Shown piece by piece: positions 1 through 64,000 of a stretch of DNA of 64,000 bases. The stretch spans positions 1 to 64,000 of the forward strand of contig NZ_JBAGBW010000006.1 in assembly GCF_039822205.1 (NCBI RefSeq). The letters run 5' to 3'. Positions within the stretch are counted from its first letter, which is position 1, and every line of letters begins with the position of its first letter. Made by a program: the position numbers and the translations under genes. The notes below the pieces were generated by a model. The model did no database searches and was not told where the DNA came from. It was given only the letters and a program-made list of their open reading frames with translations. This DNA comes from Thermodesulfobium sp. 4217-1 (GTDB taxonomy: Bacteria; Thermodesulfobiota; Thermodesulfobiia; Thermodesulfobiales; Thermodesulfobiaceae).

Positions 1-157
1 CGTTTGGGTTTTTAGGGGTACGGTATTTTAGCTAAATTCAGGAGGTTTTTGACGAAGATGGGTTAATAGTCTTTATTATGACTAATTTCAACAAAACGAA
101 TTGTTTCATCAAAAATCTAGTATTAATTCGCTTAGAAAAATTCTAAAAATTTCCTAC

Positions 158-186
158 TTTACATTAATAAATTAGTAATTTATAAT
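158..186 (+). promoter_or_regulatory. Sigma70-type promoter of the FmdE-family gene
   Basis: TTTACA at 158-163 and a perfect TATAAT at 181-186 are separated by exactly 17 bp. Transcription would begin near 193 and include the AAGGAGGA ribosome-binding site at 211-218, 6 bp before the ATG. Confidence 0.75.
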
Positions 187-224
187 ATACTTATTAATTG
201 TAAAAAATATAAGGAGGAAATAAA

Positions 225-836
225 ATGTTTGAAGCAAAAGATTTTTTTGATTTAGGACTGCAATTTCACGGCCACAAATGCCCAGCAATGCCATTGGGTC
301 TAAAGGCAGCCTGTGCTGCAATGAACACCCTTGGAGCACAAAGATCCAAGGACAAAGAGTTAGTTCTTTTAGCAGAGACAGCAGACAATCACGCAGCAGG
401 TTGTTTTGTAGATGGACTTATGACTGTCACTGGGTGCACTTATGGAAAGAGCAATATAAAGAAGCTTTACTATGGAAAGATGGCATTTACCCTTATCGAC
501 GTAAAGAGCAAAAAGGCTGTAAGGGTATCTCTAAAACCAAAGTTCTTTGAAAAGATGCTCGAGTCGCCTTTCATAGCTGAGAGGAAAAAGGGAATAGCAC
601 CTCAAGACGTTGACCCAAAGATTGCAGATCCATTGATAGAAAAGGTCCTGAACCTAAAAGAAGAGGATTTTCTTGATATCAGCCCCGTTTTTGACTACGA
701 CTTCAAAAAGGCTCCAGGAGTGATGGAAGCAGATTTTTGTGACGCTTGCGGCGAAGCGGTATTCATTGACAAGTTAAAGTTTATCGATGGAAAGCAAGTC
801 TGCATACCCTGCTCTGAAAATATGGCTCAAAAGTAA
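225..836 (+). CDS. FmdE-family protein with C-terminal zinc ribbon
   Basis: This 203-residue protein has the FmdE domain (named after subunit E of formylmethanofuran dehydrogenase) in its first 120 residues. The hallmark GHKCPAMPLGL sits at about residues 16-26, and a Cys at about 60 follows NHAAGC. The C-terminus (about 170-195) has two CxxC pairs, CDAC and CIPC, which look like a small zinc ribbon. Bacterial homologues often occur with molybdenum or tungsten enzymes, but their reaction is not established, and no formylmethanofuran dehydrogenase subunit is nearby. The ATG has a strong SD and a strong promoter. A perfect hairpin follows, so the gene is probably monocistronic. The family call is solid; the function is open. 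Confidence 0.85.
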   Translation: MFEAKDFFDLGLQFHGHKCPAMPLGLKAACAAMNTLGAQRSKDKELVLLAETADNHAAGCFVDGLMTVTGCTYGKSNIKKLYYGKMAFTLIDVKSKKAVRVSLKPKFFEKMLESPFIAERKKGIAPQDVDPKIADPLIEKVLNLKEEDFLDISPVFDYDFKKAPGVMEADFCDACGEAVFIDKLKFIDGKQVCIPCSENMAQK

Positions 837-843
837 AAAAATA

Positions 844-874
844 AATAGCAGCCGTAAAATTTGCGGCTGCTATT
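844..874 (+). terminator. Hairpin terminator after the FmdE gene
   Basis: A perfect 11-bp stem (844-854 with 864-874) has a 9-base loop and sits just after the stop codon. The following U-tract is weak and interrupted, so some read-through into the exporter gene is likely. Confidence 0.6.
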
Positions 875-904
875 CTAAACTTAAACTTTTTTAAGGAGAA
901 ATTA

Positions 905-1666
905 ATGATATATTTATTAGCTGCACTTGTAACCTTTGTAGCAAAATCAATTATGGTTATTACTGGAGCTGGAGCAGCCTTTATCCTTATACCCGCTTTT
1001 TATGCAATGGGCTTCGACCTTCATCAGTCTATGAGTACTGCCCTCTTGTTAAACGTGGTAGCTATGGCGTTTGCCTCCTATTCATATTCAAGAATTGGCT
1101 TGATAAACTACAAGCTGTCATTCCCAATAATAATAGCTGTCCTTATAACATCTCCAATAGGAGCATATTGCAGCAAATTTGTTCCAAGAGAGACCTTATT
1201 GCTTCTCTTTGCACTATTTTTGATATTTGCTGCATCAATGATGATATTTTACAAGCAGAAAAAGAACAGTTCAGGCGAAAATTTTCAAATAAGTAAAAAA
1301 CAGATGCTCACAGTTGCCACGCCAATTGGAGCGCTTGCAGGATTTGTAGCTGGACTTCTGGGAATTGGCGGAGGGAATATGATAATCCCCATACTCATCT
1401 TTATAGGCGTTCCTGCAAGGTTTGCAGCAGCTACCACCTCTTTTATAGTCTTCTTCTCATCTCTTGGAGGCTTTCTTGGAAGGGTAGCATTAGGCGGACT
1501 AAATATTGAGTTAATCTCATATACTGTCATAGCAGCTATCCTGGGAGCTATTTTTGGGTCGTATCTTATGAAATATAAGCTTAGCAACAAGAGCGTAAAG
1601 GTTCTAATAGGAGTAGTGCTATATATGGTAGCTGCCAAGATGCTCTTTGATTATTTCGTACACTAA
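905..1666 (+). CDS. TSUP-family membrane exporter (TauE/SafE type)
   Basis: A 253-residue integral membrane protein with about eight hydrophobic helices in two related halves. The second half begins with TPIGALAGFVAGLLGIGGG (residues about 138-156), the glycine-rich repeat typical of the sulfite exporter TauE/SafE family. Members move sulfite, sulfoacetate or other small organic or sulfur anions across the inner membrane. The substrate cannot be read from sequence. The start follows an AAGGAGAA site at 893-900. The upstream hairpin suggests weak co-transcription with the FmdE gene at most. Confidence 0.85.
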   Translation: MIYLLAALVTFVAKSIMVITGAGAAFILIPAFYAMGFDLHQSMSTALLLNVVAMAFASYSYSRIGLINYKLSFPIIIAVLITSPIGAYCSKFVPRETLLLLFALFLIFAASMMIFYKQKKNSSGENFQISKKQMLTVATPIGALAGFVAGLLGIGGGNMIIPILIFIGVPARFAAATTSFIVFFSSLGGFLGRVALGGLNIELISYTVIAAILGAIFGSYLMKYKLSNKSVKVLIGVVLYMVAAKMLFDYFVH

Positions 1667-1718
1667 ATATTGAAACTTGATACTCATCGATATGCTTCAT
1701 AAGCCTTATAGTTTACTG

Positions 1719-1727
1719 TGCTAAAAT
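1719..1727 (+). promoter_or_regulatory. Extended -10 promoter giving a likely leaderless mntA mRNA
   Basis: TGC-TAAAAT is an extended -10 element with no good -35. The ATG at 1736 begins 9 bases after the element, where transcription should start, and there is no SD. The transcript is therefore probably leaderless or nearly so. Confidence 0.45.
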
Positions 1728-1735
1728 AAATTTTA

Positions 1736-2143
1736 ATGGACATTGAAGAGTCGATTGTGAAAATAGAAGAATTTCTCAGCAAAATTGATGAAGTTTTGCT
1801 GTCATTTATCTTTGGTTCATTTATCGAAAATAGGCTCACAGATGAAAGCGACGCAGACTTAGCAATCCTTTTTAGTAGCAAACCTGATTTCGAATCTCTA
1901 AATAAGATCAAGAGCGGTATAACTGAAATTACAGATAGGGATACCGACATAGTTATATTAAATTTTGCATCGCCAATAATAAAGATGCAGGCATTAAAAA
2001 AAGGGCGCTTAATAAAGAAAGTAAATGATAGCATTTACAATGAATTTTTTCTCAGAACTCTCAAAGAATATGATGACCTGAAAATAGTAAGAAGGCCGCA
2101 AGAACAAAATATACTTAAAGGCAGAATCTATGATAGAACCTGA
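1736..2143 (+). CDS. mntA: MntA-type minimal nucleotidyltransferase antitoxin
   Basis: A 135-residue minimal nucleotidyltransferase (MNT). The active-site signature is GSF at about residues 27-29, followed by DADLAI at about 39-44, where the two Asp bind metal. In characterised pairs, MntA neutralises the HEPN partner HepT by adding AMP to a Tyr of its RX4HXY motif. The next gene, overlapping by 14 bp, encodes exactly such a HEPN protein. No SD precedes the ATG; an extended -10 element sits close upstream. Gene order here is antitoxin then toxin. Confidence 0.85.
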   Translation: MDIEESIVKIEEFLSKIDEVLLSFIFGSFIENRLTDESDADLAILFSSKPDFESLNKIKSGITEITDRDTDIVILNFASPIIKMQALKKGRLIKKVNDSIYNEFFLRTLKEYDDLKIVRRPQEQNILKGRIYDRT

Positions 2144-2549
2144 CGTAATTTTCGCAAAGGTTGCAAATATACAAAGATGTCTAAAAAGAATCAGCGCTAT
2201 TACAAATAATGACCCAAATAGCCTTGAAGACATTGACAAACAGGATATGTTCATATTAAACCTACAGAGAGCTATAGAGTCTACAATCGATATTGCCGCC
2301 CACATAATAGCCTCTCAGGGTCTTGGACTTGCTACTACAATAAAAGAAAACTTCAAGCTTCTAAATGACGCAGGAATAATTGACGCTGACTTGACGAAAA
2401 GAATGCAATCAATGGTTGGATTCAGGAACATAGCAATTCATGATTACGCCTCACTTGATATAAATATCTTGAAATCAATCCTTCAGCATAACTTAAAAGA
2501 TATAGAAGAATTCTATACATTGATATTAAAAAAGTTTATCTTAGTCTGA
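2130..2549 (+). CDS. hepT: HepT-type HEPN toxin (DUF86)
   Basis: A 139-residue all-helical HEPN-domain protein. RNIAIHDY at about residues 92-99 is the RX4HXY motif, whose Arg and His form the RNase active site and whose Tyr is the AMPylation target in studied HepT proteins. It overlaps mntA by 14 bp and is translationally coupled. Known HepT toxins cleave RNA, including tRNA, and some protect against phage. The active-site residues are intact, so the pair may still be functional. Confidence 0.85.
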   Translation: MIEPDVIFAKVANIQRCLKRISAITNNDPNSLEDIDKQDMFILNLQRAIESTIDIAAHIIASQGLGLATTIKENFKLLNDAGIIDADLTKRMQSMVGFRNIAIHDYASLDINILKSILQHNLKDIEEFYTLILKKFILV

Positions 2550-2582
2550 AGAAAATATACGATCGCCATGTGCGTTGAAAAT

Positions 2583-2616
2583 ATGAAGTGACCAGAAATT
2601 CTGCTGGCCACTTCAT
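2583..2616. terminator. Hairpin between hepT and the convergent membrane protein gene
   Basis: Thirteen-base arms (2583-2595 and 2604-2616) pair around an 8-base loop. The single A-C mismatch on the plus strand becomes a G-U pair on the minus strand, so the hairpin favours the minus-strand transcript. U-tracts are short on both sides. It could act in both directions. Confidence 0.5.
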
Positions 2617-2643
2617 TTATGTCAAACCTGAAACCAGGTGTTG

Positions 2644-3495
2644 TTATATTTCTTCTCTTTCTATAACCTCTTCAGCCGCAACGAATTCTTCATAGAGGAC
2701 TTCTTCTGCAGGAACTATTTCTTTGTCAATCCTCGTTTTCGTCAGATAAATAACCATCATCAAGATAAGCGTTAAAAATATTGCACTCGTCATTACCGTA
2801 CCCAGTCCAAGTCCCCCTATGTTTTTAGCTTGAGACATCAGATCGCCTATAGTCGCACCAAGTGGCCTGGTCAATATGTATGCCAGCCAAAATGCAAGCA
2901 CTGAATTTAAGTTGAATTTATAATGCAGCAACGTAATAATCGCAATTATTGAACCAAACATTATTGCAGACATTAGATATCCCAGCCTTAGAGTCTCAGC
3001 TATCAGATCCCCAGCAGCAGTTCCCAGTGAAAAAGTAAAAAGAATTGTCAGCCAATAAAAGGCTTCACGCCTTACAGTAAATATGCTGTGAACAGAGAGA
3101 GTTCTTTCCTTGTAATACCAGGCTAAAAATGTCGCGATTAACAAAATTGTAAAAATAACGGTGGATAACTCTAAAGGAACCCCTAAATTATCGCTCAAAT
3201 TATCTGTTATCAATGTGCCCACTACGCTTATTAAGACAACAACCATCCAATATATTTTTGGCACATATTCTCTTGCCCTGAATTGAAAATATAGAAAAAC
3301 TAAAAGCAAGACGCTCATTACGATGCTTGTCTTTGTGAGGCCAAAGCCCATATGAACGTTCAGAAAATCTGCAGCAGTCTCCCCTACAGTAGTGCACAGA
3401 ATCTTAATAATCCAAAAAAAGATAGTAACTTCTGGGACCTTGTTAAAGATCTTTTTGGCTAAAGATTCACTTTCAGATTTCACTTTTTCGCTCAT
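2644..3495 (-). CDS. COG4705-like membrane protein with four internal repeats
   Basis: A 283-residue protein with eight or more hydrophobic helices and an acidic, Glu-rich cytoplasmic tail. A related motif, small-residue-rich and ending in an acidic or Asn residue, recurs four times: TTVGETAADF (about 35), TLITDNLSDN (about 93), GTAAGDLIAE (about 157) and GATIGDLMSQ (about 213). This is the pattern of the uncharacterised COG4705 membrane proteins. Repeated acidic residues inside helices suggest a pore or cation site, which is inference. The ATG follows an AGAGGAGGA SD. The gene is separated from the upstream toxin pair by 155 bp. Function unknown. Confidence 0.7.
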   Translation of the reverse strand: MSEKVKSESESLAKKIFNKVPEVTIFFWIIKILCTTVGETAADFLNVHMGFGLTKTSIVMSVLLLVFLYFQFRAREYVPKIYWMVVVLISVVGTLITDNLSDNLGVPLELSTVIFTILLIATFLAWYYKERTLSVHSIFTVRREAFYWLTILFTFSLGTAAGDLIAETLRLGYLMSAIMFGSIIAIITLLHYKFNLNSVLAFWLAYILTRPLGATIGDLMSQAKNIGGLGLGTVMTSAIFLTLILMMVIYLTKTRIDKEIVPAEEVLYEEFVAAEEVIEREEI

Positions 3496-3650
3496 TCGTT
3501 TAATCCTCCTCTTCCTGAAATTGATTTAACTAAAATAAGCATAGACAATTATCATTAGAGGAGTTTTGAGAATGTGTTATAAACTAATTAGAAATTTTGT
3601 TCATGTTTTCTTAATGAAATGTACTGCCGCCTTATTCGGTGAAAACTAAT

Positions 3651-4109
3651 TCAGAACTGCGAGCAGTAATTTTTATCTTTTACGTAGAGATTTATCCTGT
3701 AGACAGTTTCTAGAAGCATAGGCGTACTTTGCAAAACCTCTTTAAACTTTTTTAAAAGAGCTTCTTCTATGTATTCGTGGGCAAGCTCGTTTCTTAAATC
3801 TTTTAGGGCTATTAGCTGTCTGAAATCCTTTACAAATCCTCTTTTTTCAGCCATTAGCAATATATCCAACTTGCTCTCTGTGCTTTCAAGTTCCAAAATA
3901 TCTAAGGCTCTCAAAGTCTTGTTTATCAAAATATCAACACTTCTTCCAAATCTGTTGGATAAAGTCTCTAATTTTTCTATATCTTCTTCTGTTAAGCTCT
4001 CAAAGTTTAGATTTTTAGCTTTTTCAAAAGATTTTTCAAGCCAAAATAGATTTTTGTTCAGGAGTCTTAAGCTGTCACAGAATACATCTTTCATTTCCTC
4101 GTATGTCAT
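3651..4109 (-). CDS. HEPN toxin of a second MNT/HEPN pair
   Basis: A 152-residue helical protein ending in Phe. RNELAHEY at about residues 107-114 gives the RX4HXY motif of HepT-type HEPN ribonucleases. Its start codon overlaps the stop of the upstream nucleotidyltransferase gene by 4 bp, the usual sign of translational coupling. It is not a close copy of the 2130-2549 HEPN protein. The gene lies third in a minus-strand operon beginning at 5099. The active-site Arg and His are both present. Confidence 0.8.
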   Translation of the reverse strand: MTYEEMKDVFCDSLRLLNKNLFWLEKSFEKAKNLNFESLTEEDIEKLETLSNRFGRSVDILINKTLRALDILELESTESKLDILLMAEKRGFVKDFRQLIALKDLRNELAHEYIEEALLKKFKEVLQSTPMLLETVYRINLYVKDKNYCSQF

Positions 4110-4408
4110 AGTTTTACACCATATTTATAACATATCTTTGTAAAATCTGATTTTTCGGGCTTATCTGTAACTACAAGATCTATCTTCCTATCGCCAAATG
4201 CCAAAATCAGATCCACTCTTATCTTCCTTCTGACATCGAAATCAATTTTCTCAGAAACCACCAAGATGTCTATATCCCCGCCTTTTTTCTCCATATCAGT
4301 CCTGCTGCCAAATATGACAACCTCTGCGGTTGGATCATAGTATTTTATGGTTTTTTCAATAATATCTATCTCTTCTTTTGTCAGACGAAGTGCTTTAACA
4401 TCAGGCAT
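4106..4408 (-). CDS. Minimal nucleotidyltransferase of a second MNT/HEPN pair
   Basis: A 100-residue MNT-fold protein. GSRTD at about 35-39 and GGDIDILV at about 44-51 provide the metal-binding Asp pair. It lacks the C-terminal extension of the 135-residue MntA at 1736. It overlaps the upstream membrane-protein gene by 8 bp and the downstream HEPN gene by 4 bp. By analogy with MntA/HepT it should AMPylate and silence its HEPN neighbour. The SD is weak, so translation probably depends on the upstream gene. Confidence 0.8.
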   Translation of the reverse strand: MPDVKALRLTKEEIDIIEKTIKYYDPTAEVVIFGSRTDMEKKGGDIDILVVSEKIDFDVRRKIRVDLILAFGDRKIDLVVTDKPEKSDFTKICYKYGVKL

Positions 4409-5099
4409 CTTCTTTTCTCAAATCTCTTTTGATTTCTTCAGAAGATAAATCCTTTAGCTTGTCGCATGCATCTTTATTCCCAAATTTACAGGCTTTTTTA
4501 AGGTATTGCAGTGCCTTAGGGAGATTTTTGTTCTCAAAGTATATGTTTCCCAGATTAAAATATGCCCTTGCAAGGTCCTGACCCTTTCTCACAAGCATTA
4601 GATTTTTAAAAATCTCGCTGTTTCCAGCCGACTCAGCTGATACAGCCTTCACGCTTTGGGCCTCCAGCCATTTCAGAATAAAGAAGCTGATTATTAAGGA
4701 GACCAGGATCATAGAAGGAGAGTCTATCATATTGAATATCGTGTGCCAGGGAAGTTTATTGGAAAATATGTCATATATGTCGAATAGCAAAAGAATTATT
4801 GTAAAGAGTATAAAGAAGTAGTGCAAAATCTTTAAAAATCTGTGATCCTTTTTATTTATTATAAAGCCCCTTGTTTCTTTTTCAAAAAAAATGATACGAA
4901 TTCTCTCAAGAATATATATGGTTATACATATCGCTAAGATTATCAAGCTTAATGGCGGTAGCTGATGTAGAAAATATCTAAACCTGTGAAAAGAAGAGTT
5001 GTCTATGACCCTATCGAGCCTGCTGAACAAAAGAAAAAATGATACTCCCCAGAGCGCGCAGATAACGTTATAAATCAACAAAAAAATTCTAATATTCAC
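4401..5099 (-). CDS. Four-helix membrane protein with a TPR/Sel1-like tail
   Basis: A 232-residue protein with four hydrophobic segments (about residues 5-25, 45-68, 90-110 and 128-146). A cytoplasmic tail carries a tetratricopeptide or Sel1-like unit, ARAYFNLGNIYFENKNLPKA at about 178-197, continuing into a second helical repeat. It is first in an operon with the MNT/HEPN pair and overlaps the nucleotidyltransferase gene by 8 bp. That linkage could mean a membrane sensor or partner for the toxin pair, or only shared transcription. I do not recognise a named family. Confidence 0.65.
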   Translation of the reverse strand: MNIRIFLLIYNVICALWGVSFFLLFSRLDRVIDNSSFHRFRYFLHQLPPLSLIILAICITIYILERIRIIFFEKETRGFIINKKDHRFLKILHYFFILFTIILLLFDIYDIFSNKLPWHTIFNMIDSPSMILVSLIISFFILKWLEAQSVKAVSAESAGNSEIFKNLMLVRKGQDLARAYFNLGNIYFENKNLPKALQYLKKACKFGNKDACDKLKDLSSEEIKRDLRKEDA

Positions 5100-5118
5100 A
5101 TCTTCCCTCCATATCAGA

Positions 5119-5148
5119 ATTATATCATAATGAAAACAAATATCTCAG
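5119..5148 (-). promoter_or_regulatory. Promoter of the membrane protein/MNT/HEPN operon
   Basis: On the minus strand CTGAGA (5148-5143) and a perfect TATAAT (5124-5119) are 18 bp apart. The start site would fall about 12 bp before the SD (GGAGGG) of the 5099 gene. Confidence 0.5.
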
Positions 5149-5225
5149 ATAAAATTTATTGATAGAATAAATATTGATATAGGTTAAAATTATTTAGAAG
5201 CCATCTTTCGAAGGGAGTGAGCGTC

Positions 5226-6398
5226 TTGGATAACCTGAAGAAGAAATCTATGATATTTATAGTTCTCATAGGCACGGTAAGCCTATTTTCAGATATGACA
5301 TACGAGGGCGCCAGATCTATCTCAGGCCAATATCTGGAGATTTTGGGCGCTAGTGCAGCGGTGGTAGGATTCATCGGCGGATTAGGCGAGCTTTTGGGAT
5401 ATGCTATTAGATATTTTTCGGGAAGAATTGCTGACAAAACTCACAAATACTGGTCGTTAACTATTTTTGGATACTTTATAAACCTTCTGTCAGTCCCCTT
5501 GATAGCGCTTTTTCCCCATTGGCAGTGGGCAATATTCCCAATGGTATTTGAAAGAATTGGAAAGGGTATCAGAGTCCCACCAAAGGATGCAATGCTCTCA
5601 TTTGCCACAAAGTCAGTCGGGCGCGGATGGGGTTTTGGGATTCATGAATTTCTCGATCAATTAGGCGCCGTTAGCGGCCCTATCTTCGTCGCGCTAATTC
5701 TCTTTCTTTTGGGAGAGAACAATTTTCGATATGCGTTCTCATTTCTCATAATACCCGCAGCCTGTGCCATCGGAATACTTTTTTTCTCAAGATTCCTATA
5801 TCCAGTTCCATCAAAATTAGAAGTAAAGTTGGTAGAGCTTGACTCAAAGGGCTTGCCAAAGCTTTTCTGGATATATTGCTTTTGCGTATTAGGCTTTGCA
5901 GTTGGATTCTTGGACTTCGTCTTGATAGCTTTTCACCTTGAAAAGACAAAGTTAATAGCCCAACCTATGATACCCCTACTCTACGCCTTTACAATGGGAG
6001 TAGATGGAGTGAGCGCCCTTGTGTTTGGCAGGCTATTTGATAAAAACGGCTTTATAGCACTTCTCTTTGCAATTATAATATCTGTTTTCGCAAATCCCCT
6101 TATATTTCTTACAAGCTCAGTCTACCTAATAGTAATTGGAATGACTTGCTGGGGATTAGGGCTGGGCGCGCTTGAGTCCATTGTTAGAGCTGCAGTAGCA
6201 AATATAGTCCCAGTTAGCAAAAGAGGGAGCGCATTTGGCATATTTAATACGTTGTTAGGCGTATTTTGGTTCGTTGGCAGCTTTGCCTGCGGAATTTTGT
6301 ACACTATTGCACCAATATATCTTGTAATCTTCTCGGTAACCGCACAGCTCTTCTCGATAGCAAGCTTTTTATACTTTAGAAATAGCCTGAGGGTATAG
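5226..6398 (+). CDS. Major facilitator superfamily transporter
   Basis: A membrane protein of about 390 residues with twelve predicted helices. FSGRIADKTHKYW (about 65-77) matches the MFS loop 2-3 motif, and ERIGKGIRVPPKDAMLS (about 109-125) is a conserved loop seen in a subgroup of uncharacterised bacterial MFS proteins. The substrate is unknown. A GTG at 5217 lies inside the SD (AAGGGAGTGA, 5211-5220). The in-frame TTG at 5226 has ideal spacing and is preferred. The gene is divergent from the 5099 operon. Confidence 0.8.
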   Translation: MDNLKKKSMIFIVLIGTVSLFSDMTYEGARSISGQYLEILGASAAVVGFIGGLGELLGYAIRYFSGRIADKTHKYWSLTIFGYFINLLSVPLIALFPHWQWAIFPMVFERIGKGIRVPPKDAMLSFATKSVGRGWGFGIHEFLDQLGAVSGPIFVALILFLLGENNFRYAFSFLIIPAACAIGILFFSRFLYPVPSKLEVKLVELDSKGLPKLFWIYCFCVLGFAVGFLDFVLIAFHLEKTKLIAQPMIPLLYAFTMGVDGVSALVFGRLFDKNGFIALLFAIIISVFANPLIFLTSSVYLIVIGMTCWGLGLGALESIVRAAVANIVPVSKRGSAFGIFNTLLGVFWFVGSFACGILYTIAPIYLVIFSVTAQLFSIASFLYFRNSLRV

Positions 6399-6479
6399 TT
6401 TTCTTGAGATTTGATATCATTTTCGCAATTTTAGACTATAATTAATTTTAGGTTACAAATTCAATCTTGGAGGTAAAAG

Positions 6480-6935
6480 ATGTTATCGATAGGTGCACAG
6501 GCAAAAGATTTTTCTCTAAAGGATCAAAATGACAGCGTAGTATCCCTGGAATCCCTAAAAGGCAAAAACGTTCTCTTGTCATTTCACCCTCTTGCATTTA
6601 CACCCGTATGCGAAGAGCAGATGAAATCGCTGGAGGCAAATTTTGAGACCTTTCAGTCTTTGAACACGGTTTGCCTGGGAATCAGTGTGGACTCTGTATA
6701 CTGCAAAAAGGCATGGGCAGACATAATTGGCATAAAAAACACTCCATTATTGGCTGACTTTTGGCCACATGGCGGTTTGGCTCAGCTTTACGACGTATTT
6801 TTGGGCGATTTTGGATTTTCTGGCAGGGTAAACATACTGCTCGACGAATCCCACAAGGTAATATTTAAAAAGGTATACCCTATAAAAGAAGTGCCCGATA
6901 TCAATGAAGTCATAGAGTTCCTAAAAACAAAATAA
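6480..6935 (+). CDS. Peroxiredoxin (AhpC/TSA superfamily)
   Basis: A 151-residue thioredoxin-fold peroxidase. The peroxidatic Cys is in FTPVCEEQ (about residues 41-48), preceded by SFHPLA, which replaces the usual PAFT lead-in. Other Cys occur at about 62 and 72, and no canonical resolving Cys is obvious, so it could be a 1-Cys or atypical enzyme. It should reduce hydrogen peroxide or organic peroxides in the cytoplasm, a usual defence in anaerobes. TATAAT at 6437-6442 is a likely -10, although its -35 is weak. The SD GGAGGT precedes the ATG. Confidence 0.88.
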   Translation: MLSIGAQAKDFSLKDQNDSVVSLESLKGKNVLLSFHPLAFTPVCEEQMKSLEANFETFQSLNTVCLGISVDSVYCKKAWADIIGIKNTPLLADFWPHGGLAQLYDVFLGDFGFSGRVNILLDESHKVIFKKVYPIKEVPDINEVIEFLKTK

Positions 6936-6993
6936 AAATGCAGAATTCAATATCTATACAGTCTTCACAATATGTAGACTTAATAGTTGCACT

Positions 6994-7022
6994 TTAACAA
7001 ACACATACAAAAATGATAGAAT
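6994..7022 (+). promoter_or_regulatory. Strong promoter of a hypothetical gene
   Basis: TTAACA at 6994-6999 is followed 17 bp later by an extended -10, TGA-TAGAAT (7014-7022). The start site would be about 30 bp upstream of the GTG start. Confidence 0.7.
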
Positions 7023-7057
7023 ATTGTATGTGTTAATTTCAAATTAAGAGGTGAAAA

Positions 7058-7465
7058 GTGCAAAAAAAAGTTGAGAGCGGTTTGGTTGCTTGTTTTGTAA
7101 ATGACGGCATTATATATCAAAAGAAGGACATGCTCAGGATATTGTCTGATCTGTTGTTCATTAAATACGAGCAGTATGATTCGAGCGGTTTAAAAAAGGT
7201 TGGCGAGGGAAGGGTATTTCGCGTCTACAATAACATCAATAATTCCAGCGTATTGATGAATGGGCGCATATATCTAAATGTAAATAGCTTTGAATATTTA
7301 CAGATTCACACCGAGCCAAGTTCGAACACATCTTTCTTTGAACTGTTTACTCCAGATTTCTCTATTAGAATTTATCCATTAGAGGCTGAGGACAAGGAAA
7401 CCCAATGGCAAATGGACGCCATTTCAGACAAAGATTTTTTTGAAGGCGAGCAGGAAGAAGACTAA
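7058..7465 (+). CDS. Hypothetical acidic protein
   Basis: A 135-residue soluble protein with no signal peptide or membrane segment. It mixes beta-strand-like stretches (residues about 60-105) with a very acidic tail (EGEQEED). It starts at GTG behind AAGAGGTGA. It has its own promoter and a strong terminator, so it is a single-gene transcript. I do not recognise the family. The good promoter, SD and terminator argue that it is real. Confidence 0.7.
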   Translation: MQKKVESGLVACFVNDGIIYQKKDMLRILSDLLFIKYEQYDSSGLKKVGEGRVFRVYNNINNSSVLMNGRIYLNVNSFEYLQIHTEPSSNTSFFELFTPDFSIRIYPLEAEDKETQWQMDAISDKDFFEGEQEED

Positions 7466-7482
7466 TCTAAATCTTAATTAAT

Positions 7483-7510
7483 AAAAAAGGGCGCCTAAGC
7501 GCCCTTTTTT
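7483..7510. terminator. Bidirectional intrinsic terminator
   Basis: GGGCGC (7489-7494) and GCGCCC (7499-7504) form a stem with a 4-base loop. It is flanked by A6 and T6, so it works on both strands. It serves the hypothetical gene and the convergent protease gene. Confidence 0.9.
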
Positions 7511-7525
7511 ATTTGCAAAATATTT

Positions 7526-8686
7526 CTAATAAATACCATCTTTTTCTTGAAGAATCTTAAGAGCCTCGTTTAGCTGAGGATCTTTTTCAGGGTTCTTGCC
7601 CATAGCTTGCCAATCAGTTGGATCTGGAATTACTATATTTGGCTCTATGCCAATCTTATTAATGTCATGTCCCATAGGAGTTAGATATTTTTCAGTAGTT
7701 ATGACCAGAGCGCTGTTGTCGTACAGAGGTATTACAGACTGAATCAAACCCTTTCCAAACGTTTTCTGGCCTATCAGGGTATATCCATAATCCTTCATTG
7801 CTCCAGACAAAATCTCAGCTGCACTAGCCGATCCACCGTTCACCAGCACCACTACAGGAATGCCCAATTTCGAATTCTTATAAGGCGAATAAACCTTTGT
7901 CTCTTTTCCATTTCTGTCCACAGTAATTACCACAGGGTTGTCACCGACAAAATATCCTGCTACATCCAGACAGGTCTTCACCGTGCCGCCTGGATCGTTT
8001 CTAAGATCCAGAACCAGAGCCTTCATCTTGTCTATTTGTGGCAAATATGACTTAAATTCATCATAGGTCTTATCGTTAAACGTGCTTATCCTCAGGTATC
8101 CTATCTGATAAGTAAGAGGCCTAAAGGAAACGCTGTTTATTTCTATAGTTTCTCTAGTGATGTCGAATACTTTTAGCTCTCCATTTCTCTCTACGCCTAT
8201 CTTCACCTGAGAGCCCACAGGACCACGAATCATCTTTACTACCTGATTTATGTCCAGACCATCCACAGGTTTGCCGTCTACAGACACTATACTGTCGTTT
8301 GCTAATATGCCAGCTTTATAAGCAGGAGTTCCTTCAATAGGAGCTATCACCACTATCTTCTTGTCTTTAACGCCCATCTCAATTCCAATACCGCTAAATG
8401 AGCCTTCAAGCTGATCTTTCATCTGAGCAAAAGATTCTGGATCTACGTATCTTGTATATGGATCGCCTACTGCCTGAACCATACCTCTTATAGCGCCTTG
8501 AACGAGCTTGGTAGGATCCAGAGTGGACGGCGCCACATAATAATTCTCAACCAGATTGTAGACGAACTGCAGCATTCCCCAATTGGTGCTGCCTGAAGCC
8601 ATATTACTCTTCAGAGTAAAACCTGCCGAGAATGCTATTACCGATATCAAAAGTATAACAAAGCCGTACTTGATCCTTTTGCCCAT
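7526..8686 (-). CDS. ctpA: C-terminal processing peptidase (S41 family)
   Basis: A 386-residue serine protease anchored or exported by an N-terminal hydrophobic segment (about residues 8-25). A PDZ domain spans about 95-175 (GIGIEMGVKD, then GSQVKIGVER). The S41 catalytic domain contains the nucleophile in NGGSASAAEI (about 285-294) and the catalytic Lys in GQKTFGKG (about 308-315). Family members trim or degrade periplasmic proteins. It lies 52 bp downstream of the LPS operon and has its own SD (AAAGGAGA). It may be read from that operon and ends at the shared terminator at 7483-7510. Confidence 0.93.
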   Translation of the reverse strand: MGKRIKYGFVILLISVIAFSAGFTLKSNMASGSTNWGMLQFVYNLVENYYVAPSTLDPTKLVQGAIRGMVQAVGDPYTRYVDPESFAQMKDQLEGSFSGIGIEMGVKDKKIVVIAPIEGTPAYKAGILANDSIVSVDGKPVDGLDINQVVKMIRGPVGSQVKIGVERNGELKVFDITRETIEINSVSFRPLTYQIGYLRISTFNDKTYDEFKSYLPQIDKMKALVLDLRNDPGGTVKTCLDVAGYFVGDNPVVITVDRNGKETKVYSPYKNSKLGIPVVVLVNGGSASAAEILSGAMKDYGYTLIGQKTFGKGLIQSVIPLYDNSALVITTEKYLTPMGHDINKIGIEPNIVIPDPTDWQAMGKNPEKDPQLNEALKILQEKDGIY

Positions 8687-8738
8687 AACGTCTCCTTTCA
8701 GTTTATTGAAAACATAATGAAAATTATATCACTTAAGA

Positions 8739-9767
8739 TTATTTTAGCTTTAAAATTTTCGAAATTGCCTCTTTCACGTCTTCCACACTGATAAAGTCTA
8801 TACACTTTTTGTTATACGGGCACGAATAAAGAGAGCACGGCGCACAGGTAGCATTGGTCCTTATCACGGTAGACTTTTTGCCCAATGGGCCGCAGAGATT
8901 TGGATTGGTAGATCCATAAAGGCCAATAACTGGTATATTTTGAAATGATGCCAAATGCAGCGGTCCAGAATCATTGCCCACTGTGGTCTCAGAAAGTCTT
9001 AGAAGGGCAGCAGTTTCTTCAATCTTAAAGTCATCTGGCAAAATAATTGCATTTTTTGTAGCGTTAAGTATTTTAGTCAAAACTGCACTATCCTGCTTGG
9101 AGCCTATCAAGACTGACTGGAAGCCAAAGTTTTCATACAGAAAGTCTATAATCTGGGAGTAGTTCTCACCCGACCAATTCTTCAGTTCATATCCAGAAGA
9201 GGCTACGATAGATACGAACTTATCTATATTGTTTTCTCTCAGAAAGCTCTTTGGCCTTTGGAAATCTATCTCAAGTAAGTCCATCTCGCAAATAAGCTCG
9301 GGCTTTATGCCTAAAGGCTCTAAAAGTCTCATGTGGTGCAAAGCATTGTGCTCTTTTCTCCTGAGGGTGTCGTCAGCCTTGAAGGTCGAAAAGACCTGCT
9401 TCATAGAGAAGCTCTGAAATACCTTAACCCCTGAAAACTTGGTTAAGGACGTTATCAGAAAATGCCTCTGCAGATCGAATACCAGATCAAACTTTTCTTT
9501 TCTGTAGTTAAGAAAAAAGTACAGAAGGTCATCAGGAATTTTTTGGACCTTATACTCTTCATAGTAAATTATGTCATCAATATTTTTAGATCGCAAGACC
9601 AATGACTTTGTGTAATCTCTCAGATTACCGATAAAATACACTTCAGCCCCAGGAAAGCTTCTTCTTATATTAGAGAAAAGAGGATAAGAGAACAGTAGAT
9701 CTCCTAAGCCTGGATTTCCTACTATTACGCCTATTTTTTTTATATCTCTAAGATCTGTCTTGTTCAA
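8739..9767 (-). CDS. Glycosyltransferase family 9 (heptosyltransferase-like)
   Basis: A 342-residue GT9 protein. Seen motifs are NPGLGDLLFSYP near the N-terminus and GNDSGPLHLASFQNIPVIGLYG at about 263-284 (quoted here in part: NDSGPLHLA), the ADP-sugar-binding region of heptosyltransferases. A Cys-rich stretch occurs near the C-terminus. It probably adds an inner-core sugar to lipid A-Kdo at the inner membrane. Its TTG start overlaps the kdsB stop by 4 bp and sits immediately against the SD-like GAGAGGGAG. The exact start is unsure; an ATT a few codons upstream is an alternative. It is the last LPS gene of the operon. Confidence 0.85.
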   Translation of the reverse strand: MNKTDLRDIKKIGVIVGNPGLGDLLFSYPLFSNIRRSFPGAEVYFIGNLRDYTKSLVLRSKNIDDIIYYEEYKVQKIPDDLLYFFLNYRKEKFDLVFDLQRHFLITSLTKFSGVKVFQSFSMKQVFSTFKADDTLRRKEHNALHHMRLLEPLGIKPELICEMDLLEIDFQRPKSFLRENNIDKFVSIVASSGYELKNWSGENYSQIIDFLYENFGFQSVLIGSKQDSAVLTKILNATKNAIILPDDFKIEETAALLRLSETTVGNDSGPLHLASFQNIPVIGLYGSTNPNLCGPLGKKSTVIRTNATCAPCSLYSCPYNKKCIDFISVEDVKEAISKILKLK

Positions 9768-10489
9768 CTCCCTCTCAATATCCTTTCTACCTCCATAAGA
9801 TCCTCTATGGTATCCACGCTCTTTGTGCTAAAAGAGATTAGGCTCATCCGGATAGAGAAGCCATTTTCCAGAACTCTGAGCTGCTCTAAGCACTCTGCCT
9901 TTTCCAAAGGAGTAGGCATCATATTAGAGAGCTTCAATAAAAAATCTCTCCTGTAAGCGTAGAATCCCAGATGCTTATATCTTGCTACTTTGCAGCCATC
10001 CCTGTCAAATGGAATAGTGCACCTTGAAAAGTACAGAGCATCATTATTCTTCTTGCAGACCACCTTCACCGCACCAGGATCTGACTCTTCACCTGGCTCA
10101 ATAGGCGTCATCAGGGAAGTCATATTCACATCTTCATCAGAAAATGGCTCTATGAGAGCGTCTATCACAACGTCATTTACCATTGGCTCATCGCCCTGAA
10201 CGTTCACCACAATGTCGTAATCGGTTAGCATCCTTGCAACCTCAGCCACTCTGTCTGTTCCGCTCGCACAAGACTTTGAAGTGATTATCGCCTTTGCTCC
10301 AAAAGTAGATGCCGCCTCAGCTATAGATTCTGAATCTGTAGCAATAACCAAATCAGACAATAGCTTGCTTTTAGATGCGCCCTCGTACACCCACTGGATC
10401 ATTGGCTTGTTTAAAATTTTCCTCAATGGCTTCTCGGGCAATCTGGTAGATCCCAATCGCGAAGGAATTACCCCTAAAATTTTATGCAT
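9764..10489 (-). CDS. kdsB: CMP-Kdo synthetase
   Basis: 3-deoxy-manno-octulosonate cytidylyltransferase, which activates Kdo with CTP for attachment to lipid A. IPSRLGSTRLPEKPL at the N-terminus is the nucleotide-binding signature, VVNVQGDEP (about 92-100) is the conserved metal and substrate loop, and the length (about 241 residues) matches the family. An upstream TTG would add 15 residues inside lpxK, but the ATG at 10489 gives the normal N-terminus and has a purine-rich SD. It overlaps lpxK by 8 bp. Confidence 0.95.
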   Translation of the reverse strand: MHKILGVIPSRLGSTRLPEKPLRKILNKPMIQWVYEGASKSKLLSDLVIATDSESIAEAASTFGAKAIITSKSCASGTDRVAEVARMLTDYDIVVNVQGDEPMVNDVVIDALIEPFSDEDVNMTSLMTPIEPGEESDPGAVKVVCKKNNDALYFSRCTIPFDRDGCKVARYKHLGFYAYRRDFLLKLSNMMPTPLEKAECLEQLRVLENGFSIRMSLISFSTKSVDTIEDLMEVERILRGS

Positions 10490-11552
10490 CAGCACCACCC
10501 TCTGAAAATATTTCTGCTTCAATTGACAGAGCATATAGCAAAAAGTTTACTCTGTTTAAAAAGCTAAACTTTACTATATCTTTTTCGGTAGTCAAAAAAG
10601 CGTCAACATTAAATCTCTTTGCCCTGTTAACAATCTCCATGGCGTCTTCCTGATCGTATCGGGCATGATCTGAAAAGGTCATAGAACTCACTATATTTAT
10701 CCCAAGATTCTTGCAGGTAAGAAAAAAGCTATCAGGATTGCCAATACCGCAAAAAGCAAAGACTCTTTTACCCTTTAAAATGTTTATATTGTAATCTTTA
10801 TACAAAGACATATCTACCAGCTTTTTTGGCGTATATTTCATCAGCATTATCTTTACGCTTGGGTTGATGTCCTTTATCTCCTTCGTCAGACTTTCCAAAT
10901 CACTGTTTGATATAAGATTAAACCTTGATATTACTACCATATTCGCCCTTGCAAGAGATTCTTTCGGCTCTCTCAGAAATCCCCTTGGAAATATATATCC
11001 GCAGCCCCACGGGTTAATAGCATCAATGGTCACGATATCCAGGTCTTTTTCGATACTCCAATATTGAAAAGAATCGTCCAATATTACCATATCGCAATCA
11101 TATTTATTTTGAAGAAATTCAATAGCCCTTTCCTTTATCCTGTCCACAATGACTATAGCGTCGGGCACCTTTTTTGAAACCAGATAAGCCTCATCTCCCG
11201 CCACATAAGGCGAAGACAAGATGTTTTTGCCATCGCTAACGGTCAAAGTGCCCCTTGCCTCTCCTGCATATCCCCTGAAGACTACGCCTACTTTCAAGCC
11301 CTTTTCTAAATTTTTCTTTGCAAGCCATATCGCCAGAGGAGTTTTCCCCGTGCCGCCAAGAACTATATTCCCAACTCCAACCACCCTCGCACTAAATTTC
11401 TTTTTTGGCATTGCCAGAATCTTGTTCCTTCTCCTTAGCATAAATGCCCTGTATATATAGCTCAAAAGCAACAAAAAAGATAAAAATATCTTATTCTTGT
11501 TGTTCTTTACGCACTTCGTCCAATAAGAAGAGAGCCTCTCATACAAAGACAT
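10482..11552 (-). CDS. lpxK: Tetraacyldisaccharide 4'-kinase
   Basis: LpxK phosphorylates the 4' position of the lipid A disaccharide at the inner membrane. The 356-residue length is normal. A hydrophobic N-terminal anchor (about 20-38) is followed by the P-loop GNIVLGGTGKTP (about 61-72). A further conserved region, VILDDSFQYW (about 157-166), holds the catalytic Asp pair, and FCGIGNPDSF is typical. It overlaps waaA upstream (14 bp) and kdsB downstream (8 bp). Confidence 0.95.
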   Translation of the reverse strand: MSLYERLSSYWTKCVKNNKNKIFLSFLLLLSYIYRAFMLRRRNKILAMPKKKFSARVVGVGNIVLGGTGKTPLAIWLAKKNLEKGLKVGVVFRGYAGEARGTLTVSDGKNILSSPYVAGDEAYLVSKKVPDAIVIVDRIKERAIEFLQNKYDCDMVILDDSFQYWSIEKDLDIVTIDAINPWGCGYIFPRGFLREPKESLARANMVVISRFNLISNSDLESLTKEIKDINPSVKIMLMKYTPKKLVDMSLYKDYNINILKGKRVFAFCGIGNPDSFFLTCKNLGINIVSSMTFSDHARYDQEDAMEIVNRAKRFNVDAFLTTEKDIVKFSFLNRVNFLLYALSIEAEIFSEGGADA

Positions 11553-12834
11553 TAAACTTGTCCTTCAATAAGCTATATGTTCTGTCGAGTGAGTTAGAGG
11601 CATACTGGAATTTTCTCCTGGCCGCCCTGCCCTCTTCAAGCCAATTGTCATCTTGAATCAGATATTTGACCAGATCATAAAATTGGTCAACGCTTTCTAC
11701 CACAAAAGCTCCCTTATGTGAATTATTCGGATTATCTTTATCCAATCTTAAGAGAGATTCTGCCATAAAAGACTGTCTTTGATAATATCTGCCAAAAAGC
11801 ACAGGCCTTGATGATATTGCAGGCTCAAACAGGTTATGCCCCCCAATTTTTTCAAGCGTTCCACCCACGAATCCAATCTTTCCAAGAGCATATATATCAG
11901 AAAGCTCGCCCATGGTGTCTATCAGAACTATTGATTTTAGATCCTTGTTTACTTTTATAGACTCTTTATTTTCTGACCACAGAAGATATTCGACGCCCTT
12001 CCTTTTCATCTCATCTATTATCTCATTTATCCGAGAGAGATGTCTGGGAGCTATAGCAATAGATATGCCCTTGTTAAATCTCAGATATAGATCGATCAAA
12101 ACTGACTCTTCGCCTGAATGAGTGCTACCTGCTACCAGGTCAAATACATTTTCTTTCGAAGGAGGGCTTCCATAATTCTGAACCGCCTTTATGTCTCCTA
12201 CCGTAAAGATCAAATCTTTATTTATGCCATACTTAATCAGATTATCTCTGTCATCGCCTGTCTTAGCAAAGAATGCTGAAATTCTTTCAAATACATTGTT
12301 AAAAAAGAAGTTAAACCCTTTGTACCTGTTGAGCGCCTTAGCGCTAAATCTGGTGCTTACGTGAAATATCCTGCCTTTTTCAGAAAATATATATATCAGA
12401 TTTGGCCAATACTCTGCCTCAACTATAATAATATTTGGAACCTGAAGTATCTTACAGAGCTTTGAAATTAGCCAGCTAAAATCAAGAGGGGATATTCTGA
12501 CGTTTATATATGGATATTTTTCTTTGACTAATTCAAGGGCAGCGTAATTGGTCACTGTAAGAAATATTGGGTAATTTTTATACTCTGATCTTATTTTGTC
12601 AATAAGATTGATAGCCCCCAATACCTCCCCAACAGAAGCAGCATGAATCCACAATCCCTTGAAATCGCTGTCTTTTTGCTGATTTTTAAAATTTTTAAAA
12701 ACCTCTTCATCTTGAGAGATGCTAAACCTATATTTAATAGTCTTCTTATAGCCGATGTCAGAAAAAGATTTTAAGACTACGTATGTTGACGCAAACAGCA
12801 ATAAGAAGTCATATATTTTCAACCGAGATTTCAT
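11539..12834 (-). CDS. waaA: Kdo transferase
   Basis: A 431-residue GT30 enzyme that transfers Kdo from CMP-Kdo to lipid IVA. The N-terminal membrane anchor (about 8-20) is followed by HAASVGE (about 64-70), whose Glu is the catalytic base. VAGSTHSGEE (about 235-244) and GGHNLFEPA (about 331-339) are conserved acceptor and donor regions. Overlaps of 4 bp with the msbA-like gene and 14 bp with lpxK show tight coupling. Whether it adds one or two Kdo units cannot be told. Confidence 0.95.
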   Translation of the reverse strand: MKSRLKIYDFLLLFASTYVVLKSFSDIGYKKTIKYRFSISQDEEVFKNFKNQQKDSDFKGLWIHAASVGEVLGAINLIDKIRSEYKNYPIFLTVTNYAALELVKEKYPYINVRISPLDFSWLISKLCKILQVPNIIIVEAEYWPNLIYIFSEKGRIFHVSTRFSAKALNRYKGFNFFFNNVFERISAFFAKTGDDRDNLIKYGINKDLIFTVGDIKAVQNYGSPPSKENVFDLVAGSTHSGEESVLIDLYLRFNKGISIAIAPRHLSRINEIIDEMKRKGVEYLLWSENKESIKVNKDLKSIVLIDTMGELSDIYALGKIGFVGGTLEKIGGHNLFEPAISSRPVLFGRYYQRQSFMAESLLRLDKDNPNNSHKGAFVVESVDQFYDLVKYLIQDDNWLEEGRAARRKFQYASNSLDRTYSLLKDKFNVFV

Positions 12835-14546
12835 AGGGTGGCAAAGATATTTTCTTTTGTTTGGAGTTCGAACAACAATCTATACTTTCCATTTTCTTTG
12901 CTCATCAACTCGCTATGCGTGCCCTCTTCGACTATCTTTCCATTTTCCAGATAGAGTATCCTGTCAGCAAATATGACGGTAGACAGTCTGTGCGCAACTA
13001 TTATGGTAGTTCTACCCTTCAGAACTCTCTTCAGCGCCTCTTGAAATTGAGATTCAGAAGAGGCATCAAGGTTGGATGTAGCCTCATCCAATAGAAATAT
13101 CTTTGGGTTCTTTATCACTGCGCGCGCAATAGAAATTCTCTGTCTCTCACCGCCGGAAAATCTTACTCCCCTTTCCCCAAGGATCGTGTCGTAGCCCTTT
13201 TCCATCTTGCCTATAAATTCATGGGCATTCGATATCCTTGCAGCCCATATTATGTCTTCTGAACTAGCGCCAGTCTTACCATAGGAGATATTTTCAGAAA
13301 TTGTAGTGTTAAAGAGTATCACGTCTTGAGGCACAAGCCCAAGGTGCCTTCTCAGAGACCTTATAGACAAATCTCTCACATCATGGCCATCAATCTTTAC
13401 GCTCCCCTTTTGGGGATCATAGAACCTCATTACCAGATCGATTATGGTAGTCTTCCCAGCGCCAGAAGGCCCAACAATTGCAAAAACTTGACCAGGCATT
13501 ACTTTAAGGTTCAGCCCTTTTAGGATATATTCTTCTTCATCGGGATACTTGAACCACACATCGTCAAATTCAACCTCACCCTTTATCTCTTCAATCTCAA
13601 TTGCATCCTCTTTGTCCCTAACATTTGGCTCTATATCAAGAACAGAAAATATTCTGTGTGCCGCAGCCATAGCTTGTTGAATGTTACCCAGATTTGAGCC
13701 CATCCTCCTTACAGGAGTAGTGATGATGCCTATATATCCAATAAAGGCCATAAGGTCTCCTATAGTCATATGACCATTTATAACCCTATAGCCTCCATAC
13801 CAGAAAACAGCAGCTATGCCCATTGCTCCCAATAACTCCATTACAGGAGTATAGATTGCGTTCAACCTGCCAGCCTTCAAGACTGCCTTTACAGATTCTC
13901 TATTTATCCTTTTAAACCGATCGCTTTCTTTCTCATAGGTTGCAAATCCGTGAACAATCTTTATAGAAGACAGAACCTCTTGCAATACCGCAAAAACGTC
14001 AGCAGATCTCTCCTGGATTCTGTAGCTGACACTTTTCAACCTCCTGCCAAACTTTTGCACGGCCAGAAACGCAAGAGGCAAAATAAATATCGTAGCCATT
14101 GTCAGCTTCCAGTCTATGTAAAATATGAAGCATACAACGCCTACCAAAGTTAGAGTATCTAAAACCAAGCTTACCAGTCCCGTTGAAAAAACCTGCTGCA
14201 ATATAAAGGTATCGTTGGTCAGTCTGGACATCAGCTCACCAGTAGTGTGTTTTTTAAAAAATTCCAGAGGCATCAGCTGCATATGAGAAAAAAACTGCTC
14301 TCTAATGTCAGATATAACGCTATTGGTAATATAAACCATTAGATAATTCTGACAAAAACTCAATATGCCTTTTACAAAATAAAGGCCTATCATAGACAGT
14401 GCCAGAATATTTAAAACAAAGGCGTCTTTCTTGATTAGCGCAGAATCCACCAGAACCTTCAAAGTCCAAGGAATTGCTATCATAATTGCTGATACCATAC
14501 ACATAAAAGCTAAAGCCAAGAAAAAGAGCTTTATATATGGTCTCAA
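12831..14546 (-). CDS. msbA: MsbA-type lipid exporter (ABC half-transporter)
   Basis: A six-helix membrane domain (about 1-300) is fused to an ATPase domain. The ATPase has Walker A GPSGAGKTT (about 360), Q-loop LVPQDVILF, signature FSGGERQRI (about 463), Walker B IFLLDEATSNLD and H-loop IVAHRLST. Its place at the head of the lipid A/Kdo operon indicates that it flips lipid A-core across the inner membrane. The TTG start at 14546 lacks a nearby SD. In the same frame, 12 more codons run back to an AAAAAGGAG site and read like a normal MsbA N-terminus, but contain no ATG, GTG or TTG. The true start is unresolved. Confidence 0.92.
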   Translation of the reverse strand: MRPYIKLFFLALAFMCMVSAIMIAIPWTLKVLVDSALIKKDAFVLNILALSMIGLYFVKGILSFCQNYLMVYITNSVISDIREQFFSHMQLMPLEFFKKHTTGELMSRLTNDTFILQQVFSTGLVSLVLDTLTLVGVVCFIFYIDWKLTMATIFILPLAFLAVQKFGRRLKSVSYRIQERSADVFAVLQEVLSSIKIVHGFATYEKESDRFKRINRESVKAVLKAGRLNAIYTPVMELLGAMGIAAVFWYGGYRVINGHMTIGDLMAFIGYIGIITTPVRRMGSNLGNIQQAMAAAHRIFSVLDIEPNVRDKEDAIEIEEIKGEVEFDDVWFKYPDEEEYILKGLNLKVMPGQVFAIVGPSGAGKTTIIDLVMRFYDPQKGSVKIDGHDVRDLSIRSLRRHLGLVPQDVILFNTTISENISYGKTGASSEDIIWAARISNAHEFIGKMEKGYDTILGERGVRFSGGERQRISIARAVIKNPKIFLLDEATSNLDASSESQFQEALKRVLKGRTTIIVAHRLSTVIFADRILYLENGKIVEEGTHSELMSKENGKYRLLFELQTKENIFATL

Positions 14547-14608
14547 ATACTTTAAAAGTCTAAAATATATATCCTTCAGCTCCTTTTTATAAAAAATACT
14601 TGTTTTAG

Positions 14609-14614
14609 ATTATA
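14609..14614 (-). promoter_or_regulatory. Likely -10 of the LPS operon
   Basis: A perfect TATAAT on the minus strand, set in TGGTATATAAT, lies about 65 bp upstream of the TTG used for the msbA start. No clear -35 is present. Confidence 0.35.
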
Positions 14615-14727
14615 TACCAAATCTATTATCTACTTTTATTGAGATCCAGCTACTGCCTCACTTTGCCCTTCGCAAAGCAAAAAGCAGCCTATCGACAGGA
14701 ATATTCAAATTTTTACAGCAATATAGT

Positions 14728-15006
14728 CTATTTTTTCATAAATAATTTCTGGAGTGACTTTACGTAATCGTCAATAACGGAATCGTCCAAAGAGCAAAGC
14801 CCATATTGTCCCTTTCTGTTAATTTCTATCAACCCAGCATCGTTTAATATCTTCAGATGATGGGATACAGCCGGCTGAGTAATATCGAGCGACTTGATCA
14901 CCTCAGTACAAGAAATTTTCGGGTTTGAAGAAATTGATTGAAGAATCTTAAATCTTGATTCGTTTGCCAGTGCGTTAGAAACTTTAAGAACTTGATCTAA
15001 GTTCAA
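14728..15006 (-). CDS. ArsR-family transcriptional regulator
   Basis: A 92-residue winged-helix repressor. The recognition helix is in DITQPAVSHHLKILNDAGLI (about 45-64). The metal-binding CxC of ArsR proper is absent; only single Cys residues occur, so the signal may not be a metal. The TTG start has an ideal AGGAGG SD. It is divergent from the amino-acid ABC operon, and a GATT-N7-AATC inverted repeat lies inside its own promoter, suggesting autorepression. Whether it also controls the ABC genes is not shown. Confidence 0.85.
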   Translation of the reverse strand: MNLDQVLKVSNALANESRFKILQSISSNPKISCTEVIKSLDITQPAVSHHLKILNDAGLIEINRKGQYGLCSLDDSVIDDYVKSLQKLFMKK

Positions 15007-15023
15007 AGTTTATCCTCCTCATC

Positions 15024-15051
15024 AATATAGATTTAAATATAATCATATCAA
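15024..15051 (-). promoter_or_regulatory. arsR promoter with an operator-like inverted repeat in the spacer
   Basis: On the minus strand TTGATA (15051-15046) and TATATT (15029-15024) are 16 bp apart. GATT-N7-AATC (15030-15044) fills the spacer, where a repressor would block polymerase. Confidence 0.5.
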
Positions 15052-15088
15052 ATTTTTCTTTAAAATTTATAAAAATATCTTATGCAAG

Positions 15089-15129
15089 TTTTAATCTAAT
15101 TTTAATTCAATATTAATCTGTTTTTAATG
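15089..15129 (+). repeat. Four direct repeats with exact 11-bp period upstream of the ABC operon
   Basis: Octamers TTTTAATC (15089), TTTTAATT (15100), TATTAATC (15111) and TTTTAATG (15122) share the core TNTTAAT and recur at 11-bp steps. They end immediately before the TATAAT at 15130-15135. Tandem sites with an 11-bp repeat are typical of OmpR/PhoB-type response regulators. That function is inference; the region is AT-rich. Confidence 0.5.
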
Positions 15130-15135
15130 TATAAT
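15130..15135 (+). promoter_or_regulatory. -10 element of the amino-acid ABC operon
   Basis: A perfect TATAAT 42 bp before the start codon. The -35 region (TTCAAT at 15106-15111, 18-bp spacing) is poor and lies within the 11-bp repeats, which suits an activated promoter. Confidence 0.5.
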
Positions 15136-15176
15136 GTAAAAATCGATGTTTTCTTTTTTGGAGGGATAAAAATTTT

Positions 15177-15911
15177 ATGGTCAAAATGGAGCATATAAAC
15201 AAATACTTTGGCTCACATCATGTATTGAAGGACATAAATCTCAATGTAAAGTTCAAAGAAAGACTGGTGATAATGGGGCCTAGCGGTTCAGGAAAGAGTA
15301 CTCTGATAAGATGTATCAACTTTTTAGAAAGGCCCTCATCGGGAAAGATCTTTGTAAATGGAGTTGAGCTAACTGCAAAGAAGGTGTCTCTGAACAAGGT
15401 AAGACAGAAAATTGGTATGGTTTTCCAACACTTCAACCTTTATCCGCATAAAACAGCTCTGGAAAACGTATTGCTTGCACCCATCCTGGTCGAAAAAAGA
15501 GACAAAAAGGAAGCCGAAAAAAGCGCTATATTGCTGCTTGAAAAAGTAGGCTTAAAGGATGCATACAATAAATATCCTTCTCAGCTCTCAGGCGGCCAGC
15601 AGCAAAGGGTCGCAATAGCAAGAGCTCTAAATATGAAACCAGATCTATTACTTTTTGACGAGCCCACATCAGCCCTTGATCCAGAAATGATTCAAGAGGT
15701 ACTTGATATAATGATCGCCCTTGCAAAGGAGGGCATGACAATGGTAGTAGTAACCCATGAAATGGGATTTGCAAAACAGGCAGCAGATAGAATTGTCTTT
15801 ATGGATGACGGTCAAATTATGGAAACAGGCACACCTAGCCAGATATTTAACAATCCTACTCACGAAAGAACACAGGCATTTCTTGAAAAGCTAAACAAGA
15901 TTCAGGTTTAA
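15177..15911 (+). CDS. glnQ: Polar amino-acid ABC transporter ATPase
   Basis: A 244-residue ABC ATPase of the GlnQ/HisP group. Walker [10 protein letters not shown] (about 36-44), Q-loop [11 protein letters not shown], signature [14 protein letters not shown], Walker [13 protein letters not shown] and H-loop VVTHEMGFA are all intact. It powers uptake with the lipoprotein and two permeases that follow. GGAGGG lies 11 bp before the ATG; an in-frame ATG three codons later is an alternative. The exact amino acid cannot be read from sequence. Confidence 0.93.
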
Positions 15912-15955
15912 ATCTGTCTTTATCAAATTCTTATAAATTTTAAGGAGGAATGAAA

Positions 15956-16768
15956 ATGAAAAAATTGAAGTTCTTGTTCTTAGGCGTCCTTCTCCTTATT
16001 GGTTTTGTGGTTGCTGGGTGTTCCCAACAAGCGCAAAAGCCTCAGGAGAGCTCAGCGGTACCATCGGACATAAAGGCTATTAAAGATCGCGGCGTTTTAA
16101 ACGTTGGCGTAAAGTACGACGTACCAAAATTTGGTTTCAAAGATCCAAAAACAGGCAAGATTGAGGGTTTTGAAATAGACATAGCTCACGAAATGGCAAA
16201 AAAGATCCTTGGCAATCCAGATAAAGTAAACCTGATAGCTGTTACACCGAAAACAAGAGGACCTCTTCTTGACAACGGCGAGGTAGATATGGTTATCGCC
16301 ACCTTTACCATCACTCCTGAAAGAGAGAAAAGTTTCAACTTTTCAGTACCATATTTTACTGACGGAGTCGCACTCTTAGTAAAGAAAGATTCTGGGATAA
16401 AGAGCTTTGCAGATCTAAACGGCAAAACAGTTGGCGTAGCCCAAAGCGCGACCACAAAAGGCGCCATAGAAGCTGAGGCAAAGGCTAAGGGCATAAAGGT
16501 AAATGTCCTTGAATTCGCTAGCTATCCAGAAATAAAAGCTGCCCTCGAATCTGGAAGGGTTCAAGCATTTTCTACAGATGGCGCAATACTTTACGGTTAT
16601 CTTGATGACTCCACCATGCTTCTTCCTGAAAGATTTGCTCCTCAAAACTACGGCATAGCTATGAAAAAGGGTAACGATGGCCTTTTGAAATTAGTCAATT
16701 CAACTCTTGAAGAGATGCAAAAGGACGGGACACTTGCAAAGCTAAAGGAGAAGTGGGGACTTAAATAG
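15956..16768 (+). CDS. Amino-acid-binding lipoprotein (SBP family 3)
   Basis: A solute-binding lipoprotein of about 270 residues. The signal peptide ends in a lipobox, VAGC, with Cys at about residue 22. The mature domain begins IKDRGVLNVGVKYDVPKFGF, the standard opening of family-3 binding proteins for glutamine, glutamate, His or Arg. An ATG at 15950 abuts the SD, so the ATG at 15956, 7 bp from AGGAGG, is preferred. It should capture the substrate in the periplasm for the two permeases downstream. Confidence 0.93.
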   Translation: MKKLKFLFLGVLLLIGFVVAGCSQQAQKPQESSAVPSDIKAIKDRGVLNVGVKYDVPKFGFKDPKTGKIEGFEIDIAHEMAKKILGNPDKVNLIAVTPKTRGPLLDNGEVDMVIATFTITPEREKSFNFSVPYFTDGVALLVKKDSGIKSFADLNGKTVGVAQSATTKGAIEAEAKAKGIKVNVLEFASYPEIKAALESGRVQAFSTDGAILYGYLDDSTMLLPERFAPQNYGIAMKKGNDGLLKLVNSTLEEMQKDGTLAKLKEKWGLK

Positions 16769-17445
16769 TGTTTGATACGGGACCCTTTGCATTATTTAAA
16801 TGGGAGAAGCTCTTTTCTGACTGGAGAATTTTTGCAGAGGGTTTCGCCACTACAATCTCGGTTTCATTTCTTGGCCTCTTATTAGCTCTCTTTTTAGGGT
16901 TAATATTTGGCGTTCTTGCTACCAGTCAATTCAAAGGCGCAAAGTTTACAAACCGAATATATGTCGAGTTCATTCAAAACACCCCGCTGGTTATACAGAT
17001 TTTTTTCCTGTACAATGGACTCCCCCATCTGGGGATAGTGTTACCAGTTTTCGCTGTTGGAGTAATTGGCGTGGGTGTCTATCACGGAGCATATATTGCA
17101 GAAGTAGTAAGAGCGGGCATCCAATCAATTCACAGAGGTCAGTTAGAGGCTGCATACTCTCAAGGCTTCACCTTCTGGCAATCTATGAGATATATAATTT
17201 TGCCTCAGGCCAAGGTTATAATATTTCCACCTCTGACAAACCAGGCTGTCAGTTTGATTAAAAATACCTCTGTAATGGCGATGGTTGCAGGTGGAGATTT
17301 AATGTATCACGCAGATTCATGGTCGAGCAACAATCTTTATTATGGTCCCGCATACGTAATAGTGGGACTGCTATATTTGAGCCTTTGTTTGCCATTGGCC
17401 AGATTTGCTAGCTATCTTGAACGAAAGGCACAGATGAGCCCATGA
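16768..17445 (+). CDS. Amino-acid ABC permease (HisM/GlnP family), first
   Basis: A 225-residue inner-membrane permease with about five helices. The ATPase-contact EAA loop is at [20 protein letters not shown]. The GTG start shares one base with the binding-protein stop, and the 3' end overlaps the next gene by 4 bp, so the two permeases are probably made in equal amounts and act as a heterodimer. Confidence 0.92.
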
Positions 17446-18092
17446 TTGGACAACTTTTTGCTCCTGATATATTAATATTCTTGTTAAAAGGATTACAGGT
17501 AACCCTTACTATTGCAGTATTTACCATAATATTTAGCACATTTCTTGGGTTAATTCTCGGGATAGCTAGATATTCAAACAAGCCTTTTATCAGCCAGTGC
17601 GCAACAGTTTACATAGACTCTATTAGAAATATTCCACTTTTATTGTTCATACTTGCTTGTAGATTTATGATACCAATACCGCCAATTCAGGCAGCTATCC
17701 TTGCTATGACGATATTTACTACTGCAATGATAGCTGAAATAGTAAGAGGAGGCCTAAATTCGATTGATAAGGGGCAGTGGGAAGCTGCAGCATCTCAGGG
17801 CTTTGGATACGCGCAGACTCTTATCTATATAGTCTTGCCACAAGCCATCAGAAAAGTAATACCACCGCTTATCTCTCAATTTATCACTACTATAAAGGAT
17901 ACATCTTTCACCTGGGCTGTGGGCATTGAAGAGCTAACGGGTAGAGGCATGATAGTTATGGGTCAATATGCAGAGCCAGCACAGGTATTCGTACTCTTTG
18001 GGATGATAGCATCGACTTACTTTATTATCAATTATACCCTCTCGGTATTAGCCAGAAATCAACAAAAAAAGATGATTCATCAAAGTTATTAA
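17442..18092 (+). CDS. Amino-acid ABC permease (HisM/GlnP family), second
   Basis: A 216-residue permease with the EAA loop [20 protein letters not shown]. It pairs with the preceding permease and the GlnQ-type ATPase. It is the last gene of the operon and is followed by a strong terminator. Confidence 0.92.
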
Positions 18093-18100
18093 TTTTAAGT

Positions 18101-18133
18101 CACAAAACGCCCAAAAGGGCGTTTTGTGCTTTT
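18101..18133 (+). terminator. Intrinsic terminator of the amino-acid ABC operon
   Basis: A perfect 12-bp stem (18101-18112 with 18117-18128) with an AAAA loop is followed by a U-rich tail. Confidence 0.88.
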
Positions 18134-18138
18134 CTTCC

Positions 18139-19017
18139 CTATTTCGTATACAACTTAAATATTGCCTGGGTGCCACTATTTTCCTCTCCCATTTTGGACA
18201 GCTCTTCATACAAAGATAGTGCCAGTTCCAATCCAGGCAACTTTATACCCATCCTTACAGTCTCATCAATAGCTATTTTCATATCTTTTATAAAATGCTT
18301 TACATAAAATCCAGGCGCAAAGTCACCTTTTAGCATCTTCGGTCCCAGATTTACCAAAGACCAGCTGCCTGCCGCACCGCCTCCAATACTCTTTAAGACC
18401 GTTTCAGGGTCAAGGCCTGACTTGATAGCATAGTAAAGAGATTCTGCCACGCCTATCATACCAGTAGCTATTACAATCTGATTGCACATCTTGGTATGCT
18501 GACCAGAACCCGTCTTCCCTTGATATACTACATTCTTCCCCATCAGATTAAAAAGTGGCAGAACTGAATTATAGATTACTTCATCTCCGCCCACCATAAT
18601 AGACAATGCAGCATTCTTAGCCCCAATATCTCCTCCAGAAACAGGCGCATCTAAGAAATATATCCCCCTCTTCTTTGCCTCTTCACCTATCTTTACAGCA
18701 AGAGATGGAGGAGACGTTGTCATATCTATCAGAATTGAATTCTCCTTAGCATTTTTTACAAGGCCATTCTCGCTCAGATAGACCTCTTCCACGTCTTTTG
18801 GAAAACCGACTATAGTTATTATCACATCACAAGTCTTAGCCAACTCATCAATAGGCATGAAAACAGCACCTTTGTCCAACAGGTCTTGCGCCTTTGACTT
18901 CGTCCTTGTGTAGACAAAAAGCTTATATCCAGCATCTAAAATATGGCCAGCCATGCTCCTTCCCATGACTCCAGTACCGATAAATCCCACTTTAGTTTTT
19001 TTTGAGTCAATCTGCAT
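18139..19017 (-). CDS. NAD(P)-dependent beta-hydroxyacid dehydrogenase
   Basis: A protein of about 292 residues in the 3-hydroxyisobutyrate/tartronate semialdehyde reductase family. The Rossmann motif is GFIGTGVMGRSMA near the N-terminus, substrate-binding DAPVSGGDIGA is at about 120, and the catalytic Lys is in GSGQHTKMCNQ at about 170. A TTG at 19032 is part of the SD (TTGGAGGCG), so the ATG at 19017 is the real start. Physiological options include tartronate semialdehyde, succinic semialdehyde or 3-hydroxyisobutyrate; sequence alone does not choose between them. Confidence 0.88.
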   Translation of the reverse strand: MQIDSKKTKVGFIGTGVMGRSMAGHILDAGYKLFVYTRTKSKAQDLLDKGAVFMPIDELAKTCDVIITIVGFPKDVEEVYLSENGLVKNAKENSILIDMTTSPPSLAVKIGEEAKKRGIYFLDAPVSGGDIGAKNAALSIMVGGDEVIYNSVLPLFNLMGKNVVYQGKTGSGQHTKMCNQIVIATGMIGVAESLYYAIKSGLDPETVLKSIGGGAAGSWSLVNLGPKMLKGDFAPGFYVKHFIKDMKIAIDETVRMGIKLPGLELALSLYEELSKMGEENSGTQAIFKLYTK

Positions 19018-19167
19018 TTTTTTCGCCTCCAAGAATTATTAGCGTCAACTATGTCTAAAAAACCGTTACAAAAGCATTTATAGCTTTTTTTATTTTATTT
19101 GCTGTAAAAATCAAGATGTGATATAATTGCAACAATATTTAAAAACTGCAAGTATATGGCTATTGGT

Positions 19168-19449
19168 TTAGAACATATCCCTTATTTCATCTAAGCTTTT
19201 AGATTTTATAACAGCTTTATGCATCTCTCTTAGCTTTTCTCTGTCTTTCGTTTTTTTCACCAAAAGTTTTATATCTCTTGGGACTTTATTAAATTTGGTT
19301 TCAATGGCATCTAAAAGTAAATCCTGGGCATCAATAATCATACCCTCTATCTTACCTTTCTCCATGCCTTTCTCCATGCCTTTCTCCATGCCCTTTTTAA
19401 TACCTTCTTCTCTTCCCTTTTCTATCCACTTCTCAATTACAGGTGCCAT
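19168..19449 (-). CDS. Candidate internal in-frame product of the Rpn gene (RpnS-like)
   Basis: An in-frame ATG at 19449 is preceded at 7-bp spacing by AGGAGGTGAT (19462-19453), which is fully complementary to the 3' end of 16S rRNA. It would give a 93-residue protein, starting MAPVIEKW, that contains only the linker repeats and helical C-terminus. In enteric Rpn genes such short products (RpnS) have been shown to block the nuclease. Here the product is inferred, but the SD is better than that of most genes in the window. Confidence 0.6.
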   Translation of the reverse strand: MAPVIEKWIEKGREEGIKKGMEKGMEKGMEKGKIEGMIIDAQDLLLDAIETKFNKVPRDIKLLVKKTKDREKLREMHKAVIKSKSLDEIRDMF

Positions 19450-20160
19450 CTTATCACCTCCTACAGTAGAGTCTAATATAGCTTTCATTTCCTCTTCTTT
19501 CAAATCATTTACATTTGCAACATAAATAAAGTATATCAAAAACTCGTCTAAATCTAAATCTTTTACGATATACAATATCTCAGAATATTTCTCTAAGTCT
19601 TTACCGATATAGGAGTATTTAAACAGCAATAGTGCAGTTAAAAGATATATATTATTTATGCTAAGGCGAAATTTTTCTTCTTCAATCTTATTTGTATCTA
19701 TCAGGATATACTTAAAAGCAGGCAAATAATCTTTATAGATATGCTTTTCTTCAAATAGATCTGAGAAATCTATCGGTTTATCCCAATTCGTTTTTCCATG
19801 ATAGAAAACTACTGGAATAATTGGCTCTAATGGTCTTTTGTTTTTTATATCCTCTTCCCATATTGCAAGCATATATGAGAGTATCTGGATATTACTAAAG
19901 CTTCCTGTCTCTGATTTGTGCTCCAGTAGATAATACACCTGGACTGAACTGGTCTTTGTTTGAAATCTAAAAGCTATGTCTAAATTAAATCTCTTATACT
20001 TCTTTGAAATCTTTTCTGTGTTTATAGGTTTTATTGTATTAATGTCCAGTTGTTCTAAAATCTCTTTTGGCAAAGAGAATTCTACAAAGCTCTTTGCATT
20101 CTCAATATTTGAGGTTATCTGTTTAAAGAACTTATCGTGTATTTGATGTATGTCGTCCAT
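19168..20160 (-). CDS. Rpn-family PD-(D/E)XK nuclease (full-length form)
   Basis: A protein of about 330 residues of the Rpn / COG5464 family (recombination-promoting nuclease, also annotated as transposase). The opening IHDKFFKQI is typical. The catalytic Asp in LDIAF (about 65) and the ExK of LLEHKSE (about 82-87) form the nuclease core. The C-terminus carries a KGMEKGMEKGMEKG linker and a helical tail. The ATG at 20160 lies 7 bases after a -10 with no SD, so the transcript appears leaderless; an upstream TTG would lie in the promoter. An internal start with a perfect SD occurs at 19449. Confidence 0.85.
   Translation of the reverse strand: MDDIHQIHDKFFKQITSNIENAKSFVEFSLPKEILEQLDINTIKPINTEKISKKYKRFNLDIAFRFQTKTSSVQVYYLLEHKSETGSFSNIQILSYMLAIWEEDIKNKRPLEPIIPVVFYHGKTNWDKPIDFSDLFEEKHIYKDYLPAFKYILIDTNKIEEEKFRLSINNIYLLTALLLFKYSYIGKDLEKYSEILYIVKDLDLDEFLIYFIYVANVNDLKEEEMKAILDSTVGGDKMAPVIEKWIEKGREEGIKKGMEKGMEKGMEKGKIEGMIIDAQDLLLDAIETKFNKVPRDIKLLVKKTKDREKLREMHKAVIKSKSLDEIRDMF
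19355..19390 (-). repeat. Perfect 3 x 12-bp tandem repeat inside the Rpn gene
   Basis: Three identical copies of CCTTTCTCCATG (plus-strand reading) encode repeated MEKG. Copy-number change keeps the frame. Each unit also carries GGAG-N6-ATG on the coding strand, which could serve as an extra internal start site. Confidence 0.9.
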
Positions 20161-20166
20161 AAATTG

Positions 20167-20195
20167 ATTTAAACACAAGAATAAAAAGATGTCAA
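20167..20195 (-). promoter_or_regulatory. Promoter for a leaderless Rpn mRNA
   Basis: A perfect TTGACA (20195-20190), 17-bp spacer and TTAAAT (20172-20167) on the minus strand. Six bases later comes the ATG, so transcription should start on or next to the initiation codon. Confidence 0.65.
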
Positions 20196-20211
20196 ATTAG
20201 GATTTATTAAT

Positions 20212-20240
20212 TTGAATCTCGTGATATGGTATTATAGAAT
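20212..20240 (+). promoter_or_regulatory. Promoter of the secreted FN3-like protein gene
   Basis: TTGAAT at 20212-20217 and TAGAAT at 20235-20240 are separated by 17 bp. It is divergent from the Rpn promoter. Confidence 0.6.
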
Positions 20241-20271
20241 AAGTTCCAAATCAAACTAATTGGGGGCAAAT

Positions 20272-20946
20272 ATGAAAAAACTATATATACTTTTTACTTT
20301 TATATTTTTTGCACTATTAAATACGAGTTTGGCATTTGCAAATATTGAGCTATTAGGACCGGGTTCACCGAATCCCCCTGGGGATTCAATCTCAAATCTA
20401 AATCCTATTTTGACCTGGAGTTCTGATAACAAAGATACGAATTTTAAGGTAACCATATACCTTCAAGACAGCAACTCTTTAGTTCCAAAAGTTCTTAGGG
20501 AATGGCTCTTCATAAAGGGCACATCCCTCAGGGTTCCGGACGGGGTGTTGTCTCCAAATAAATCGTATTATTGGACTGTTACCGACATGCAAAGCTCATC
20601 CACAAAAAACTTTTTATATTTCAAGACCACTTATCCAATAAGCGCTGCGCTGCTTGAACCAGGTTCTGAAAAGCCTCAAGGTCCCTTAGTTGACTTAGAC
20701 AATTTAAAGTTTATATGGAAAACTGAATACGCTGACAAAGTAAACCTGATAGTGCTAAGAGTTGAAAAAGAAGGAAAGACAACCATACTCTCCAAGGAGT
20801 TTAGCTCAAGCGAAAATGAATTCGATGTATCAAGTGACCCCGATCTCAAGAAGCTTTTTACCAGCGGAGAATACGAGTGCTATATCATAGCCACATCAGG
20901 AAATAACACAAAGATAGCGTCAAGCAGGTTTTTTAGGATAAAATAA
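20272..20946 (+). CDS. Secreted protein with two FN3/Ig-like repeats
   Basis: A protein of about 224 residues with a signal peptide ending near AFA (about residue 23). Two related beta-domains follow. One opens LLGPGSPNPPG and the other LLEPGSEKPQG, each leading into a W-containing strand (ILTWSS, KFIWKT). Similar fibronectin-like units occur in periplasmic or surface proteins that bind partners or carbohydrate. The upstream TTG at 20260 is part of the SD (TTGGGGGC), so the ATG at 20272 is chosen. Function unknown. Confidence 0.7.
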   Translation: MKKLYILFTFIFFALLNTSLAFANIELLGPGSPNPPGDSISNLNPILTWSSDNKDTNFKVTIYLQDSNSLVPKVLREWLFIKGTSLRVPDGVLSPNKSYYWTVTDMQSSSTKNFLYFKTTYPISAALLEPGSEKPQGPLVDLDNLKFIWKTEYADKVNLIVLRVEKEGKTTILSKEFSSSENEFDVSSDPDLKKLFTSGEYECYIIATSGNNTKIASSRFFRIK

Positions 20947-20984
20947 AATAGTTACTATAAACTAAAACTTTTGGGAGAATAGAT

Positions 20985-21485
20985 ATGCGTCAAGAAGGCA
21001 AACTAAAATTAGATAATTTAGATGTGGAATTGATAAAGCTGATGCAAGAAGATATGCCTTTGGTAGAGAGACCATTTCTTGAGATATCAGAAAGATTAAA
21101 TATATCAGAAAAAGAGGTAATATCCTGGATAAATCGGTCTCTGAAGAGTGGCCTGATGAGAAGGTTTGGTGCAAGAATCAGCCACAGAAAGATAGGCATA
21201 AACGTAAATCCTATGATAGCGTGGAGAATTCCTGAATCAAACATAGAAGAGTGTGGGAATATACTTGCAAAAAGCCCAGAGGTCACTCACTGTTACGAAA
21301 GGGCTACATCAGAAGAATGGCCATACAGCATTTACACGATGATTCATTGCAAGAGCAAGTCAGAAGCTGACAGAATAGCAAAGAATTTATCCGATCAGAT
21401 AAATATAACTGACTACATACTGCTGTACAGCATAAGAGAATTAAAAAAGACACATATGGCTTATTTTTCAGAAAAAAATAAATAA
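20985..21485 (+). CDS. Siroheme decarboxylase-type protein (AhbA/AhbB, NirDLGH family)
   Basis: A 166-residue Lrp/AsnC-like protein. It has an N-terminal helix-turn-helix (about 28-55), the conserved RRFGARISHRKIG (about 59-71) and an AsnC-like ferredoxin fold ending at about 160. This combination marks the NirD/L/G/H and Ahb proteins, which decarboxylate siroheme to 12,18-didecarboxysiroheme in the alternative heme pathway of sulfate reducers and archaea. It lies 11 bp before hemL, which makes the precursor aminolevulinate. Only one subunit is in this window; AhbA and AhbB normally act together. Confidence 0.8.
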   Translation: MRQEGKLKLDNLDVELIKLMQEDMPLVERPFLEISERLNISEKEVISWINRSLKSGLMRRFGARISHRKIGINVNPMIAWRIPESNIEECGNILAKSPEVTHCYERATSEEWPYSIYTMIHCKSKSEADRIAKNLSDQINITDYILLYSIRELKKTHMAYFSEKNK

Positions 21486-21496
21486 GAGGTGAAAAT

Positions 21497-22777
21497 ATGT
21501 TTCAAAAATCAAAAGAGCTTTACACTGAGGCAAAAAAGTATATACCTGGCGGCGTAAACTCACCAGTTCGAGCTTTTAAGGCTGTAGGCTGCGACCCCGT
21601 ATTTATAAAAAAGGCAAAGAAAGCATATTTATTTGATGAAGATTCAAATAAATACATTGATTATGTGTGCTCATGGGGTCCGCTTATTTTCGGCCATGCA
21701 AATAAAAAAGTCATAAAATCTGTTGAAGAGTCCATCCAAAGAGGTTTTACATACGGAGCCCCCACAAAGCTTGAGGTAGAATTAGCCCAGCTTATCACAA
21801 AGTGCGTTCCCAGCATAGAAAAAGTAAGGTTGGTATCATCAGGAACAGAGGCCACGATGAGCGCAATTAGATTGGCCAGGGCATATACAAAAAAAGAAAA
21901 GATAATCAAATTTAAGGGTTGCTATCATGGACACTCTGACAGCTTTCTTGTCCAGATGGGATCGGGCGGCCTTACCTTCTCCGTGCCCACATCACCTGGC
22001 GTACTTGAAGACGTGGCAAAAAATACAATACTTGCCAACTTCAACAGCAAAGAAGACGTAACAAGTATCTTCAATAGCCTAAAAGGCCAGATTTGTGCTG
22101 TAATAGTCGAACCAGTAGCTGGAAATATGGGCATAATAGAGCCCAAGGATGATTTTCTAAAATTTTTGCGCGACATTACAAATATAAATAATTCTCTCTT
22201 GATATTCGATGAGGTAATCACCGGTTTCAGGCTGGGTCTTTCTGGAGCTCAAGGCATATATGATATAAAACCAGACATTACTACCTTAGGAAAGATAATA
22301 GGAGGCGGTTTTCCGCTTGCAGCATTCGGAGGGAGCGCTCAAATAATGGACATGCTTTCTCCTGATGGACCTGTGTATCAGGCAGGCACCCTATCTGGGA
22401 ATCCAATAGCGTGCACGGCAGGGATAGCCACTTTAGAAATGTTAATGGAAGATCCCCCATACGATAAGCTTGAAAAAAAGACAAAATACCTTACGCAAGA
22501 GATGAGAAACATATTCCAAAAATACTCAATAGAATCATATATATCTCAATGCGGCTCTATGTTTACTCCATTCTTCTGCAGTGAAACCGTCACAGACCTT
22601 GATTCAGCTGCAAAATCAAATACACAGACCTATTCAAAATTCTTTCAAGGGCTCCTAAAGAATGGTATATATCCTCCTGCATCTCAATTTGAAGCGTGGT
22701 TTGTCTCAACTGCGCACTCAGAAGAAGACTTTGATACCACATTAGAAGTTGTTGAAGATGTTGCCAAAAATCTCTAA
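21497..22777 (+). CDS. hemL: Glutamate-1-semialdehyde 2,1-aminomutase
   Basis: A 426-residue PLP enzyme that makes 5-aminolevulinate from glutamate-1-semialdehyde, the C5 route to tetrapyrroles. GGVNSPVRAFKAVG near the N-terminus, SSGTEATMSAIRLAR at about 114-128, the cofactor region IFDEVITGFR, and the PLP Lys in TTLGKIIGGGFP (about 264) are intact. SD AAGAGGTGA precedes the ATG. Pairing with the Ahb-type gene suggests siroheme and heme synthesis. Confidence 0.96.
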   Translation: MFQKSKELYTEAKKYIPGGVNSPVRAFKAVGCDPVFIKKAKKAYLFDEDSNKYIDYVCSWGPLIFGHANKKVIKSVEESIQRGFTYGAPTKLEVELAQLITKCVPSIEKVRLVSSGTEATMSAIRLARAYTKKEKIIKFKGCYHGHSDSFLVQMGSGGLTFSVPTSPGVLEDVAKNTILANFNSKEDVTSIFNSLKGQICAVIVEPVAGNMGIIEPKDDFLKFLRDITNINNSLLIFDEVITGFRLGLSGAQGIYDIKPDITTLGKIIGGGFPLAAFGGSAQIMDMLSPDGPVYQAGTLSGNPIACTAGIATLEMLMEDPPYDKLEKKTKYLTQEMRNIFQKYSIESYISQCGSMFTPFFCSETVTDLDSAAKSNTQTYSKFFQGLLKNGIYPPASQFEAWFVSTAHSEEDFDTTLEVVEDVAKNL

Positions 22778-22907
22778 AAATAACTTCATTGCAGCTATAG
22801 TTATACTATTTGCCATAAGTATAATTATCCCAATACTGTTAAAAATAGTGCTGATTTCAGTTGCCATAATTTTTGCATATCAATATTTTTTCAATAAGCA
22901 GCAATGA
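22758..22907 (+). CDS. Small hydrophobic membrane protein
   Basis: A 49-codon frame begins inside the 3' end of hemL (20-bp overlap) and encodes a nearly continuous hydrophobic stretch from residue 11 to 43, followed by a short polar tail (FNKQQ). It would form one or two membrane helices. GAAG just upstream is a weak SD, and coupling to hemL translation is possible. No known family is recognised. The overlap geometry and hydrophobic composition support a real gene, but its short length leaves doubt. Confidence 0.45.
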   Translation: MLPKISKNNFIAAIVILFAISIIIPILLKIVLISVAIIFAYQYFFNKQQ

Positions 22908-22926
22908 ATGCCTTGCTCTCAAAAAA

Positions 22927-22942
22927 CTCTAAATCTTTAGAG
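22927..22942 (+). promoter_or_regulatory. Hairpin adjoining the SD of the phosphoesterase gene
   Basis: CTCTAAA and TTTAGAG form a 7-bp perfect stem with a 2-base loop. The last bases of the stem contribute to the GAGG that is the only SD-like sequence before the ATG at 22957. Confidence 0.35.
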
Positions 22943-22956
22943 GACAATCAAAATTA

Positions 22957-23667
22957 ATGAAAATTATCACCATTAGCGATATCCACACGCCACAATATTT
23001 ATGGATGCTAAAAAGAAAATTAGAACTTTGCGACAACGACATAGACCTCATAATCGGAGCAGGAGACCTGATATACAAGGGCGCAAGTTTAGCGATAAAT
23101 AGCTTAAATCAGGCGTTAGTCCAAAAATTTAATAAATTTGTGCCCTTCTTTACCTGTTTTGGAAACGAAGAATACTTCAACACAGAACCAAAATTAAAAA
23201 AACTTCAATATCCCATTTATATAGATATGGATTTCATTAAAGTAGGAAGGCCCGAATGGACGTTCGTTTTTACAAGGGGGATTTTGAATCAGCCAACCGC
23301 ATGGCAAAGAAAGCACATGCCAGACGCAGAAAAAGTCTATGAAAAGAAACTGACTGAAATACGCTCCCTACTGGAAAGGCTAAAGGAGCAAACAGACAAT
23401 ATAGTTTATGTAAGCCACTATGCGCCCACATACAAAACTTTAGAGGGCGAGAAGAGTGAGAGTTTAGAGCTCTTAGGGAGCGATAAGATTGAGAAGCTAA
23501 TATTAGAACTTGATATACCACTTGCTATTCACGGTCACTCACATCACTCAATCAAACCCATTGTAAATATTGGAAGATCTACTATAATAAACGCTGCTAT
23601 AATGGTTAACAAAAATATCCCAACTATAATTTTAGAAGAAGGTGTGCAGATTGAGCATATTGAATAA
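22957..23667 (+). CDS. Metallophosphoesterase (calcineurin-like)
   Basis: A 236-residue two-metal phosphoesterase. Motifs in order are SDIHTP (about 7-12), GAGDL (about 36-40), GNEEY in place of the usual GNHD (about 70-74), VSHYAP (about 151-156) and HGHSHH (about 192-197). Targets of the family include cyclic nucleotides, phosphodiesters and phosphoproteins; none can be chosen here. It overlaps the cysteine synthase gene, so the two are co-translated. Confidence 0.85.
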   Translation: MKIITISDIHTPQYLWMLKRKLELCDNDIDLIIGAGDLIYKGASLAINSLNQALVQKFNKFVPFFTCFGNEEYFNTEPKLKKLQYPIYIDMDFIKVGRPEWTFVFTRGILNQPTAWQRKHMPDAEKVYEKKLTEIRSLLERLKEQTDNIVYVSHYAPTYKTLEGEKSESLELLGSDKIEKLILELDIPLAIHGHSHHSIKPIVNIGRSTIINAAIMVNKNIPTIILEEGVQIEHIE

Positions 23668-24538
23668 CGTAGGCAATACTCCTTTATTGAGGTTAAATAG
23701 CTTTCAAGATAAAATTATATTTGGCAAATGGGAAGCAAAAAATCCCATGGGCTCTATAAAAGACAGAGCAGCTCTAAATATGATAGAAACAGCTCTAAGA
23801 GATGGGAAGATAAATCCAGACACCACCGTAGTAGAGGCCACATCTGGAAACACTGGAATAGGCCTTGCCTTTGTGTGCGCGGTCAAGGGCATAAACCTAA
23901 GAATTTATCTACCAGAACATATGAGCGAGGAAAGAAAAAAGATATTAAAAGCCTTTGGAACCCAGTTAGTTCTTACCCCGAAGAGCGGCGGAATATCCGC
24001 ATCGGTAGCCGCTGCAAAAGATTTTGCAAAAGCAAACAATGCCTACTACATAGATCAATTTAACAACCCTGCCAACGCTATGGCGCACTACATTGGCACT
24101 GCACCAGAGATATATAGAGATATGAAGGGCGAAATAGGAGCTATCGTGTGCACTATAGGAAGCTCTGGAACCATAACAGGCATTGGGAATTTCATAAAAT
24201 CAATAGACAAAAACATAAAGATAATCGGCGTTGAGCCCAGCTCAAGCCCTACGATCAAGAGCAATATTAGTGCCCCTCACAAGATTCAAGGCATTGCGCC
24301 AGGATTCGTTCCAGGCATATACAATCCAAAAGTTGTAGACGATATTATATGCGTCTCAGATGAAGAAGCATACGATATGACCAGATATTTAGCGAAAAAG
24401 GAAGGACTTTTCGTAGGAATCTCATCTGGAGCATGCGTCGCTGCATCTCTTAAGCTCCCTATGGATAAACCAATAGTTGCCATACTCCCTGATACAGGAG
24501 AAAGATATCTCTCGGTGGAAAACCTCTTCAATGCATAG
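23651..24538 (+). CDS. cysK: Cysteine synthase family PLP enzyme
   Basis: A protein of about 295 residues of the O-acetylserine sulfhydrylase fold. NNVGNTPLLRL opens the protein. The PLP Lys is in MGSIKDRAAL (about 38), TSGNTG is at about 65, and the phosphate loop is GSSGTITG (about 172). It makes cysteine from O-acetylserine, or O-phosphoserine, and sulfide. A GTG at 23642 is part of the AAGGTG SD, so the TTG at 23651 is preferred. It overlaps the phosphoesterase upstream (17 bp) and the PP-loop gene downstream (8 bp). No serine acetyltransferase gene is nearby. Confidence 0.9.
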   Translation: MSILNNVGNTPLLRLNSFQDKIIFGKWEAKNPMGSIKDRAALNMIETALRDGKINPDTTVVEATSGNTGIGLAFVCAVKGINLRIYLPEHMSEERKKILKAFGTQLVLTPKSGGISASVAAAKDFAKANNAYYIDQFNNPANAMAHYIGTAPEIYRDMKGEIGAIVCTIGSSGTITGIGNFIKSIDKNIKIIGVEPSSSPTIKSNISAPHKIQGIAPGFVPGIYNPKVVDDIICVSDEEAYDMTRYLAKKEGLFVGISSGACVAASLKLPMDKPIVAILPDTGERYLSVENLFNA

Positions 24539-25505
24539 AGCGCTCCTTCTCTTCTCAGGAGGTCTGGATTCGCTGCTTGCAGGCAGGATAATTCAAAATC
24601 AAAATATTGAGGTCATACCCATAAAGTTTGTAACCCCGTTTTTCGGACCTGATGAAAGCGCTAAGGTATATGCGAGAGAGGCAGGCCTGAAAGAGCCGAT
24701 ATTCGTTGACATTACTAAGCAATTTTTCAATATACTAAAAAATCCAAAATACGGATTCGGAAAAGCCGCCAACCCCTGCATAGACTGCCACAAGCTGATG
24801 ATTGAAGAGTGTGTGAGCCTGATGGGAGACTTCGATGCGTCCTTTGTGGTTACAGGAGAAGTCTTAGGAGAAAGACCCATGTCACAGAACAAAAATAGCC
24901 TAAAGGCAGTAGCAGAGCAATACGAAAACATTGTGCTAAGGCCTCTTTCTGCCAAGCTTTTGAGAGAGACAAGTTTAGAAAGATCTAAAGTTGTAGATAG
25001 AGATCTTCTTGAGGGCATCTCAGGTAGATCGCGAAAGAGACAAAAGGAGCTCGCAAAACTCCTAAACATAAAAAAATTTCCAGCACCCGCTGGCGGATGC
25101 GTCCTCACAGAAAAACAATTTGGAAATAAGATTAAGAAATTAATTGACTTGGATATGTTAACCTCAGATCTGTGCAAGCTGATAAAAAGATCCAGGACTC
25201 TTTTCGTAGAAAAATACAACAACATTTTGATTACAGGAAGGTGTGAAAGCGAAAATCAAATGATCCAAGATTTTGCTGATGAGTTTGGGATCGCTTATTT
25301 TATGCCAAAAAATGACAAAGGGAGCTATCTTTTACCTTTGAGAGAGGCAGCCAGTGAAGAAGAAAGCATTTTCTATGCTAAAATTACTGCATCTTTCAAT
25401 GATGAAAAGGGAAAAGAAATTGAAATAGTTATTTCTGGAAAAGATCAGAGCTTCAATGTCCTTCAATTGGACAGAGAAGAAATAAACAAGTTTTTATTTA
25501 CATAA
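24531..25505 (+). CDS. PP-loop ATPase, MnmA/ThiI-like thiolation enzyme
   Basis: A protein of about 324 residues. The N-terminal PP-loop LLLFSGGLDSLLAGRI (about 4-19) marks an enzyme that adenylates its substrate. PCIDCHKLM (about 83-91) supplies a CxxC pair, VVTGEVLGERPMSQ follows, and AGGCVLT has another Cys. The fold resembles MnmA or ThiI tRNA thiolases, but it lacks a clear THUMP or rhodanese domain, and the C-terminal about 120 residues are not recognised. Operon linkage with cysteine synthase favours a sulfur-transfer role. Its substrate could be tRNA or a small molecule. Confidence 0.75.
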   Translation: MHRALLLFSGGLDSLLAGRIIQNQNIEVIPIKFVTPFFGPDESAKVYAREAGLKEPIFVDITKQFFNILKNPKYGFGKAANPCIDCHKLMIEECVSLMGDFDASFVVTGEVLGERPMSQNKNSLKAVAEQYENIVLRPLSAKLLRETSLERSKVVDRDLLEGISGRSRKRQKELAKLLNIKKFPAPAGGCVLTEKQFGNKIKKLIDLDMLTSDLCKLIKRSRTLFVEKYNNILITGRCESENQMIQDFADEFGIAYFMPKNDKGSYLLPLREAASEEESIFYAKITASFNDEKGKEIEIVISGKDQSFNVLQLDREEINKFLFT

Positions 25506-25534
25506 CATTAATTTTAATAATTAGGGAGGTTGTC

Positions 25535-26515
25535 TTGAAAAAGAAATCAATCTGGGGAATAATCTTATTGGCCATACTTTTTTCTACAACCTTTTCAAGC
25601 TTAGCCCTTGCACAAAGCAACTACCTACAACAATTTAGTCCAAAAGTTATAATCTTAACAGCATTTTTGCCTGAATACAACGCATGGCAAGATGAAAATT
25701 TTAACAAAACCATAGAAGTTTCTGGACTCATAAAGCCCCTAAGCTGCGATAACAGAGACGTGTGTATAGTTATGACTGGAGAAGGCGAAATGAACGCAGC
25801 TATATCGGTCACAAGCATAATAAAAGACAAAAGTCTAAACATAAGTAAGACTATTTTTATAAGAAGCGGGATATCTGGCGGAGTAGACGAGCCGTCCAGC
25901 TCTTACGGGAGCGTATACATAAATAGCTGGGTAATTTCCTGGTCATTTGGTCACCACTATTTAAATGACCAAAAGAAGCTTGATTGGATACAGCCTGGTT
26001 GTTCCAACTATGCCCTGCCAGGTCACTGCAACGAATACACACAAAACCTATATGAAAACCTGGCTTATAAAATTGACGATGGTCTTTTAAACATCGCTAA
26101 AGAGTCTACAAAAAATTTACAGCTTGAGAACTCATCCAAGGCTGTAAAATTGGACAGCGAATTTGGTCTACCCACGACGCCCACGATAAAGACAGGAGCA
26201 GTTGTTGCTGGCGACGACTATTGGATAGGGTTTGAAAACGAAGCTATAGCGAAAAAAATCACTGCTCTATACAGCAACAAAGCAGCAAATTACACAGACA
26301 CCGCAATGGAAGACATCGGAGATATTGCAGCGCTATCCAAATTTGGCTTAGAAAATCACTACCTTTCTATTAGAAGCGTATCAGACATAGACGTCCCTGA
26401 ACCTGGCAAGACCGATGAGGAGGCGTGGAAGATTAGCAACCCTCATGAAATTCACCTGGCAATCAAAAACGTCGTCCTGGTTACCAAAAGAATAGTCGAT
26501 GAATTGGTCAAATAG
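25535..26515 (+). CDS. Exported NUP-family (purine nucleoside permease/phosphorylase-like) protein
   Basis: A 326-residue protein with a signal peptide ending LALAQ (about 26). The mature part matches the NUP family: PKVIILTAFLPEYNAW near the start, then VCIVMTGEGEMNAA and FIRSGISGG. These resemble the nucleoside phosphorylase superfamily with a conserved glycine loop. Yeast members are called purine nucleoside permeases, but a periplasmic nucleoside-binding or phosphorolytic enzyme is more likely here. It starts at TTG behind GGGAGGTTG. The adjacent 26527-26850 gene is convergent. Confidence 0.75.
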   Translation: MKKKSIWGIILLAILFSTTFSSLALAQSNYLQQFSPKVIILTAFLPEYNAWQDENFNKTIEVSGLIKPLSCDNRDVCIVMTGEGEMNAAISVTSIIKDKSLNISKTIFIRSGISGGVDEPSSSYGSVYINSWVISWSFGHHYLNDQKKLDWIQPGCSNYALPGHCNEYTQNLYENLAYKIDDGLLNIAKESTKNLQLENSSKAVKLDSEFGLPTTPTIKTGAVVAGDDYWIGFENEAIAKKITALYSNKAANYTDTAMEDIGDIAALSKFGLENHYLSIRSVSDIDVPEPGKTDEEAWKISNPHEIHLAIKNVVLVTKRIVDELVK

Positions 26516-26526
26516 ATTTCTGTCGA

Positions 26527-26850
26527 TTATCCACCTGTTATCTTGGTGACATCTTTTTCAAAATAAGTCTTTGCGAAATCAGCGACCTTTTCTTTTGTTA
26601 TGTCGCCTTCAATAGTCCCTATCTTTACTCCAGAAACGCTTAGATCCCAGTCTATCATCCAGGCTTTTCTGGCCTCTATCTTGACAAATGTGCCATCAGA
26701 AAACCAAACTCTATAAAGCTTGTAGAAAACAAACTGGTCGCTTTCTGCTCTGGCTGGGACATTGGTATTCAAAACAAAATCATAAGATGTAAACACAAAA
26801 GTAGACACAAAGAGCGCACACAAAAATATAAAAAGTCTCAGAAATTTCAT
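26527..26850 (-). CDS. Small exported hypothetical protein
   Basis: A 107-residue protein with a hydrophobic N-terminus (about 4-23) and a possible signal-peptidase site near ARAES. The mature part is short and mixed alpha/beta, with several aromatic residues (FYKLYRVWFSDG). No family is recognised. A strong extended -10 promoter and a GGGAGG SD support it. Confidence 0.65.
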   Translation of the reverse strand: MKFLRLFIFLCALFVSTFVFTSYDFVLNTNVPARAESDQFVFYKLYRVWFSDGTFVKIEARKAWMIDWDLSVSGVKIGTIEGDITKEKVADFAKTYFEKDVTKITGG

Positions 26851-26883
26851 CTATCCTCCCGCAAATTTTATTTTATTAAATAA

Positions 26884-26912
26884 ATTCTATCATACTAAAA
26901 TTTCCATAACAA
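26884..26912 (-). promoter_or_regulatory. Promoter of the small exported protein gene
   Basis: On the minus strand TTGTTA (26912-26907), 17 bp, then TAGAAT (26889-26884) with TGA in front, the same extended -10 as at 7014-7022. Confidence 0.65.
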
Positions 26913-27020
26913 AAATATTAGAAAATAATTTGAAAAATATTATAAGTTTTTCAGGCATCTCCCGCACTGCATAAAAACTTCAGCTATACTATAAATTTAA
27001 CACGATATATCTTCACAGTC

Positions 27021-28598
27021 CTAACTTTCAATCCTCTCGACATATACTCTCTCTGGATACACCATCAGTCCAGATGGCCCTGGTTTAGAAAGACCTTTTA
27101 CCCAATTTCTATAAGCTACGATGCTCTTCGGATACCAAAGAAATATATATGGCTGATCGTGAACTATAATCTCATAAACCTTTCTGTAAATCTTCTTCCT
27201 TGCTTCTTGATCGATAGTTTGCCTGCCCAATATTATCAGCTTGTCCACTTCATGATTGTCATATCCAACTAAGTTAAATCCATTCGGATATTCTTTTGAA
27301 TACCAGATTCCGTAAGGGTCAGGATCCATCCCCAAACCCCAGCCCATTATAGTAGTCTCAAAATCCTTTTTTTCTGAAGTTAACCTCTGCAAAAGACTGC
27401 TCCACTCCAGGCTAATCAAGTCCATCTTTATTCCTCTTTGTTCAAGGTACTGCTGAATAATTACGCCAGCCATCTCTCTATCCTTGCTGCCCTGTCTTAT
27501 TAGACAGGTAAACCTAAATGGCAGGTTATTTTTATGCCTTAGGCCATCAGATTCTCTTTTCCATCCAGCCATATCAAGAAGCTCATCAGCTCTTTCAGGA
27601 TTGTATTCTGGATAAGGAAGTCCTTCAGGATAAGACCAATCAAGCGGACAAGTTGGGTAGTTTAGCGCCTCGCCATAGCCCATCAATACAGCCTTTACAA
27701 GAGCGTTTTTGTCGATCGACACTGCGATTGCCTCACGAACACCTCTGTCTTCAAATAATTGGTTTTTCAAATTAAATCCCAGATAGGTATACGTTTTCGT
27801 AGGATATGAAACCAGTGTGCTTTTTGGATCCTCTTTTATCCATGCCACATCTTTTGGCCTAAGGTCCACCATATCTATCTCGCCAGCTTCGTACGCGAAA
27901 ACCTGCGAATTGCTGTCAGGTATTATTTTTATGATCAAAGACTCTAAAAGTGGCTTTCCTTGATAGTATCTCTCATTTGGTCCCAGAAAAATTTTGTCAG
28001 CAACCTGCCACTTTTTCAGAATAAAGGGGCCTGTCCCTATTGGAAACCTGTTAAAGTCAGTCGTATTTATATCCTGATTTTGCAGTATATGCTTTGGCAA
28101 TATACCTGTGCCAAGATTCGTCATAAATGGAGAAAATACCCCCGGGAGAAGGAAATCTACTGTAAAATCATCAATTTTTACAATTCTTATAGGCACATTG
28201 TCGACTATTAGGTCAGATCTTCTTACTGTATTTGTCTTTGGATCGAGAATTTTCTCGTATGTAAAGACCACATCATCAGCAGTCAGTCTTACGCCATCGT
28301 GAAAATATACGTCTTTCCTCAGATTCACTCTGTATACTAAGCCACTGTGTAAAATATCTATGCTCTCAGCCAGATCTGGTTGAATTTTTTGATTTTCATC
28401 TAATCTTATAATCCCATTAAAAATAAAATCGATGACAGAAAATGATGCAGAATCAGAGGCAAGTATGGGGTTAAGGGTTACAGGGTCGCTGCCCAAAGAG
28501 ATGACCAGACTATCCTTTGGCAGGTTTGGAATACCGCAGCCAGACAATAGCGCAGTGCCAGACAAAGCTAAAAATGCTAAAAAATTTCTTCTATTCAA
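27021..28598 (-). CDS. Peptide/nickel-type ABC transporter binding lipoprotein (SBP family 5)
   Basis: A 525-residue OppA/DppA-class lipoprotein. The N-terminus RRNFLAFLALSGTALLSGC combines a Tat-like RR with a lipobox ending at about Cys 21. DPVTLNPILASD opens the mature domain, followed by YRVNLRKDVYFHDG and ADDVVFTYEKIL, the classic family signature. It should bind oligopeptides, nickel chelates or other solutes in the periplasm. No cognate permease or ATPase genes are in the window, so it is an orphan here. Confidence 0.9.
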   Translation of the reverse strand: MNRRNFLAFLALSGTALLSGCGIPNLPKDSLVISLGSDPVTLNPILASDSASFSVIDFIFNGIIRLDENQKIQPDLAESIDILHSGLVYRVNLRKDVYFHDGVRLTADDVVFTYEKILDPKTNTVRRSDLIVDNVPIRIVKIDDFTVDFLLPGVFSPFMTNLGTGILPKHILQNQDINTTDFNRFPIGTGPFILKKWQVADKIFLGPNERYYQGKPLLESLIIKIIPDSNSQVFAYEAGEIDMVDLRPKDVAWIKEDPKSTLVSYPTKTYTYLGFNLKNQLFEDRGVREAIAVSIDKNALVKAVLMGYGEALNYPTCPLDWSYPEGLPYPEYNPERADELLDMAGWKRESDGLRHKNNLPFRFTCLIRQGSKDREMAGVIIQQYLEQRGIKMDLISLEWSSLLQRLTSEKKDFETTIMGWGLGMDPDPYGIWYSKEYPNGFNLVGYDNHEVDKLIILGRQTIDQEARKKIYRKVYEIIVHDQPYIFLWYPKSIVAYRNWVKGLSKPGPSGLMVYPERVYVERIES

Positions 28599-28619
28599 GC
28601 TATCTCCAATTTTTTAGTT

Positions 28620-28648
28620 TTGTCCAACAAAGACTATTATAATATAAT
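28620..28648 (+). promoter_or_regulatory. Promoter of the Ldh_2 dehydrogenase gene
   Basis: TTGTCC (28620-28625) and TATAAT (28643-28648) with a 17-bp spacer. It overlaps the divergent promoter of the 28598 gene. Confidence 0.65.
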
Positions 28649-28664
28649 GTTGTGGCGTATACAA
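28636..28664 (-). promoter_or_regulatory. Divergent overlapping promoter of the SBP family 5 gene
   Basis: TTGTAT (28664-28659) and TATAAT (28641-28636) on the minus strand, 17-bp spacer. Its -10 lies one base from the -10 of the plus-strand promoter. Confidence 0.45.
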
Positions 28665-28698
28665 ATTATCAATAACAAAAACAGGAGGAGGAAAAATT

Positions 28699-29757
28699 TT
28701 GAAAATCAGATTCGATCAGGGAAAACTTGTAATGTGGGCTACAGATGTGCTGAAAAAGGCATCTATGCCAGAGGAAGACGCAAAAACCACAGCTACAATT
28801 CTTGTAAAAGCCGATCTTAGGGGAATAGAGACACACGGCCTTGCCAGACTGCCAATTTATGTTGAAAGAATACAAAAAGGTGGCATCAATCCGAAACCAG
28901 ATTTCAAGATATTGAAAGAAACTCCAGCTACCACCCTCATTGACGCAGACAGTGCAATGGGTCAGGTCGCAGGCAAATTTGCTATGTCAAAAGCTATTGA
29001 AAAGGCAAAGAGCACCTCAGTAGGCATTTCATCAGTCAGGAATGGAAATCACTTTGGGATAGTAGCACACTACCTTGAAATGGCAATAAACAATAATATG
29101 TTTGGTATAGCCACTACAAACACATCTCCCCTCCTTGCGCCCTTTGGCGGTAAGAAAGCTGTTCTCGGAACCAACCCCATAGCCTTTAGCTTTCCAGGAG
29201 GCGAATATCACCCAATAATTCTTGATATGGCCTCTTCAGTTACTTCAAGAGGAAGAATCAAAATAGCCCAACTAAACAACGAAAAAATACCTCTCACCTG
29301 GGCTGTAGACGAAAGAGGAATTCCCACTGACGATCCAAACGAAGCCCTCAAAGGAGCTCTGTTGCCATTTGGAGCCCACAAGGGATATGGGCTGGCCGTC
29401 ATTGGAGACATATTAAGCTCAGTATTGAGCGGAGCTGGCTTTCTGCTCCAGACAGGAGAGCTTTACAGTGAACCAGCAAAGCCGCAAAATCTCGGATTTT
29501 TTATGATGGCTGTTAAATTGGAATCATTCATAGACAAGGACGAATTCAGCCAGAGAATAACTGAATTTATTAAAACAATCAAAGAATCCCCCAAGGCAGA
29601 GGGCACAAAAGAAATATTTATGCCAGGAGAAATAGAATATATCAGAGAAGTAGGTAATGAAAAAGAAGGTGCCCCATTAGGAGAAAATGTAGTGAAGGGA
29701 TTAAAAGACCTGGGAAGTTCAATAGGTGTAGAATTTAATCTCGAACCAAAAAATTAA
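28699..29757 (+). CDS. Malate/L-lactate dehydrogenase (Ldh_2 family)
   Basis: A 352-residue NAD(P)-dependent oxidoreductase of the LDH2/MDH2 family, unrelated to classical LDH. ADLRGIETHGLARLPIY (about 36-52) contains the catalytic His, VRNGNHFGIVAHY is at about 113, and FGAHKGYGLAV is at about 222. Substrates in the family include L-lactate, malate, sulfolactate, ureidoglycolate and 2,3-diketogulonate. The start is TTG after AGGAGGAGG. Supply of pyruvate to the acetyl-CoA synthetase downstream is a plausible but unproven role. Confidence 0.88.
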   Translation: MKIRFDQGKLVMWATDVLKKASMPEEDAKTTATILVKADLRGIETHGLARLPIYVERIQKGGINPKPDFKILKETPATTLIDADSAMGQVAGKFAMSKAIEKAKSTSVGISSVRNGNHFGIVAHYLEMAINNNMFGIATTNTSPLLAPFGGKKAVLGTNPIAFSFPGGEYHPIILDMASSVTSRGRIKIAQLNNEKIPLTWAVDERGIPTDDPNEALKGALLPFGAHKGYGLAVIGDILSSVLSGAGFLLQTGELYSEPAKPQNLGFFMMAVKLESFIDKDEFSQRITEFIKTIKESPKAEGTKEIFMPGEIEYIREVGNEKEGAPLGENVVKGLKDLGSSIGVEFNLEPKN

Positions 29758-29767
29758 AAAATATTTG

Positions 29768-29816
29768 AAATAGGGCAGATTTTTGAAGACAAATTTCAAA
29801 AACTGCCCTATTTTTT
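29768..29816 (+). terminator. Intrinsic terminator of the Ldh_2 gene
   Basis: An outer stem (29768-29778 with 29803-29813) is stacked on an inner stem (29780-29787 with 29795-29802), with U6 at the end. The convergent HEPN remnant ends within it. Confidence 0.88.
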
Positions 29817-30163
29817 AGCCTGAGAAAGAACCCAATTCTTTATTTCATCTGCATCCTTTATACAATAATCAAATTCTCTTTCAGTTATGTGTTTGCCGTC
29901 ATAGTCAGCTTTATTTCTTAAACGCCTCAAGCTGTCTAAAAGACTGCCAATCCATTTTTCATCTGGTTTCTCAGATGTTTTCAAGGCTTTTATTACAACG
30001 AAGTGCACGTTATTTTTTTATTTTCTTCGCATTTAATTAAGTCTCTGATTGTGCAAAACAAACCATAATATTTTCTGCTGATTGATGTTCGAATGTATTC
30101 TTCATTTTTATTATTCTCTAATTCTTTTGCAAGATCCAAAAATTTCATCCAATCAAAGCTCAT
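29808..30163 (-). pseudogene. HEPN-domain protein broken by a one-base frameshift
   Basis: The N-terminal frame (30163 to 29993, 56 codons) has the HEPN opening IRTSISRKYYGLFCTIRDL. The C-terminal frame (stop at 29808) continues the domain with RRLRNKADYDG, a conserved HEPN active-site-like segment. The two join if the run of seven A (coding strand; 30019-30013) had one more A, giving NKKNNVHFVVIKAL. The gene overlaps the preceding 142-residue frame by 11 bp. It may be a decayed gene, an assembly error or a site of transcriptional slippage. Confidence 0.75.
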
Positions 30164-30581
30164 AGGGTTCCACGGTAAAATTTAATCTATTTCCTACCTT
30201 ATCTATAATTTTAACAAACCAATCATAAAAAAACTTTTCTTTAAGCTCTATAACCTTATTAGCATCAAAATTTGACTTTATCACTATAAAAAGCTCTTCA
30301 AATTCTTCTTCAGGATCATTGTCTATTTCAAGAAAAACCTGAGAATTTCCAAAGATATCCCTAATCTCTTCTATCGAAGACTCAAGAACAGTAATTAGAT
30401 CCTTATTATTTAAGAGAAATTTACAAACATTTTCATAATCTTCAAAATTATAAAAAAAATCTAAATTTTTTATCTTTCTTATAGTTGAAAGAAAATAAGA
30501 GTTTTCTTCTGTTTTGTTTGGTTGAAGAGATAACGAGCTAATCTTGCCAGATAAATTGTGTAACACAACCGAGGCTTCCAT
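30153..30581 (-). CDS. Hypothetical protein of the TIGR04255/HEPN cassette
   Basis: About 142 residues, predicted helical at the N-terminus. A central acidic segment, FLEIDNDPEEEFEELFIVI (about 93-111), is followed by a C-terminal WFVKIIDKVG. I do not recognise a named domain. The ATG at 30581 follows AGGAGG and overlaps the TAA of the TIGR04255-like frame by one base; a TTG at 30599 is inside the SD region. It is the only member of the three-gene cassette whose frame is intact. Its job, possibly neutralising or guiding the HEPN protein, is inference. Confidence 0.6.
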   Translation of the reverse strand: MEASVVLHNLSGKISSLSLQPNKTEENSYFLSTIRKIKNLDFFYNFEDYENVCKFLLNNKDLITVLESSIEEIRDIFGNSQVFLEIDNDPEEEFEELFIVIKSNFDANKVIELKEKFFYDWFVKIIDKVGNRLNFTVEPYEL

Positions 30582-31327
30582 TAACTTCCTCCTATCCAAA
30601 AGAGATTTCTCGATTTATCTGTTATAATCGACTCAAAAGTATTTTCAATCTTATTGTGAGACTCTGCCAACCATCCCTCCAAGTCATCGAATGGAACAAA
30701 TTCTTGAGATACCATAGAATAACCAATATCAAGGAGTAATGAACTGAAATTCGGTCTGTCTGAAATAGAAGAGTATAAAGCCACAGTTAAACTCTCTTTA
30801 CCGTCTTTAAATGGAAATTCTACTTTTGATATGAAAGAATTATTATTTTTAGCTAATTCTTCTGGAATAAAAGGATAGTATCTAAGGTAATTTTTTAATT
30901 TTATATTTTGTTTCTTACTAAATTCAAGAAGATTAATGTATCTCAAAGAAATTCTTTTAAAATCTTTTGGCTTTGCTATCTACCTATAAACACTAAAATT
31001 ATCCATTATCATTAACTTAAAGTTTTCCCAACCAATATATGGCTTTAATTGATTTAATATAAAAAGATTAGGAATAGTTTGAATTAGAGCAGTTCTATCC
31101 CTATTGAAAAATTGATTTCTGACAATAGGTTCGACTCTTTGTACGACACCATTCTTTAATGGCTCAACGTTGAAACTTAATTCAATTTTCTGTTGTTTAC
31201 CAGGAAAGTTTCCGTTTATTTTCTCATAAATTAATTCAGGCATGGCATCATCCCATATTTCACCAGGAACAAACTGAAATTCGCACACAACTTCTACAAT
31301 TGGTGGATTCTCATATCTCTTCTTCAT
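30581..31327 (-). pseudogene. TIGR04255-like protein interrupted by one in-frame TAG
   Basis: Two frames, 31327-30980 and 30979-30581, are in the same register and separated only by a TAG at 30982-30980. Before it the protein reads NFSVYR and after it IAKPKDFKRISLRYINLLEF, matching the family pattern YRE-IA-P...LRYIN. A single GAG-to-TAG change restores about 248 residues. The N-terminus RYENPPIVEVVCEFQF is typical of the sporadically distributed TIGR04255 family, of unknown function. The ATG at 31327 has SD AAGGTAGG. Nonsense mutation is the simplest reading; amber read-through is not excluded. Confidence 0.75.
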
Positions 31328-31397
31328 TGTTCCTACCTTCATAATTTATTTATATTTAACTCCATTTAGAAAAATTATAATACAACTTTTCTGAATT

Positions 31398-31427
31398 AAA
31401 AAACCCCGCAATTTTTACATTGCGGGG
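31398..31427 (-). terminator. Intrinsic terminator of the DRTGG/acetyl-CoA synthetase operon
   Basis: A perfect 9-bp stem (31404-31412 with 31419-31427) is followed on the minus strand by U6. Confidence 0.88.
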
Positions 31428-31444
31428 TAAAATGAAGATTTTAA

Positions 31445-32506
31445 TTATAAATCAAGGGCTTTGCTAATAGCCTTTAAGTCTACGAATTCCTCTACCATAG
31501 TAGTTGCCCTTTGAATTTTCTTTTCTTCTCTAATGCGAGCCCTACCAAATACTCTCTCAACAAGCTCAACCACAGTAAGGGTGTCCTGCTTTACGAGAAC
31601 GATAGGCACACCTGCATCTTCAGCCTTTGCAAGAACTACGTTGCTTGGATAAAAGTTTCCAGTTAATATTAGAACTTTAGTGGGGGTCTCCAGAGCTGCC
31701 ATCTGGATATCTGATCTATCCCCACCCGTTATCACAGCTTTGTTTATTACTCTCCTAAAGTATCTGAGAGCATTGTCTACACTCATAGCGCCGACAAGGA
31801 ACCTCTCAACCAGCTCATCGAGCTTGTCTTCTTGACAGAGTATCTCGCCATTTAATACTTCTACTAACTCACGAATACTAATGGACTTCAGGGTCTCATC
31901 CTGAGGAATTGCCCCAAGGAAATTAATACCCTTACCTGTAAGATATGGTATCAGAAGCCTGTGATGATACTCCCTACAAGCCTGAGTTCCACCAGTTACC
32001 ACGAACCCTAAAAGTCTGTCTTTAAATACTTCCTTCGCTTCAAGAATGTGGTCTGCAAGAATGTCTGTTTCACATTTTGCGACTATTACCACATTAAGGT
32101 CGAGAAGTTCAACGACATCTTTTGGTGCAAGGCTGTACATTTTGCCCTCAGTAAAGTTACCCACTCCCTCTACGAGAATGATGTCATTCTTACTAGAGAG
32201 TTTTTCGAAGCTTTCTTTTACCTGTTTTGTAATGTCTGTCACCTGAGATTTTAGAAACAGGACAGCTAAATCAGGCGTCATAACAACAGGCACCATTTCG
32301 TCAAGCGGGTCACTCAAGCCCAACGCTTTACGTGCAGAAACAGCATCTTCATCTGTCAATAAACCCTCTTCTCTTGTTGGGAGATTGCCAAGAGGCTTAA
32401 AATATGAAACCTTCTTACCCTTTGCCTGGAGATTTCTTGCTATCCCCAAAAGCACCGTGCTCTTTCCAACAAACGACTCTGGTGATACAAAGTATAGCCC
32501 TTTCAT
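31445..32506 (-). CDS. P-loop/DRTGG protein (phosphotransacetylase N-terminal-like)
   Basis: A 353-residue protein with a BioD-like P-loop domain at the N-terminus (SPESFVGKSTVLLG) and a DRTGG domain toward the C-terminus (VITGGDRSDIQMAALE at about 254-269). This pair forms the N-terminal part of long phosphotransacetylases, but the acyl-transfer domain is absent. It overlaps the acetyl-CoA synthetase gene by 4 bp, so a regulatory or energy-sensing role in acetate metabolism is likely but inferred. Confidence 0.85.
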   Translation of the reverse strand: MKGLYFVSPESFVGKSTVLLGIARNLQAKGKKVSYFKPLGNLPTREEGLLTDEDAVSARKALGLSDPLDEMVPVVMTPDLAVLFLKSQVTDITKQVKESFEKLSSKNDIILVEGVGNFTEGKMYSLAPKDVVELLDLNVVIVAKCETDILADHILEAKEVFKDRLLGFVVTGGTQACREYHHRLLIPYLTGKGINFLGAIPQDETLKSISIRELVEVLNGEILCQEDKLDELVERFLVGAMSVDNALRYFRRVINKAVITGGDRSDIQMAALETPTKVLILTGNFYPSNVVLAKAEDAGVPIVLVKQDTLTVVELVERVFGRARIREEKKIQRATTMVEEFVDLKAISKALDL

Positions 32507-34611
32507 TCTGTCCCACCTCCAACGGTTAATCTCATATCAATTGCTACCGCACCCTCTTCAAACACCCTAAGTGGATTGATATCCAATTCCACAATTTCGG
32601 GGAAATCGGTAACCAAATTTGATACCCTTAGTATAGCATCAACAATCGCATTTTGATCAACGCCTTTTTCTCCCCTTGCGCCTGCCAACATTTTAAAAGA
32701 TTTAATTTCTCTGATCATATTTCTTGCATCGATCTCAGAAATGGGAGCGATCCTAAAAGAAACATCCTTTAAGACCTCGACGTAAATGCCACCAAGACCA
32801 AACATAATCATATGTCCAAATTGCGGATCTTTAACCGAGCCGATTATGACGTCTTTGCCAGCAGGAAGCATCTGCTGGACTGATACTCCCCAGATCTCAG
32901 CATCGGGAAAATACCTTCTGGCAGATATCATAATGTCGTCAAAAGCCCTGATTACTTCATCTTTATTTTTAAGCCCTACTTTTACACCGCCCACATCAGT
33001 TTTGTGCAAAATATCAGGAGATGCTATCTTCATAACGACAGGAAACCCTAATTCGGCAGAAAAATCACTTGCTTCCAGACTGGTAGTAGCAAGAAGAGTT
33101 TTGGGAAGATTAAACCCATACCCTTCGAAAACCTCTCTTACCTCCCAATCGCCCAAACTTGGCCTTTTATGCCTATCCTGAGACCTTAGAGATTTTGCAG
33201 CTACGTCAAAATTTGAATCAAATTTTTTGTAAACTGGTTCAGGCTTATTTAACCAAATTTTTCTTTCGTACATAGACTTGAAGACGAATCCCGCTCTTTC
33301 AGGAAATGAATAGTTTGGAACGCTCTTCCCCATCAAATATGATGCAGCAGGGGCAATAGTCTTGCCGCCCATAAATATAGAAAAGACTGGCTTGCTTGGA
33401 TCCTTCACCTTTACAATGCTCTCAGCAGTCTCCATTGCCTGAGTGTAAACCTGAGGTGTGAGAATAACCATAACACCATCCACACCCTTATCCTTTAAAA
33501 CATTGTCAAGCGCAAATTCATATCTATCAGCAAGCGCATCCCCCAAGACATCTACAGGATTGTAGACTGCAGCAGCAGAAGGCAGATTTGCCCTCAATTT
33601 CTCTACAATATCACTTGAAATGGTTGCAATGTTTAGCCCAGAGTTTTCTATTGCATCAGAAGCCATGATACCAGGACCGCCTGCATTGGTAACAATAGCG
33701 ATGTTACTTCCATTCAACAGCGGCTGATAGGCAAAACCAATAGCAAGATCAAATAGATCTTCTACGGTAGACGCCCTTATAACACCACACTGTTTAAAAG
33801 CAGAGGTGTATGCCTGATCGGAGCCAGCAAGCGAACCTGTATGGCTTGTTGCAGCCTTTGCGCCAGCGGCAGTTGTGCCAGACTTTAGGACTATGACGGG
33901 TTTTACTTTGGAAGTTTTATATGCAATGTCCATAAAAAGACTGCCATTGTCAATGCTTTCAAGGTACATCAAGATAACATCGGTATCTTTATCATCTTTT
34001 AGCACGTCTAAAAGGTCGACTTCGTTTACATCAGCCTTGTTTCCAATGCTGATAAATTTCGAAAAGCCTATATCGTTAGCGGCAGCCCAATCCATAATTG
34101 CAGTTGCAAAAGCTCCAGACTGAGATATAAAACCAATATTTCCCTTTTTGGGCATAAATGAAGCAAACGATGCGTTTATATTGTTGTGTGTGTCTATTAG
34201 ACCCAGAACATTTGGTCCCACAAGCCTAATATTATTTGATTTAATTATATCTTTTAGCTCCCTTTCGAGCTTTGCGCCCTCTACGCCAGTCTCTTTAAAT
34301 CCTGCTGTGATAACTATTGCGCCCTTAACATTTTTCTGTGCGCACTCCTTCATAACAGGATTTACGAATTTCGAAGGTATCACAAATACAGCAAGCTCTA
34401 TATCCTCAGGGATATCCAGAACGCTTTTGTAACACTTGTAACCCAATATAGAATCTGACTTTGGGTTAATAGGATAGATATTGCCATTATATCCTCCATC
34501 TATTACGTTTTTTAACACCGCATAACCTAACTTCTTTTCTTCACTTGATGCGCCAATTATGGCAATAGACTTTGGTTTAAAAAACATATCCATTTTGTCC
34601 ATTTTATACAC
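32503..34611 (-). CDS. ADP-forming acetate-CoA ligase (fused alpha and beta)
   Basis: A 702-residue enzyme. An N-terminal CoA-binding domain (SIAIIGASSEEKKLGYAV) is followed by the succinyl-CoA ligase-like segment with the phospho-His loop TSHTGSLAGSD (about 258-268). TNAGGPGIM follows, then a C-terminal ATP-grasp domain from about 470. The enzyme converts acetyl-CoA, ADP and phosphate to acetate, CoA and ATP, conserving energy. The GTG at 34611 is 4 bp from GGAGG; an ATG three codons later is an alternative start. Confidence 0.92.
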   Translation of the reverse strand: MYKMDKMDMFFKPKSIAIIGASSEEKKLGYAVLKNVIDGGYNGNIYPINPKSDSILGYKCYKSVLDIPEDIELAVFVIPSKFVNPVMKECAQKNVKGAIVITAGFKETGVEGAKLERELKDIIKSNNIRLVGPNVLGLIDTHNNINASFASFMPKKGNIGFISQSGAFATAIMDWAAANDIGFSKFISIGNKADVNEVDLLDVLKDDKDTDVILMYLESIDNGSLFMDIAYKTSKVKPVIVLKSGTTAAGAKAATSHTGSLAGSDQAYTSAFKQCGVIRASTVEDLFDLAIGFAYQPLLNGSNIAIVTNAGGPGIMASDAIENSGLNIATISSDIVEKLRANLPSAAAVYNPVDVLGDALADRYEFALDNVLKDKGVDGVMVILTPQVYTQAMETAESIVKVKDPSKPVFSIFMGGKTIAPAASYLMGKSVPNYSFPERAGFVFKSMYERKIWLNKPEPVYKKFDSNFDVAAKSLRSQDRHKRPSLGDWEVREVFEGYGFNLPKTLLATTSLEASDFSAELGFPVVMKIASPDILHKTDVGGVKVGLKNKDEVIRAFDDIMISARRYFPDAEIWGVSVQQMLPAGKDVIIGSVKDPQFGHMIMFGLGGIYVEVLKDVSFRIAPISEIDARNMIREIKSFKMLAGARGEKGVDQNAIVDAILRVSNLVTDFPEIVELDINPLRVFEEGAVAIDMRLTVGGGTE

Positions 34612-34673
34612 ATCGCCTCCATAAATTTATAAAACTTTGAGCTATTTTCAATCCAAACACATTGCGATCTGGA

Positions 34674-35915
34674 TTAATAAACATACCTATCAGGAGCCAG
34701 AATGAAATTTGGATCTACTGACTTCTTTAAAGAGTTCATCAAATCCCTATAAACACTGCCAGCCTTTTCCAGAAACAATTTTCTCTTCATTTGAACGCCC
34801 AACTGCCTTTCTGCAACCAACGAACCATTTTGTTCCAGAACCATCTTGTAAATTTCATCATTTTCGTCTGGTAGATTGGTTCTAAAAACAAGTATTCCTC
34901 CATCCTGAGCATGAAATAAAAAGTCATAATTTTTCTCAACTATGAAATTCAAAAAATCAGGACAGGATCTGAGAGATAGCGTCACGTCATCTGCTAATAA
35001 CTTATTCTCTAAGGCCACATCTCCCATACTAAGTCTGCCCTTATATATAGTGTCAAAATCATTTCCTTCAAAGGTCTTTATCTTAGATGACTTCCCAAAC
35101 TTCAATATCGTCTGTTTCAGCCTTTCCACCTCAAGCTCTCTGCCCTCGATCAGAATAAAGGCTGCATATTTTGAGCTGCACTCAGAAAGATAGCCAGCAA
35201 CTTTGTTGCTCATCAGATCAAGTGCGCTCGCAAATATCTTCAAGGAATCAAATTCCTTTTTAAAGTTGAAAAAGTCATTAATTGAGTCAAATGGCAAAGT
35301 CATTGCCAATCTTTTTTCAGGGAGAGGCATCAGCTTATACATTAATCTGGTAAATATGCCCAAGGCTCCCTCGCTGCCAATCCATGCTATCTTTGCATCA
35401 TATCCAGAAACATTTTTAACCGTTTTGCCGCCTAAGGTTACAATGCCGTGTACAGGAGTAACGAATTCAATCTGCATTGTATTTAATCTAGTATCCCCAT
35501 ATTTTGCGAATCTCATACCCTGATAATTTTCACCTGCTGCCCCACCAGCAGTACCATTGTAAGACGAAAATGAGTCGATAGGAAAGTAAAGACCAGAGCC
35601 TTCAACCTCAGAATAAATATCCTTTAACTTTGCTCCAGGTTCCACAGTAAGCACAAGGTCATGAGTGTCCATCTCCACTATCTTGTTCATCTTAGAAAAA
35701 TCAATAACCAATGAATCTTTTGCCGCAGTGCTTCCACCCGACAAACTGCTCATCGATCCACGCGGCACAACAGGAATCTTTTCCTTGTCTGCCCAAAGCA
35801 GGGCTTCCAGAACGTCTTTGTTGCTTTCGGGATAGATTATTGAATAGGGCGTTTCATCCTTGAAGGGAATATTCTTATCACACAAGTTTTTCTCTATCTT
35901 TTCAGACTTAAGCAA
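34674..35915 (-). CDS. FAD-binding oxidase subunit (GlcE-like)
   Basis: A 413-residue flavoprotein of the FAD-linked oxidase C family. The PCMH-type FAD domain has VPRGSMSSLSGGSTAAKDSL (about 50-69) and TVEPGAKLKDI. The remainder is shorter than GlcD, as in GlcE of glycolate oxidase. It starts at TTG behind GAGGAG. It is the third gene of the GlcD-GlcF-GlcE order. The substrate is a 2-hydroxyacid such as glycolate or D-lactate. Confidence 0.82.
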   Translation of the reverse strand: MLKSEKIEKNLCDKNIPFKDETPYSIIYPESNKDVLEALLWADKEKIPVVPRGSMSSLSGGSTAAKDSLVIDFSKMNKIVEMDTHDLVLTVEPGAKLKDIYSEVEGSGLYFPIDSFSSYNGTAGGAAGENYQGMRFAKYGDTRLNTMQIEFVTPVHGIVTLGGKTVKNVSGYDAKIAWIGSEGALGIFTRLMYKLMPLPEKRLAMTLPFDSINDFFNFKKEFDSLKIFASALDLMSNKVAGYLSECSSKYAAFILIEGRELEVERLKQTILKFGKSSKIKTFEGNDFDTIYKGRLSMGDVALENKLLADDVTLSLRSCPDFLNFIVEKNYDFLFHAQDGGILVFRTNLPDENDEIYKMVLEQNGSLVAERQLGVQMKRKLFLEKAGSVYRDLMNSLKKSVDPNFILAPDRYVY

Positions 35916-35960
35916 GTATTTTCACTCCTCTCTCTTGTAAATCTTGTCAAAGTATTAAAA

Positions 35961-37268
35961 TTATTTGCCGTTTGACTTTTTAATCTCATCCCACAAAAGA
36001 CAAACTGTATGCCTTGTGTCTATGTTTAGGCCATCTTGCTTAAGAGCGCCCGATATCTGTGCCCTGCATCCCGGACATCCAAGTGCCACTATCTTTGCAC
36101 CAGTATTCTTTATGGTCTCTCTCTTCCTATTTGCTACGTTGGTAGATATCTCCTGATAATAAACGGTAAATCCACCTCCCTCTCCGCAGCACTTCGTAGA
36201 GTTTTCCATCTCAACAAATTCATAAGATGGCATTATGTTTAAGAGGTCTCTTGGTTGGCTTGCCACGCCCTGAAGCCTATTGAGGTGGCAGGCATCATGA
36301 TAGGTCACCTTAATCTTTTCCTTTGTGTTTTTCGGCATCATCTTTTTTAAGTCTTTTAGATGTTTTTGAGCCAAAAATTCAGATACGTCGTAAACCTTTG
36401 CGCCCAGTGTAGTAATATCATCTTGTTTTGTAATCTCAGGATAGACATCTTTTAAACCTGATCCGCCAGTGGCACAAGAAATTATGATTGCATCCAATTT
36501 GTGTTTTTTAAAAACACTTGAATTTTGAGCTATTTTTTGCTTCAAGGTTTCAAAATCTCCTGCTCCATAATGCGGAAACCCACAGCAACCTTGGCCCTTT
36601 GGGATTATCACCCTATAGCCCAAAGAAAGGAGCACGTTCACCGAGGCCTCAGCAACATCCTGGAAAACGCTGTTTTGCGCACAGCCCACAAAATATCCCA
36701 CCGTGCCTATTGGCTTCGCCTTGGGCTCAAGAACCTCAGGGAATCTGTCCATAAATGGCCTGGATGGAATATCTGGCAAGTCTATAAAAGAAAGCCTTTC
36801 CACGCTCTTGCCAAGCATCTTGGGGATAGATAAAGACCTTGCAAGACTAAAAAGCTTCAATCTGTTCGCAAGAGAAATAGCGCCAGTCAATGAAGACAGC
36901 TTTCCCTGACCCAAAAGTTTTCTATATATCACAGACTTAATCCAGGGCATATCATATCTCTTTACCATTTCAGCGCGCGCCGCTGCAAAAACCTTGTCAG
37001 GAGAGAGCCCCACCGGACAGGCTTGGGCGCAAGCGTGACAAAGCAGACACTTGTTAAATATCATCTCAATTTTATGATTTGGTTCCAATTTGCCGTGCAA
37101 CAGTGCCTCTGAAAGAGCGAGTTTACCCCTAGCGCAACCAGTTTCAAGTGAATCTTCATAATATACAGGACAAGTGCTCTGACACATTCCGCATTTCATA
37201 CATTGAATTATCTGTTCTTCATAATATCCTTCTATTAGTGGCAAAGTTTTATCATTAGATGTAGTCAA
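35961..37268 (-). CDS. glcF: Glycolate/lactate oxidase iron-sulfur subunit
   Basis: A protein of about 435 residues. Two 4Fe-4S motifs, CMKCGMCQSTCP (about 23-34) and CLLCHACAQACP (about 75-86), feed electrons onward. Two CCG-type domains follow, including GCCGFPHYGAGDF and TKCCGEGGGF, which bind a further cluster in related LutA/GlpC/HdrB proteins. An upstream GTG is out because AAGGAGG lies in its first codons; the TTG at 37268 is spaced 6 bp from it. It overlaps glcD by 14 bp. Confidence 0.9.
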   Translation of the reverse strand: MTTSNDKTLPLIEGYYEEQIIQCMKCGMCQSTCPVYYEDSLETGCARGKLALSEALLHGKLEPNHKIEMIFNKCLLCHACAQACPVGLSPDKVFAAARAEMVKRYDMPWIKSVIYRKLLGQGKLSSLTGAISLANRLKLFSLARSLSIPKMLGKSVERLSFIDLPDIPSRPFMDRFPEVLEPKAKPIGTVGYFVGCAQNSVFQDVAEASVNVLLSLGYRVIIPKGQGCCGFPHYGAGDFETLKQKIAQNSSVFKKHKLDAIIISCATGGSGLKDVYPEITKQDDITTLGAKVYDVSEFLAQKHLKDLKKMMPKNTKEKIKVTYHDACHLNRLQGVASQPRDLLNIMPSYEFVEMENSTKCCGEGGGFTVYYQEISTNVANRKRETIKNTGAKIVALGCPGCRAQISGALKQDGLNIDTRHTVCLLWDEIKKSNGK

Positions 37269-38658
37269 GATGAACCTCCTTAGCACCTACAACCTTGTTT
37301 GGATTTAATTTGTTATCAGGATCGAGTGCTTTCTTTATGTCCCTGAAAAGGCTAAGTCCTTCTTTCTTAAATTCTTTTTCCATAAAAGGAGCCTTTACAA
37401 TGCCTATTCCGTGTTCACCAGTCAAAGTGCCGCCTAAATCGATACAGTAATCAAATATCTCCTTGATAGCCATATCTACCTTCTTCATCTCTTCTTTGTT
37501 TCTTCTGTCAACCAAAATAGTTGGATGAAGGTTGCCGTCTCCAGCGTGACCAAAGCTCCCTATCATCAGATCATATTTACCTTGAATATCGTGAATCTTC
37601 TCAAGCATTTCGGGGACCTTGCTCCTTGGCACGGTAGCATCCTCTAATATGGTAGTGGGTTTAAGTCTTGCCAAAACTGGCAGGGCGGATCTTCTTGCCT
37701 CCATAAGATCCAGCCTTTGGGCATCATCCTTAGCTACAGAAATAGATCTTGCCCCTACCTTCATACATACGTCCTCAAGAATTTTCGCTGAGGCTTCTAC
37801 GTCTTCAGCCTCTCCATCTATCTCTATGAGAAGTAGCGCCTCAATATCCCTGGGGAGCCCGATTTTTTTAAAGTCTTCTACCGCATTTATAGTTATCTTA
37901 TCTAAAAATTCCATTGTTGAAGGAATAATCTTGTTCTCTATTATTTTCGCAACTGCTGTTCCTGCCAAACCCACACTGTCATACATTATCAAAAAGGTTT
38001 TTCTTGCTTTAGCAGGATAAATAAGTCTAACAGCAATTTTGGTTATAATCCCAAGAGTTCCTTCTGAGCCCACAAAAAGATGGGTCAGATCAAACCCAGG
38101 AGATCCCCTGAGAGCAAGGCTCCCTGTCTGCAAAATATCGCCATTTGGCAATACTACCTCCAAGCCTATAATATAATCCTTTGTAGTGCCATATTTCAGC
38201 GCTCTAAGGCCTCCTGCACCCTCAGCTACACACCCTCCGATAGTTGCAACTGCGATGCTTCCTGGATCAGGCGGGTAAAAGAGTCCCTTTTTAGAAACCT
38301 CAGCATCAAGAGTGGCAGCAACCACGCCTGGCTCTACAACAGCTATTCTATTCTGAACGTCTATATCTAAAATCTTGTTTAGCCTGTTCAATTCAATTAC
38401 AATGCCGCCATCTGCTGGGATAGAGCCTCCACTCAGATTTGTCCCCGATCCCCTCGGATATAGGTTTACATTATTTTTTCTTGTTAGCTTTACTATCTTA
38501 GATACCTCATCAGAATTGTGAACTACTACGACTAAGTCTGGAACTCTATAAAATTGGGTAGCATCATAAGAATAAAGCATCAGATCGCTCGGATCAGTCA
38601 ACACATTTGATTTACCAACAATATTTTCGAGTTCAGTTATAATATTTTTATCAATCAT
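37255..38658 (-). CDS. glcD: FAD-linked glycolate/D-lactate dehydrogenase
   Basis: A 467-residue flavoprotein. YPRGSGTNLSGGSIPADGG (about 70-88) is the FAD-binding loop, and the C-terminal cap domain includes FGHAGDGNLHPTIL (about 378-391) and TGEHGIGIVK, with metal- and substrate-binding His residues. It oxidises a 2-hydroxyacid and passes electrons to GlcF. The order glcD-glcF-glcE is compact and on one strand. SD AGGAGGTGA precedes the ATG. Confidence 0.9.
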   Translation of the reverse strand: MIDKNIITELENIVGKSNVLTDPSDLMLYSYDATQFYRVPDLVVVVHNSDEVSKIVKLTRKNNVNLYPRGSGTNLSGGSIPADGGIVIELNRLNKILDIDVQNRIAVVEPGVVAATLDAEVSKKGLFYPPDPGSIAVATIGGCVAEGAGGLRALKYGTTKDYIIGLEVVLPNGDILQTGSLALRGSPGFDLTHLFVGSEGTLGIITKIAVRLIYPAKARKTFLIMYDSVGLAGTAVAKIIENKIIPSTMEFLDKITINAVEDFKKIGLPRDIEALLLIEIDGEAEDVEASAKILEDVCMKVGARSISVAKDDAQRLDLMEARRSALPVLARLKPTTILEDATVPRSKVPEMLEKIHDIQGKYDLMIGSFGHAGDGNLHPTILVDRRNKEEMKKVDMAIKEIFDYCIDLGGTLTGEHGIGIVKAPFMEKEFKKEGLSLFRDIKKALDPDNKLNPNKVVGAKEVHLDYI

Positions 38659-38776
38659 ATATAATCACCTCCTAATAGCATTTTACAACTATTTTTTTAA
38701 TATATTGTATGTTATTAAATTCAGACAATTCGCAACATTTTCTGTGGTATTTCACGGTGCAATATACCAACGATAT

Positions 38777-38813
38777 AAAAAAATATAGAGACGCAAAACA
38801 TTGCGCCTCTATA
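38777..38813 (-). terminator. Intrinsic terminator of the fatty-acid operon
   Basis: A 13-base stem with G-U pairing (38784-38796 with 38801-38813) is followed on the minus strand by U7. It lies 23 bp after the menG stop. Confidence 0.82.
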
Positions 38814-38836
38814 GATAAATGTCTACAAGTAAGACT

Positions 38837-39526
38837 CTACTTTACTGCGATATATATGGTGCTAACCCCCGCGCAAACCTTAGCTATATATACTTTTTTA
38901 AACCCTACACTCTTTAACAAAAGGGCAATCTTCTCAGGAGTCAAAAAAGCTCTAAGAGATTTCCCGAGATATTCATATTGTTCTTTGCAGCCTATTCTTT
39001 TCCCAAAAAATGGCAAAATTTTATCCATATAGAACCAAAATGGACCCTTAAGAATACTTGGTTCAGAAAGTTCAAGAAATCCAAAGACACCAGGTCCTTT
39101 TATTACTCTGTAGATCTCCTTAAAAGAGCTCTCTATATCCTCAAGATTTCTTACAGTATATGAAGATACGACTGCTCCAAAAGACTCGTTTTCAAAGGGC
39201 AGATCTTCAGCAAATGATTTTATAATTTCTATATTTTTTATATTATTTTTTATTATCTTGTGTTCCAGTTTTTTGAGCATATTATCGTTTATGTCAAGAG
39301 CTACTATTTTTTTCACTTCTGGATACTTCTTATTAATCAAAAAAACCAGATCGCCAGTACCGCTGCCTATATCAAGAACGTCTGAACCTTTACAAAATTT
39401 AAACGTTTCTTTGATTAGCAAATTTTTCCAATCTCTATGCATGCCCAACGTCATAATATCGTTCATATGATCGTAGACATTTGATATTTTAGAAAAAGTT
39501 TCTAAAACCAATTCTTTTTTTGGCAA
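38837..39526 (-). CDS. menG: Menaquinone biosynthesis methyltransferase (UbiE/MenG)
   Basis: A 229-residue SAM-dependent methyltransferase. FSKISNVYDHMNDIMTLGMH (about 11-30) is the UbiE/MenG signature, VLDIGSGTGDL (about 50-60) binds SAM, and SYTVRNLED is conserved. It methylates demethylmenaquinone in the last step of menaquinone synthesis. It starts at TTG behind AGGGG, one base after the fabF stop, so quinone and fatty acid synthesis share a transcript. Confidence 0.9.
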   Translation of the reverse strand: MPKKELVLETFSKISNVYDHMNDIMTLGMHRDWKNLLIKETFKFCKGSDVLDIGSGTGDLVFLINKKYPEVKKIVALDINDNMLKKLEHKIIKNNIKNIEIIKSFAEDLPFENESFGAVVSSYTVRNLEDIESSFKEIYRVIKGPGVFGFLELSEPSILKGPFWFYMDKILPFFGKRIGCKEQYEYLGKSLRAFLTPEKIALLLKSVGFKKVYIAKVCAGVSTIYIAVK

Positions 39527-39527
39527 T

Positions 39528-40772
39528 TTAACCCCTAAACTTCTTAATTATCAAGCAAGCGTTGTGTCCGCCAAATCCAAAAGAATTGGATATAGCATAC
39601 TCGCACCTCTTCATCTCCTGGCTAAAGTTTGGCACAAGGTTTAAGCCTTCAGCTTCATCGCACGGATCATCAAGATTAATTGTAGGCGGGGCAATATTTT
39701 CTCTCAGTGACATAACAGTAGCAACCATCTCAACTGCCCCCGCTGCGCCAAGCAAGTGACCTATCATAGATTTATTTGATGTAATAAACACATCCTTAGC
39801 ATGCTCTTTGAAGACTCTCTTTATAGCCTTTAACTCGCCTTCATCACCAGCAGGAGTACTAGTCGCATGAGCGTTAACCAGATCTATCTCTTCATATGAA
39901 ATAGCTGCATCCTTCAAAGCCCTATTTATACATATATAAGCACCATCGCCCGAAGGATCTGGAGCTGCCATGTGATATGCGTCGCAGGAGGCACCATAGC
40001 CCACAAGCTCAGCGTATATCTTAGCTCCTCTTTTCAAGGCGTGTTCCAACTCTTCTAATACGATTATGCCAGAACCCTCTCCCATCACAAAGCCATCTCT
40101 CGACTTATCAAAAGGTCTGCTTGCCAGCTCTGGCGTATCGTTTCTGCAGGTAGATAGCGCCCTCATTACACAAAAGCCGTTTATGGCCAAAGGAGTTACG
40201 GCAGCCTCAGCTCCGCCACATAACATAATATCAGCATCTCCATAGGTAATGCTCCTAAAAGCCTCTCCTATTGCATGGTTACTCGATGCACAAGCAGATA
40301 CCGGCGAAAAATTTGGTCCTTTCAGTCCAAATTTAATGGCCACATAGCCAGACGCCATATTTACTATCATCATAGGAACCATAAATGGCGAACCCTTCAT
40401 AGGACCTTTCTTATATAAAACTATAGCTTGCTCCTCCATAATGTCTATTCCGCCTATGCCAGACCCGATGCAAACTCCTACATTCAATTTATCATCAAAG
40501 TCTAAAAGGCCTGAATCCTCCATAGCTTTATGGGCAGCAGCAACTGCATATTGAACAAACTTCGATGTGCGACGAACATCTCTTCTATCCAGATAATCTT
40601 CCGGGACAAAGTTTTTTACTCGTCCAGCAACCATAGATGGAAATTCCTGCTCAAAATCGTCGATCTTGACTATGCCGCTCTTGCTATTTCTTATCATGTC
40701 CCAAAATATATCTACTTCGTTACCAAGCGGGGTTACGCACCCCATTCCAGTAATTACTACTCTTTTTTTCAT
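39528..40772 (-). CDS. fabF: 3-oxoacyl-ACP synthase II
   Basis: A 414-residue condensing enzyme for chain elongation. The nucleophilic Cys is in VSACASSNHAIGEA (about 163), with His in NAHATSTPAGD (about 305) and in IGHLLGAAGAVE (about 340). Length and triad are standard. It overlaps fabK by 4 bp. Confidence 0.97.
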   Translation of the reverse strand: MKKRVVITGMGCVTPLGNEVDIFWDMIRNSKSGIVKIDDFEQEFPSMVAGRVKNFVPEDYLDRRDVRRTSKFVQYAVAAAHKAMEDSGLLDFDDKLNVGVCIGSGIGGIDIMEEQAIVLYKKGPMKGSPFMVPMMIVNMASGYVAIKFGLKGPNFSPVSACASSNHAIGEAFRSITYGDADIMLCGGAEAAVTPLAINGFCVMRALSTCRNDTPELASRPFDKSRDGFVMGEGSGIIVLEELEHALKRGAKIYAELVGYGASCDAYHMAAPDPSGDGAYICINRALKDAAISYEEIDLVNAHATSTPAGDEGELKAIKRVFKEHAKDVFITSNKSMIGHLLGAAGAVEMVATVMSLRENIAPPTINLDDPCDEAEGLNLVPNFSQEMKRCEYAISNSFGFGGHNACLIIKKFRG

Positions 40773-41734
40773 GATAGCTCCTCCTCGGCCTCATGCACAA
40801 AATTTTCTATAATTGTCTTCACGGGAAGTATGTCAGAATATCTAAAAACATTTGATCCGCTGAAGAAAAGCCCATTTTCATAGTCGCCAAGTCTTGCCGA
40901 TTCCAGAGCTAATCTTATACAAAATGTTCTAGTGCACTTCTTTATGCAACCCTCACAGACCTCAGGCTTGGGGGCTCTGCCTTCAATGATCTTCCTTGAT
41001 AATGGAGTCAGAATAGCCCTTCCAGGGAATCCCACCGAACTCATTATCTTTACAATATCCTCAGCTTTTGCTTCCAGTAAAACTTTTTTGAACACGGGGC
41101 TAACGTCACACTCTTCTGAAAGTGCGAACCTGGTCGCCACCTGAACTCCCTTAGCTCCCATCTTTAATGCTCTGGCCATTTCTTTGCCAGAATATATGCC
41201 GCCTGCTACTATCAAAGGAACAGATATGACTTCGAGAATCTCAGGCATGATATCCCAGGTAGATCTGTCGGTACCCAGATGGCCTCCTGCATCTGCGCCT
41301 TCAAGTATTATCGCGGTTGCGCCCAATTTCTCAGCAAGTCTTGCCAGCTTTGCAGAAGAAACAATTGGCAGAATTGGAGTATTAGAATCTTTAGCCCATT
41401 TATAAATATCTCTTGAAAACCCAGCACCAGTAGCTACAAAATCTATTCCCTCAGCAATCGCCGTTTTTACTACCCTCTCAAATTCACTGTAGGCATACAT
41501 TACGTTTATGCCGATAGCGCCATTGCCTTCTGAAATCTTTCTTGCTAATTTTATTTGGCTTGTTAGTTCTTCATCTTCCATTCCAGTCGCAGCAATAATG
41601 CCGCCTGCACCCTCTCTTGCGACAGCTCCTGCCAGAGGTGCAGTAGAAACCCTAATAGCCATTCCCCCCTGCAAAATCGGCAGGGGGATAGTTATTTTCC
41701 CTATATTTAATGGTTTAAGAATACTGCTCTCCAA
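40769..41734 (-). CDS. fabK: Enoyl-ACP reductase II (FMN-dependent)
   Basis: A 321-residue TIM-barrel flavoprotein. ILQGGMAIRVS at the N-terminus, GADAGGHLGTDRS (about 145-157) with the FMN-proximal His, and GAKGVQVATRFALSEE mark FabK or nitronate monooxygenase. Its place between acpP and fabF makes FabK the natural call. A Cys-rich segment, CEGCIKKCTRTFC (about 259-271), could bind a metal or iron-sulfur cluster. The start is TTG; an in-frame TGA just upstream excludes extension. SD GGGAG is 10 bp away. Confidence 0.9.
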   Translation of the reverse strand: MESSILKPLNIGKITIPLPILQGGMAIRVSTAPLAGAVAREGAGGIIAATGMEDEELTSQIKLARKISEGNGAIGINVMYAYSEFERVVKTAIAEGIDFVATGAGFSRDIYKWAKDSNTPILPIVSSAKLARLAEKLGATAIILEGADAGGHLGTDRSTWDIMPEILEVISVPLIVAGGIYSGKEMARALKMGAKGVQVATRFALSEECDVSPVFKKVLLEAKAEDIVKIMSSVGFPGRAILTPLSRKIIEGRAPKPEVCEGCIKKCTRTFCIRLALESARLGDYENGLFFSGSNVFRYSDILPVKTIIENFVHEAEEELS

Positions 41735-41948
41735 ATTTCACTTACTCCCAAAGTAGTATTTTTGACCTCCTCCTCTCGCAAAAGCAAGAGGATCCCATGT
41801 GAAAACCATATAACGCTACTCGCTCCTCCAATCGGCATCGCTTTCGCATTGGTTACTGCTTCTGGGTATACGCATATATATTTCTCATCAGCGTACTTTC
41901 CCGCAAGCATGCGATAGTGTCTACTTCTTTACTGAATCCTAAGAAGTC
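41735..41948 (-). ncRNA. Candidate structured leader RNA between acpP and fabK
   Basis: This 214-bp intergenic spacer is about 45% GC, whereas other spacers here are mostly far lower. On the transcript strand it can form several stems: ACTTCTT with AAGAAGT near 41920-41943; CGCA with TGCG; CCAAT and ATTGG around a GCGAAAGC hairpin; and an 8-bp CCTCTTGC/GCGAGAGG hairpin next to AGGAGG, about 30-60 bases before the fabK start. It matches no riboswitch consensus I know. A 67-codon frame crosses it, but it runs into fabK out of frame and resembles no protein. Confidence 0.45.
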
Positions 41949-42194
41949 TTATTCTCCTACCTTCTCATATAGGAATTTCACAGCATCTCCAACTGTCTTG
42001 ATCTTCTCTACATCTTTATCTGGAATTTCAGCTCCAAATTCTTCCTCAAAAGCCATCACCATCTCAACTGTGTCTAAAGAGTCAGCTCCCAAATCATCTA
42101 CAAAGGAAGAGCCCATCTCTATAGTTCCCTCTTCTATTCCAAGCTGATTTGAAATAATTTTTTTTACTCTATCAAAGATTTCATTTTCACTCAT
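41949..42194 (-). CDS. acpP: Acyl carrier protein
   Basis: An 81-residue acidic carrier. The Ser that receives phosphopantetheine is in GADSLDTVE (about 37). It carries growing acyl chains between the Fab enzymes. A GTG three codons upstream is part of the SD (AAAGGAGGTG), so the ATG at 42194 is chosen. Confidence 0.97.
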
Positions 42195-42215
42195 TAACTT
42201 CACCTCCTTTCAATT

Positions 42216-42953
42216 TCAAAACATACCGCCATTTACAGAAATAATCTGTCCAGTAACATAAGCTGCCGATCCAGCCAACCACAATGCAGCATCAGCCACA
42301 TCTTCAGGCAAGCCAAGTCTTCCCAATGCTATTGATGAGAGCAACTTATTTTTTATATCATCAGATAACCCGGAGGTCATATCTGTAACAATATAACCAG
42401 GTGCAATAGAATTGACAAGTATCCCTCTTGAACCGAGCTCTTTTGCAAGTGACTTTGTCAAACCAAACAAGCCTGATTTTGATGCCGAATAGTTTGCCTG
42501 TCCTGGATTACCAATCTGACCAACGACCGATGAAATATTTATAATTCTTCCACTTTTTTGTTTTAACATTCTCTTTGCTGCTTCCTTTGAACACAAAAAG
42601 GCAGCTTTAAGATTTACATCCATCACATCATCCCACTGGGACTCTGTCATTCTCAATATCAAGGCATCTTTGGTTATGCCAGCATTGTTCACCAGTATAT
42701 CAATCCTGCCAGCAAAGCTATCTAGTTTTTCGAAAAGCGCTTTTACCTCGCTCTCCTTGTCCACTGCTGCCCTAAAAGTTTCCACGCTGCATCCCATACT
42801 GAGCAATTCATCTTTAAAATTGTTTGCAGCCTCATCGTTTGACGCATAGTTAATCAGGACTTTTGCGCCATTTACAGCAAAGGCCTTCGCAATTGCTCTG
42901 CCTATACCTCTGCTCGAACCAGTGACAAGAGCTACTTTACCATCTAATATCAT
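42216..42953 (-). CDS. fabG: 3-oxoacyl-ACP reductase
   Basis: A 245-residue short-chain dehydrogenase. The cofactor loop is TGSSRGIGRA (about 11-20), NNAG is present, the catalytic Ser lies in INISSVVGQ, and the Tyr/Lys pair is YSASK (about 152). The ATG at 42953 sits 2 bases after the fabD stop, with SD GGAGAG overlapping the stop. A longer in-frame extension into fabD exists but lacks a SD. Confidence 0.96.
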   Translation of the reverse strand: MILDGKVALVTGSSRGIGRAIAKAFAVNGAKVLINYASNDEAANNFKDELLSMGCSVETFRAAVDKESEVKALFEKLDSFAGRIDILVNNAGITKDALILRMTESQWDDVMDVNLKAAFLCSKEAAKRMLKQKSGRIINISSVVGQIGNPGQANYSASKSGLFGLTKSLAKELGSRGILVNSIAPGYIVTDMTSGLSDDIKNKLLSSIALGRLGLPEDVADAALWLAGSAAYVTGQIISVNGGMF

Positions 42954-42955
42954 AT

Positions 42956-43846
42956 TCACTCTCCATCTAAAGCGCTGCATTCTAACTTTGTCCAACGCTT
43001 TAACATTGTTGATAGAACATTCTTTGGGCCAACCTCGACACAGCTCTCAAAACCATCGTTAACAATATTTTCAATAGTGGTTACCCATCTAACAGGGCTA
43101 ATTATCTGCTTTGACAGTATATCGGGTATTGTTTTGGCATCAGTGTATGGACGGCCATCAACATTTTTATATACAGGCAAGCCAAAATCTCCAAATTCCA
43201 AACTGCCCAAAAAGTTTTTAAATTCTTTAGCAGCATCTTCCATAAGGGGTGAATGAAATGCGCCTTCCACCTTCAATCTTATAGCTTTCTTTATCTTAAA
43301 ATTTTTATAATTTTCAAGAACCCAGTCAATAGCCTTGTTCTCGCCAGAAATTACTATTTGCTGATTAGAGTTTTCATTGGCAATCACACATATACCAAAT
43401 CGCGAAGCCTCATTGCAAAGATCCTCAACCATCTCTTTATCGAATCCCAGAAGGGCTACCATACTTCCGCCCCGTCTTGCAGCACACTCTCCCATAAGAC
43501 GGCCTCTAACAGCCACTATCCTCACTGCATCCTTAAAGGAAAGAACCCCTGCAACAACCAGAGCGCCATATTCTCCAAGACTGTGACCTGCAGAAGCGCC
43601 AAATTTAAGGTCTTTGTCTGCAATATCCTTCAAAAACCCCAGACTTGTAGAGATAATAGCTACCTGAGAAATATTGGTAGGCACAAGAGATTCTTCGGAG
43701 GTAGACATCAAGTCTATAACATAAGACAGATTTAACTCATCTAATATTTCTTTTATGAATTTCTGTGATTTTGCACTTAATTTTAAGTGCATATTCATAT
43801 ATTGTGAACCCTGTCCTGGGAAAAGCAGCACTGTTTTACTGCTCAT
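42956..43846 (-). CDS. fabD: Malonyl-CoA:ACP transacylase
   Basis: A 296-residue enzyme that loads malonyl groups onto ACP. FPGQGSQ opens the protein, the nucleophile is in GHSLGEYGAL (about 92), and His in GAFHSPLM (about 201) completes the dyad. It overlaps fabH by 4 bp. Confidence 0.96.
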   Translation of the reverse strand: MSSKTVLLFPGQGSQYMNMHLKLSAKSQKFIKEILDELNLSYVIDLMSTSEESLVPTNISQVAIISTSLGFLKDIADKDLKFGASAGHSLGEYGALVVAGVLSFKDAVRIVAVRGRLMGECAARRGGSMVALLGFDKEMVEDLCNEASRFGICVIANENSNQQIVISGENKAIDWVLENYKNFKIKKAIRLKVEGAFHSPLMEDAAKEFKNFLGSLEFGDFGLPVYKNVDGRPYTDAKTIPDILSKQIISPVRWVTTIENIVNDGFESCVEVGPKNVLSTMLKRWTKLECSALDGE

Positions 43847-44823
43847 AATGATATAAGTCCCGATCCGAAAGCAAACCCTGCTCCAAAGGCAGCAAGAACT
43901 ACTTTATCGCCTGTTTTAAGAACTCCTGATCTATATGCCTCATCAATGGCAATCGGTATAGACGCTGCAGATGTATTGCCAAAACGCTCTACATTTACAT
44001 AGAATTTGTCACCCTCCAATTTCAGGTGTTTTCTCACAGATTCTATTATTCTCTTATTTGCTTGATGAGGAACAATCTTCGATATGTCATCATAGCTTAG
44101 GTTTGACTCCTCAAGAACATTTTTTACAGATTGGACCATTGATCTTACTGCAAATTTGAAAACCTCTTGCCCATTCATCTCTATAATGGATAGCTTTTTT
44201 TGATTAGCGCTGCGTTGACCTGGATCTGTCGAGCCGCTGCCTGTTATCTTCAGGTGCTCTGCCCCGCTCCCATCGCTTCCCAAAAAAAACCACCATTCAT
44301 TTCCTGGCATATTTTTTAAAATACACGCACCTGCTCCATCTCCAAACAATATTGCAGTTTTTCTATCCGACCAGTCGATAAAGCGTGTAAGAATGTCTGC
44401 TCCGATGACTGCCACACACTTGTAGGCTTTGCTCTGGATGAACTGTGCTCCTACACAAAGAGCATATACAAACCCAGAACAGGCTAAAGATAGGTCAAAA
44501 GCAGCAGCATTCTTTGCTCCAATTGCATCCTGCACTATACAGGAGGTAGCAGGAAAAAGCATATCGGGGGACGACGTGGCTACTATTATCAAATCAATTT
44601 CATCAGGTTCAACCTTCGCCAATGACATTGCATTTTGCAAAGCTGAAATAGATAAATTAGATGTTTTTTCACCTCTGCATGCTACGTGCCTCTTAATAAT
44701 GCCAGTCCTATCCCTAATCCAGTCATCAGAGGTTGAGACCATACCCTCTAATTCAAGATTCGTAACGACGCCTTCAGGCACGCAGGAACCCCAGCCTGTT
44801 ATTCCTACATCCTTAACTTTCAC
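43843..44823 (-). CDS. fabH: 3-oxoacyl-ACP synthase III
   Basis: A 326-residue initiating condensing enzyme. The Cys nucleophile is in LACSGFVYAL (about 111), His in VPHQANKRI (about 250) and Asn in RFGNTSAASIP (about 280). It starts fatty acid synthesis from an acyl-CoA and malonyl-ACP. It starts at GTG inside the plsX 3' end (11-bp overlap). Confidence 0.96.
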   Translation of the reverse strand: MKVKDVGITGWGSCVPEGVVTNLELEGMVSTSDDWIRDRTGIIKRHVACRGEKTSNLSISALQNAMSLAKVEPDEIDLIIVATSSPDMLFPATSCIVQDAIGAKNAAAFDLSLACSGFVYALCVGAQFIQSKAYKCVAVIGADILTRFIDWSDRKTAILFGDGAGACILKNMPGNEWWFFLGSDGSGAEHLKITGSGSTDPGQRSANQKKLSIIEMNGQEVFKFAVRSMVQSVKNVLEESNLSYDDISKIVPHQANKRIIESVRKHLKLEGDKFYVNVERFGNTSAASIPIAIDEAYRSGVLKTGDKVVLAAFGAGFAFGSGLISL

Positions 44824-45808
44824 CTATAATTTTTACCTTTTCTATTAGATTTGTAGAACAAAGTTTTACCGTCTGCAATATAGCATTCTTAGCAGCCACA
44901 CGCCCACTTCTTCCATGGCCAATTAAAAAAACCTTTTTAACGCCCAAAAGAGGGGCGGCTCCATAATTTGAGTAGTCAACTCGCTTTATAAGCCTGGCAA
45001 GAGCAGGATATAGGAGCATCCCACCTAACCTTGTCATAAAACTCTGCCTTATGGCATCTCTCATTTCGTATCTTACGTAATCAGAAACGCCCTCAGTAGT
45101 TTTCAAAAAGATGTTTCCGATAAAGCCATCACAAACAAGCACGCTGCATTTCCCAAAAAATGCGTCCTTGCCTTCCATATTTCCAGTAAAATTAAGATCG
45201 CTTTTGGAGAGCAGTTCATAAGACTCCTGTCTGAGCCTGTCACCCTTGCCCTTCTCTTCACCTACATTGAAAAGGCCTACGCTCGGGTTCTCAAAACCAA
45301 GAAATTTCATATACACGCTGCCCATTCTTGCAAAGTCCAGAATATTTTTTGGTTTGACATCTACATTCGCCCCGGCATCTATCAGAAGAAAGCCACCTTG
45401 TTTTGAGGGCAAAAGCACGCCTATGGCAGGTCTCTCTATGCCTTTTAACCTGCCTACGCCAAGAGTTCCGGCTACCAAACAGCCGCCAGTACTCCCAAGA
45501 GATATGCAACCGCAGGCAAGGTCATCGTTTACCAGATCTACCAGCTTATGTAAGCTCGATCCCTTTTTATTCATCCATGCCTTGACAGGCTCATCATCCA
45601 TTTCAAATGTGCTATCACAGCATACTTCTTCTACCCTGCCAGAGGTTATAAAAGGAGATAAGATTTTGTCATATTTGTCAAATACTTCTTTGGTAGCGAC
45701 AGCATAAGTAACAAAATCCGACCTCGCTTCCATCGCCAAAACGAGACCACGCACCGTCTCTTCTGGTGCTTTATCTCCACCTAAAAGGTCAAAGGCTATA
45801 GAAATCAA
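44813..45808 (-). CDS. plsX: Phosphate acyltransferase
   Basis: A 331-residue PlsX protein that converts acyl-ACP to acyl-phosphate for phospholipid synthesis. IAFDLLGGDKAPEE at the N-terminus corresponds to the usual DAMGGDxAP. GATGG-like SLGSTGGCLVAG and GNIFLKTTEG are conserved. It starts at TTG with only a distant, weak SD, so coupling to rpmF 24 bp upstream is likely. Confidence 0.95.
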   Translation of the reverse strand: MISIAFDLLGGDKAPEETVRGLVLAMEARSDFVTYAVATKEVFDKYDKILSPFITSGRVEEVCCDSTFEMDDEPVKAWMNKKGSSLHKLVDLVNDDLACGCISLGSTGGCLVAGTLGVGRLKGIERPAIGVLLPSKQGGFLLIDAGANVDVKPKNILDFARMGSVYMKFLGFENPSVGLFNVGEEKGKGDRLRQESYELLSKSDLNFTGNMEGKDAFFGKCSVLVCDGFIGNIFLKTTEGVSDYVRYEMRDAIRQSFMTRLGGMLLYPALARLIKRVDYSNYGAAPLLGVKKVFLIGHGRSGRVAAKNAILQTVKLCSTNLIEKVKIIGES

Positions 45809-45832
45809 GTTGTTATTATTCTTGTCCTATAA

Positions 45833-46030
45833 TTATTCTTCCGCCTTTTCAGCTTTGGTCGTAAGAACGACCCTTCCTCTGTAAGTTCCGCATTTGGAAC
45901 ATGCTCTGTGCGCAAGAGTTGGGGCTCCACAATGAGGACAAGCAAGCATATTTGGCAATTCGCCTTCTATGATGAATGGCCTTCTCGTATTTTGACGCAT
46001 TTTAGAACGACGCTTTTTTGGTACTCCCAC
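45833..46030 (-). CDS. rpmF: Ribosomal protein L32
   Basis: A 65-residue basic protein, VPKKRRSKMRQNTRR at the start, with a zinc ribbon CPHC...CSKC (about 31-47). The GTG start lies 29 bp inside the 3' end of the DUF177 gene, in a different frame, with AAGGAGGT correctly placed. The rpmF-plsX-fab arrangement is widely conserved. Confidence 0.96.
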   Translation of the reverse strand: MGVPKKRRSKMRQNTRRPFIIEGELPNMLACPHCGAPTLAHRACSKCGTYRGRVVLTTKAEKAEE

Positions 46031-46427
46031 TAATATTGACCTCCTTAATATCTTCTCTACAAAGAAAGCAAACTGGCTTCATTGGAAGCCACAACAAAAA
46101 TTCCTGTCTTATTAGCTCCGAAAGATCGATCTCTTTGCCTTGAATTGCAAACTGGTCCTCGTTTGGCTTACCCTTTACAAATTCATCATTTAGATCAAAC
46201 TCAATCTTTTGCTTAAACTTATTAAGACATATAGCACACTCCATCAAAAGCGTTCCCCTAACTTTGCCCTGTACCAATATTGCCTTTCCTACATTTGTAA
46301 GAGTTAAGTCAAAATCGATTGGCGAGCAAAATTCAAGAGAAGGCTCCTCGAACTGAGCAACTTCCTGAGTCTTAATTCTAACACTACTTCCGACGTCATC
46401 AAGGATATGCGAGACATCTACTCTCAT
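46002..46427 (-). CDS. yceD: DUF177 family protein (YceD)
   Basis: A 141-residue DUF177 protein. CAICLNKF (about 74-81) and CFLCREDI (about 120-127) form the conserved CxxC pairs. In other bacteria and plastids, relatives accompany rpmF and are linked to 23S rRNA processing or accumulation. It is the first gene of the fatty-acid operon, 28 bp after the -10. Confidence 0.9.
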   Translation of the reverse strand: MRVDVSHILDDVGSSVRIKTQEVAQFEEPSLEFCSPIDFDLTLTNVGKAILVQGKVRGTLLMECAICLNKFKQKIEFDLNDEFVKGKPNEDQFAIQGKEIDLSELIRQEFLLWLPMKPVCFLCREDIKEVNISGSTKKASF

Positions 46428-46454
46428 CTAAAACCCTACCTTTCAAACGAAGCT

Positions 46455-46483
46455 ATTATAAAAATCCTTTTGAAAATTGTCAA
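46455..46483 (-). promoter_or_regulatory. Perfect consensus promoter of the yceD-rpmF-plsX-fab operon
   Basis: On the minus strand TTGACA (46483-46478), a 17-bp spacer and TATAAT (46460-46455) match the sigma70 consensus at every position. No FapR-like inverted repeat is visible around it. Confidence 0.92.
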
Positions 46484-46486
46484 ACA

Positions 46487-46936
46487 TCAAAAATCGAAAT
46501 CTACAATATCTCCTATACAAACCTTGCCACTTTTGAGAACCTTGCAAAACACGCCCTCTTTTAACATCTGATTATGAGGTCTATTAAACTGCAAATAAGA
46601 AGATTTTTCAAGGTGATCCTTTGGACCCTTTCCAATCTCTACAATTTGCAATACAGCCTCTTTGCCAATCTTAAATTTTGTACCAACGCTCATATTATAA
46701 ACTTCAATTCCATCAATAGTAATATTATCAGCATAATCGCCAGGTTTCAAGTTTAGCTCTTTAGCGATACCCTTTGAATAAGTCGAAAGGCTCGATACGC
46801 TAACCTGTCTCTGAGAAACGCCAGCATGCGCATCTCCCATAACGCCATAATTTTCAACAAGCTCTATGCACTCCACACTGTTTTTTGGAATGCCCCTATC
46901 GTCCGACAGAGCACAGTTTACAATTTTGCCTTTCAA
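46487..46936 (-). CDS. MOSC-domain protein
   Basis: A 149-residue stand-alone MOSC domain. GVMGDAHAGVSQRQVSV (about 31-47) and PGDYADNITIDG (about 65-76) are the conserved segments, but the usual MOSC Cys near the C-terminus is not clearly placed (GVFCKVLKSGKVCIGD). MOSC domains bind or deliver sulfurated molybdenum cofactor. It starts at TTG behind AGGAGG. It probably ends at the fab promoter region without a clear terminator. Confidence 0.85.
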   Translation of the reverse strand: MKGKIVNCALSDDRGIPKNSVECIELVENYGVMGDAHAGVSQRQVSVSSLSTYSKGIAKELNLKPGDYADNITIDGIEVYNMSVGTKFKIGKEAVLQIVEIGKGPKDHLEKSSYLQFNRPHNQMLKEGVFCKVLKSGKVCIGDIVDFDF

Positions 46937-47160
46937 GGGTTCCTCCTAAAAATAACTATTATAGCCATTCTAAGTTCTAAAATTAAAAATGCCCTTCTTA
47001 GCTCTTTCTTGCTTACAATTATTTATTTTTTATTCTACTACAAATTATTTATTTTTTCGAAAACTAAAATAATACAGAAATTATAAAATTTTAAGACACT
47101 GCGTGTTTATAATGTTAGTATAATTAATACGTTCGCAATATAATTTTAAAGGAGGTCACT

Positions 47161-48408
47161 TTGCAGCAGGCTGGCTATACGTTTATTTTCTTGGTAATTA
47201 TTGTAAATCTTTTCGGTATCTTTCTTGATTTTCTAAACCTCAGAAACATCGATATAAACAGTCTTGAAAAAGTTAAGGATATCTATCCTATAGAAAAACC
47301 AATTTCGACTATAAAATATCAAAAGTTTAAGATGGCTATGCAAATAATTAAAGGAGTTATTGAAATTCTTGTATTCTTTTATCTGTTTTCAATAAATATC
47401 ATCCAAACAATATCTTTAGATATTTACCAAATTCAAACATTTGAATTTCTAAAAGCCTTCTTGTTGTTTGTATCATTTTATGCAATTTTTAAGGTCATAG
47501 AGATTCCCTTTGCAATATTTGATACCTTTTACGTAGAAAAGATTTTTGAGTTTAACAAAACCACAAAAACGCTATTTATAAAGGATATGCTATTACAAAT
47601 AGTTATTGGACTGGCTATACTCTTTGTAATCCTATTTGCGACAGTAAGTTTCATAAATATAGCTGGTTTTTTTTGGTGGGTTTGGGCATCTTGCTTTATT
47701 ATATTGCTAAATCTATTCATCCTTTATATTTATCCTATATTTATTGCACCTCTTTTTAACAAGTTCACACCTCTGTCTGACCCCGAATTAGAGTCGAAAA
47801 TAAAAGAAACCCTGGAGAAAACGGGCTTTTCCCTTGAAAACGTCTTTGTAATGGATGCGTCAAAGAGGTCCACTCACTCAAATGCCTATTTTACTGGCTT
47901 TGGGAAGAAAAAGAGACTGGTTCTGTTTGACACCTTCTTGAAGAACCATACACAGAGCGAGATAATATCAGTTTTATCCCATGAACTTGGACATTTCAAA
48001 CACAATCACCTATTTAAGATGTTTTTCCTAAATGACTTAATTATAATTTTGGCTATGTTTATCACCAGTCAATTGCTTCAATTAAACGCTATCTACAATA
48101 TGTTTGGATTTGAGAATTCTTTATACAATGGCATATTTATAATATTTACAATATTTTTGCCGCTTGGCAGCCTTATTTTAAACTTAATATTTATGCCGAT
48201 TTCAAGAATGAATGAATACCAGGCAGATGAGTTTGCGTTGCAGTTAACCCAAGATCCCGAAACCTTTAAAAATACCCTTATCAAACTGCACAAGGACAAT
48301 CTGTCAAACCCAGTGCCTCATCCGCTCTATGTTTTCTTCAACTACTCTCACCCCCCATTAATCGAGAGGGTAAAACATATCGTAAACTATTCTGCTAAGA
48401 GCGATTAG
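47161..48408 (+). CDS. Ste24-type zinc membrane protease (M48)
   Basis: A 415-residue CAAX-protease-1-like enzyme. Several membrane helices occupy about 1-180. Zinc ligands are in HELGH (about 277-281) and the third ligand in NEYQADEFA (about 350-358). Bacterial relatives probably degrade or process membrane proteins. It starts at TTG behind GGAGGT. Three TATAAT hexamers (47108, 47119 and 47139) lie upstream, none with a good -35. Confidence 0.9.
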   Translation: MQQAGYTFIFLVIIVNLFGIFLDFLNLRNIDINSLEKVKDIYPIEKPISTIKYQKFKMAMQIIKGVIEILVFFYLFSINIIQTISLDIYQIQTFEFLKAFLLFVSFYAIFKVIEIPFAIFDTFYVEKIFEFNKTTKTLFIKDMLLQIVIGLAILFVILFATVSFINIAGFFWWVWASCFIILLNLFILYIYPIFIAPLFNKFTPLSDPELESKIKETLEKTGFSLENVFVMDASKRSTHSNAYFTGFGKKKRLVLFDTFLKNHTQSEIISVLSHELGHFKHNHLFKMFFLNDLIIILAMFITSQLLQLNAIYNMFGFENSLYNGIFIIFTIFLPLGSLILNLIFMPISRMNEYQADEFALQLTQDPETFKNTLIKLHKDNLSNPVPHPLYVFFNYSHPPLIERVKHIVNYSAKSD

Positions 48409-48424
48409 CAAAAGGCTTACAAGA

Positions 48425-48446
48425 GGAGCTAAGTTAACTTAGCTCC
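48425..48446 (+). terminator. Perfect 22-bp palindrome after the M48 protease gene
   Basis: A 9-bp stem with a TTAA centre lies 17 bp after the stop. The following U-tract is poor, so it is a weak terminator or a protein-binding palindrome. Confidence 0.5.
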
Positions 48447-48549
48447 CAAAATTTAATTTAAGTCAGCCTTGCCCTTAGATATTGAAGAGGCCACTCTATG
48501 TTTTGTTTTAATGCTATAGCAGTCCTCCTAAGAGCAAATTAATTAATAT

Positions 48550-51288
48550 CTATTTTACTCCTATTTGCCACCAATTTACTCGATTATTTTTTTGCTGCTT
48601 TATCTGATACATTGCAGCATCAGCTTTTCTAATCAGTTCATCTGGTTCAGTCGAATCAATAGGATAAATTGCCGCCCCCAATGACATCCCAATTCTGACA
48701 ACTTTCCCGGGAACTAATTCATATCCCTCATCAACTGCCAGATGCATCCTATTAAAAGCGCCTTTTAACTGTTCTAAATAGTCGCCCTCTCTAATATCTT
48801 CAATTATAACTATAAATTCATCTCCGCCAATCCTTGCTACCAGATCGCTAGATCTTAGGTTTAGCTTTATCCTATTTGCAAAATCTATCAAGAGCTTGTC
48901 GCCCATACCGTGTCCAAAGGTATCGTTGACAATTTTAAAATCATCAAGGTCTATCATACAAACTGAAAACATCTTTTTATTTCTTTTTGCCCTTGCTATT
49001 ATGTAAGGCATCTCCTCTTTCAGAGCCCTTCTATTTGGTAGCTTTGTCAGAGAGTCGTTCTTAGCTTGGAATTGCAGTTTCATCTCTAAGTTAAACCTCT
49101 GGGTAACATCGGTAAGAGTCCAGATAGCGAGCTCCTCATTCATTATGCTCACCAGGCGAAGCCCAAGATCACAGTAAATCTCAGACTTGTCTTTTCTTAT
49201 CATCTTTATATTGTTTATAAAAGCCTTTTTGTCTTCACTTGCATTAGAGTAAACTCTCTTTACCTTTTCATATTCATCTGCTGAATCATATAATATACTT
49301 GTAGGCTTTCCTATAAGATCCACAGGCGATTGATAGCCGAAAATACTTATCATCCTTGAGTTTACGTTGATAATGCTATTTTCCCTGGTCATTATAACCC
49401 CTGCCAGGGTATTCTCCAGGAGGGCATCCTGAATAATCATAAGATTTCGCTCAGTTTGCAGAAGCTCAATTCTCTCCAATCCATTTGAGATGTCAGTTGC
49501 TAAATCTTCTAAAACATCTTTTAGCTCAGAATCAAAATAATTTAGCTCATCGCTTGCTACGACAAAAACAGCGTATATCTTTTCATGAAAGTATATTGGC
49601 AGACCAGCCACAGACTTAACTCCCACAGCTAAAAGCCTTTCCTTCATATGGTTTGACACATCAGACTCCTCATAGGACTGAAGAAAAATTGGTTTTTTCC
49701 CGTTCCAGACAAAAGACATAACGTTTCTGCCATTTTCTTCATTTAGGTTTGCGCTGAAATCTGTATTCTGCAAAAAGTCTGTATTTCCTGCCTTTGCAAG
49801 AAATTTTATTTTGCCCATTGAATCAGCATATAAAATATATGAAAAAAGCATCTTTGCGTGTTCAAGAGTTAGATCGCATATCGACTGAAAAAGATTTTCT
49901 TCAGACTCTGTGCTCAAAATTATTTTATTTACGCTCGCTCTCAAGGTATTAATTCTTGATAGTTTCTTCAAATGGTTCACATACTCGTGCTCTCTTTCTC
50001 TTTGCATATTGTATCTCTCAGTAACGTCAAAAAATGTCCACACGGTTACAGCATTCAATAAATCTCCTGTTCTCTCTATGGGTCCTCCTGACAGATCACA
50101 AATTATATGTCCTCCATCAGATCTCAATAGTTTTATATCTCTTAACTGAGCAGTATTTTTAGTCGCCAGATCCTCATAAAGGTCTTCTGTTCTCTCAAAC
50201 TGCCCTTCATCAAAGTATAAAATCTTTGAACTTTTCCCAACAAGGTCGCTCATGATTTCGTAACCAAGCATATCTAAAAATCTTTTGTTAATTGACAGTA
50301 TTACCCTGTTTTTTACTACCACTATGCCTGCAAGCGTGTGCTCTACCATTGCATTGTTAAAAGCCTGACCCTTTTCTATTTGATTTTTCAGCACAGAAAA
50401 TAGCAATACAGCGAAGCTCATTGCAGAAGAAAATACTACAGCGTCAAAGATAGGGCTGCTTCTCATAAGAAAGTAATATGGTCCATATCCAAGAGCGGTA
50501 GCATAAAACATTAGTAAAAATACCAAAGAGGTAAGAAAATATGTGACCAGGGAATCAAGATTAAATACAGACCAAACAGTTGGCAAAATTACTACAAATA
50601 ACAATCCTATTCTTAAACCGTTATCTAAACGTGCAGGTATAAAGCAAAGATACCAAAGAGTGATAGTTAGAAGAGTAAGAATACAAAACTCTATAGCATC
50701 CCTTCTTGACTTCAATATATTGTTTAGATTTTTCCGCCTTATCCAAAGCAAATAAAGAAATGGAGTAATAGAGACGATAGTAGAAAATCCAGATATAAAC
50801 CAATTTTCCATAAAGCTTAAGAGATCTGAATATGAAAGCTTCTCGTACGTCAGAAAAATAACAGATGCAAACGTAGATGATATCAAAGGCTTTATAAAGC
50901 ACAAGAAGATCGCAAAGATCAAGAAGTTTCTGACATCCTTAAACACATCGCTAAAGTCAAACTTTAGCCTTTTCATAGCAAGAAAACTAATCAAGAGAGA
51001 AAACGTGTCTGCAAAAGCGATAGAAAAAGAGGAATTCGCCCCCCATCCAAAAAATACTACGTTAGCAGTATACAGTGCCAAAAATATGCCAAAAAGAGGA
51101 TATTCTCCCCATACAAGGACTGCAAAAACAGCCAGGGCATCAGAAAGCCAGATAGGAGAAATAGTAGTAAATAATAAAGAAGGTATCCAGGCAAGAAATA
51201 GATAGCCTGAAAATATAAAAATATTTATTAAAATAAAATTTTTAATTTTTTTCATAATTTTTAATTTTAAAAAAATAATATAGCACAT
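48550..51288 (-). CDS. MASE1-PAS-GAF-PAS-GGDEF diguanylate cyclase
   Basis: A 912-residue membrane sensor. About eight helices of MASE1 type fill residues 1-310. A PAS domain (about 325-435), a GAF domain (about 460-620), a second PAS (about 625-735) and a GGDEF domain (about 745-905) follow. The catalytic motif is intact GGDEF, and RSSD five residues upstream is the product-inhibition site. It should make cyclic di-GMP in response to a membrane or redox signal. The start may be ATG 51288 or 51255; neither has a SD. TATATT 7 bases before 51288 hints at a leaderless start. Confidence 0.9.
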   Translation of the reverse strand: MCYIIFLKLKIMKKIKNFILINIFIFSGYLFLAWIPSLLFTTISPIWLSDALAVFAVLVWGEYPLFGIFLALYTANVVFFGWGANSSFSIAFADTFSLLISFLAMKRLKFDFSDVFKDVRNFLIFAIFLCFIKPLISSTFASVIFLTYEKLSYSDLLSFMENWFISGFSTIVSITPFLYLLWIRRKNLNNILKSRRDAIEFCILTLLTITLWYLCFIPARLDNGLRIGLLFVVILPTVWSVFNLDSLVTYFLTSLVFLLMFYATALGYGPYYFLMRSSPIFDAVVFSSAMSFAVLLFSVLKNQIEKGQAFNNAMVEHTLAGIVVVKNRVILSINKRFLDMLGYEIMSDLVGKSSKILYFDEGQFERTEDLYEDLATKNTAQLRDIKLLRSDGGHIICDLSGGPIERTGDLLNAVTVWTFFDVTERYNMQREREHEYVNHLKKLSRINTLRASVNKIILSTESEENLFQSICDLTLEHAKMLFSYILYADSMGKIKFLAKAGNTDFLQNTDFSANLNEENGRNVMSFVWNGKKPIFLQSYEESDVSNHMKERLLAVGVKSVAGLPIYFHEKIYAVFVVASDELNYFDSELKDVLEDLATDISNGLERIELLQTERNLMIIQDALLENTLAGVIMTRENSIINVNSRMISIFGYQSPVDLIGKPTSILYDSADEYEKVKRVYSNASEDKKAFINNIKMIRKDKSEIYCDLGLRLVSIMNEELAIWTLTDVTQRFNLEMKLQFQAKNDSLTKLPNRRALKEEMPYIIARAKRNKKMFSVCMIDLDDFKIVNDTFGHGMGDKLLIDFANRIKLNLRSSDLVARIGGDEFIVIIEDIREGDYLEQLKGAFNRMHLAVDEGYELVPGKVVRIGMSLGAAIYPIDSTEPDELIRKADAAMYQIKQQKNNRVNWWQIGVK

Positions 51289-51334
51289 ATTTAATAATAT
51301 ATCTTAAAAAATTTAATTATGTGCAAATGCGCAG

Positions 51335-53614
51335 TTATTTCGCCAGCTCTTTTCCCACAGATATCTGGCCAAGAGCAATAGATCCATCGTTCAAAGGAGT
51401 TTTGTGAGGTAAATAAACGTCAAAGCCACGAGAATTTAAAGCCTTCCAGATCTTATTTAACAAAATTCTATTCACGAACGCACCCCCACAAAGCACAACC
51501 TTTTTAACTTTGTGCTTCTCATAAATGGCCTGTACACAATTTAGACTAATTTCTGATATAGCGTTGTGAAAAGATAGAGCAATATCTTCAATAGGCAGAT
51601 TTTTATCTTTCATATCAACTACATTTCTGACTATCTGGCTGACAGGAATCTCAATTTCGCCAGACATATCGAAATTTATATCAAATGGATATATTGTTTT
51701 ACCGGTAAGAGCCAATTCTTCAAGCTTCTGTGCAGCCTCAGCCTCAGTGCTCACCACTCCTGCAATCCCTAAAATTGAAGCGACACCATCAAAAATTCTT
51801 CCAATACTACAGCTTAGCGGACAATTTATATTTTTCCTCAGCATGTTTGAAATAATCTCTAAATTGTTCATATTTCTAAAGTTTATATATTTCGCTGCCT
51901 CTTGCGAGCTTAGCCCAAAATCAGCAAGCAAGGAAAGCCCAATTCTATAGACTTCCTTAATTGCCTTTTCGGCTCCTGGCAATCTAAAGTACGAAAAATG
52001 AGCAGCCCTTTTAAATTCTTTCCTATTGGAAAGCAAAAATTCGCTGCCCCATATCTTGTCATCTGTACCATAACCTGTTCCATCAAATGCAAGACCTATA
52101 ACTTCATCTTCTATACCGTGCTCTTCCATCACGGCTGCAATGTGTGCGTGGTGATGTTGGACAAATATTCTCTCAGAGTCAAGAGATATTTCATCTGTAA
52201 GCCTTGTCGTAAAATAATTCGGGTGCATATCAGAAATAAAGACCTCAGGCTTTATATCGAAAACCTTCTCAAAATGCCTAAGGGTATTTTTATAAACGTT
52301 GTAAGTATCTACAGATGCGAGATCGCCAAGGTATTGGCTCAAAAATATTACGTTATCCTTAGAAAGAGCAAAACTGCTCTTCAAATCAGCCCCAGCAGCA
52401 AAGATATGCCTGTTAAATTTTTTCGTAAAAAAGGGCACAGGGACGAATCCCCGCGAACGCCTGATAAAAAACTCACTGTCATTTAACACAAACATTACGC
52501 TGTCATCGCTTTGGATTGCAATTTCCCTATTATAGGTAACGAAGTAATCGGCAATATCTGAAAGTTTTTCGAAGGCAGCATCGTCTTTATAGACAATTGG
52601 CTCATCTGATAAATTAGCGCTTGTCATAACCAAAATCATTGATTCATCTACAGCAAATAAAAGGTGTTGAAATGGTGTATACGGGAGCATTATACCAATA
52701 CTGGTCAAATTCGGAGCTATGTATTTACTAATCTTTTCTGATGCCACCTCTTTTTGCCTTAACAAAACTATAGGTCTTGCCCTTGAAGTAAGGAGATCAA
52801 ATTCTTTTTTCGTGGTGCATAAAAAGTCTGTAACTGTATTAATATTTGCCATAAGGGCGAAGGGCTTGAAGGGTCTTTTTTTCCTCTCCCTTAGTCTTGA
52901 AACAGCCTCGTCGTTTTTAGCATCTACAGCAAGATGAAATCCTCCAATACCCTTGATCGCTATTACCTTGCCAGCCATCAACAGCTTGTAGGTTTCGTCT
53001 ATTACATCTTCAACGCTATCCTTTATCAAATTTCTATCTTTATCGTATAGATATACCTTAGGCCCGCATACGGGGCAGGCAGTAGGCTGAGTGTGAAATC
53101 GCCTGTCATGCGGATCAGAATATTCTTTGCTGCACTCTGGACAAAGTTCGAATGGGCTCATAGTGGTGTTTTTTCTGTCATAAGGTATATCGTAAATAAT
53201 GCTAAATCTGGGCCCACAGTTAGTGCAGGTTATAAATGGATAGAGAAATCTTCTATCTTCTTTGTCAAACAACTCTCTAAGGCAGTCATCGCAAATATTC
53301 GTGTCAGGAGAGATAAAGGTTGTCTTCTTATCAGTTTGTTTGCTCTTCTCAATTACAAAGTTGTTATAGCCCAACAGATCACTTTCTTCTGAAGAAACAC
53401 TATTTATCAGGGCAAGCGGCGGAAAATTCTCTCTTATAGCAATCAAAAATCTGCTAAGTTTTTCCTCCTCCCCCTCGACTTCTATAGTTACGCCTTCTGT
53501 ATCGTTCAAGCAGTATCCATTTAAAGACAGCTCATCAGCGAGCCTGTATATAAAGGGCCTAAACCCTACTCCCTGAACTATCCCTTCTACTCTTATAAAA
53601 ATGTGTTTTAGCAT
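51335..53614 (-). CDS. hypF: Hydrogenase maturation carbamoyltransferase
   Basis: A 759-residue HypF, which makes the CN ligand precursor of NiFe hydrogenases from carbamoyl phosphate. Domains in order are acylphosphatase (GVGFRPFIYRLA, about 16), two zinc fingers (CDDC...CTNC and CPEC...CPVC, about 105-185), a YrdC-like domain (about 200-385) and a Kae1-like carbamoyl-transfer domain (HHHAHIAA at about 470). The ATG is 7 bases after an extended -10 and lacks a SD, so it is probably leaderless. No other hyp gene is in the window. Confidence 0.95.
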   Translation of the reverse strand: MLKHIFIRVEGIVQGVGFRPFIYRLADELSLNGYCLNDTEGVTIEVEGEEEKLSRFLIAIRENFPPLALINSVSSEESDLLGYNNFVIEKSKQTDKKTTFISPDTNICDDCLRELFDKEDRRFLYPFITCTNCGPRFSIIYDIPYDRKNTTMSPFELCPECSKEYSDPHDRRFHTQPTACPVCGPKVYLYDKDRNLIKDSVEDVIDETYKLLMAGKVIAIKGIGGFHLAVDAKNDEAVSRLRERKKRPFKPFALMANINTVTDFLCTTKKEFDLLTSRARPIVLLRQKEVASEKISKYIAPNLTSIGIMLPYTPFQHLLFAVDESMILVMTSANLSDEPIVYKDDAAFEKLSDIADYFVTYNREIAIQSDDSVMFVLNDSEFFIRRSRGFVPVPFFTKKFNRHIFAAGADLKSSFALSKDNVIFLSQYLGDLASVDTYNVYKNTLRHFEKVFDIKPEVFISDMHPNYFTTRLTDEISLDSERIFVQHHHAHIAAVMEEHGIEDEVIGLAFDGTGYGTDDKIWGSEFLLSNRKEFKRAAHFSYFRLPGAEKAIKEVYRIGLSLLADFGLSSQEAAKYINFRNMNNLEIISNMLRKNINCPLSCSIGRIFDGVASILGIAGVVSTEAEAAQKLEELALTGKTIYPFDINFDMSGEIEIPVSQIVRNVVDMKDKNLPIEDIALSFHNAISEISLNCVQAIYEKHKVKKVVLCGGAFVNRILLNKIWKALNSRGFDVYLPHKTPLNDGSIALGQISVGKELAK

Positions 53615-53620
53615 ATATGA

Positions 53621-53649
53621 ATGATATCAATTAGCTAAAAAAATAGCAA
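53621..53649 (-). promoter_or_regulatory. Promoter for a leaderless hypF mRNA
   Basis: On the minus strand TTGCTA (53649-53644), 17 bp, and TGA-TATCAT (53629-53621), followed after 6 bases by the ATG. Confidence 0.65.
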
Positions 53650-53662
53650 TTCTTAGAAAGTT

Positions 53663-53914
53663 TCACTGGTTAATTTTAAAGTTATACCTTGCCCCTATAA
53701 TTTGACCTACGATAGATCCGATTAGCAAAAGAGGAATAAAATAAACGCTTACACCTAAAAAAATTCTGGGCAGAGCGATAAATGGTATCGGTAGATGAAT
53801 ATATAAGAACCACTTTTTAGAAAACTTGCCAACCTTTGATCTTAGATTTCCAAAAGGAATATTTAATAACACAGAAAGCACAGTTACAAAAAGCACCTTA
53901 TACACTGTTTCCAT
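53663..53914 (-). CDS. Small membrane protein
   Basis: An 83-residue protein with two strong hydrophobic segments (about 3-20 and 38-72) separated by a basic loop (NLRSKVGKFSKKW). It has a GAGGGTGA SD. It lies 48 bp before hypF and after a hairpin that ends the permease transcript. Family and function are unknown. Confidence 0.65.
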   Translation of the reverse strand: METVYKVLFVTVLSVLLNIPFGNLRSKVGKFSKKWFLYIHLPIPFIALPRIFLGVSVYFIPLLLIGSIVGQIIGARYNFKINQ

Positions 53915-53934
53915 CTATTCACCCTCTAAAATGC

Positions 53935-53960
53935 AGAGGGCGCTTTTTTAGCCGCCCTCT
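53935..53960 (-). terminator. Hairpin between the APC permease and the small membrane protein
   Basis: An 8-bp GC-rich stem (53935-53942 with 53953-53960) has a 10-base loop. The minus-strand tail has only a short U-run, so termination may be partial. Confidence 0.55.
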
Positions 53961-53986
53961 ACGAAAATAATTTTAATTATTATAAA

Positions 53987-55585
53987 CTATTTTGAAGCTC
54001 TTTGCGCTACTTCGTCTCCTCTTTCGTCCACTATTTCCTTAATATCGTCGGTATAGTGAGCGCTGTTTACTGCCCAGAAGAAGAAAGCTATAGAAACAAC
54101 GATCAGAATATATTGATCATAAGGATATTTTATCATGCCAATTCCTTCAAAATGTTTGCTCCCAATGTAACTCATCAGAGCCACGAAAAGCAAGTAACAT
54201 ATAAGCCAATATCCAGACTTGATATTCTTACCAAGATCTTTCTTTAGCTCATCTCTGGTAAACACAAAGTAGAAATAAAGCAAGAACGCTACTAGATCTA
54301 CCGCGATTAACACAGAAACGTTTGACCATCCGCTCCAGTCTATAAGAAGCGTACATACGATAAACGCTATTATAGAAATAAACATTATAGGTTCAGCCTT
54401 AAATGGCCTATAAAGATTTGGTGCAAACTTTCTAAGACTCACTACGCTTACCGGTCCGATCATATAGGTAAGCACTATAGCGTTCGACACGATGCCTACC
54501 AACTTGTTCCAGGACGGAAAAGGTGCAGTCCACAAAAATGCCAAAATTAGAGTCAGCCACATCGCATATCTGGGTATCCCAGTTTTCTCATCAACCTTCA
54601 TAAATACTTTCCAGAAAATACCGTTTAAAGCTTGGGCGTTTATGATCCTTGAGGTTGAAGTCACATAAATTAGACCTGTGCCAGAAGGAGACAACACTGC
54701 ATCAGCAAATACTATAGTAGCAAGCCATTGAATGTTCATCAAAAGCAATATGTCAGCAAAAGGTGACCTGAAATTCAGGTGTCCCCAACCCTTTGCAATC
54801 TCTTGAGCAGGCAGCGAACCCACAAACACCAGCTGTAGGGAAGCATACAGTACTATTCCTATCACTACAGCCAGGCCTACAGCCAAAGGAACGTCTTTTG
54901 TTGGGTTTTTTGCTTCACCAGCCATATTTACAGCCTGTCTAAACCCTAAGTAAGCAAAGATAATACCGCCGCTTGACACTGCAGCCAAAATCGCAGGGAA
55001 ACCAAATGGTGCAAATCCTCCGTGTTGAGTAAGATTTGCAGGGTTAAAACTCGCGATCAAAAACAAAACAGTTAGAACAGGTGTAATAAATTTTAATATC
55101 GTTATTACTGTATTCGTCTTACCAGCAATCCTTATGCTCCAATAGTTCAGTAAGAAATAAATCACTATCAAACCCATAGTAGAAAGCCAGCCGATTAAAG
55201 TTACCTGATGGTTATTATACATGAAAGGTAAATATGTACTCGAGAACTGAACTGTAGCTAAGGCTTCAATGGCTATAACTGAAGAGTCGCCTATGATCAG
55301 GGCAATAGCCAAAGCATAACTGACAAAGTTACCGTGAGTGTATTGAGGATATCGAATCAAAGAACCTGACTCTGGAAGCATCCCTGCAAGCTCAGCATAA
55401 ACCAAAGCGATAAAAAATACGCATAATCCACCAATGATCCAAGAAATTACTGCGGCAGGTCCAGCAAGGTTAGCTGCTTTCTGAGAAGCAAAAAGCCAAC
55501 CAGAACCGATTATTCCGCCAAGGCCTAACATCGTCAGGTCTAGTAGGTTTAGCTCCTTTTTTAGTTTCGTCTTCAAAATCTTCAT
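53987..55585 (-). CDS. APC-family amino acid permease
   Basis: A 532-residue membrane protein with about twelve helices. The first-helix motif GLGGIIGSGWLFAS (about 22-35) and the helix-6 region FAYLGFRQAVNMAGEAKNP are typical of the amino acid-polyamine-organocation superfamily. The substrate is unknown. SD AAAGGAGA lies 5 bp before the ATG. Confidence 0.9.
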   Translation of the reverse strand: MKILKTKLKKELNLLDLTMLGLGGIIGSGWLFASQKAANLAGPAAVISWIIGGLCVFFIALVYAELAGMLPESGSLIRYPQYTHGNFVSYALAIALIIGDSSVIAIEALATVQFSSTYLPFMYNNHQVTLIGWLSTMGLIVIYFLLNYWSIRIAGKTNTVITILKFITPVLTVLFLIASFNPANLTQHGGFAPFGFPAILAAVSSGGIIFAYLGFRQAVNMAGEAKNPTKDVPLAVGLAVVIGIVLYASLQLVFVGSLPAQEIAKGWGHLNFRSPFADILLLMNIQWLATIVFADAVLSPSGTGLIYVTSTSRIINAQALNGIFWKVFMKVDEKTGIPRYAMWLTLILAFLWTAPFPSWNKLVGIVSNAIVLTYMIGPVSVVSLRKFAPNLYRPFKAEPIMFISIIAFIVCTLLIDWSGWSNVSVLIAVDLVAFLLYFYFVFTRDELKKDLGKNIKSGYWLICYLLFVALMSYIGSKHFEGIGMIKYPYDQYILIVVSIAFFFWAVNSAHYTDDIKEIVDERGDEVAQRASK

Positions 55586-55754
55586 CTCCTTTTTACTAAA
55601 ATTTAAGTCACAATATAACTTAATCTTTAAGAAAAGCTTTCCTTTTCCTTAAGATTAAGTCTCTAAAACCAACCCTTACCTCCTTTCTCGGAGAACTCTT
55701 CCTTAAAATAATCTTATGTTAGTTAAGAAACAAAGTCCGTTATTTATAATCCAA

Positions 55755-55784
55755 GGGCTGGGAATCTTTAAAAAACCCCAACCC
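55755..55784 (-). other. Hairpin after the MFS carrier gene
   Basis: An 8-bp stem (55755-55762 with 55777-55784) with a 14-base loop lies 18 bp after the minus-strand stop. No good U-tract follows, so it may protect the 3' end rather than terminate. Confidence 0.4.
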
Positions 55785-55801
55785 GTGAATTTCATAATTT
55801 T

Positions 55802-57094
55802 CTAAGCCTGGAACTTCTCACCATCTGGATGATGGAACAAGATTACTCCAACCACCGATGTGAGGTTGAGAAATAACATAAATATAAAAGCAGCAGTAAA
55901 TGAACCGGTAATCTGAACAATGAAGCCTGTCAAGGTAGATGCTATAAGCCCTGCAATTGCAAAGAAGAAGTCCATTACACCAAGTGACGTTCCAGAGCGC
56001 TGTCTGATAACATCAACGTTGGTAGCATAAAAACTCGAATTTGCGGCCATATTCAATCCAACAGCCAAAGAGATTGATATCATTGCTGTATTTAAGTCGT
56101 GATAGAGTATTACAGGAAGAAGACTAAATCCACCTAAGAGTTGGCTAATCCAGATTGGATGCGAACGAGCCTTTCTTAGACTTTTTGTGCTTGCCAAAAT
56201 TTTGTCAGACAATCTGCCAACAAAAAACAGCAAAATCGAAGCAAGAGCCCATGGCAAAATTGTAAAAACGCCAATTTTCATTAGATTCATATGATATGTG
56301 GAATTCAAAAAAGTCGGCAACCATCCCAAAAAGAAGAACAAATTATACCCAAATACGAAAAAGGCCCAGTCATTGGATAAAAGCGTGGGATTGGTGAGCA
56401 AAAATTTCCAGAGGCCCTTTTGCACTTTATTGTGCTCACGTCTAATCTCGTGATCTGATCTTGCTCTATCTACATTGGACTTCTCTCTAATATGAGCAAG
56501 CTCTTCATCGTTTACAAATTTTGATTTTTCTGGATAGTCCTTGTACATAAAAAGCCATATGGGAGCCCAGATAACGCCTGCCAAACCAAGTATCATGAAC
56601 ATTCCCTGCCACTCAAATCTTGTTGCAAGAAATGCCACAATTGGCCCGCCAATCATAAGTGCGAGAGGAACAGCCACAAGAGCGTCTGCCAGAGCAGTAG
56701 CCCTTTCTCTAATTGGCAGCCAATCTCCTACCACCCTATTCAATGCAGGGAAGTTCGGGCCTTCAGCTAAGCCCAGCACTAGTCTTACAATAAAAAGATA
56801 AGTAAAGCCCATTGCAAAGGCTGTTGAAAATATGCTCACTGACCAAACCAGCGCAGCCAAAAACCATATTTTTCTTGAGCCCCAATTGTCAACAAGCAAC
56901 CCGCCTACAAAAACCATTAAGGCGTATCCAATATTAAAAGCGCCCAGAGTTAAGCCGATATCCTCTGCATTTAAATGAAATAACTTACTTAAAATTGGCA
57001 TTGCAAAAGCAATTGCACTCCTATCAACATAGTTGATAATGGTAATGAGAAAAGCTAACCCTATTATGACCCACCTAAAATTCGTCTTGCTCAT
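55802..57094 (-). CDS. MFS transporter, anion:cation symporter type
   Basis: A 430-residue, twelve-helix carrier. INYVDRSAIAFAMPILS (about 20-36) is the opening motif of the ACS family, which transports hexuronates, galactonate, phthalate and similar organic anions. GGLLVDNWGSRKIW (about 64-77) is the MFS loop motif and LAEGPNFPALNRVVGDW is conserved. The substrate is probably an organic acid. The SD is the AAAGGGGG before the ATG. Confidence 0.88.
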   Translation of the reverse strand: MSKTNFRWVIIGLAFLITIINYVDRSAIAFAMPILSKLFHLNAEDIGLTLGAFNIGYALMVFVGGLLVDNWGSRKIWFLAALVWSVSIFSTAFAMGFTYLFIVRLVLGLAEGPNFPALNRVVGDWLPIRERATALADALVAVPLALMIGGPIVAFLATRFEWQGMFMILGLAGVIWAPIWLFMYKDYPEKSKFVNDEELAHIREKSNVDRARSDHEIRREHNKVQKGLWKFLLTNPTLLSNDWAFFVFGYNLFFFLGWLPTFLNSTYHMNLMKIGVFTILPWALASILLFFVGRLSDKILASTKSLRKARSHPIWISQLLGGFSLLPVILYHDLNTAMISISLAVGLNMAANSSFYATNVDVIRQRSGTSLGVMDFFFAIAGLIASTLTGFIVQITGSFTAAFIFMLFLNLTSVVGVILFHHPDGEKFQA

Positions 57095-57179
57095 TCACTA
57101 GCCCCCTTTAAATTAAAATAAGACAATAGAATATATAAGAACAGTAAACCCTAAGTCCTATCCTCCCTTCTATCAGAAT

Positions 57180-57228
57180 TGTCAGCTAATTTACAAAGTA
57201 ATAAAAACTACCTACTTGTATGTCAGCT
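57180..57228 (-). repeat. Pair of 8-bp direct repeats in the MFS leader
   Basis: TGTCAGCT occurs at 57180-57187 and at 57221-57228, start to start 41 bp, about four helical turns. Confidence 0.35.
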
Positions 57229-57234
57229 TTTAAG

Positions 57235-57243
57235 ATTATAACA
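57235..57243 (-). promoter_or_regulatory. Extended -10 promoter of the MFS carrier gene
   Basis: TGT-TATAAT on the minus strand, with no good -35. The mRNA would have a leader of about 130 bases. Confidence 0.45.
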
Positions 57244-57516
57244 TTCAAAAGTAAAATCCATATATATACAATTTTTATCAATTATTTAAAAATTACTAAT
57301 TGATTTTAGAGATTTTTAAGTCAAATTTTATATAATATAAAGCCATTTCTAATAATATAAACTCTAAATATTAGTTAAAATAATATTTTTTTTACTATTT
57401 TTTTATTAATTAACAAAATTATTAATTTAATTTTTTATTATCATAATCCAATAATATTCTTAGTTTCTCCTTCAAAAAATTTATTATATTTTTCACAATA
57501 AATTTAGTAATATATC

Positions 57517-58857
57517 TTATGTCTTTAGCCTTATCAATTTTCTCTTTGCACCATCCTTAAATAGAATTTGTAATAAATTTGAAATTGGAAAAATATACAG
57601 ATAAAATGCATAAGGGATAAAGCCATACATACTTACGCTCAAAGTTGCCGTACAAATCATTGCAGCAATATTCCAGGGTATCAAAGCTGATGTGAGTATA
57701 CAGGAATTTTCAATATCCAACGCAAATTTATACTTTCCATCTTTATGATAGCAACCCTTCATTATTTCATCTGTCATTACTACAGCAATAGACTGTGTAC
57801 ATCCAAAAGCAGCAGTCATAGTGCTAATAACAGTTGTCAATAGATACAGTAAAAGTCCACTCAGCTTTAATCTCATCAAATAGTTCTTTATACCCTCAAA
57901 AGCGTTTATCCCCTCAAGTATGCCTGCCAAACAACATGCAGTAAAAATAGCCATGCAAGCTTTAGACATTGACTCAATCCCACCGCCTTCCAAAATATTC
58001 CTAAGTGGATCGAATTGTCCAAGCTTTAAACCAAACAGGATGTCCTCCAAAACCTTTACCGGATGAAGACCCTGCACAACAACAGCCACGATAGATGCCG
58101 AAATCATGCTGAGCAGCATCGCATACTTTATGTTCACTCTCAATAAAGATAAAATTAATATTATTAAGATAGGTATAAATACCACCATGCCAACGTTAAA
58201 GGACTTGTAAATCTCGCCTGTCAGGTTGTTATTGGCCAAGTCCAAAGGACTTAACTTTGAAAATTCATAATAAAAGGCAATAGACAAAAGAAATGGTAGG
58301 AGTGAAGAGTAAAGCATATTTTTTATATTTTTGAACAAGTTAGTGCCAGTCAAATTGGATACCAGGATGGCACTTGAAGACATAGGAGAACACCTGTCTC
58401 CGAAATAAACGCCCGCAATAATAGCGCCCGCAGCTAAGTTTAAGTTCACATCTCCAGATTTTGCCAGTATTATAAGCGGCAACCCCACGATACTAACAGT
58501 ACCAGTTGCAGAACCCAACAAAAAGGATGCCCCGCAGCAAATTAGGAAAGATAATAGTATGAAATCATCAGGTTTAATAAATCTAAGACTGTAATATACT
58601 ATTCCAGGTATCGTTCCAGAAGCCATCCATGCACCAGACACTGCTCCTATAAGAAAAAGTATCTGGACGACCAATATAGATTTTTTACCGCCCTTATATG
58701 ACATCCTATATAAATCCCTTATGGAGTAGCCTTTTTTTATGCCTATGAATACAAATATAAGCCAGCATATCAGTAGCAAGTATCCAATAAAGACGTTCAT
58801 TAGGACTCCAAGGACGATAGTCAAAATTGATGCAAAAAATCCAATATAAATTTCCAT
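57517..58857 (-). CDS. nhaC: NhaC-family Na+/H+ antiporter
   Basis: A protein of about 446 residues with eleven or twelve helices. GDRCSPMSSSAILVSNLTGT (about 151-170) is the characteristic NhaC signature. Relatives exchange sodium for protons, and some carry malate/lactate or other organic acids. An ATG at 58866 is inside the AAGGATGG SD, so 58857 is preferred. It is divergent from a LysR regulator. Confidence 0.86.
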   Translation of the reverse strand: MEIYIGFFASILTIVLGVLMNVFIGYLLLICWLIFVFIGIKKGYSIRDLYRMSYKGGKKSILVVQILFLIGAVSGAWMASGTIPGIVYYSLRFIKPDDFILLSFLICCGASFLLGSATGTVSIVGLPLIILAKSGDVNLNLAAGAIIAGVYFGDRCSPMSSSAILVSNLTGTNLFKNIKNMLYSSLLPFLLSIAFYYEFSKLSPLDLANNNLTGEIYKSFNVGMVVFIPILIILILSLLRVNIKYAMLLSMISASIVAVVVQGLHPVKVLEDILFGLKLGQFDPLRNILEGGGIESMSKACMAIFTACCLAGILEGINAFEGIKNYLMRLKLSGLLLYLLTTVISTMTAAFGCTQSIAVVMTDEIMKGCYHKDGKYKFALDIENSCILTSALIPWNIAAMICTATLSVSMYGFIPYAFYLYIFPISNLLQILFKDGAKRKLIRLKT

Positions 58858-58941
58858 GAGCACCATCCTTAAAATTTATTTAGCATAAAAATTACTTATT
58901 ATTTTCAAAATAATTATAATGAGTTATTATATATATGAAAA

Positions 58942-58978
58942 ATATCTAATTAATATAATATTTATATTGATTAGATAT
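58942..58978. promoter_or_regulatory. 37-bp inverted repeat, likely LysR operator
   Basis: Arms of 17 bp (58942-58958 and 58962-58978) differ at one position around a TAT centre. It contains T-N11-A spacing and overlaps the TATAAT at 58954-58959 that could serve lysR. A divergent TATAAT for nhaC lies at 58931-58926. Confidence 0.65.
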
Positions 58979-58997
58979 ATATCGCAGGAGGTTAAGA

Positions 58998-59861
58998 ATG
59001 GATTTAAGACAGCTTTCTTATTTTTTAGCAATTGCAGAAGAGGGCAATATTACTAAGGCAGCTGAAAAGCTCCATATAGCTCAACCACCGCTAAGCCAGC
59101 AGCTTAAACTTCTGGAGAAAGAGCTTGGAGTAGTTCTAATAGAGAGAAGCACGCGAAAGATACAGATAACAAACGCAGGCAAACTTCTTCAGAATCGAGC
59201 AAAACAAATTCTAGAACTTGCAAAAAAAACGTCAAAAGAGCTTAGCGATCTGAAAGAAGGTCTTCAGGGCACTCTTTCGATCGGCACCATATCATCAGCA
59301 GGTGAGACTATATTGCCTTTGAAAATCAGAAGTTATCACGAAAATTATCCTGGAATAGATTTTCACATAAGAGAGGGGAGCTCATTTGAGATAATAGAGA
59401 TGTTAAAAAGCGGAGTCGTTGAAATTGGCATTATACGTACGCCTATAGATCAGGATATTTTTGAATATATAAGTCTCCCAGAAGAACCTATGGTAGCAGG
59501 CGCAATTGAAAAGAAATTCTGGAACGATGAAAAAGAACAAATAGATCTTGTTGAGTTAAAGAATAAGCCTTTATTGATGCACAACAGATTCCAAAATAAT
59601 ATTGAAGACGCCTGTAAAAAGGCAGGATTTGAACCCAAAATCATTTGCAGAGCTGACGATACAAGATCTATGCTCATCTGGGCTAACACAGGTATGGGCA
59701 TTGCGATAATTCCAAAAGACATGACAGGTTTGTTAATGAATTCAAACATCGTATATAAAGAAATAAGAGAGAGATCTCTCTTTACAAGAGCGGTATTGTT
59801 ATGGATAAAAAACCAATATCTTTCATTGCCTGCCAGGTATTTCTTGAAAATGTTTAAATAG
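58998..59861 (+). CDS. LysR-family transcriptional regulator
   Basis: A 287-residue regulator. The HTH covers FLAIAEEGNITKAAEKLHIA (about 9-28) and the following PPLSQQLK. A long linker helix and a periplasmic-binding-like effector domain (GTLSIGTISSAGETILP at about 92) follow. It probably controls the divergent nhaC through the palindrome between them and also represses itself. SD AGGAGGT precedes the ATG. Confidence 0.92.
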   Translation: MDLRQLSYFLAIAEEGNITKAAEKLHIAQPPLSQQLKLLEKELGVVLIERSTRKIQITNAGKLLQNRAKQILELAKKTSKELSDLKEGLQGTLSIGTISSAGETILPLKIRSYHENYPGIDFHIREGSSFEIIEMLKSGVVEIGIIRTPIDQDIFEYISLPEEPMVAGAIEKKFWNDEKEQIDLVELKNKPLLMHNRFQNNIEDACKKAGFEPKIICRADDTRSMLIWANTGMGIAIIPKDMTGLLMNSNIVYKEIRERSLFTRAVLLWIKNQYLSLPARYFLKMFK

Positions 59862-59936
59862 GGCCAAGGCTAAAAAGCAGGATAACAGAAAAATATTTAA
59901 ACAATTTTTTGTAAAAGTTCAAAAGTCATTAAAAAA

Positions 59937-59979
59937 GGGGGGGGCTAAAAAATAAAGCCCCCTGATTTCTCAGGGGGCT
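59937..59979. terminator. Terminator with two mutually exclusive hairpins
   Basis: The middle arm AGCCCCCTGA (59956-59965) pairs perfectly with TCAGGGGGCT (59970-59979). Alternatively it can pair with the G8-CT run at 59937-59946. On the minus strand the first hairpin is followed by a U-rich tail and ends the porin transcript. Confidence 0.85.
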
Positions 59980-59991
59980 AAAGTGTGGTTT

Positions 59992-61695
59992 TTAGAACTT
60001 TACGTCCATCTGAATATAGTATCTTTGATCCTTGTCGATCTGATCTGGGTTAAAGGTATAGTAGGTATAATAATTGTACCCATAAATGCTCACAGCATTA
60101 GTTTGATAGGGCTTCTTACCTTTCCAATAGTCGTAGTTAAGAGTCAGGGTTGCATTCTTTGCTACAGGGAGTGTGTAATAGACGTTGTAATAGTCTTTGT
60201 AATCAGTTGAGCCCATAGTGTTTATTATCAATGGGTTGTACCACTTGTTGTTGCCAAACCAGAAGTCACCTGTGAGGGCTCCTACTGGAAGGGGAATGGT
60301 AGCACCAATTCTGAATGCTCCACCGCTAACAGAGCCAATGCTTGTGTAGGTGTATGGAGAAGGAGAACCTAGGAAGTTAGGTCCATAAACTCCATTTGGC
60401 ATATCTGTGGATGTACCGTTGTATCCTGCCCACATATTTATGTTATAGATGTTCCAGTTTGCTATGACTGCCCATGAACTATATTTACCGTAGTTATATA
60501 TATCATTGAGTGAGTCTGTAAACATACTAAACTTTGAAATAGAGCCATAGTCTGCCTCAAGTCCTATTGTATCAAAGAGTTTCGTCTTTAGGTTGAGGAT
60601 ATAGAGATCTTTGTCTTTCAAACCTTGACTCTCAGCAGTAGAGGTAACCGAGCCTGCATCAAAGAGCTTGACCCATGCAGCAGAAACTGAGGTTGATGGA
60701 AGCATATTGCTAAGGTCAAATATCGCCATAGCTCCTTCTGTTCCTGTGTCTGCAAACAGGTTGCTGTAATATGCTCCTGAGTCCATAGTAGGAAGTCTGC
60801 CAAGTACGAAGGTTACAGGATATGGGTTCAGAGTCCATGTGATATACGATCTCTCTACATAAAGGGTGTTGCTATCGTCGTTGTAACCTGTAAGTGATGC
60901 ATAAATTGGATTACTATTAGAAGATCCATTGCTGTTTACTCCGGCATTCTTCTCCATAGTAAGCCTTGCATTGAAGGCTATGTTGTCTGCAACTGGTGCT
61001 GCAACATTTAGCCTTACCCTATAACGCATAAAAGTATTGTTCTTTGCATCGCTTTTTGCTACAGGAACACCATTTATAGCAAGATTCCCATTAGGATCAT
61101 AAAGAGTGCCATGAGGGAAGGTTCCAGACCAGTAATATCCTGCAGGATCGGTAAGTGTCCCCACGATGTATCCATTGGCAGAAGGCCCAGTAGTACTGAG
61201 CGAAACGACATTTGCATATGGAGCAGTAGGAGTATAGGAATATGGATTCAGCCCATAATATGTCGCCTTTTCGCTGCCAAATCTAAATCTTGCATCTCCT
61301 GTGAAGTTCACAGTGTCAAGAGCTGCTCGCTTCTCAAGCGCTGAAACTCTGACGTTTAGAGAAGCTAATTCTGACTTAAACTCTTCTGCTAACTTCATAA
61401 GTGTTGCGATGTCGTTAGCATTTAACTGGATCTTTTGATCTTGTGCGTTTTGACCTTTTTCATAGGTGTCGAGCATTCTTGCAACTACCATTGCCATCTC
61501 ATAACGAGTGGCAAGTCTGTCACCTCTAAAAGTTCCGTCTCCATAACCAATGACCAATCCTTTTGCTGCTAAATCTTGCACTGCTTTGTATGCCCAAGAA
61601 TTAGCTGGTACATCTGAGAATGGTCCTGCCATAGCTGGAACTGCAAGGGAGGCGATTAGTGATGCTACTACGAAAACAAAAGCTAATTTTCTCAT
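59992..61695 (-). CDS. SLH-domain outer membrane porin
   Basis: A 567-residue exported protein. The signal peptide ends at AMA (about 23). A single SLH domain follows: FSDVPANSWAYKAVQDLAAK, then GYGDGTFRGDRLATRYEMA (together about 26-70). A coiled coil covers about 85-122. The rest is a beta-barrel with alternating aromatic strands ending MDVKF, with terminal Phe as in outer membrane proteins. The SLH domain probably ties the outer membrane to peptidoglycan or its polymer, as in other diderms with low GC content. It is probably very abundant. Confidence 0.92.
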   Translation of the reverse strand: MRKLAFVFVVASLIASLAVPAMAGPFSDVPANSWAYKAVQDLAAKGLVIGYGDGTFRGDRLATRYEMAMVVARMLDTYEKGQNAQDQKIQLNANDIATLMKLAEEFKSELASLNVRVSALEKRAALDTVNFTGDARFRFGSEKATYYGLNPYSYTPTAPYANVVSLSTTGPSANGYIVGTLTDPAGYYWSGTFPHGTLYDPNGNLAINGVPVAKSDAKNNTFMRYRVRLNVAAPVADNIAFNARLTMEKNAGVNSNGSSNSNPIYASLTGYNDDSNTLYVERSYITWTLNPYPVTFVLGRLPTMDSGAYYSNLFADTGTEGAMAIFDLSNMLPSTSVSAAWVKLFDAGSVTSTAESQGLKDKDLYILNLKTKLFDTIGLEADYGSISKFSMFTDSLNDIYNYGKYSSWAVIANWNIYNINMWAGYNGTSTDMPNGVYGPNFLGSPSPYTYTSIGSVSGGAFRIGATIPLPVGALTGDFWFGNNKWYNPLIINTMGSTDYKDYYNVYYTLPVAKNATLTLNYDYWKGKKPYQTNAVSIYGYNYYTYYTFNPDQIDKDQRYYIQMDVKF

Positions 61696-61764
61696 CTTCT
61701 GATTTACCCCTTTAGGAAAATTTGTTTACTATATAAAAGCCTTCTACATGTCCTAAGCTTAATA

Positions 61765-61788
61765 CGTAAAGCCTCCCTCCTCTTTACG
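61765..61788 (-). promoter_or_regulatory. Leader hairpin of the porin mRNA with a purine loop
   Basis: CGTAAAG and CTTTACG form a 7-bp stem around AGGAGGGAGG, which looks like a SD. It lies about 70 bases before the ATG. Confidence 0.5.
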
Positions 61789-61831
61789 AAAAATACTTAA
61801 GATAAATACAAAGATGCTTTTGTTTAAATAA

Positions 61832-61860
61832 AGATTAATATCTAAAAAAATATTTGTCAA
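61832..61860 (-). promoter_or_regulatory. Promoter of the porin gene
   Basis: A perfect TTGACA (61860-61855) is followed after 17 bp by the weak -10 TAATCT (61837-61832). The mRNA leader would be about 130 bases. Confidence 0.45.
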
Positions 61861-61928
61861 GAGATAATTATAAATAGAAAATATCTATTAAGAGTTTCTA
61901 AAAATCTAAAAAATTCTAAAACTTTTAC

Positions 61929-62438
61929 TTAGCTCTTTAGAATAGCAACTATTTCTCCAATATACAAGTCATGATAATCTTTATCCTTATACCACTGATC
62001 GTCAATTTTCTTAGATGTGAAATTCTCTGGGCTAATAGGCTGACAGCACGCCTTTTTGCAAATCAAGACTTTAGAGGCCTCATCGTAATATGGGATGCCT
62101 TCGTAATGGCCAATGGTTAATCCAGATTTAGATATTTTATCCTCATTCCTCCCTGATACGCTGCCCATATAACTAAGTGATTTTTTGTATTTTTCATGAT
62201 CGAAAAATGAAAGTGAGAAACTGTCCGATCCATCGATAAACTCTTTTGTATATCTGGTCTTTCTTACAAATATGAATGCGCTGTTCTTGCCCCAGATTAC
62301 GCCCAGTCCGCCCCATGAAGCTGTCATGCTGTTTATCTTGCCTTCTTTTTCGGCTGTAATAAGCATCCAATCTTTGCCTATTATACGAAATGGGCTAAAA
62401 TCAAATAAGTCAGGATCTACTAATTGAAATTTGTTCAT
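61929..62438 (-). CDS. Flavin reductase-like FMN-binding protein
   Basis: A 169-residue split-barrel flavoprotein. FRIIGKDWMLITAEK, then NSMTASWGGLGVIWGKNSAFI (in part) form the FMN-binding core, and FFDHEKYKKSLSYMGSVSGR is the usual following loop. Related proteins act as flavin reductases or as electron carriers. SD GAGGAAA is upstream of the ATG. Confidence 0.85.
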   Translation of the reverse strand: MNKFQLVDPDLFDFSPFRIIGKDWMLITAEKEGKINSMTASWGGLGVIWGKNSAFIFVRKTRYTKEFIDGSDSFSLSFFDHEKYKKSLSYMGSVSGRNEDKISKSGLTIGHYEGIPYYDEASKVLICKKACCQPISPENFTSKKIDDQWYKDKDYHDLYIGEIVAILKS

Positions 62439-62481
62439 ATATTTTTCCTCGTTTCGAAAGATAGATTTGTGTCTCTCAACT

Positions 62482-62490
62482 ATTATATCA
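62482..62490 (-). promoter_or_regulatory. Extended -10 promoter of the flavin reductase gene
   Basis: TGA-TATAAT on the minus strand. A weak -35 would lie within the end of hutI. Confidence 0.5.
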
Positions 62491-62503
62491 GTCTAAGAAT
62501 AGG

Positions 62504-63766
62504 CTAACACATGCCTACCTCGCTGTCATAAACCCTCTTTCCTCTCTTATAGGTACACCACACGGGATTTACTCCGTAATGATAAGGAATAAAGATATGG
62601 CTATTTTCTTTCAAGATTACAAAGTCTGCCTGCTTTGATATTTCGATTGACCCAATTTGCTCTTGCTTTTGGACTGCAAAAGCTGCATTGACAGTAGCTG
62701 CCGATATAGCTTCGTTCACGCTCATGCCCATATTTATTACTGCAAGAGTTATTATCATTGGCATAGATTCTGTGTAAGAGCTTCCAGGGTTGCAGTCTGT
62801 TGCAATGGCAACAGGTATGCCGTAGTCAATTATCTCTCTTGCAGGGGCATACCTCTCCCTAAGGCTAAATGCCGTACCAGGGAGCAATGTAGCAATGCTT
62901 TCGCCCATTTTTAGTGCACGAAGCCCACTTCCATTGATCTTTAACAGGTGGTCACAAGAGACCAGCCTTAATTTCTCTGCCAGTTCACTGCAGCCAATAG
63001 CCTTTATTTCGTCAGAATGAATCTTTGCCTTAAGCCCAAGTTCGATGCCTGATAGCAAAATCTTCTCCGTTTCAGCAGGACTGAAGACGCCCTCTTCACA
63101 GAAGACGTCTATAAAATCAGCAAGTTTGTTTTCAGCAATATAGGGCAGCATATCGTTTATCAAAAGTTCTACATATTTCTTGCTGTTGCCCTTATACTCT
63201 TTTGGCAGAGCATGAGCCCCAAGAAAGGTGGGAATAATTTGGGCATCCCCTACATCATTTACCATCTTAATAGCCTTTAGCATCTTTATCTCGTTTTCAA
63301 AATCTAAACCATATCCGCTCTTAGCTTCAAAGGTAGTCGTCCCATATTGGAAGAAGGTCTTCACCCTTTTAGCGAGATCTGTAGCAATCTCTTCTACCGA
63401 TGCCTTTCTAATGTTTTCAACAGTGCTAAGAATCCCCCCGCCAGCCTGAAGTATTTCAATATAGGTCTTCCCCTCAAGCCTTATCCTGAACTCTTGTTCT
63501 CTTGTGCCCAGAAAAACTGAGTGCGTGTGCGGATCTACGAACCCAGGCAGCAGAGCCCTTCCCCCTACATCTACAATATCTCTTGTCACGCCTTTATATT
63601 TTTCTAACAAAACCTCAGTTTTGCCAATATCCTTTATTACCCCACTGTCAATTGCAATGGCTGAGTTTTCAGAAATTGATAGCTCATTCATCTCATCCTT
63701 TATTTTTGGTTTCTTAGAGCTATTTGACAGAGTATATATGTTTGCATTAATGAGCAAAAGATCCAT
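62504..63766 (-). CDS. hutI: Imidazolonepropionase
   Basis: A 420-residue amidohydrolase that opens imidazolone-propionate to formimidoylglutamate in histidine breakdown. Metal ligands are in DPHTHSVFLG (about 77-86). QAGGGILSTV is typical, and HSDEI and ATDCNPGSS (about 320-328) complete the active site. Its ATG immediately follows the hutU stop, so the two are one operon. Confidence 0.95.
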   Translation of the reverse strand: MDLLLINANIYTLSNSSKKPKIKDEMNELSISENSAIAIDSGVIKDIGKTEVLLEKYKGVTRDIVDVGGRALLPGFVDPHTHSVFLGTREQEFRIRLEGKTYIEILQAGGGILSTVENIRKASVEEIATDLAKRVKTFFQYGTTTFEAKSGYGLDFENEIKMLKAIKMVNDVGDAQIIPTFLGAHALPKEYKGNSKKYVELLINDMLPYIAENKLADFIDVFCEEGVFSPAETEKILLSGIELGLKAKIHSDEIKAIGCSELAEKLRLVSCDHLLKINGSGLRALKMGESIATLLPGTAFSLRERYAPAREIIDYGIPVAIATDCNPGSSYTESMPMIITLAVINMGMSVNEAISAATVNAAFAVQKQEQIGSIEISKQADFVILKENSHIFIPYHYGVNPVWCTYKRGKRVYDSEVGMC

Positions 63767-64000
63767 TTATTTCTCACCAAGCTTTTCTTTTACCGCTCTG
63801 TCAATAAGGCTGTCATCAGCTATCTGAGGAATTGTTATTGTTCCATTTTGGTCTGTGTTGTATTGCTCTGATACATCAATTGCATTTTTGTTCCTTGCCC
63901 AAGCCCTTCTTGACACACCTATCATCGCATCCCAATCCAGAGCCCTTTTTATTATCTTATCAACCCTCTCCGAGCCATCCAGCACAAGCCCAAATCCTCC
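63767..64000 (-). CDS. hutU: Urocanate hydratase, C-terminal end (cut by window edge)
   Basis: Seventy-eight codons are visible. The frame stays open to the edge, reading GFGLVLDGSERVDKIIKRA, then WDAMIGVSRRAWARNKNA (in part), the conserved C-terminus of urocanase. The enzyme makes imidazolone-propionate for HutI. The gene is truncated only because the window ends. Confidence 0.88.
   Translation of the reverse strand, partial: GGFGLVLDGSERVDKIIKRALDWDAMIGVSRRAWARNKNAIDVSEQYNTDQNGTITIPQIADDSLIDRAVKEKLGEK

Follow-up and report, generated by a model that had tools for sequence, protein, structure and literature searches.

A predicted gene-within-gene Rpn toxin-antitoxin combining a leaderless-type long start with a strong Shine-Dalgarno site at an internal start

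How might a nuclease and the protein predicted to restrain it be started separately within a single reading frame? This question is raised by an rpn gene on the minus strand of the window, that is, the whole 64 000-nucleotide stretch of DNA that was analysed. According to Zhong et al. (2023, PMC10327210), the rpn genes of E. coli and one rpn gene of C. difficile give a short C-terminal protein (RpnS) from an internal start, and the short protein of E. coli RpnA binds and inhibits the toxic long form (RpnL), which agrees with what the preliminary description of this locus had stated for Rpn nucleases of enteric bacteria. Stand-alone RpnS proteins are annotated as DUF4351, and what determines the RpnL:RpnS ratio and what frees RpnL were named there as open questions (Zhong et al. 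2023, PMC10327210).

The features of the gene are listed in Table 1. The long frame, which closes with TAA, was matched by PF04754 (YhgA-like, Rpn) with E=3.8e-35 (121.8 bits against a gathering cut-off of 21), and TIGR01784 gave 39.7 bits, under its own cut-off of 52.1. The PD-(D/E)XK residues D61, E80 and K82 are intact. In the AlphaFold2 model of the long form (pLDDT 86), a nuclease-like core is combined with C-terminal helices, including a long helix at residues 235-290 that begins near the internal start; PDB matches to this model were weak restriction-enzyme matches with E=0.1-1 (EcoO109I, E=0.12; BamHI, E=0.69). The window gene is a member of the Rpn nuclease family.

Table 1 Positions of the features of the rpn gene in the window (A1, alignment of 44 relatives; SD, Shine-Dalgarno)
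Feature	Position	Strand	Remarks
-35 box TTGACA	20190..20195	-	Unchanged across 7 rpn copies from 4 species
-10 box TTAAAT	20167..20172	-	17-nt spacer; 6 nt 5′ of ATG; spacing kept despite divergent spacer sequence
Long-form ATG, predicted leaderless start at or next to the first base	20158..20160	-	Weak SD energy, unstructured 5′ end
rpn long form (RpnL-type), PD-(D/E)XK nuclease	19168..20160	-	330 aa + stop; PF04754 match
Catalytic Asp D61	19978..19980	-	Nearly invariant in A1
Catalytic E-x-K (E80, K82)	19915..19923	-	E80 invariant in A1; aligned with E. coli EHQ
rpn short form (RpnS-type antitoxin, predicted)	19168..19449	-	93 aa + stop; start aligned with E. coli RpnA/B/C/E
Internal SD AGGAGGTGAT	19453..19462	-	Energy, conservation, pattern counts
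Four-residue repeats (GMEK-type) in long helix	19342..19413	-	Copies differ by multiples of four residues
Hairpin AGGUG/CACCU around internal AUG	19441..19459	-	Predicted folding
Possible internal -35 TTGAAA	19498..19503	-	Not conserved in most other copies
Possible internal -10 TATATT	19475..19480	-	Conserved in all aligned copies; opens 21-codon unchanged block

For comparison within the genus, four genomes (G000-G003) from four species were used. The rpn gene is multicopy in this genus and falls into group A, whose members resemble the window gene, and group B, with an identity of about 40%; many of the copies in the draft genomes lie at contig ends, as repeats do. At the long start of the window gene, the six bases CAATTT stand between TTAAAT and ATG, and the A of the ATG is the seventh base past the -10 box. 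Since this box ends 6 nt before the ATG, the usual transcription start point would coincide with the ATG itself. The Shine-Dalgarno energy of the long start was -1.7 kcal/mol, the third weakest of the 51 gene starts in the window, and the 5′ end of the long-form mRNA was predicted to be unstructured (-1.1 kcal/mol). An in-frame stop is present just 5′ of the -35 box, and protein conservation starts at the ATG. The preliminary description had placed the long frame 7 bases after TTGACA-17-TTAAAT and without an SD, which was borne out to the base. A TTG at 20178 was also considered as an upstream long start and rejected, because the G000:C44 copy does not have it in frame and the conserved protein sequence starts only with the ATG.

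Across the four genomes of the genus, the pattern TTGACA-N16-18-TTWAATCA-N3-5-ATG matched 7 sites, each of them the start of a group A rpn (7/7), and its reversed-pattern control gave no match. These seven copies sit in unrelated upstream surroundings. All of them keep the 17-nt spacing and the 6-7-nt gap to the ATG, whereas the spacer and the sequence further upstream differ, such spacer divergence being seen in the copies of G001, G003 and G000:C44. Group A homology extends from about 5 nt before the -35 box to the stop codon, so that the promoter forms the outer edge of the copied unit and there is no common leader; among the group A copies compared, no shared leader was found upstream of the -35 box, and a reading based on a conserved leader was dropped for lack of common sequence beyond that point. 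The conserved layout is what a promoter selected for a leaderless start would look like, and the placement of the -35 and -10 boxes in the seven copies leads us to predict a leaderless long-form mRNA. A general leaderless pattern was only modestly in excess in the genus (26 matches versus 15 in the control), and some of its matches resemble tRNA-type promoters or fall within genes.

It might be argued that the internal start and the antitoxin are real and that the long form is not leaderless, being made from upstream, context-specific transcripts or by weak SD-less translation, with the spacing of the boxes incidental. Leaders with SD sites are indeed found in other Rpn groups and in E. coli rpnA, rpnB and rpnE (in group B, the long form starts with a TTG behind GAGGG and a promoter-like box lies further upstream), leaderless arrangements look uncommon in the genus, and the AT-rich region upstream of the long start offers further -10-like boxes. 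However, the whole layout of boxes, spacing and gap is kept in every copy with a 5′ end, and homology stops immediately upstream of it. We therefore regard this alternative as rather unlikely and retain a leaderless long start as the preferred reading.

Of the 10 group A copies extending as far as the internal signal (AGGAGGTGATAAGATG / ACTGTAGGAGGTGATAAGATGGCACCTG), 7, representing all four species, have it unchanged, and every copy with an open frame keeps it without a base change. Alterations were confined to L082, a fragment lacking its N-terminus, and to two decayed copies, the internal ATG being changed to ATT in L088 and one base of the SD in L087. A comparison of the internal ATG and SD among relatives had been suggested in the preliminary description; having been carried out, it detected loss only in truncated or decayed copies and leaves the reading standing. 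Among stretches with many copies, synonymous difference was lowest at the internal start (0.02), as against 0.1-0.3 over most of the gene, and a few stretches with fewer copies also show zero synonymous difference. The longest run of identical codons among G000, G001 and G002 comprises 21 codons (ILDSTVGGDKMAPVIEKWIEK) and spans the internal SD (permutation p=0.02), a block that is not significant in a two-species comparison alone (p=0.145).

Several other observations were made on the copies of the genus and their surroundings. An N-truncated group A copy in G001 (L078, G001:C1:1135644-1136507) keeps the internal SD, the ATG and the repeats, and might act by itself as a short form or antitoxin gene. 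In the complete genome of G003, all group A copies (L080, L088 and L074) are broken by stops or truncation. At the locus that corresponds to the window, G002 carries a group B rpn (L104, G002:C27:1-2500, positions 2-622) adjoining the same dehydrogenase gene, and G001 and G003 have different genes and no rpn; a clean empty site that would demonstrate insertion was not found. The locus looks like a site where rpn genes come and go. Just downstream of rpn, an interspersed repeat of about 60 nt (window 19059-19117, minus strand) occurs at five places in the source genome and five in G002, and was not found in G001 or G003.

A further question is whether the gene belongs to a decaying or selfish duplicated cassette without a working toxin-antitoxin function, in which conservation would reflect recent copying. 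The numerous copies in the genus that are truncated or interrupted by stops, most notably those of G003, and the cassette-like borders at the -35 box and the stop codon would suit such an origin. On the other hand, the window copy and one G001 copy are open, have intact catalytic residues and share 86% protein identity across species, the signals are kept while the spacer diverges, and it is in decayed copies that the internal signal is lost. A functionless cassette thus seems improbable to us, and a working gene with two starts is the interpretation followed below.

At the internal site, AGGAGGTGAT is followed by AAG and the ATG (19449-19447), with a distance of 7 nt between AGGAGG and ATG. 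All in-frame internal ATGs of the 51 long frames in the window were scored for pairing with the 16S tail. The duplex of the internal SD (-16.4 kcal/mol) ranked first among 325 such ATGs, for which the next value was -12.1 and the mean -2.1; the best of the 51 gene starts reached -16.5, and only one start matches the internal SD in strength. For the pattern AGGAGGTGAT-N1-6-ATG, a search of the genus (four genomes) yielded 12 matches, 7 of these at rpn internal starts, and its reversed-pattern control gave none. In the whole 2.0-Mb source genome there were four occurrences, of which two were rpn internal starts and the others lay at a normal gene start (38658) and before a 34-codon frame. Group B has an internal AGGAGG at the same place as group A, followed by a TTG start. 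In addition, M238 of the window protein falls in the same alignment column as the proven M244 of RpnA and the internal starts of RpnB, RpnC and RpnE, and when the same SD scan was applied as a control to four E. coli K-12 genes (rpnA, rpnB, rpnC and rpnE), the internal start came top in each.

The short form alone was modelled as an all-helical protein (pLDDT 80) with a long first helix and three more, and its repeats have Gly at four-residue intervals beginning with residue 12. Their position accords with the 8-20 residues past the internal start expected for the RpnL-RpnS type, and variation in repeat number by steps of four is a trait described by Zhong et al. No match with a useful score was found when this model was compared with solved structures by Foldseek, the RpnA-S crystal structure included, and the short form did not match that crystal structure by sequence or fold. 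The short form of group B gave E=5e-5 with DUF4351, just under the cut-off. The internal start at 19449 with an SD at 7-bp spacing, and a 93-residue product made up of the repeats and a helical tail without nuclease residues, had both been put forward in the preliminary description; coordinates and lengths proved correct, and D61, E80 and K82 are absent from the short form. The statement that the internal start is 'perfectly served' could be kept in part: the SD is strong and stands at 7 nt, but accessibility was overstated because a 5-bp hairpin pairs part of the SD and holds the internal AUG in its loop (about -5.5 kcal/mol at 37 °C and -2.6 kcal/mol at 55 °C). This AGGUG/CACCU hairpin is conserved along with the 21-codon block.

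A promoter-like arrangement, TTGAAA-17-TATATT, was also noticed within the gene, its -10 box ending 12 nt before the short-form SD. Although it is the best such match in the region, promoter-like matches there were in no excess (5 versus 6.0 expected from shuffles). In E. coli, internal transcription starts give short rpn mRNAs. The candidate internal promoter could also set the ratio of long to short form.

To place the gene within the family, 17 dereplicated Rpn genes from several phyla were analyzed, the short start being taken as the best at 0.66-0.86 of the gene. Median SD energies were -10.3 for the short start, -6.8 for the long start and -4.4 for a mid-gene control (n=17: short versus control, p=0.003; short versus long, Wilcoxon p=0.018). 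In distant Rpn, an SD-preceded start is again found about 0.70-0.80 of the way along the gene, with different residues (EEVxxM, KExLM and GGExM). A rule that the short-form SD is always stronger than that of the long form was rejected, as this was the case in only 11 of 17 genes (sign test p=0.33) and the short region has more candidate codons. The window group is the extreme of the short-over-long tendency, and no other gene of this sample has an SD-less long start together with a -10 box ending 6 nt from the ATG and a -35 box at 17 nt. A leaderless long form as a family-wide rule was likewise discarded, being contradicted by group B and by paralogues of another phylum, where, in a large set (search over 85 genomes), TTGATT...TATACT promoters precede the ATG by tens of bases. 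In a Sedimentibacter rpn (L011, about 4590-4626), a perfect 18-bp inverted repeat, TTATTCTACTTATGAGTT-TGC-AACTCATAAGTAGAATAA, stands directly before the ATG. That the internal SD is a by-product of VGGDKM in AT-rich codon usage, with only the full-length protein made, is very improbable: as the protein sequence VGG favours such a site, 4-14% of synonymous shuffles of the genus copies did match its strength, but the internal start shares its column with proven starts, group B has its AGGAGG and TTG start at the same place, and SD-led starts recur in distant Rpn above the level of mid-gene sites (p=0.003, n=17).

Taken together, we consider it likely that the window gene is an Rpn gene-within-gene toxin-antitoxin with a leaderless RpnL-type long form and an SD-led RpnS-type short form. 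In this scheme, the promoter would be set so that transcription begins at the A of the first AUG, giving a leaderless mRNA for the 330-residue nuclease, and the RpnL-type long form would be initiated without an SD. The same mRNA, and possibly also a second transcript from the in-gene promoter, would carry a near-perfect SD before the internal AUG, from which the 93-residue RpnS-type C-terminal protein would be made. RpnS may then pair with RpnL via the repeat-bearing helix and keep the nuclease inactive until its release, phage infection being one possible occasion. For this organism, use of both starts, complex formation, inhibition and a role in defence are predicted. The division between a leaderless long form and a strong-SD short form, as first suggested in the preliminary description, is supported by the conserved signals, with initiation itself predicted; the additional claim that such a split is undescribed also held, in that no account of it inside one gene was found in the open-licence literature. 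That the split would keep the antitoxin in excess, as the preliminary description further proposed, is a conjecture to be qualified by the hairpin at the SD and by the possible internal promoter. Since the toxin would be initiated in a leaderless, 70S-type manner and the antitoxin by SD-guided 30S initiation, their ratio might report the state of the translation machinery, with impairment of 30S initiation by a stress or a phage shifting it toward the nuclease, an idea that we offer as speculative and rather doubtful. If the prediction is right, the two starts differ in initiation mechanism throughout the rpn group of the window gene, conserved across four species, which makes the question of the RpnL:RpnS ratio testable, and the predicted intragenic antitoxin is extended to another phylum (probably Thermodesulfobiota).

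Comparison with known systems indicates which parts of this arrangement are inherited. Like E. coli RpnA-E and RpnP2, the window gene encodes a PD-(D/E)XK nuclease and has, in the same frame, an internal start for a C-terminal protein, modelled here as helical; four-residue repeats, variable in number, lie in the same helix. Because the internal ATG aligns exactly with the starts of E. coli RpnA, RpnB, RpnC and RpnE, the 93-residue product is predicted to be an RpnS-type antitoxin, and the same-column starts, the repeats and the DUF4351 match of group B just under the cut-off mark the internal antitoxin start as an inherited family trait that was already known; antitoxin action is proven for E. 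coli RpnS and predicted for the window short form. What appears unusual, and new here, is the pairing of initiation signals, a leaderless-type toxin start with a strong-SD antitoxin start. In E. coli rpnA, rpnB and rpnE, the SD energies of the long starts (-8.2 to -10.6) are similar to those of the internal starts (-8.5 to -8.7), in contrast with -1.7 and -16.4 in the window gene, whereas rpnC (L207, 2969-3871) is uneven (-3.5 for the long and -11.4 for the internal start) and lacks a -10-like box at 6 nt from the ATG. As the long starts of group B and of E. coli rpnA, rpnB and rpnE are SD-led, the split in the window gene would be a lineage-specific variant. Like the window gene, the C. difficile rpn has an internal start with its own ribosome site for a short form, whose production was abolished by mutation in tests in E. 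coli; the available text of that work does not call its long-form start leaderless, unlike the prediction made here. Leaderless toxin-antitoxin transcripts are known from M. tuberculosis, where 32 of the 37 pairs whose primary start was mapped are expressed in this way (Cortes et al. 2013, PMC3898074). There the leaderless transcript belongs to a two-gene pair, whereas in the window gene one frame is shared and only the toxin start is predicted to be leaderless.
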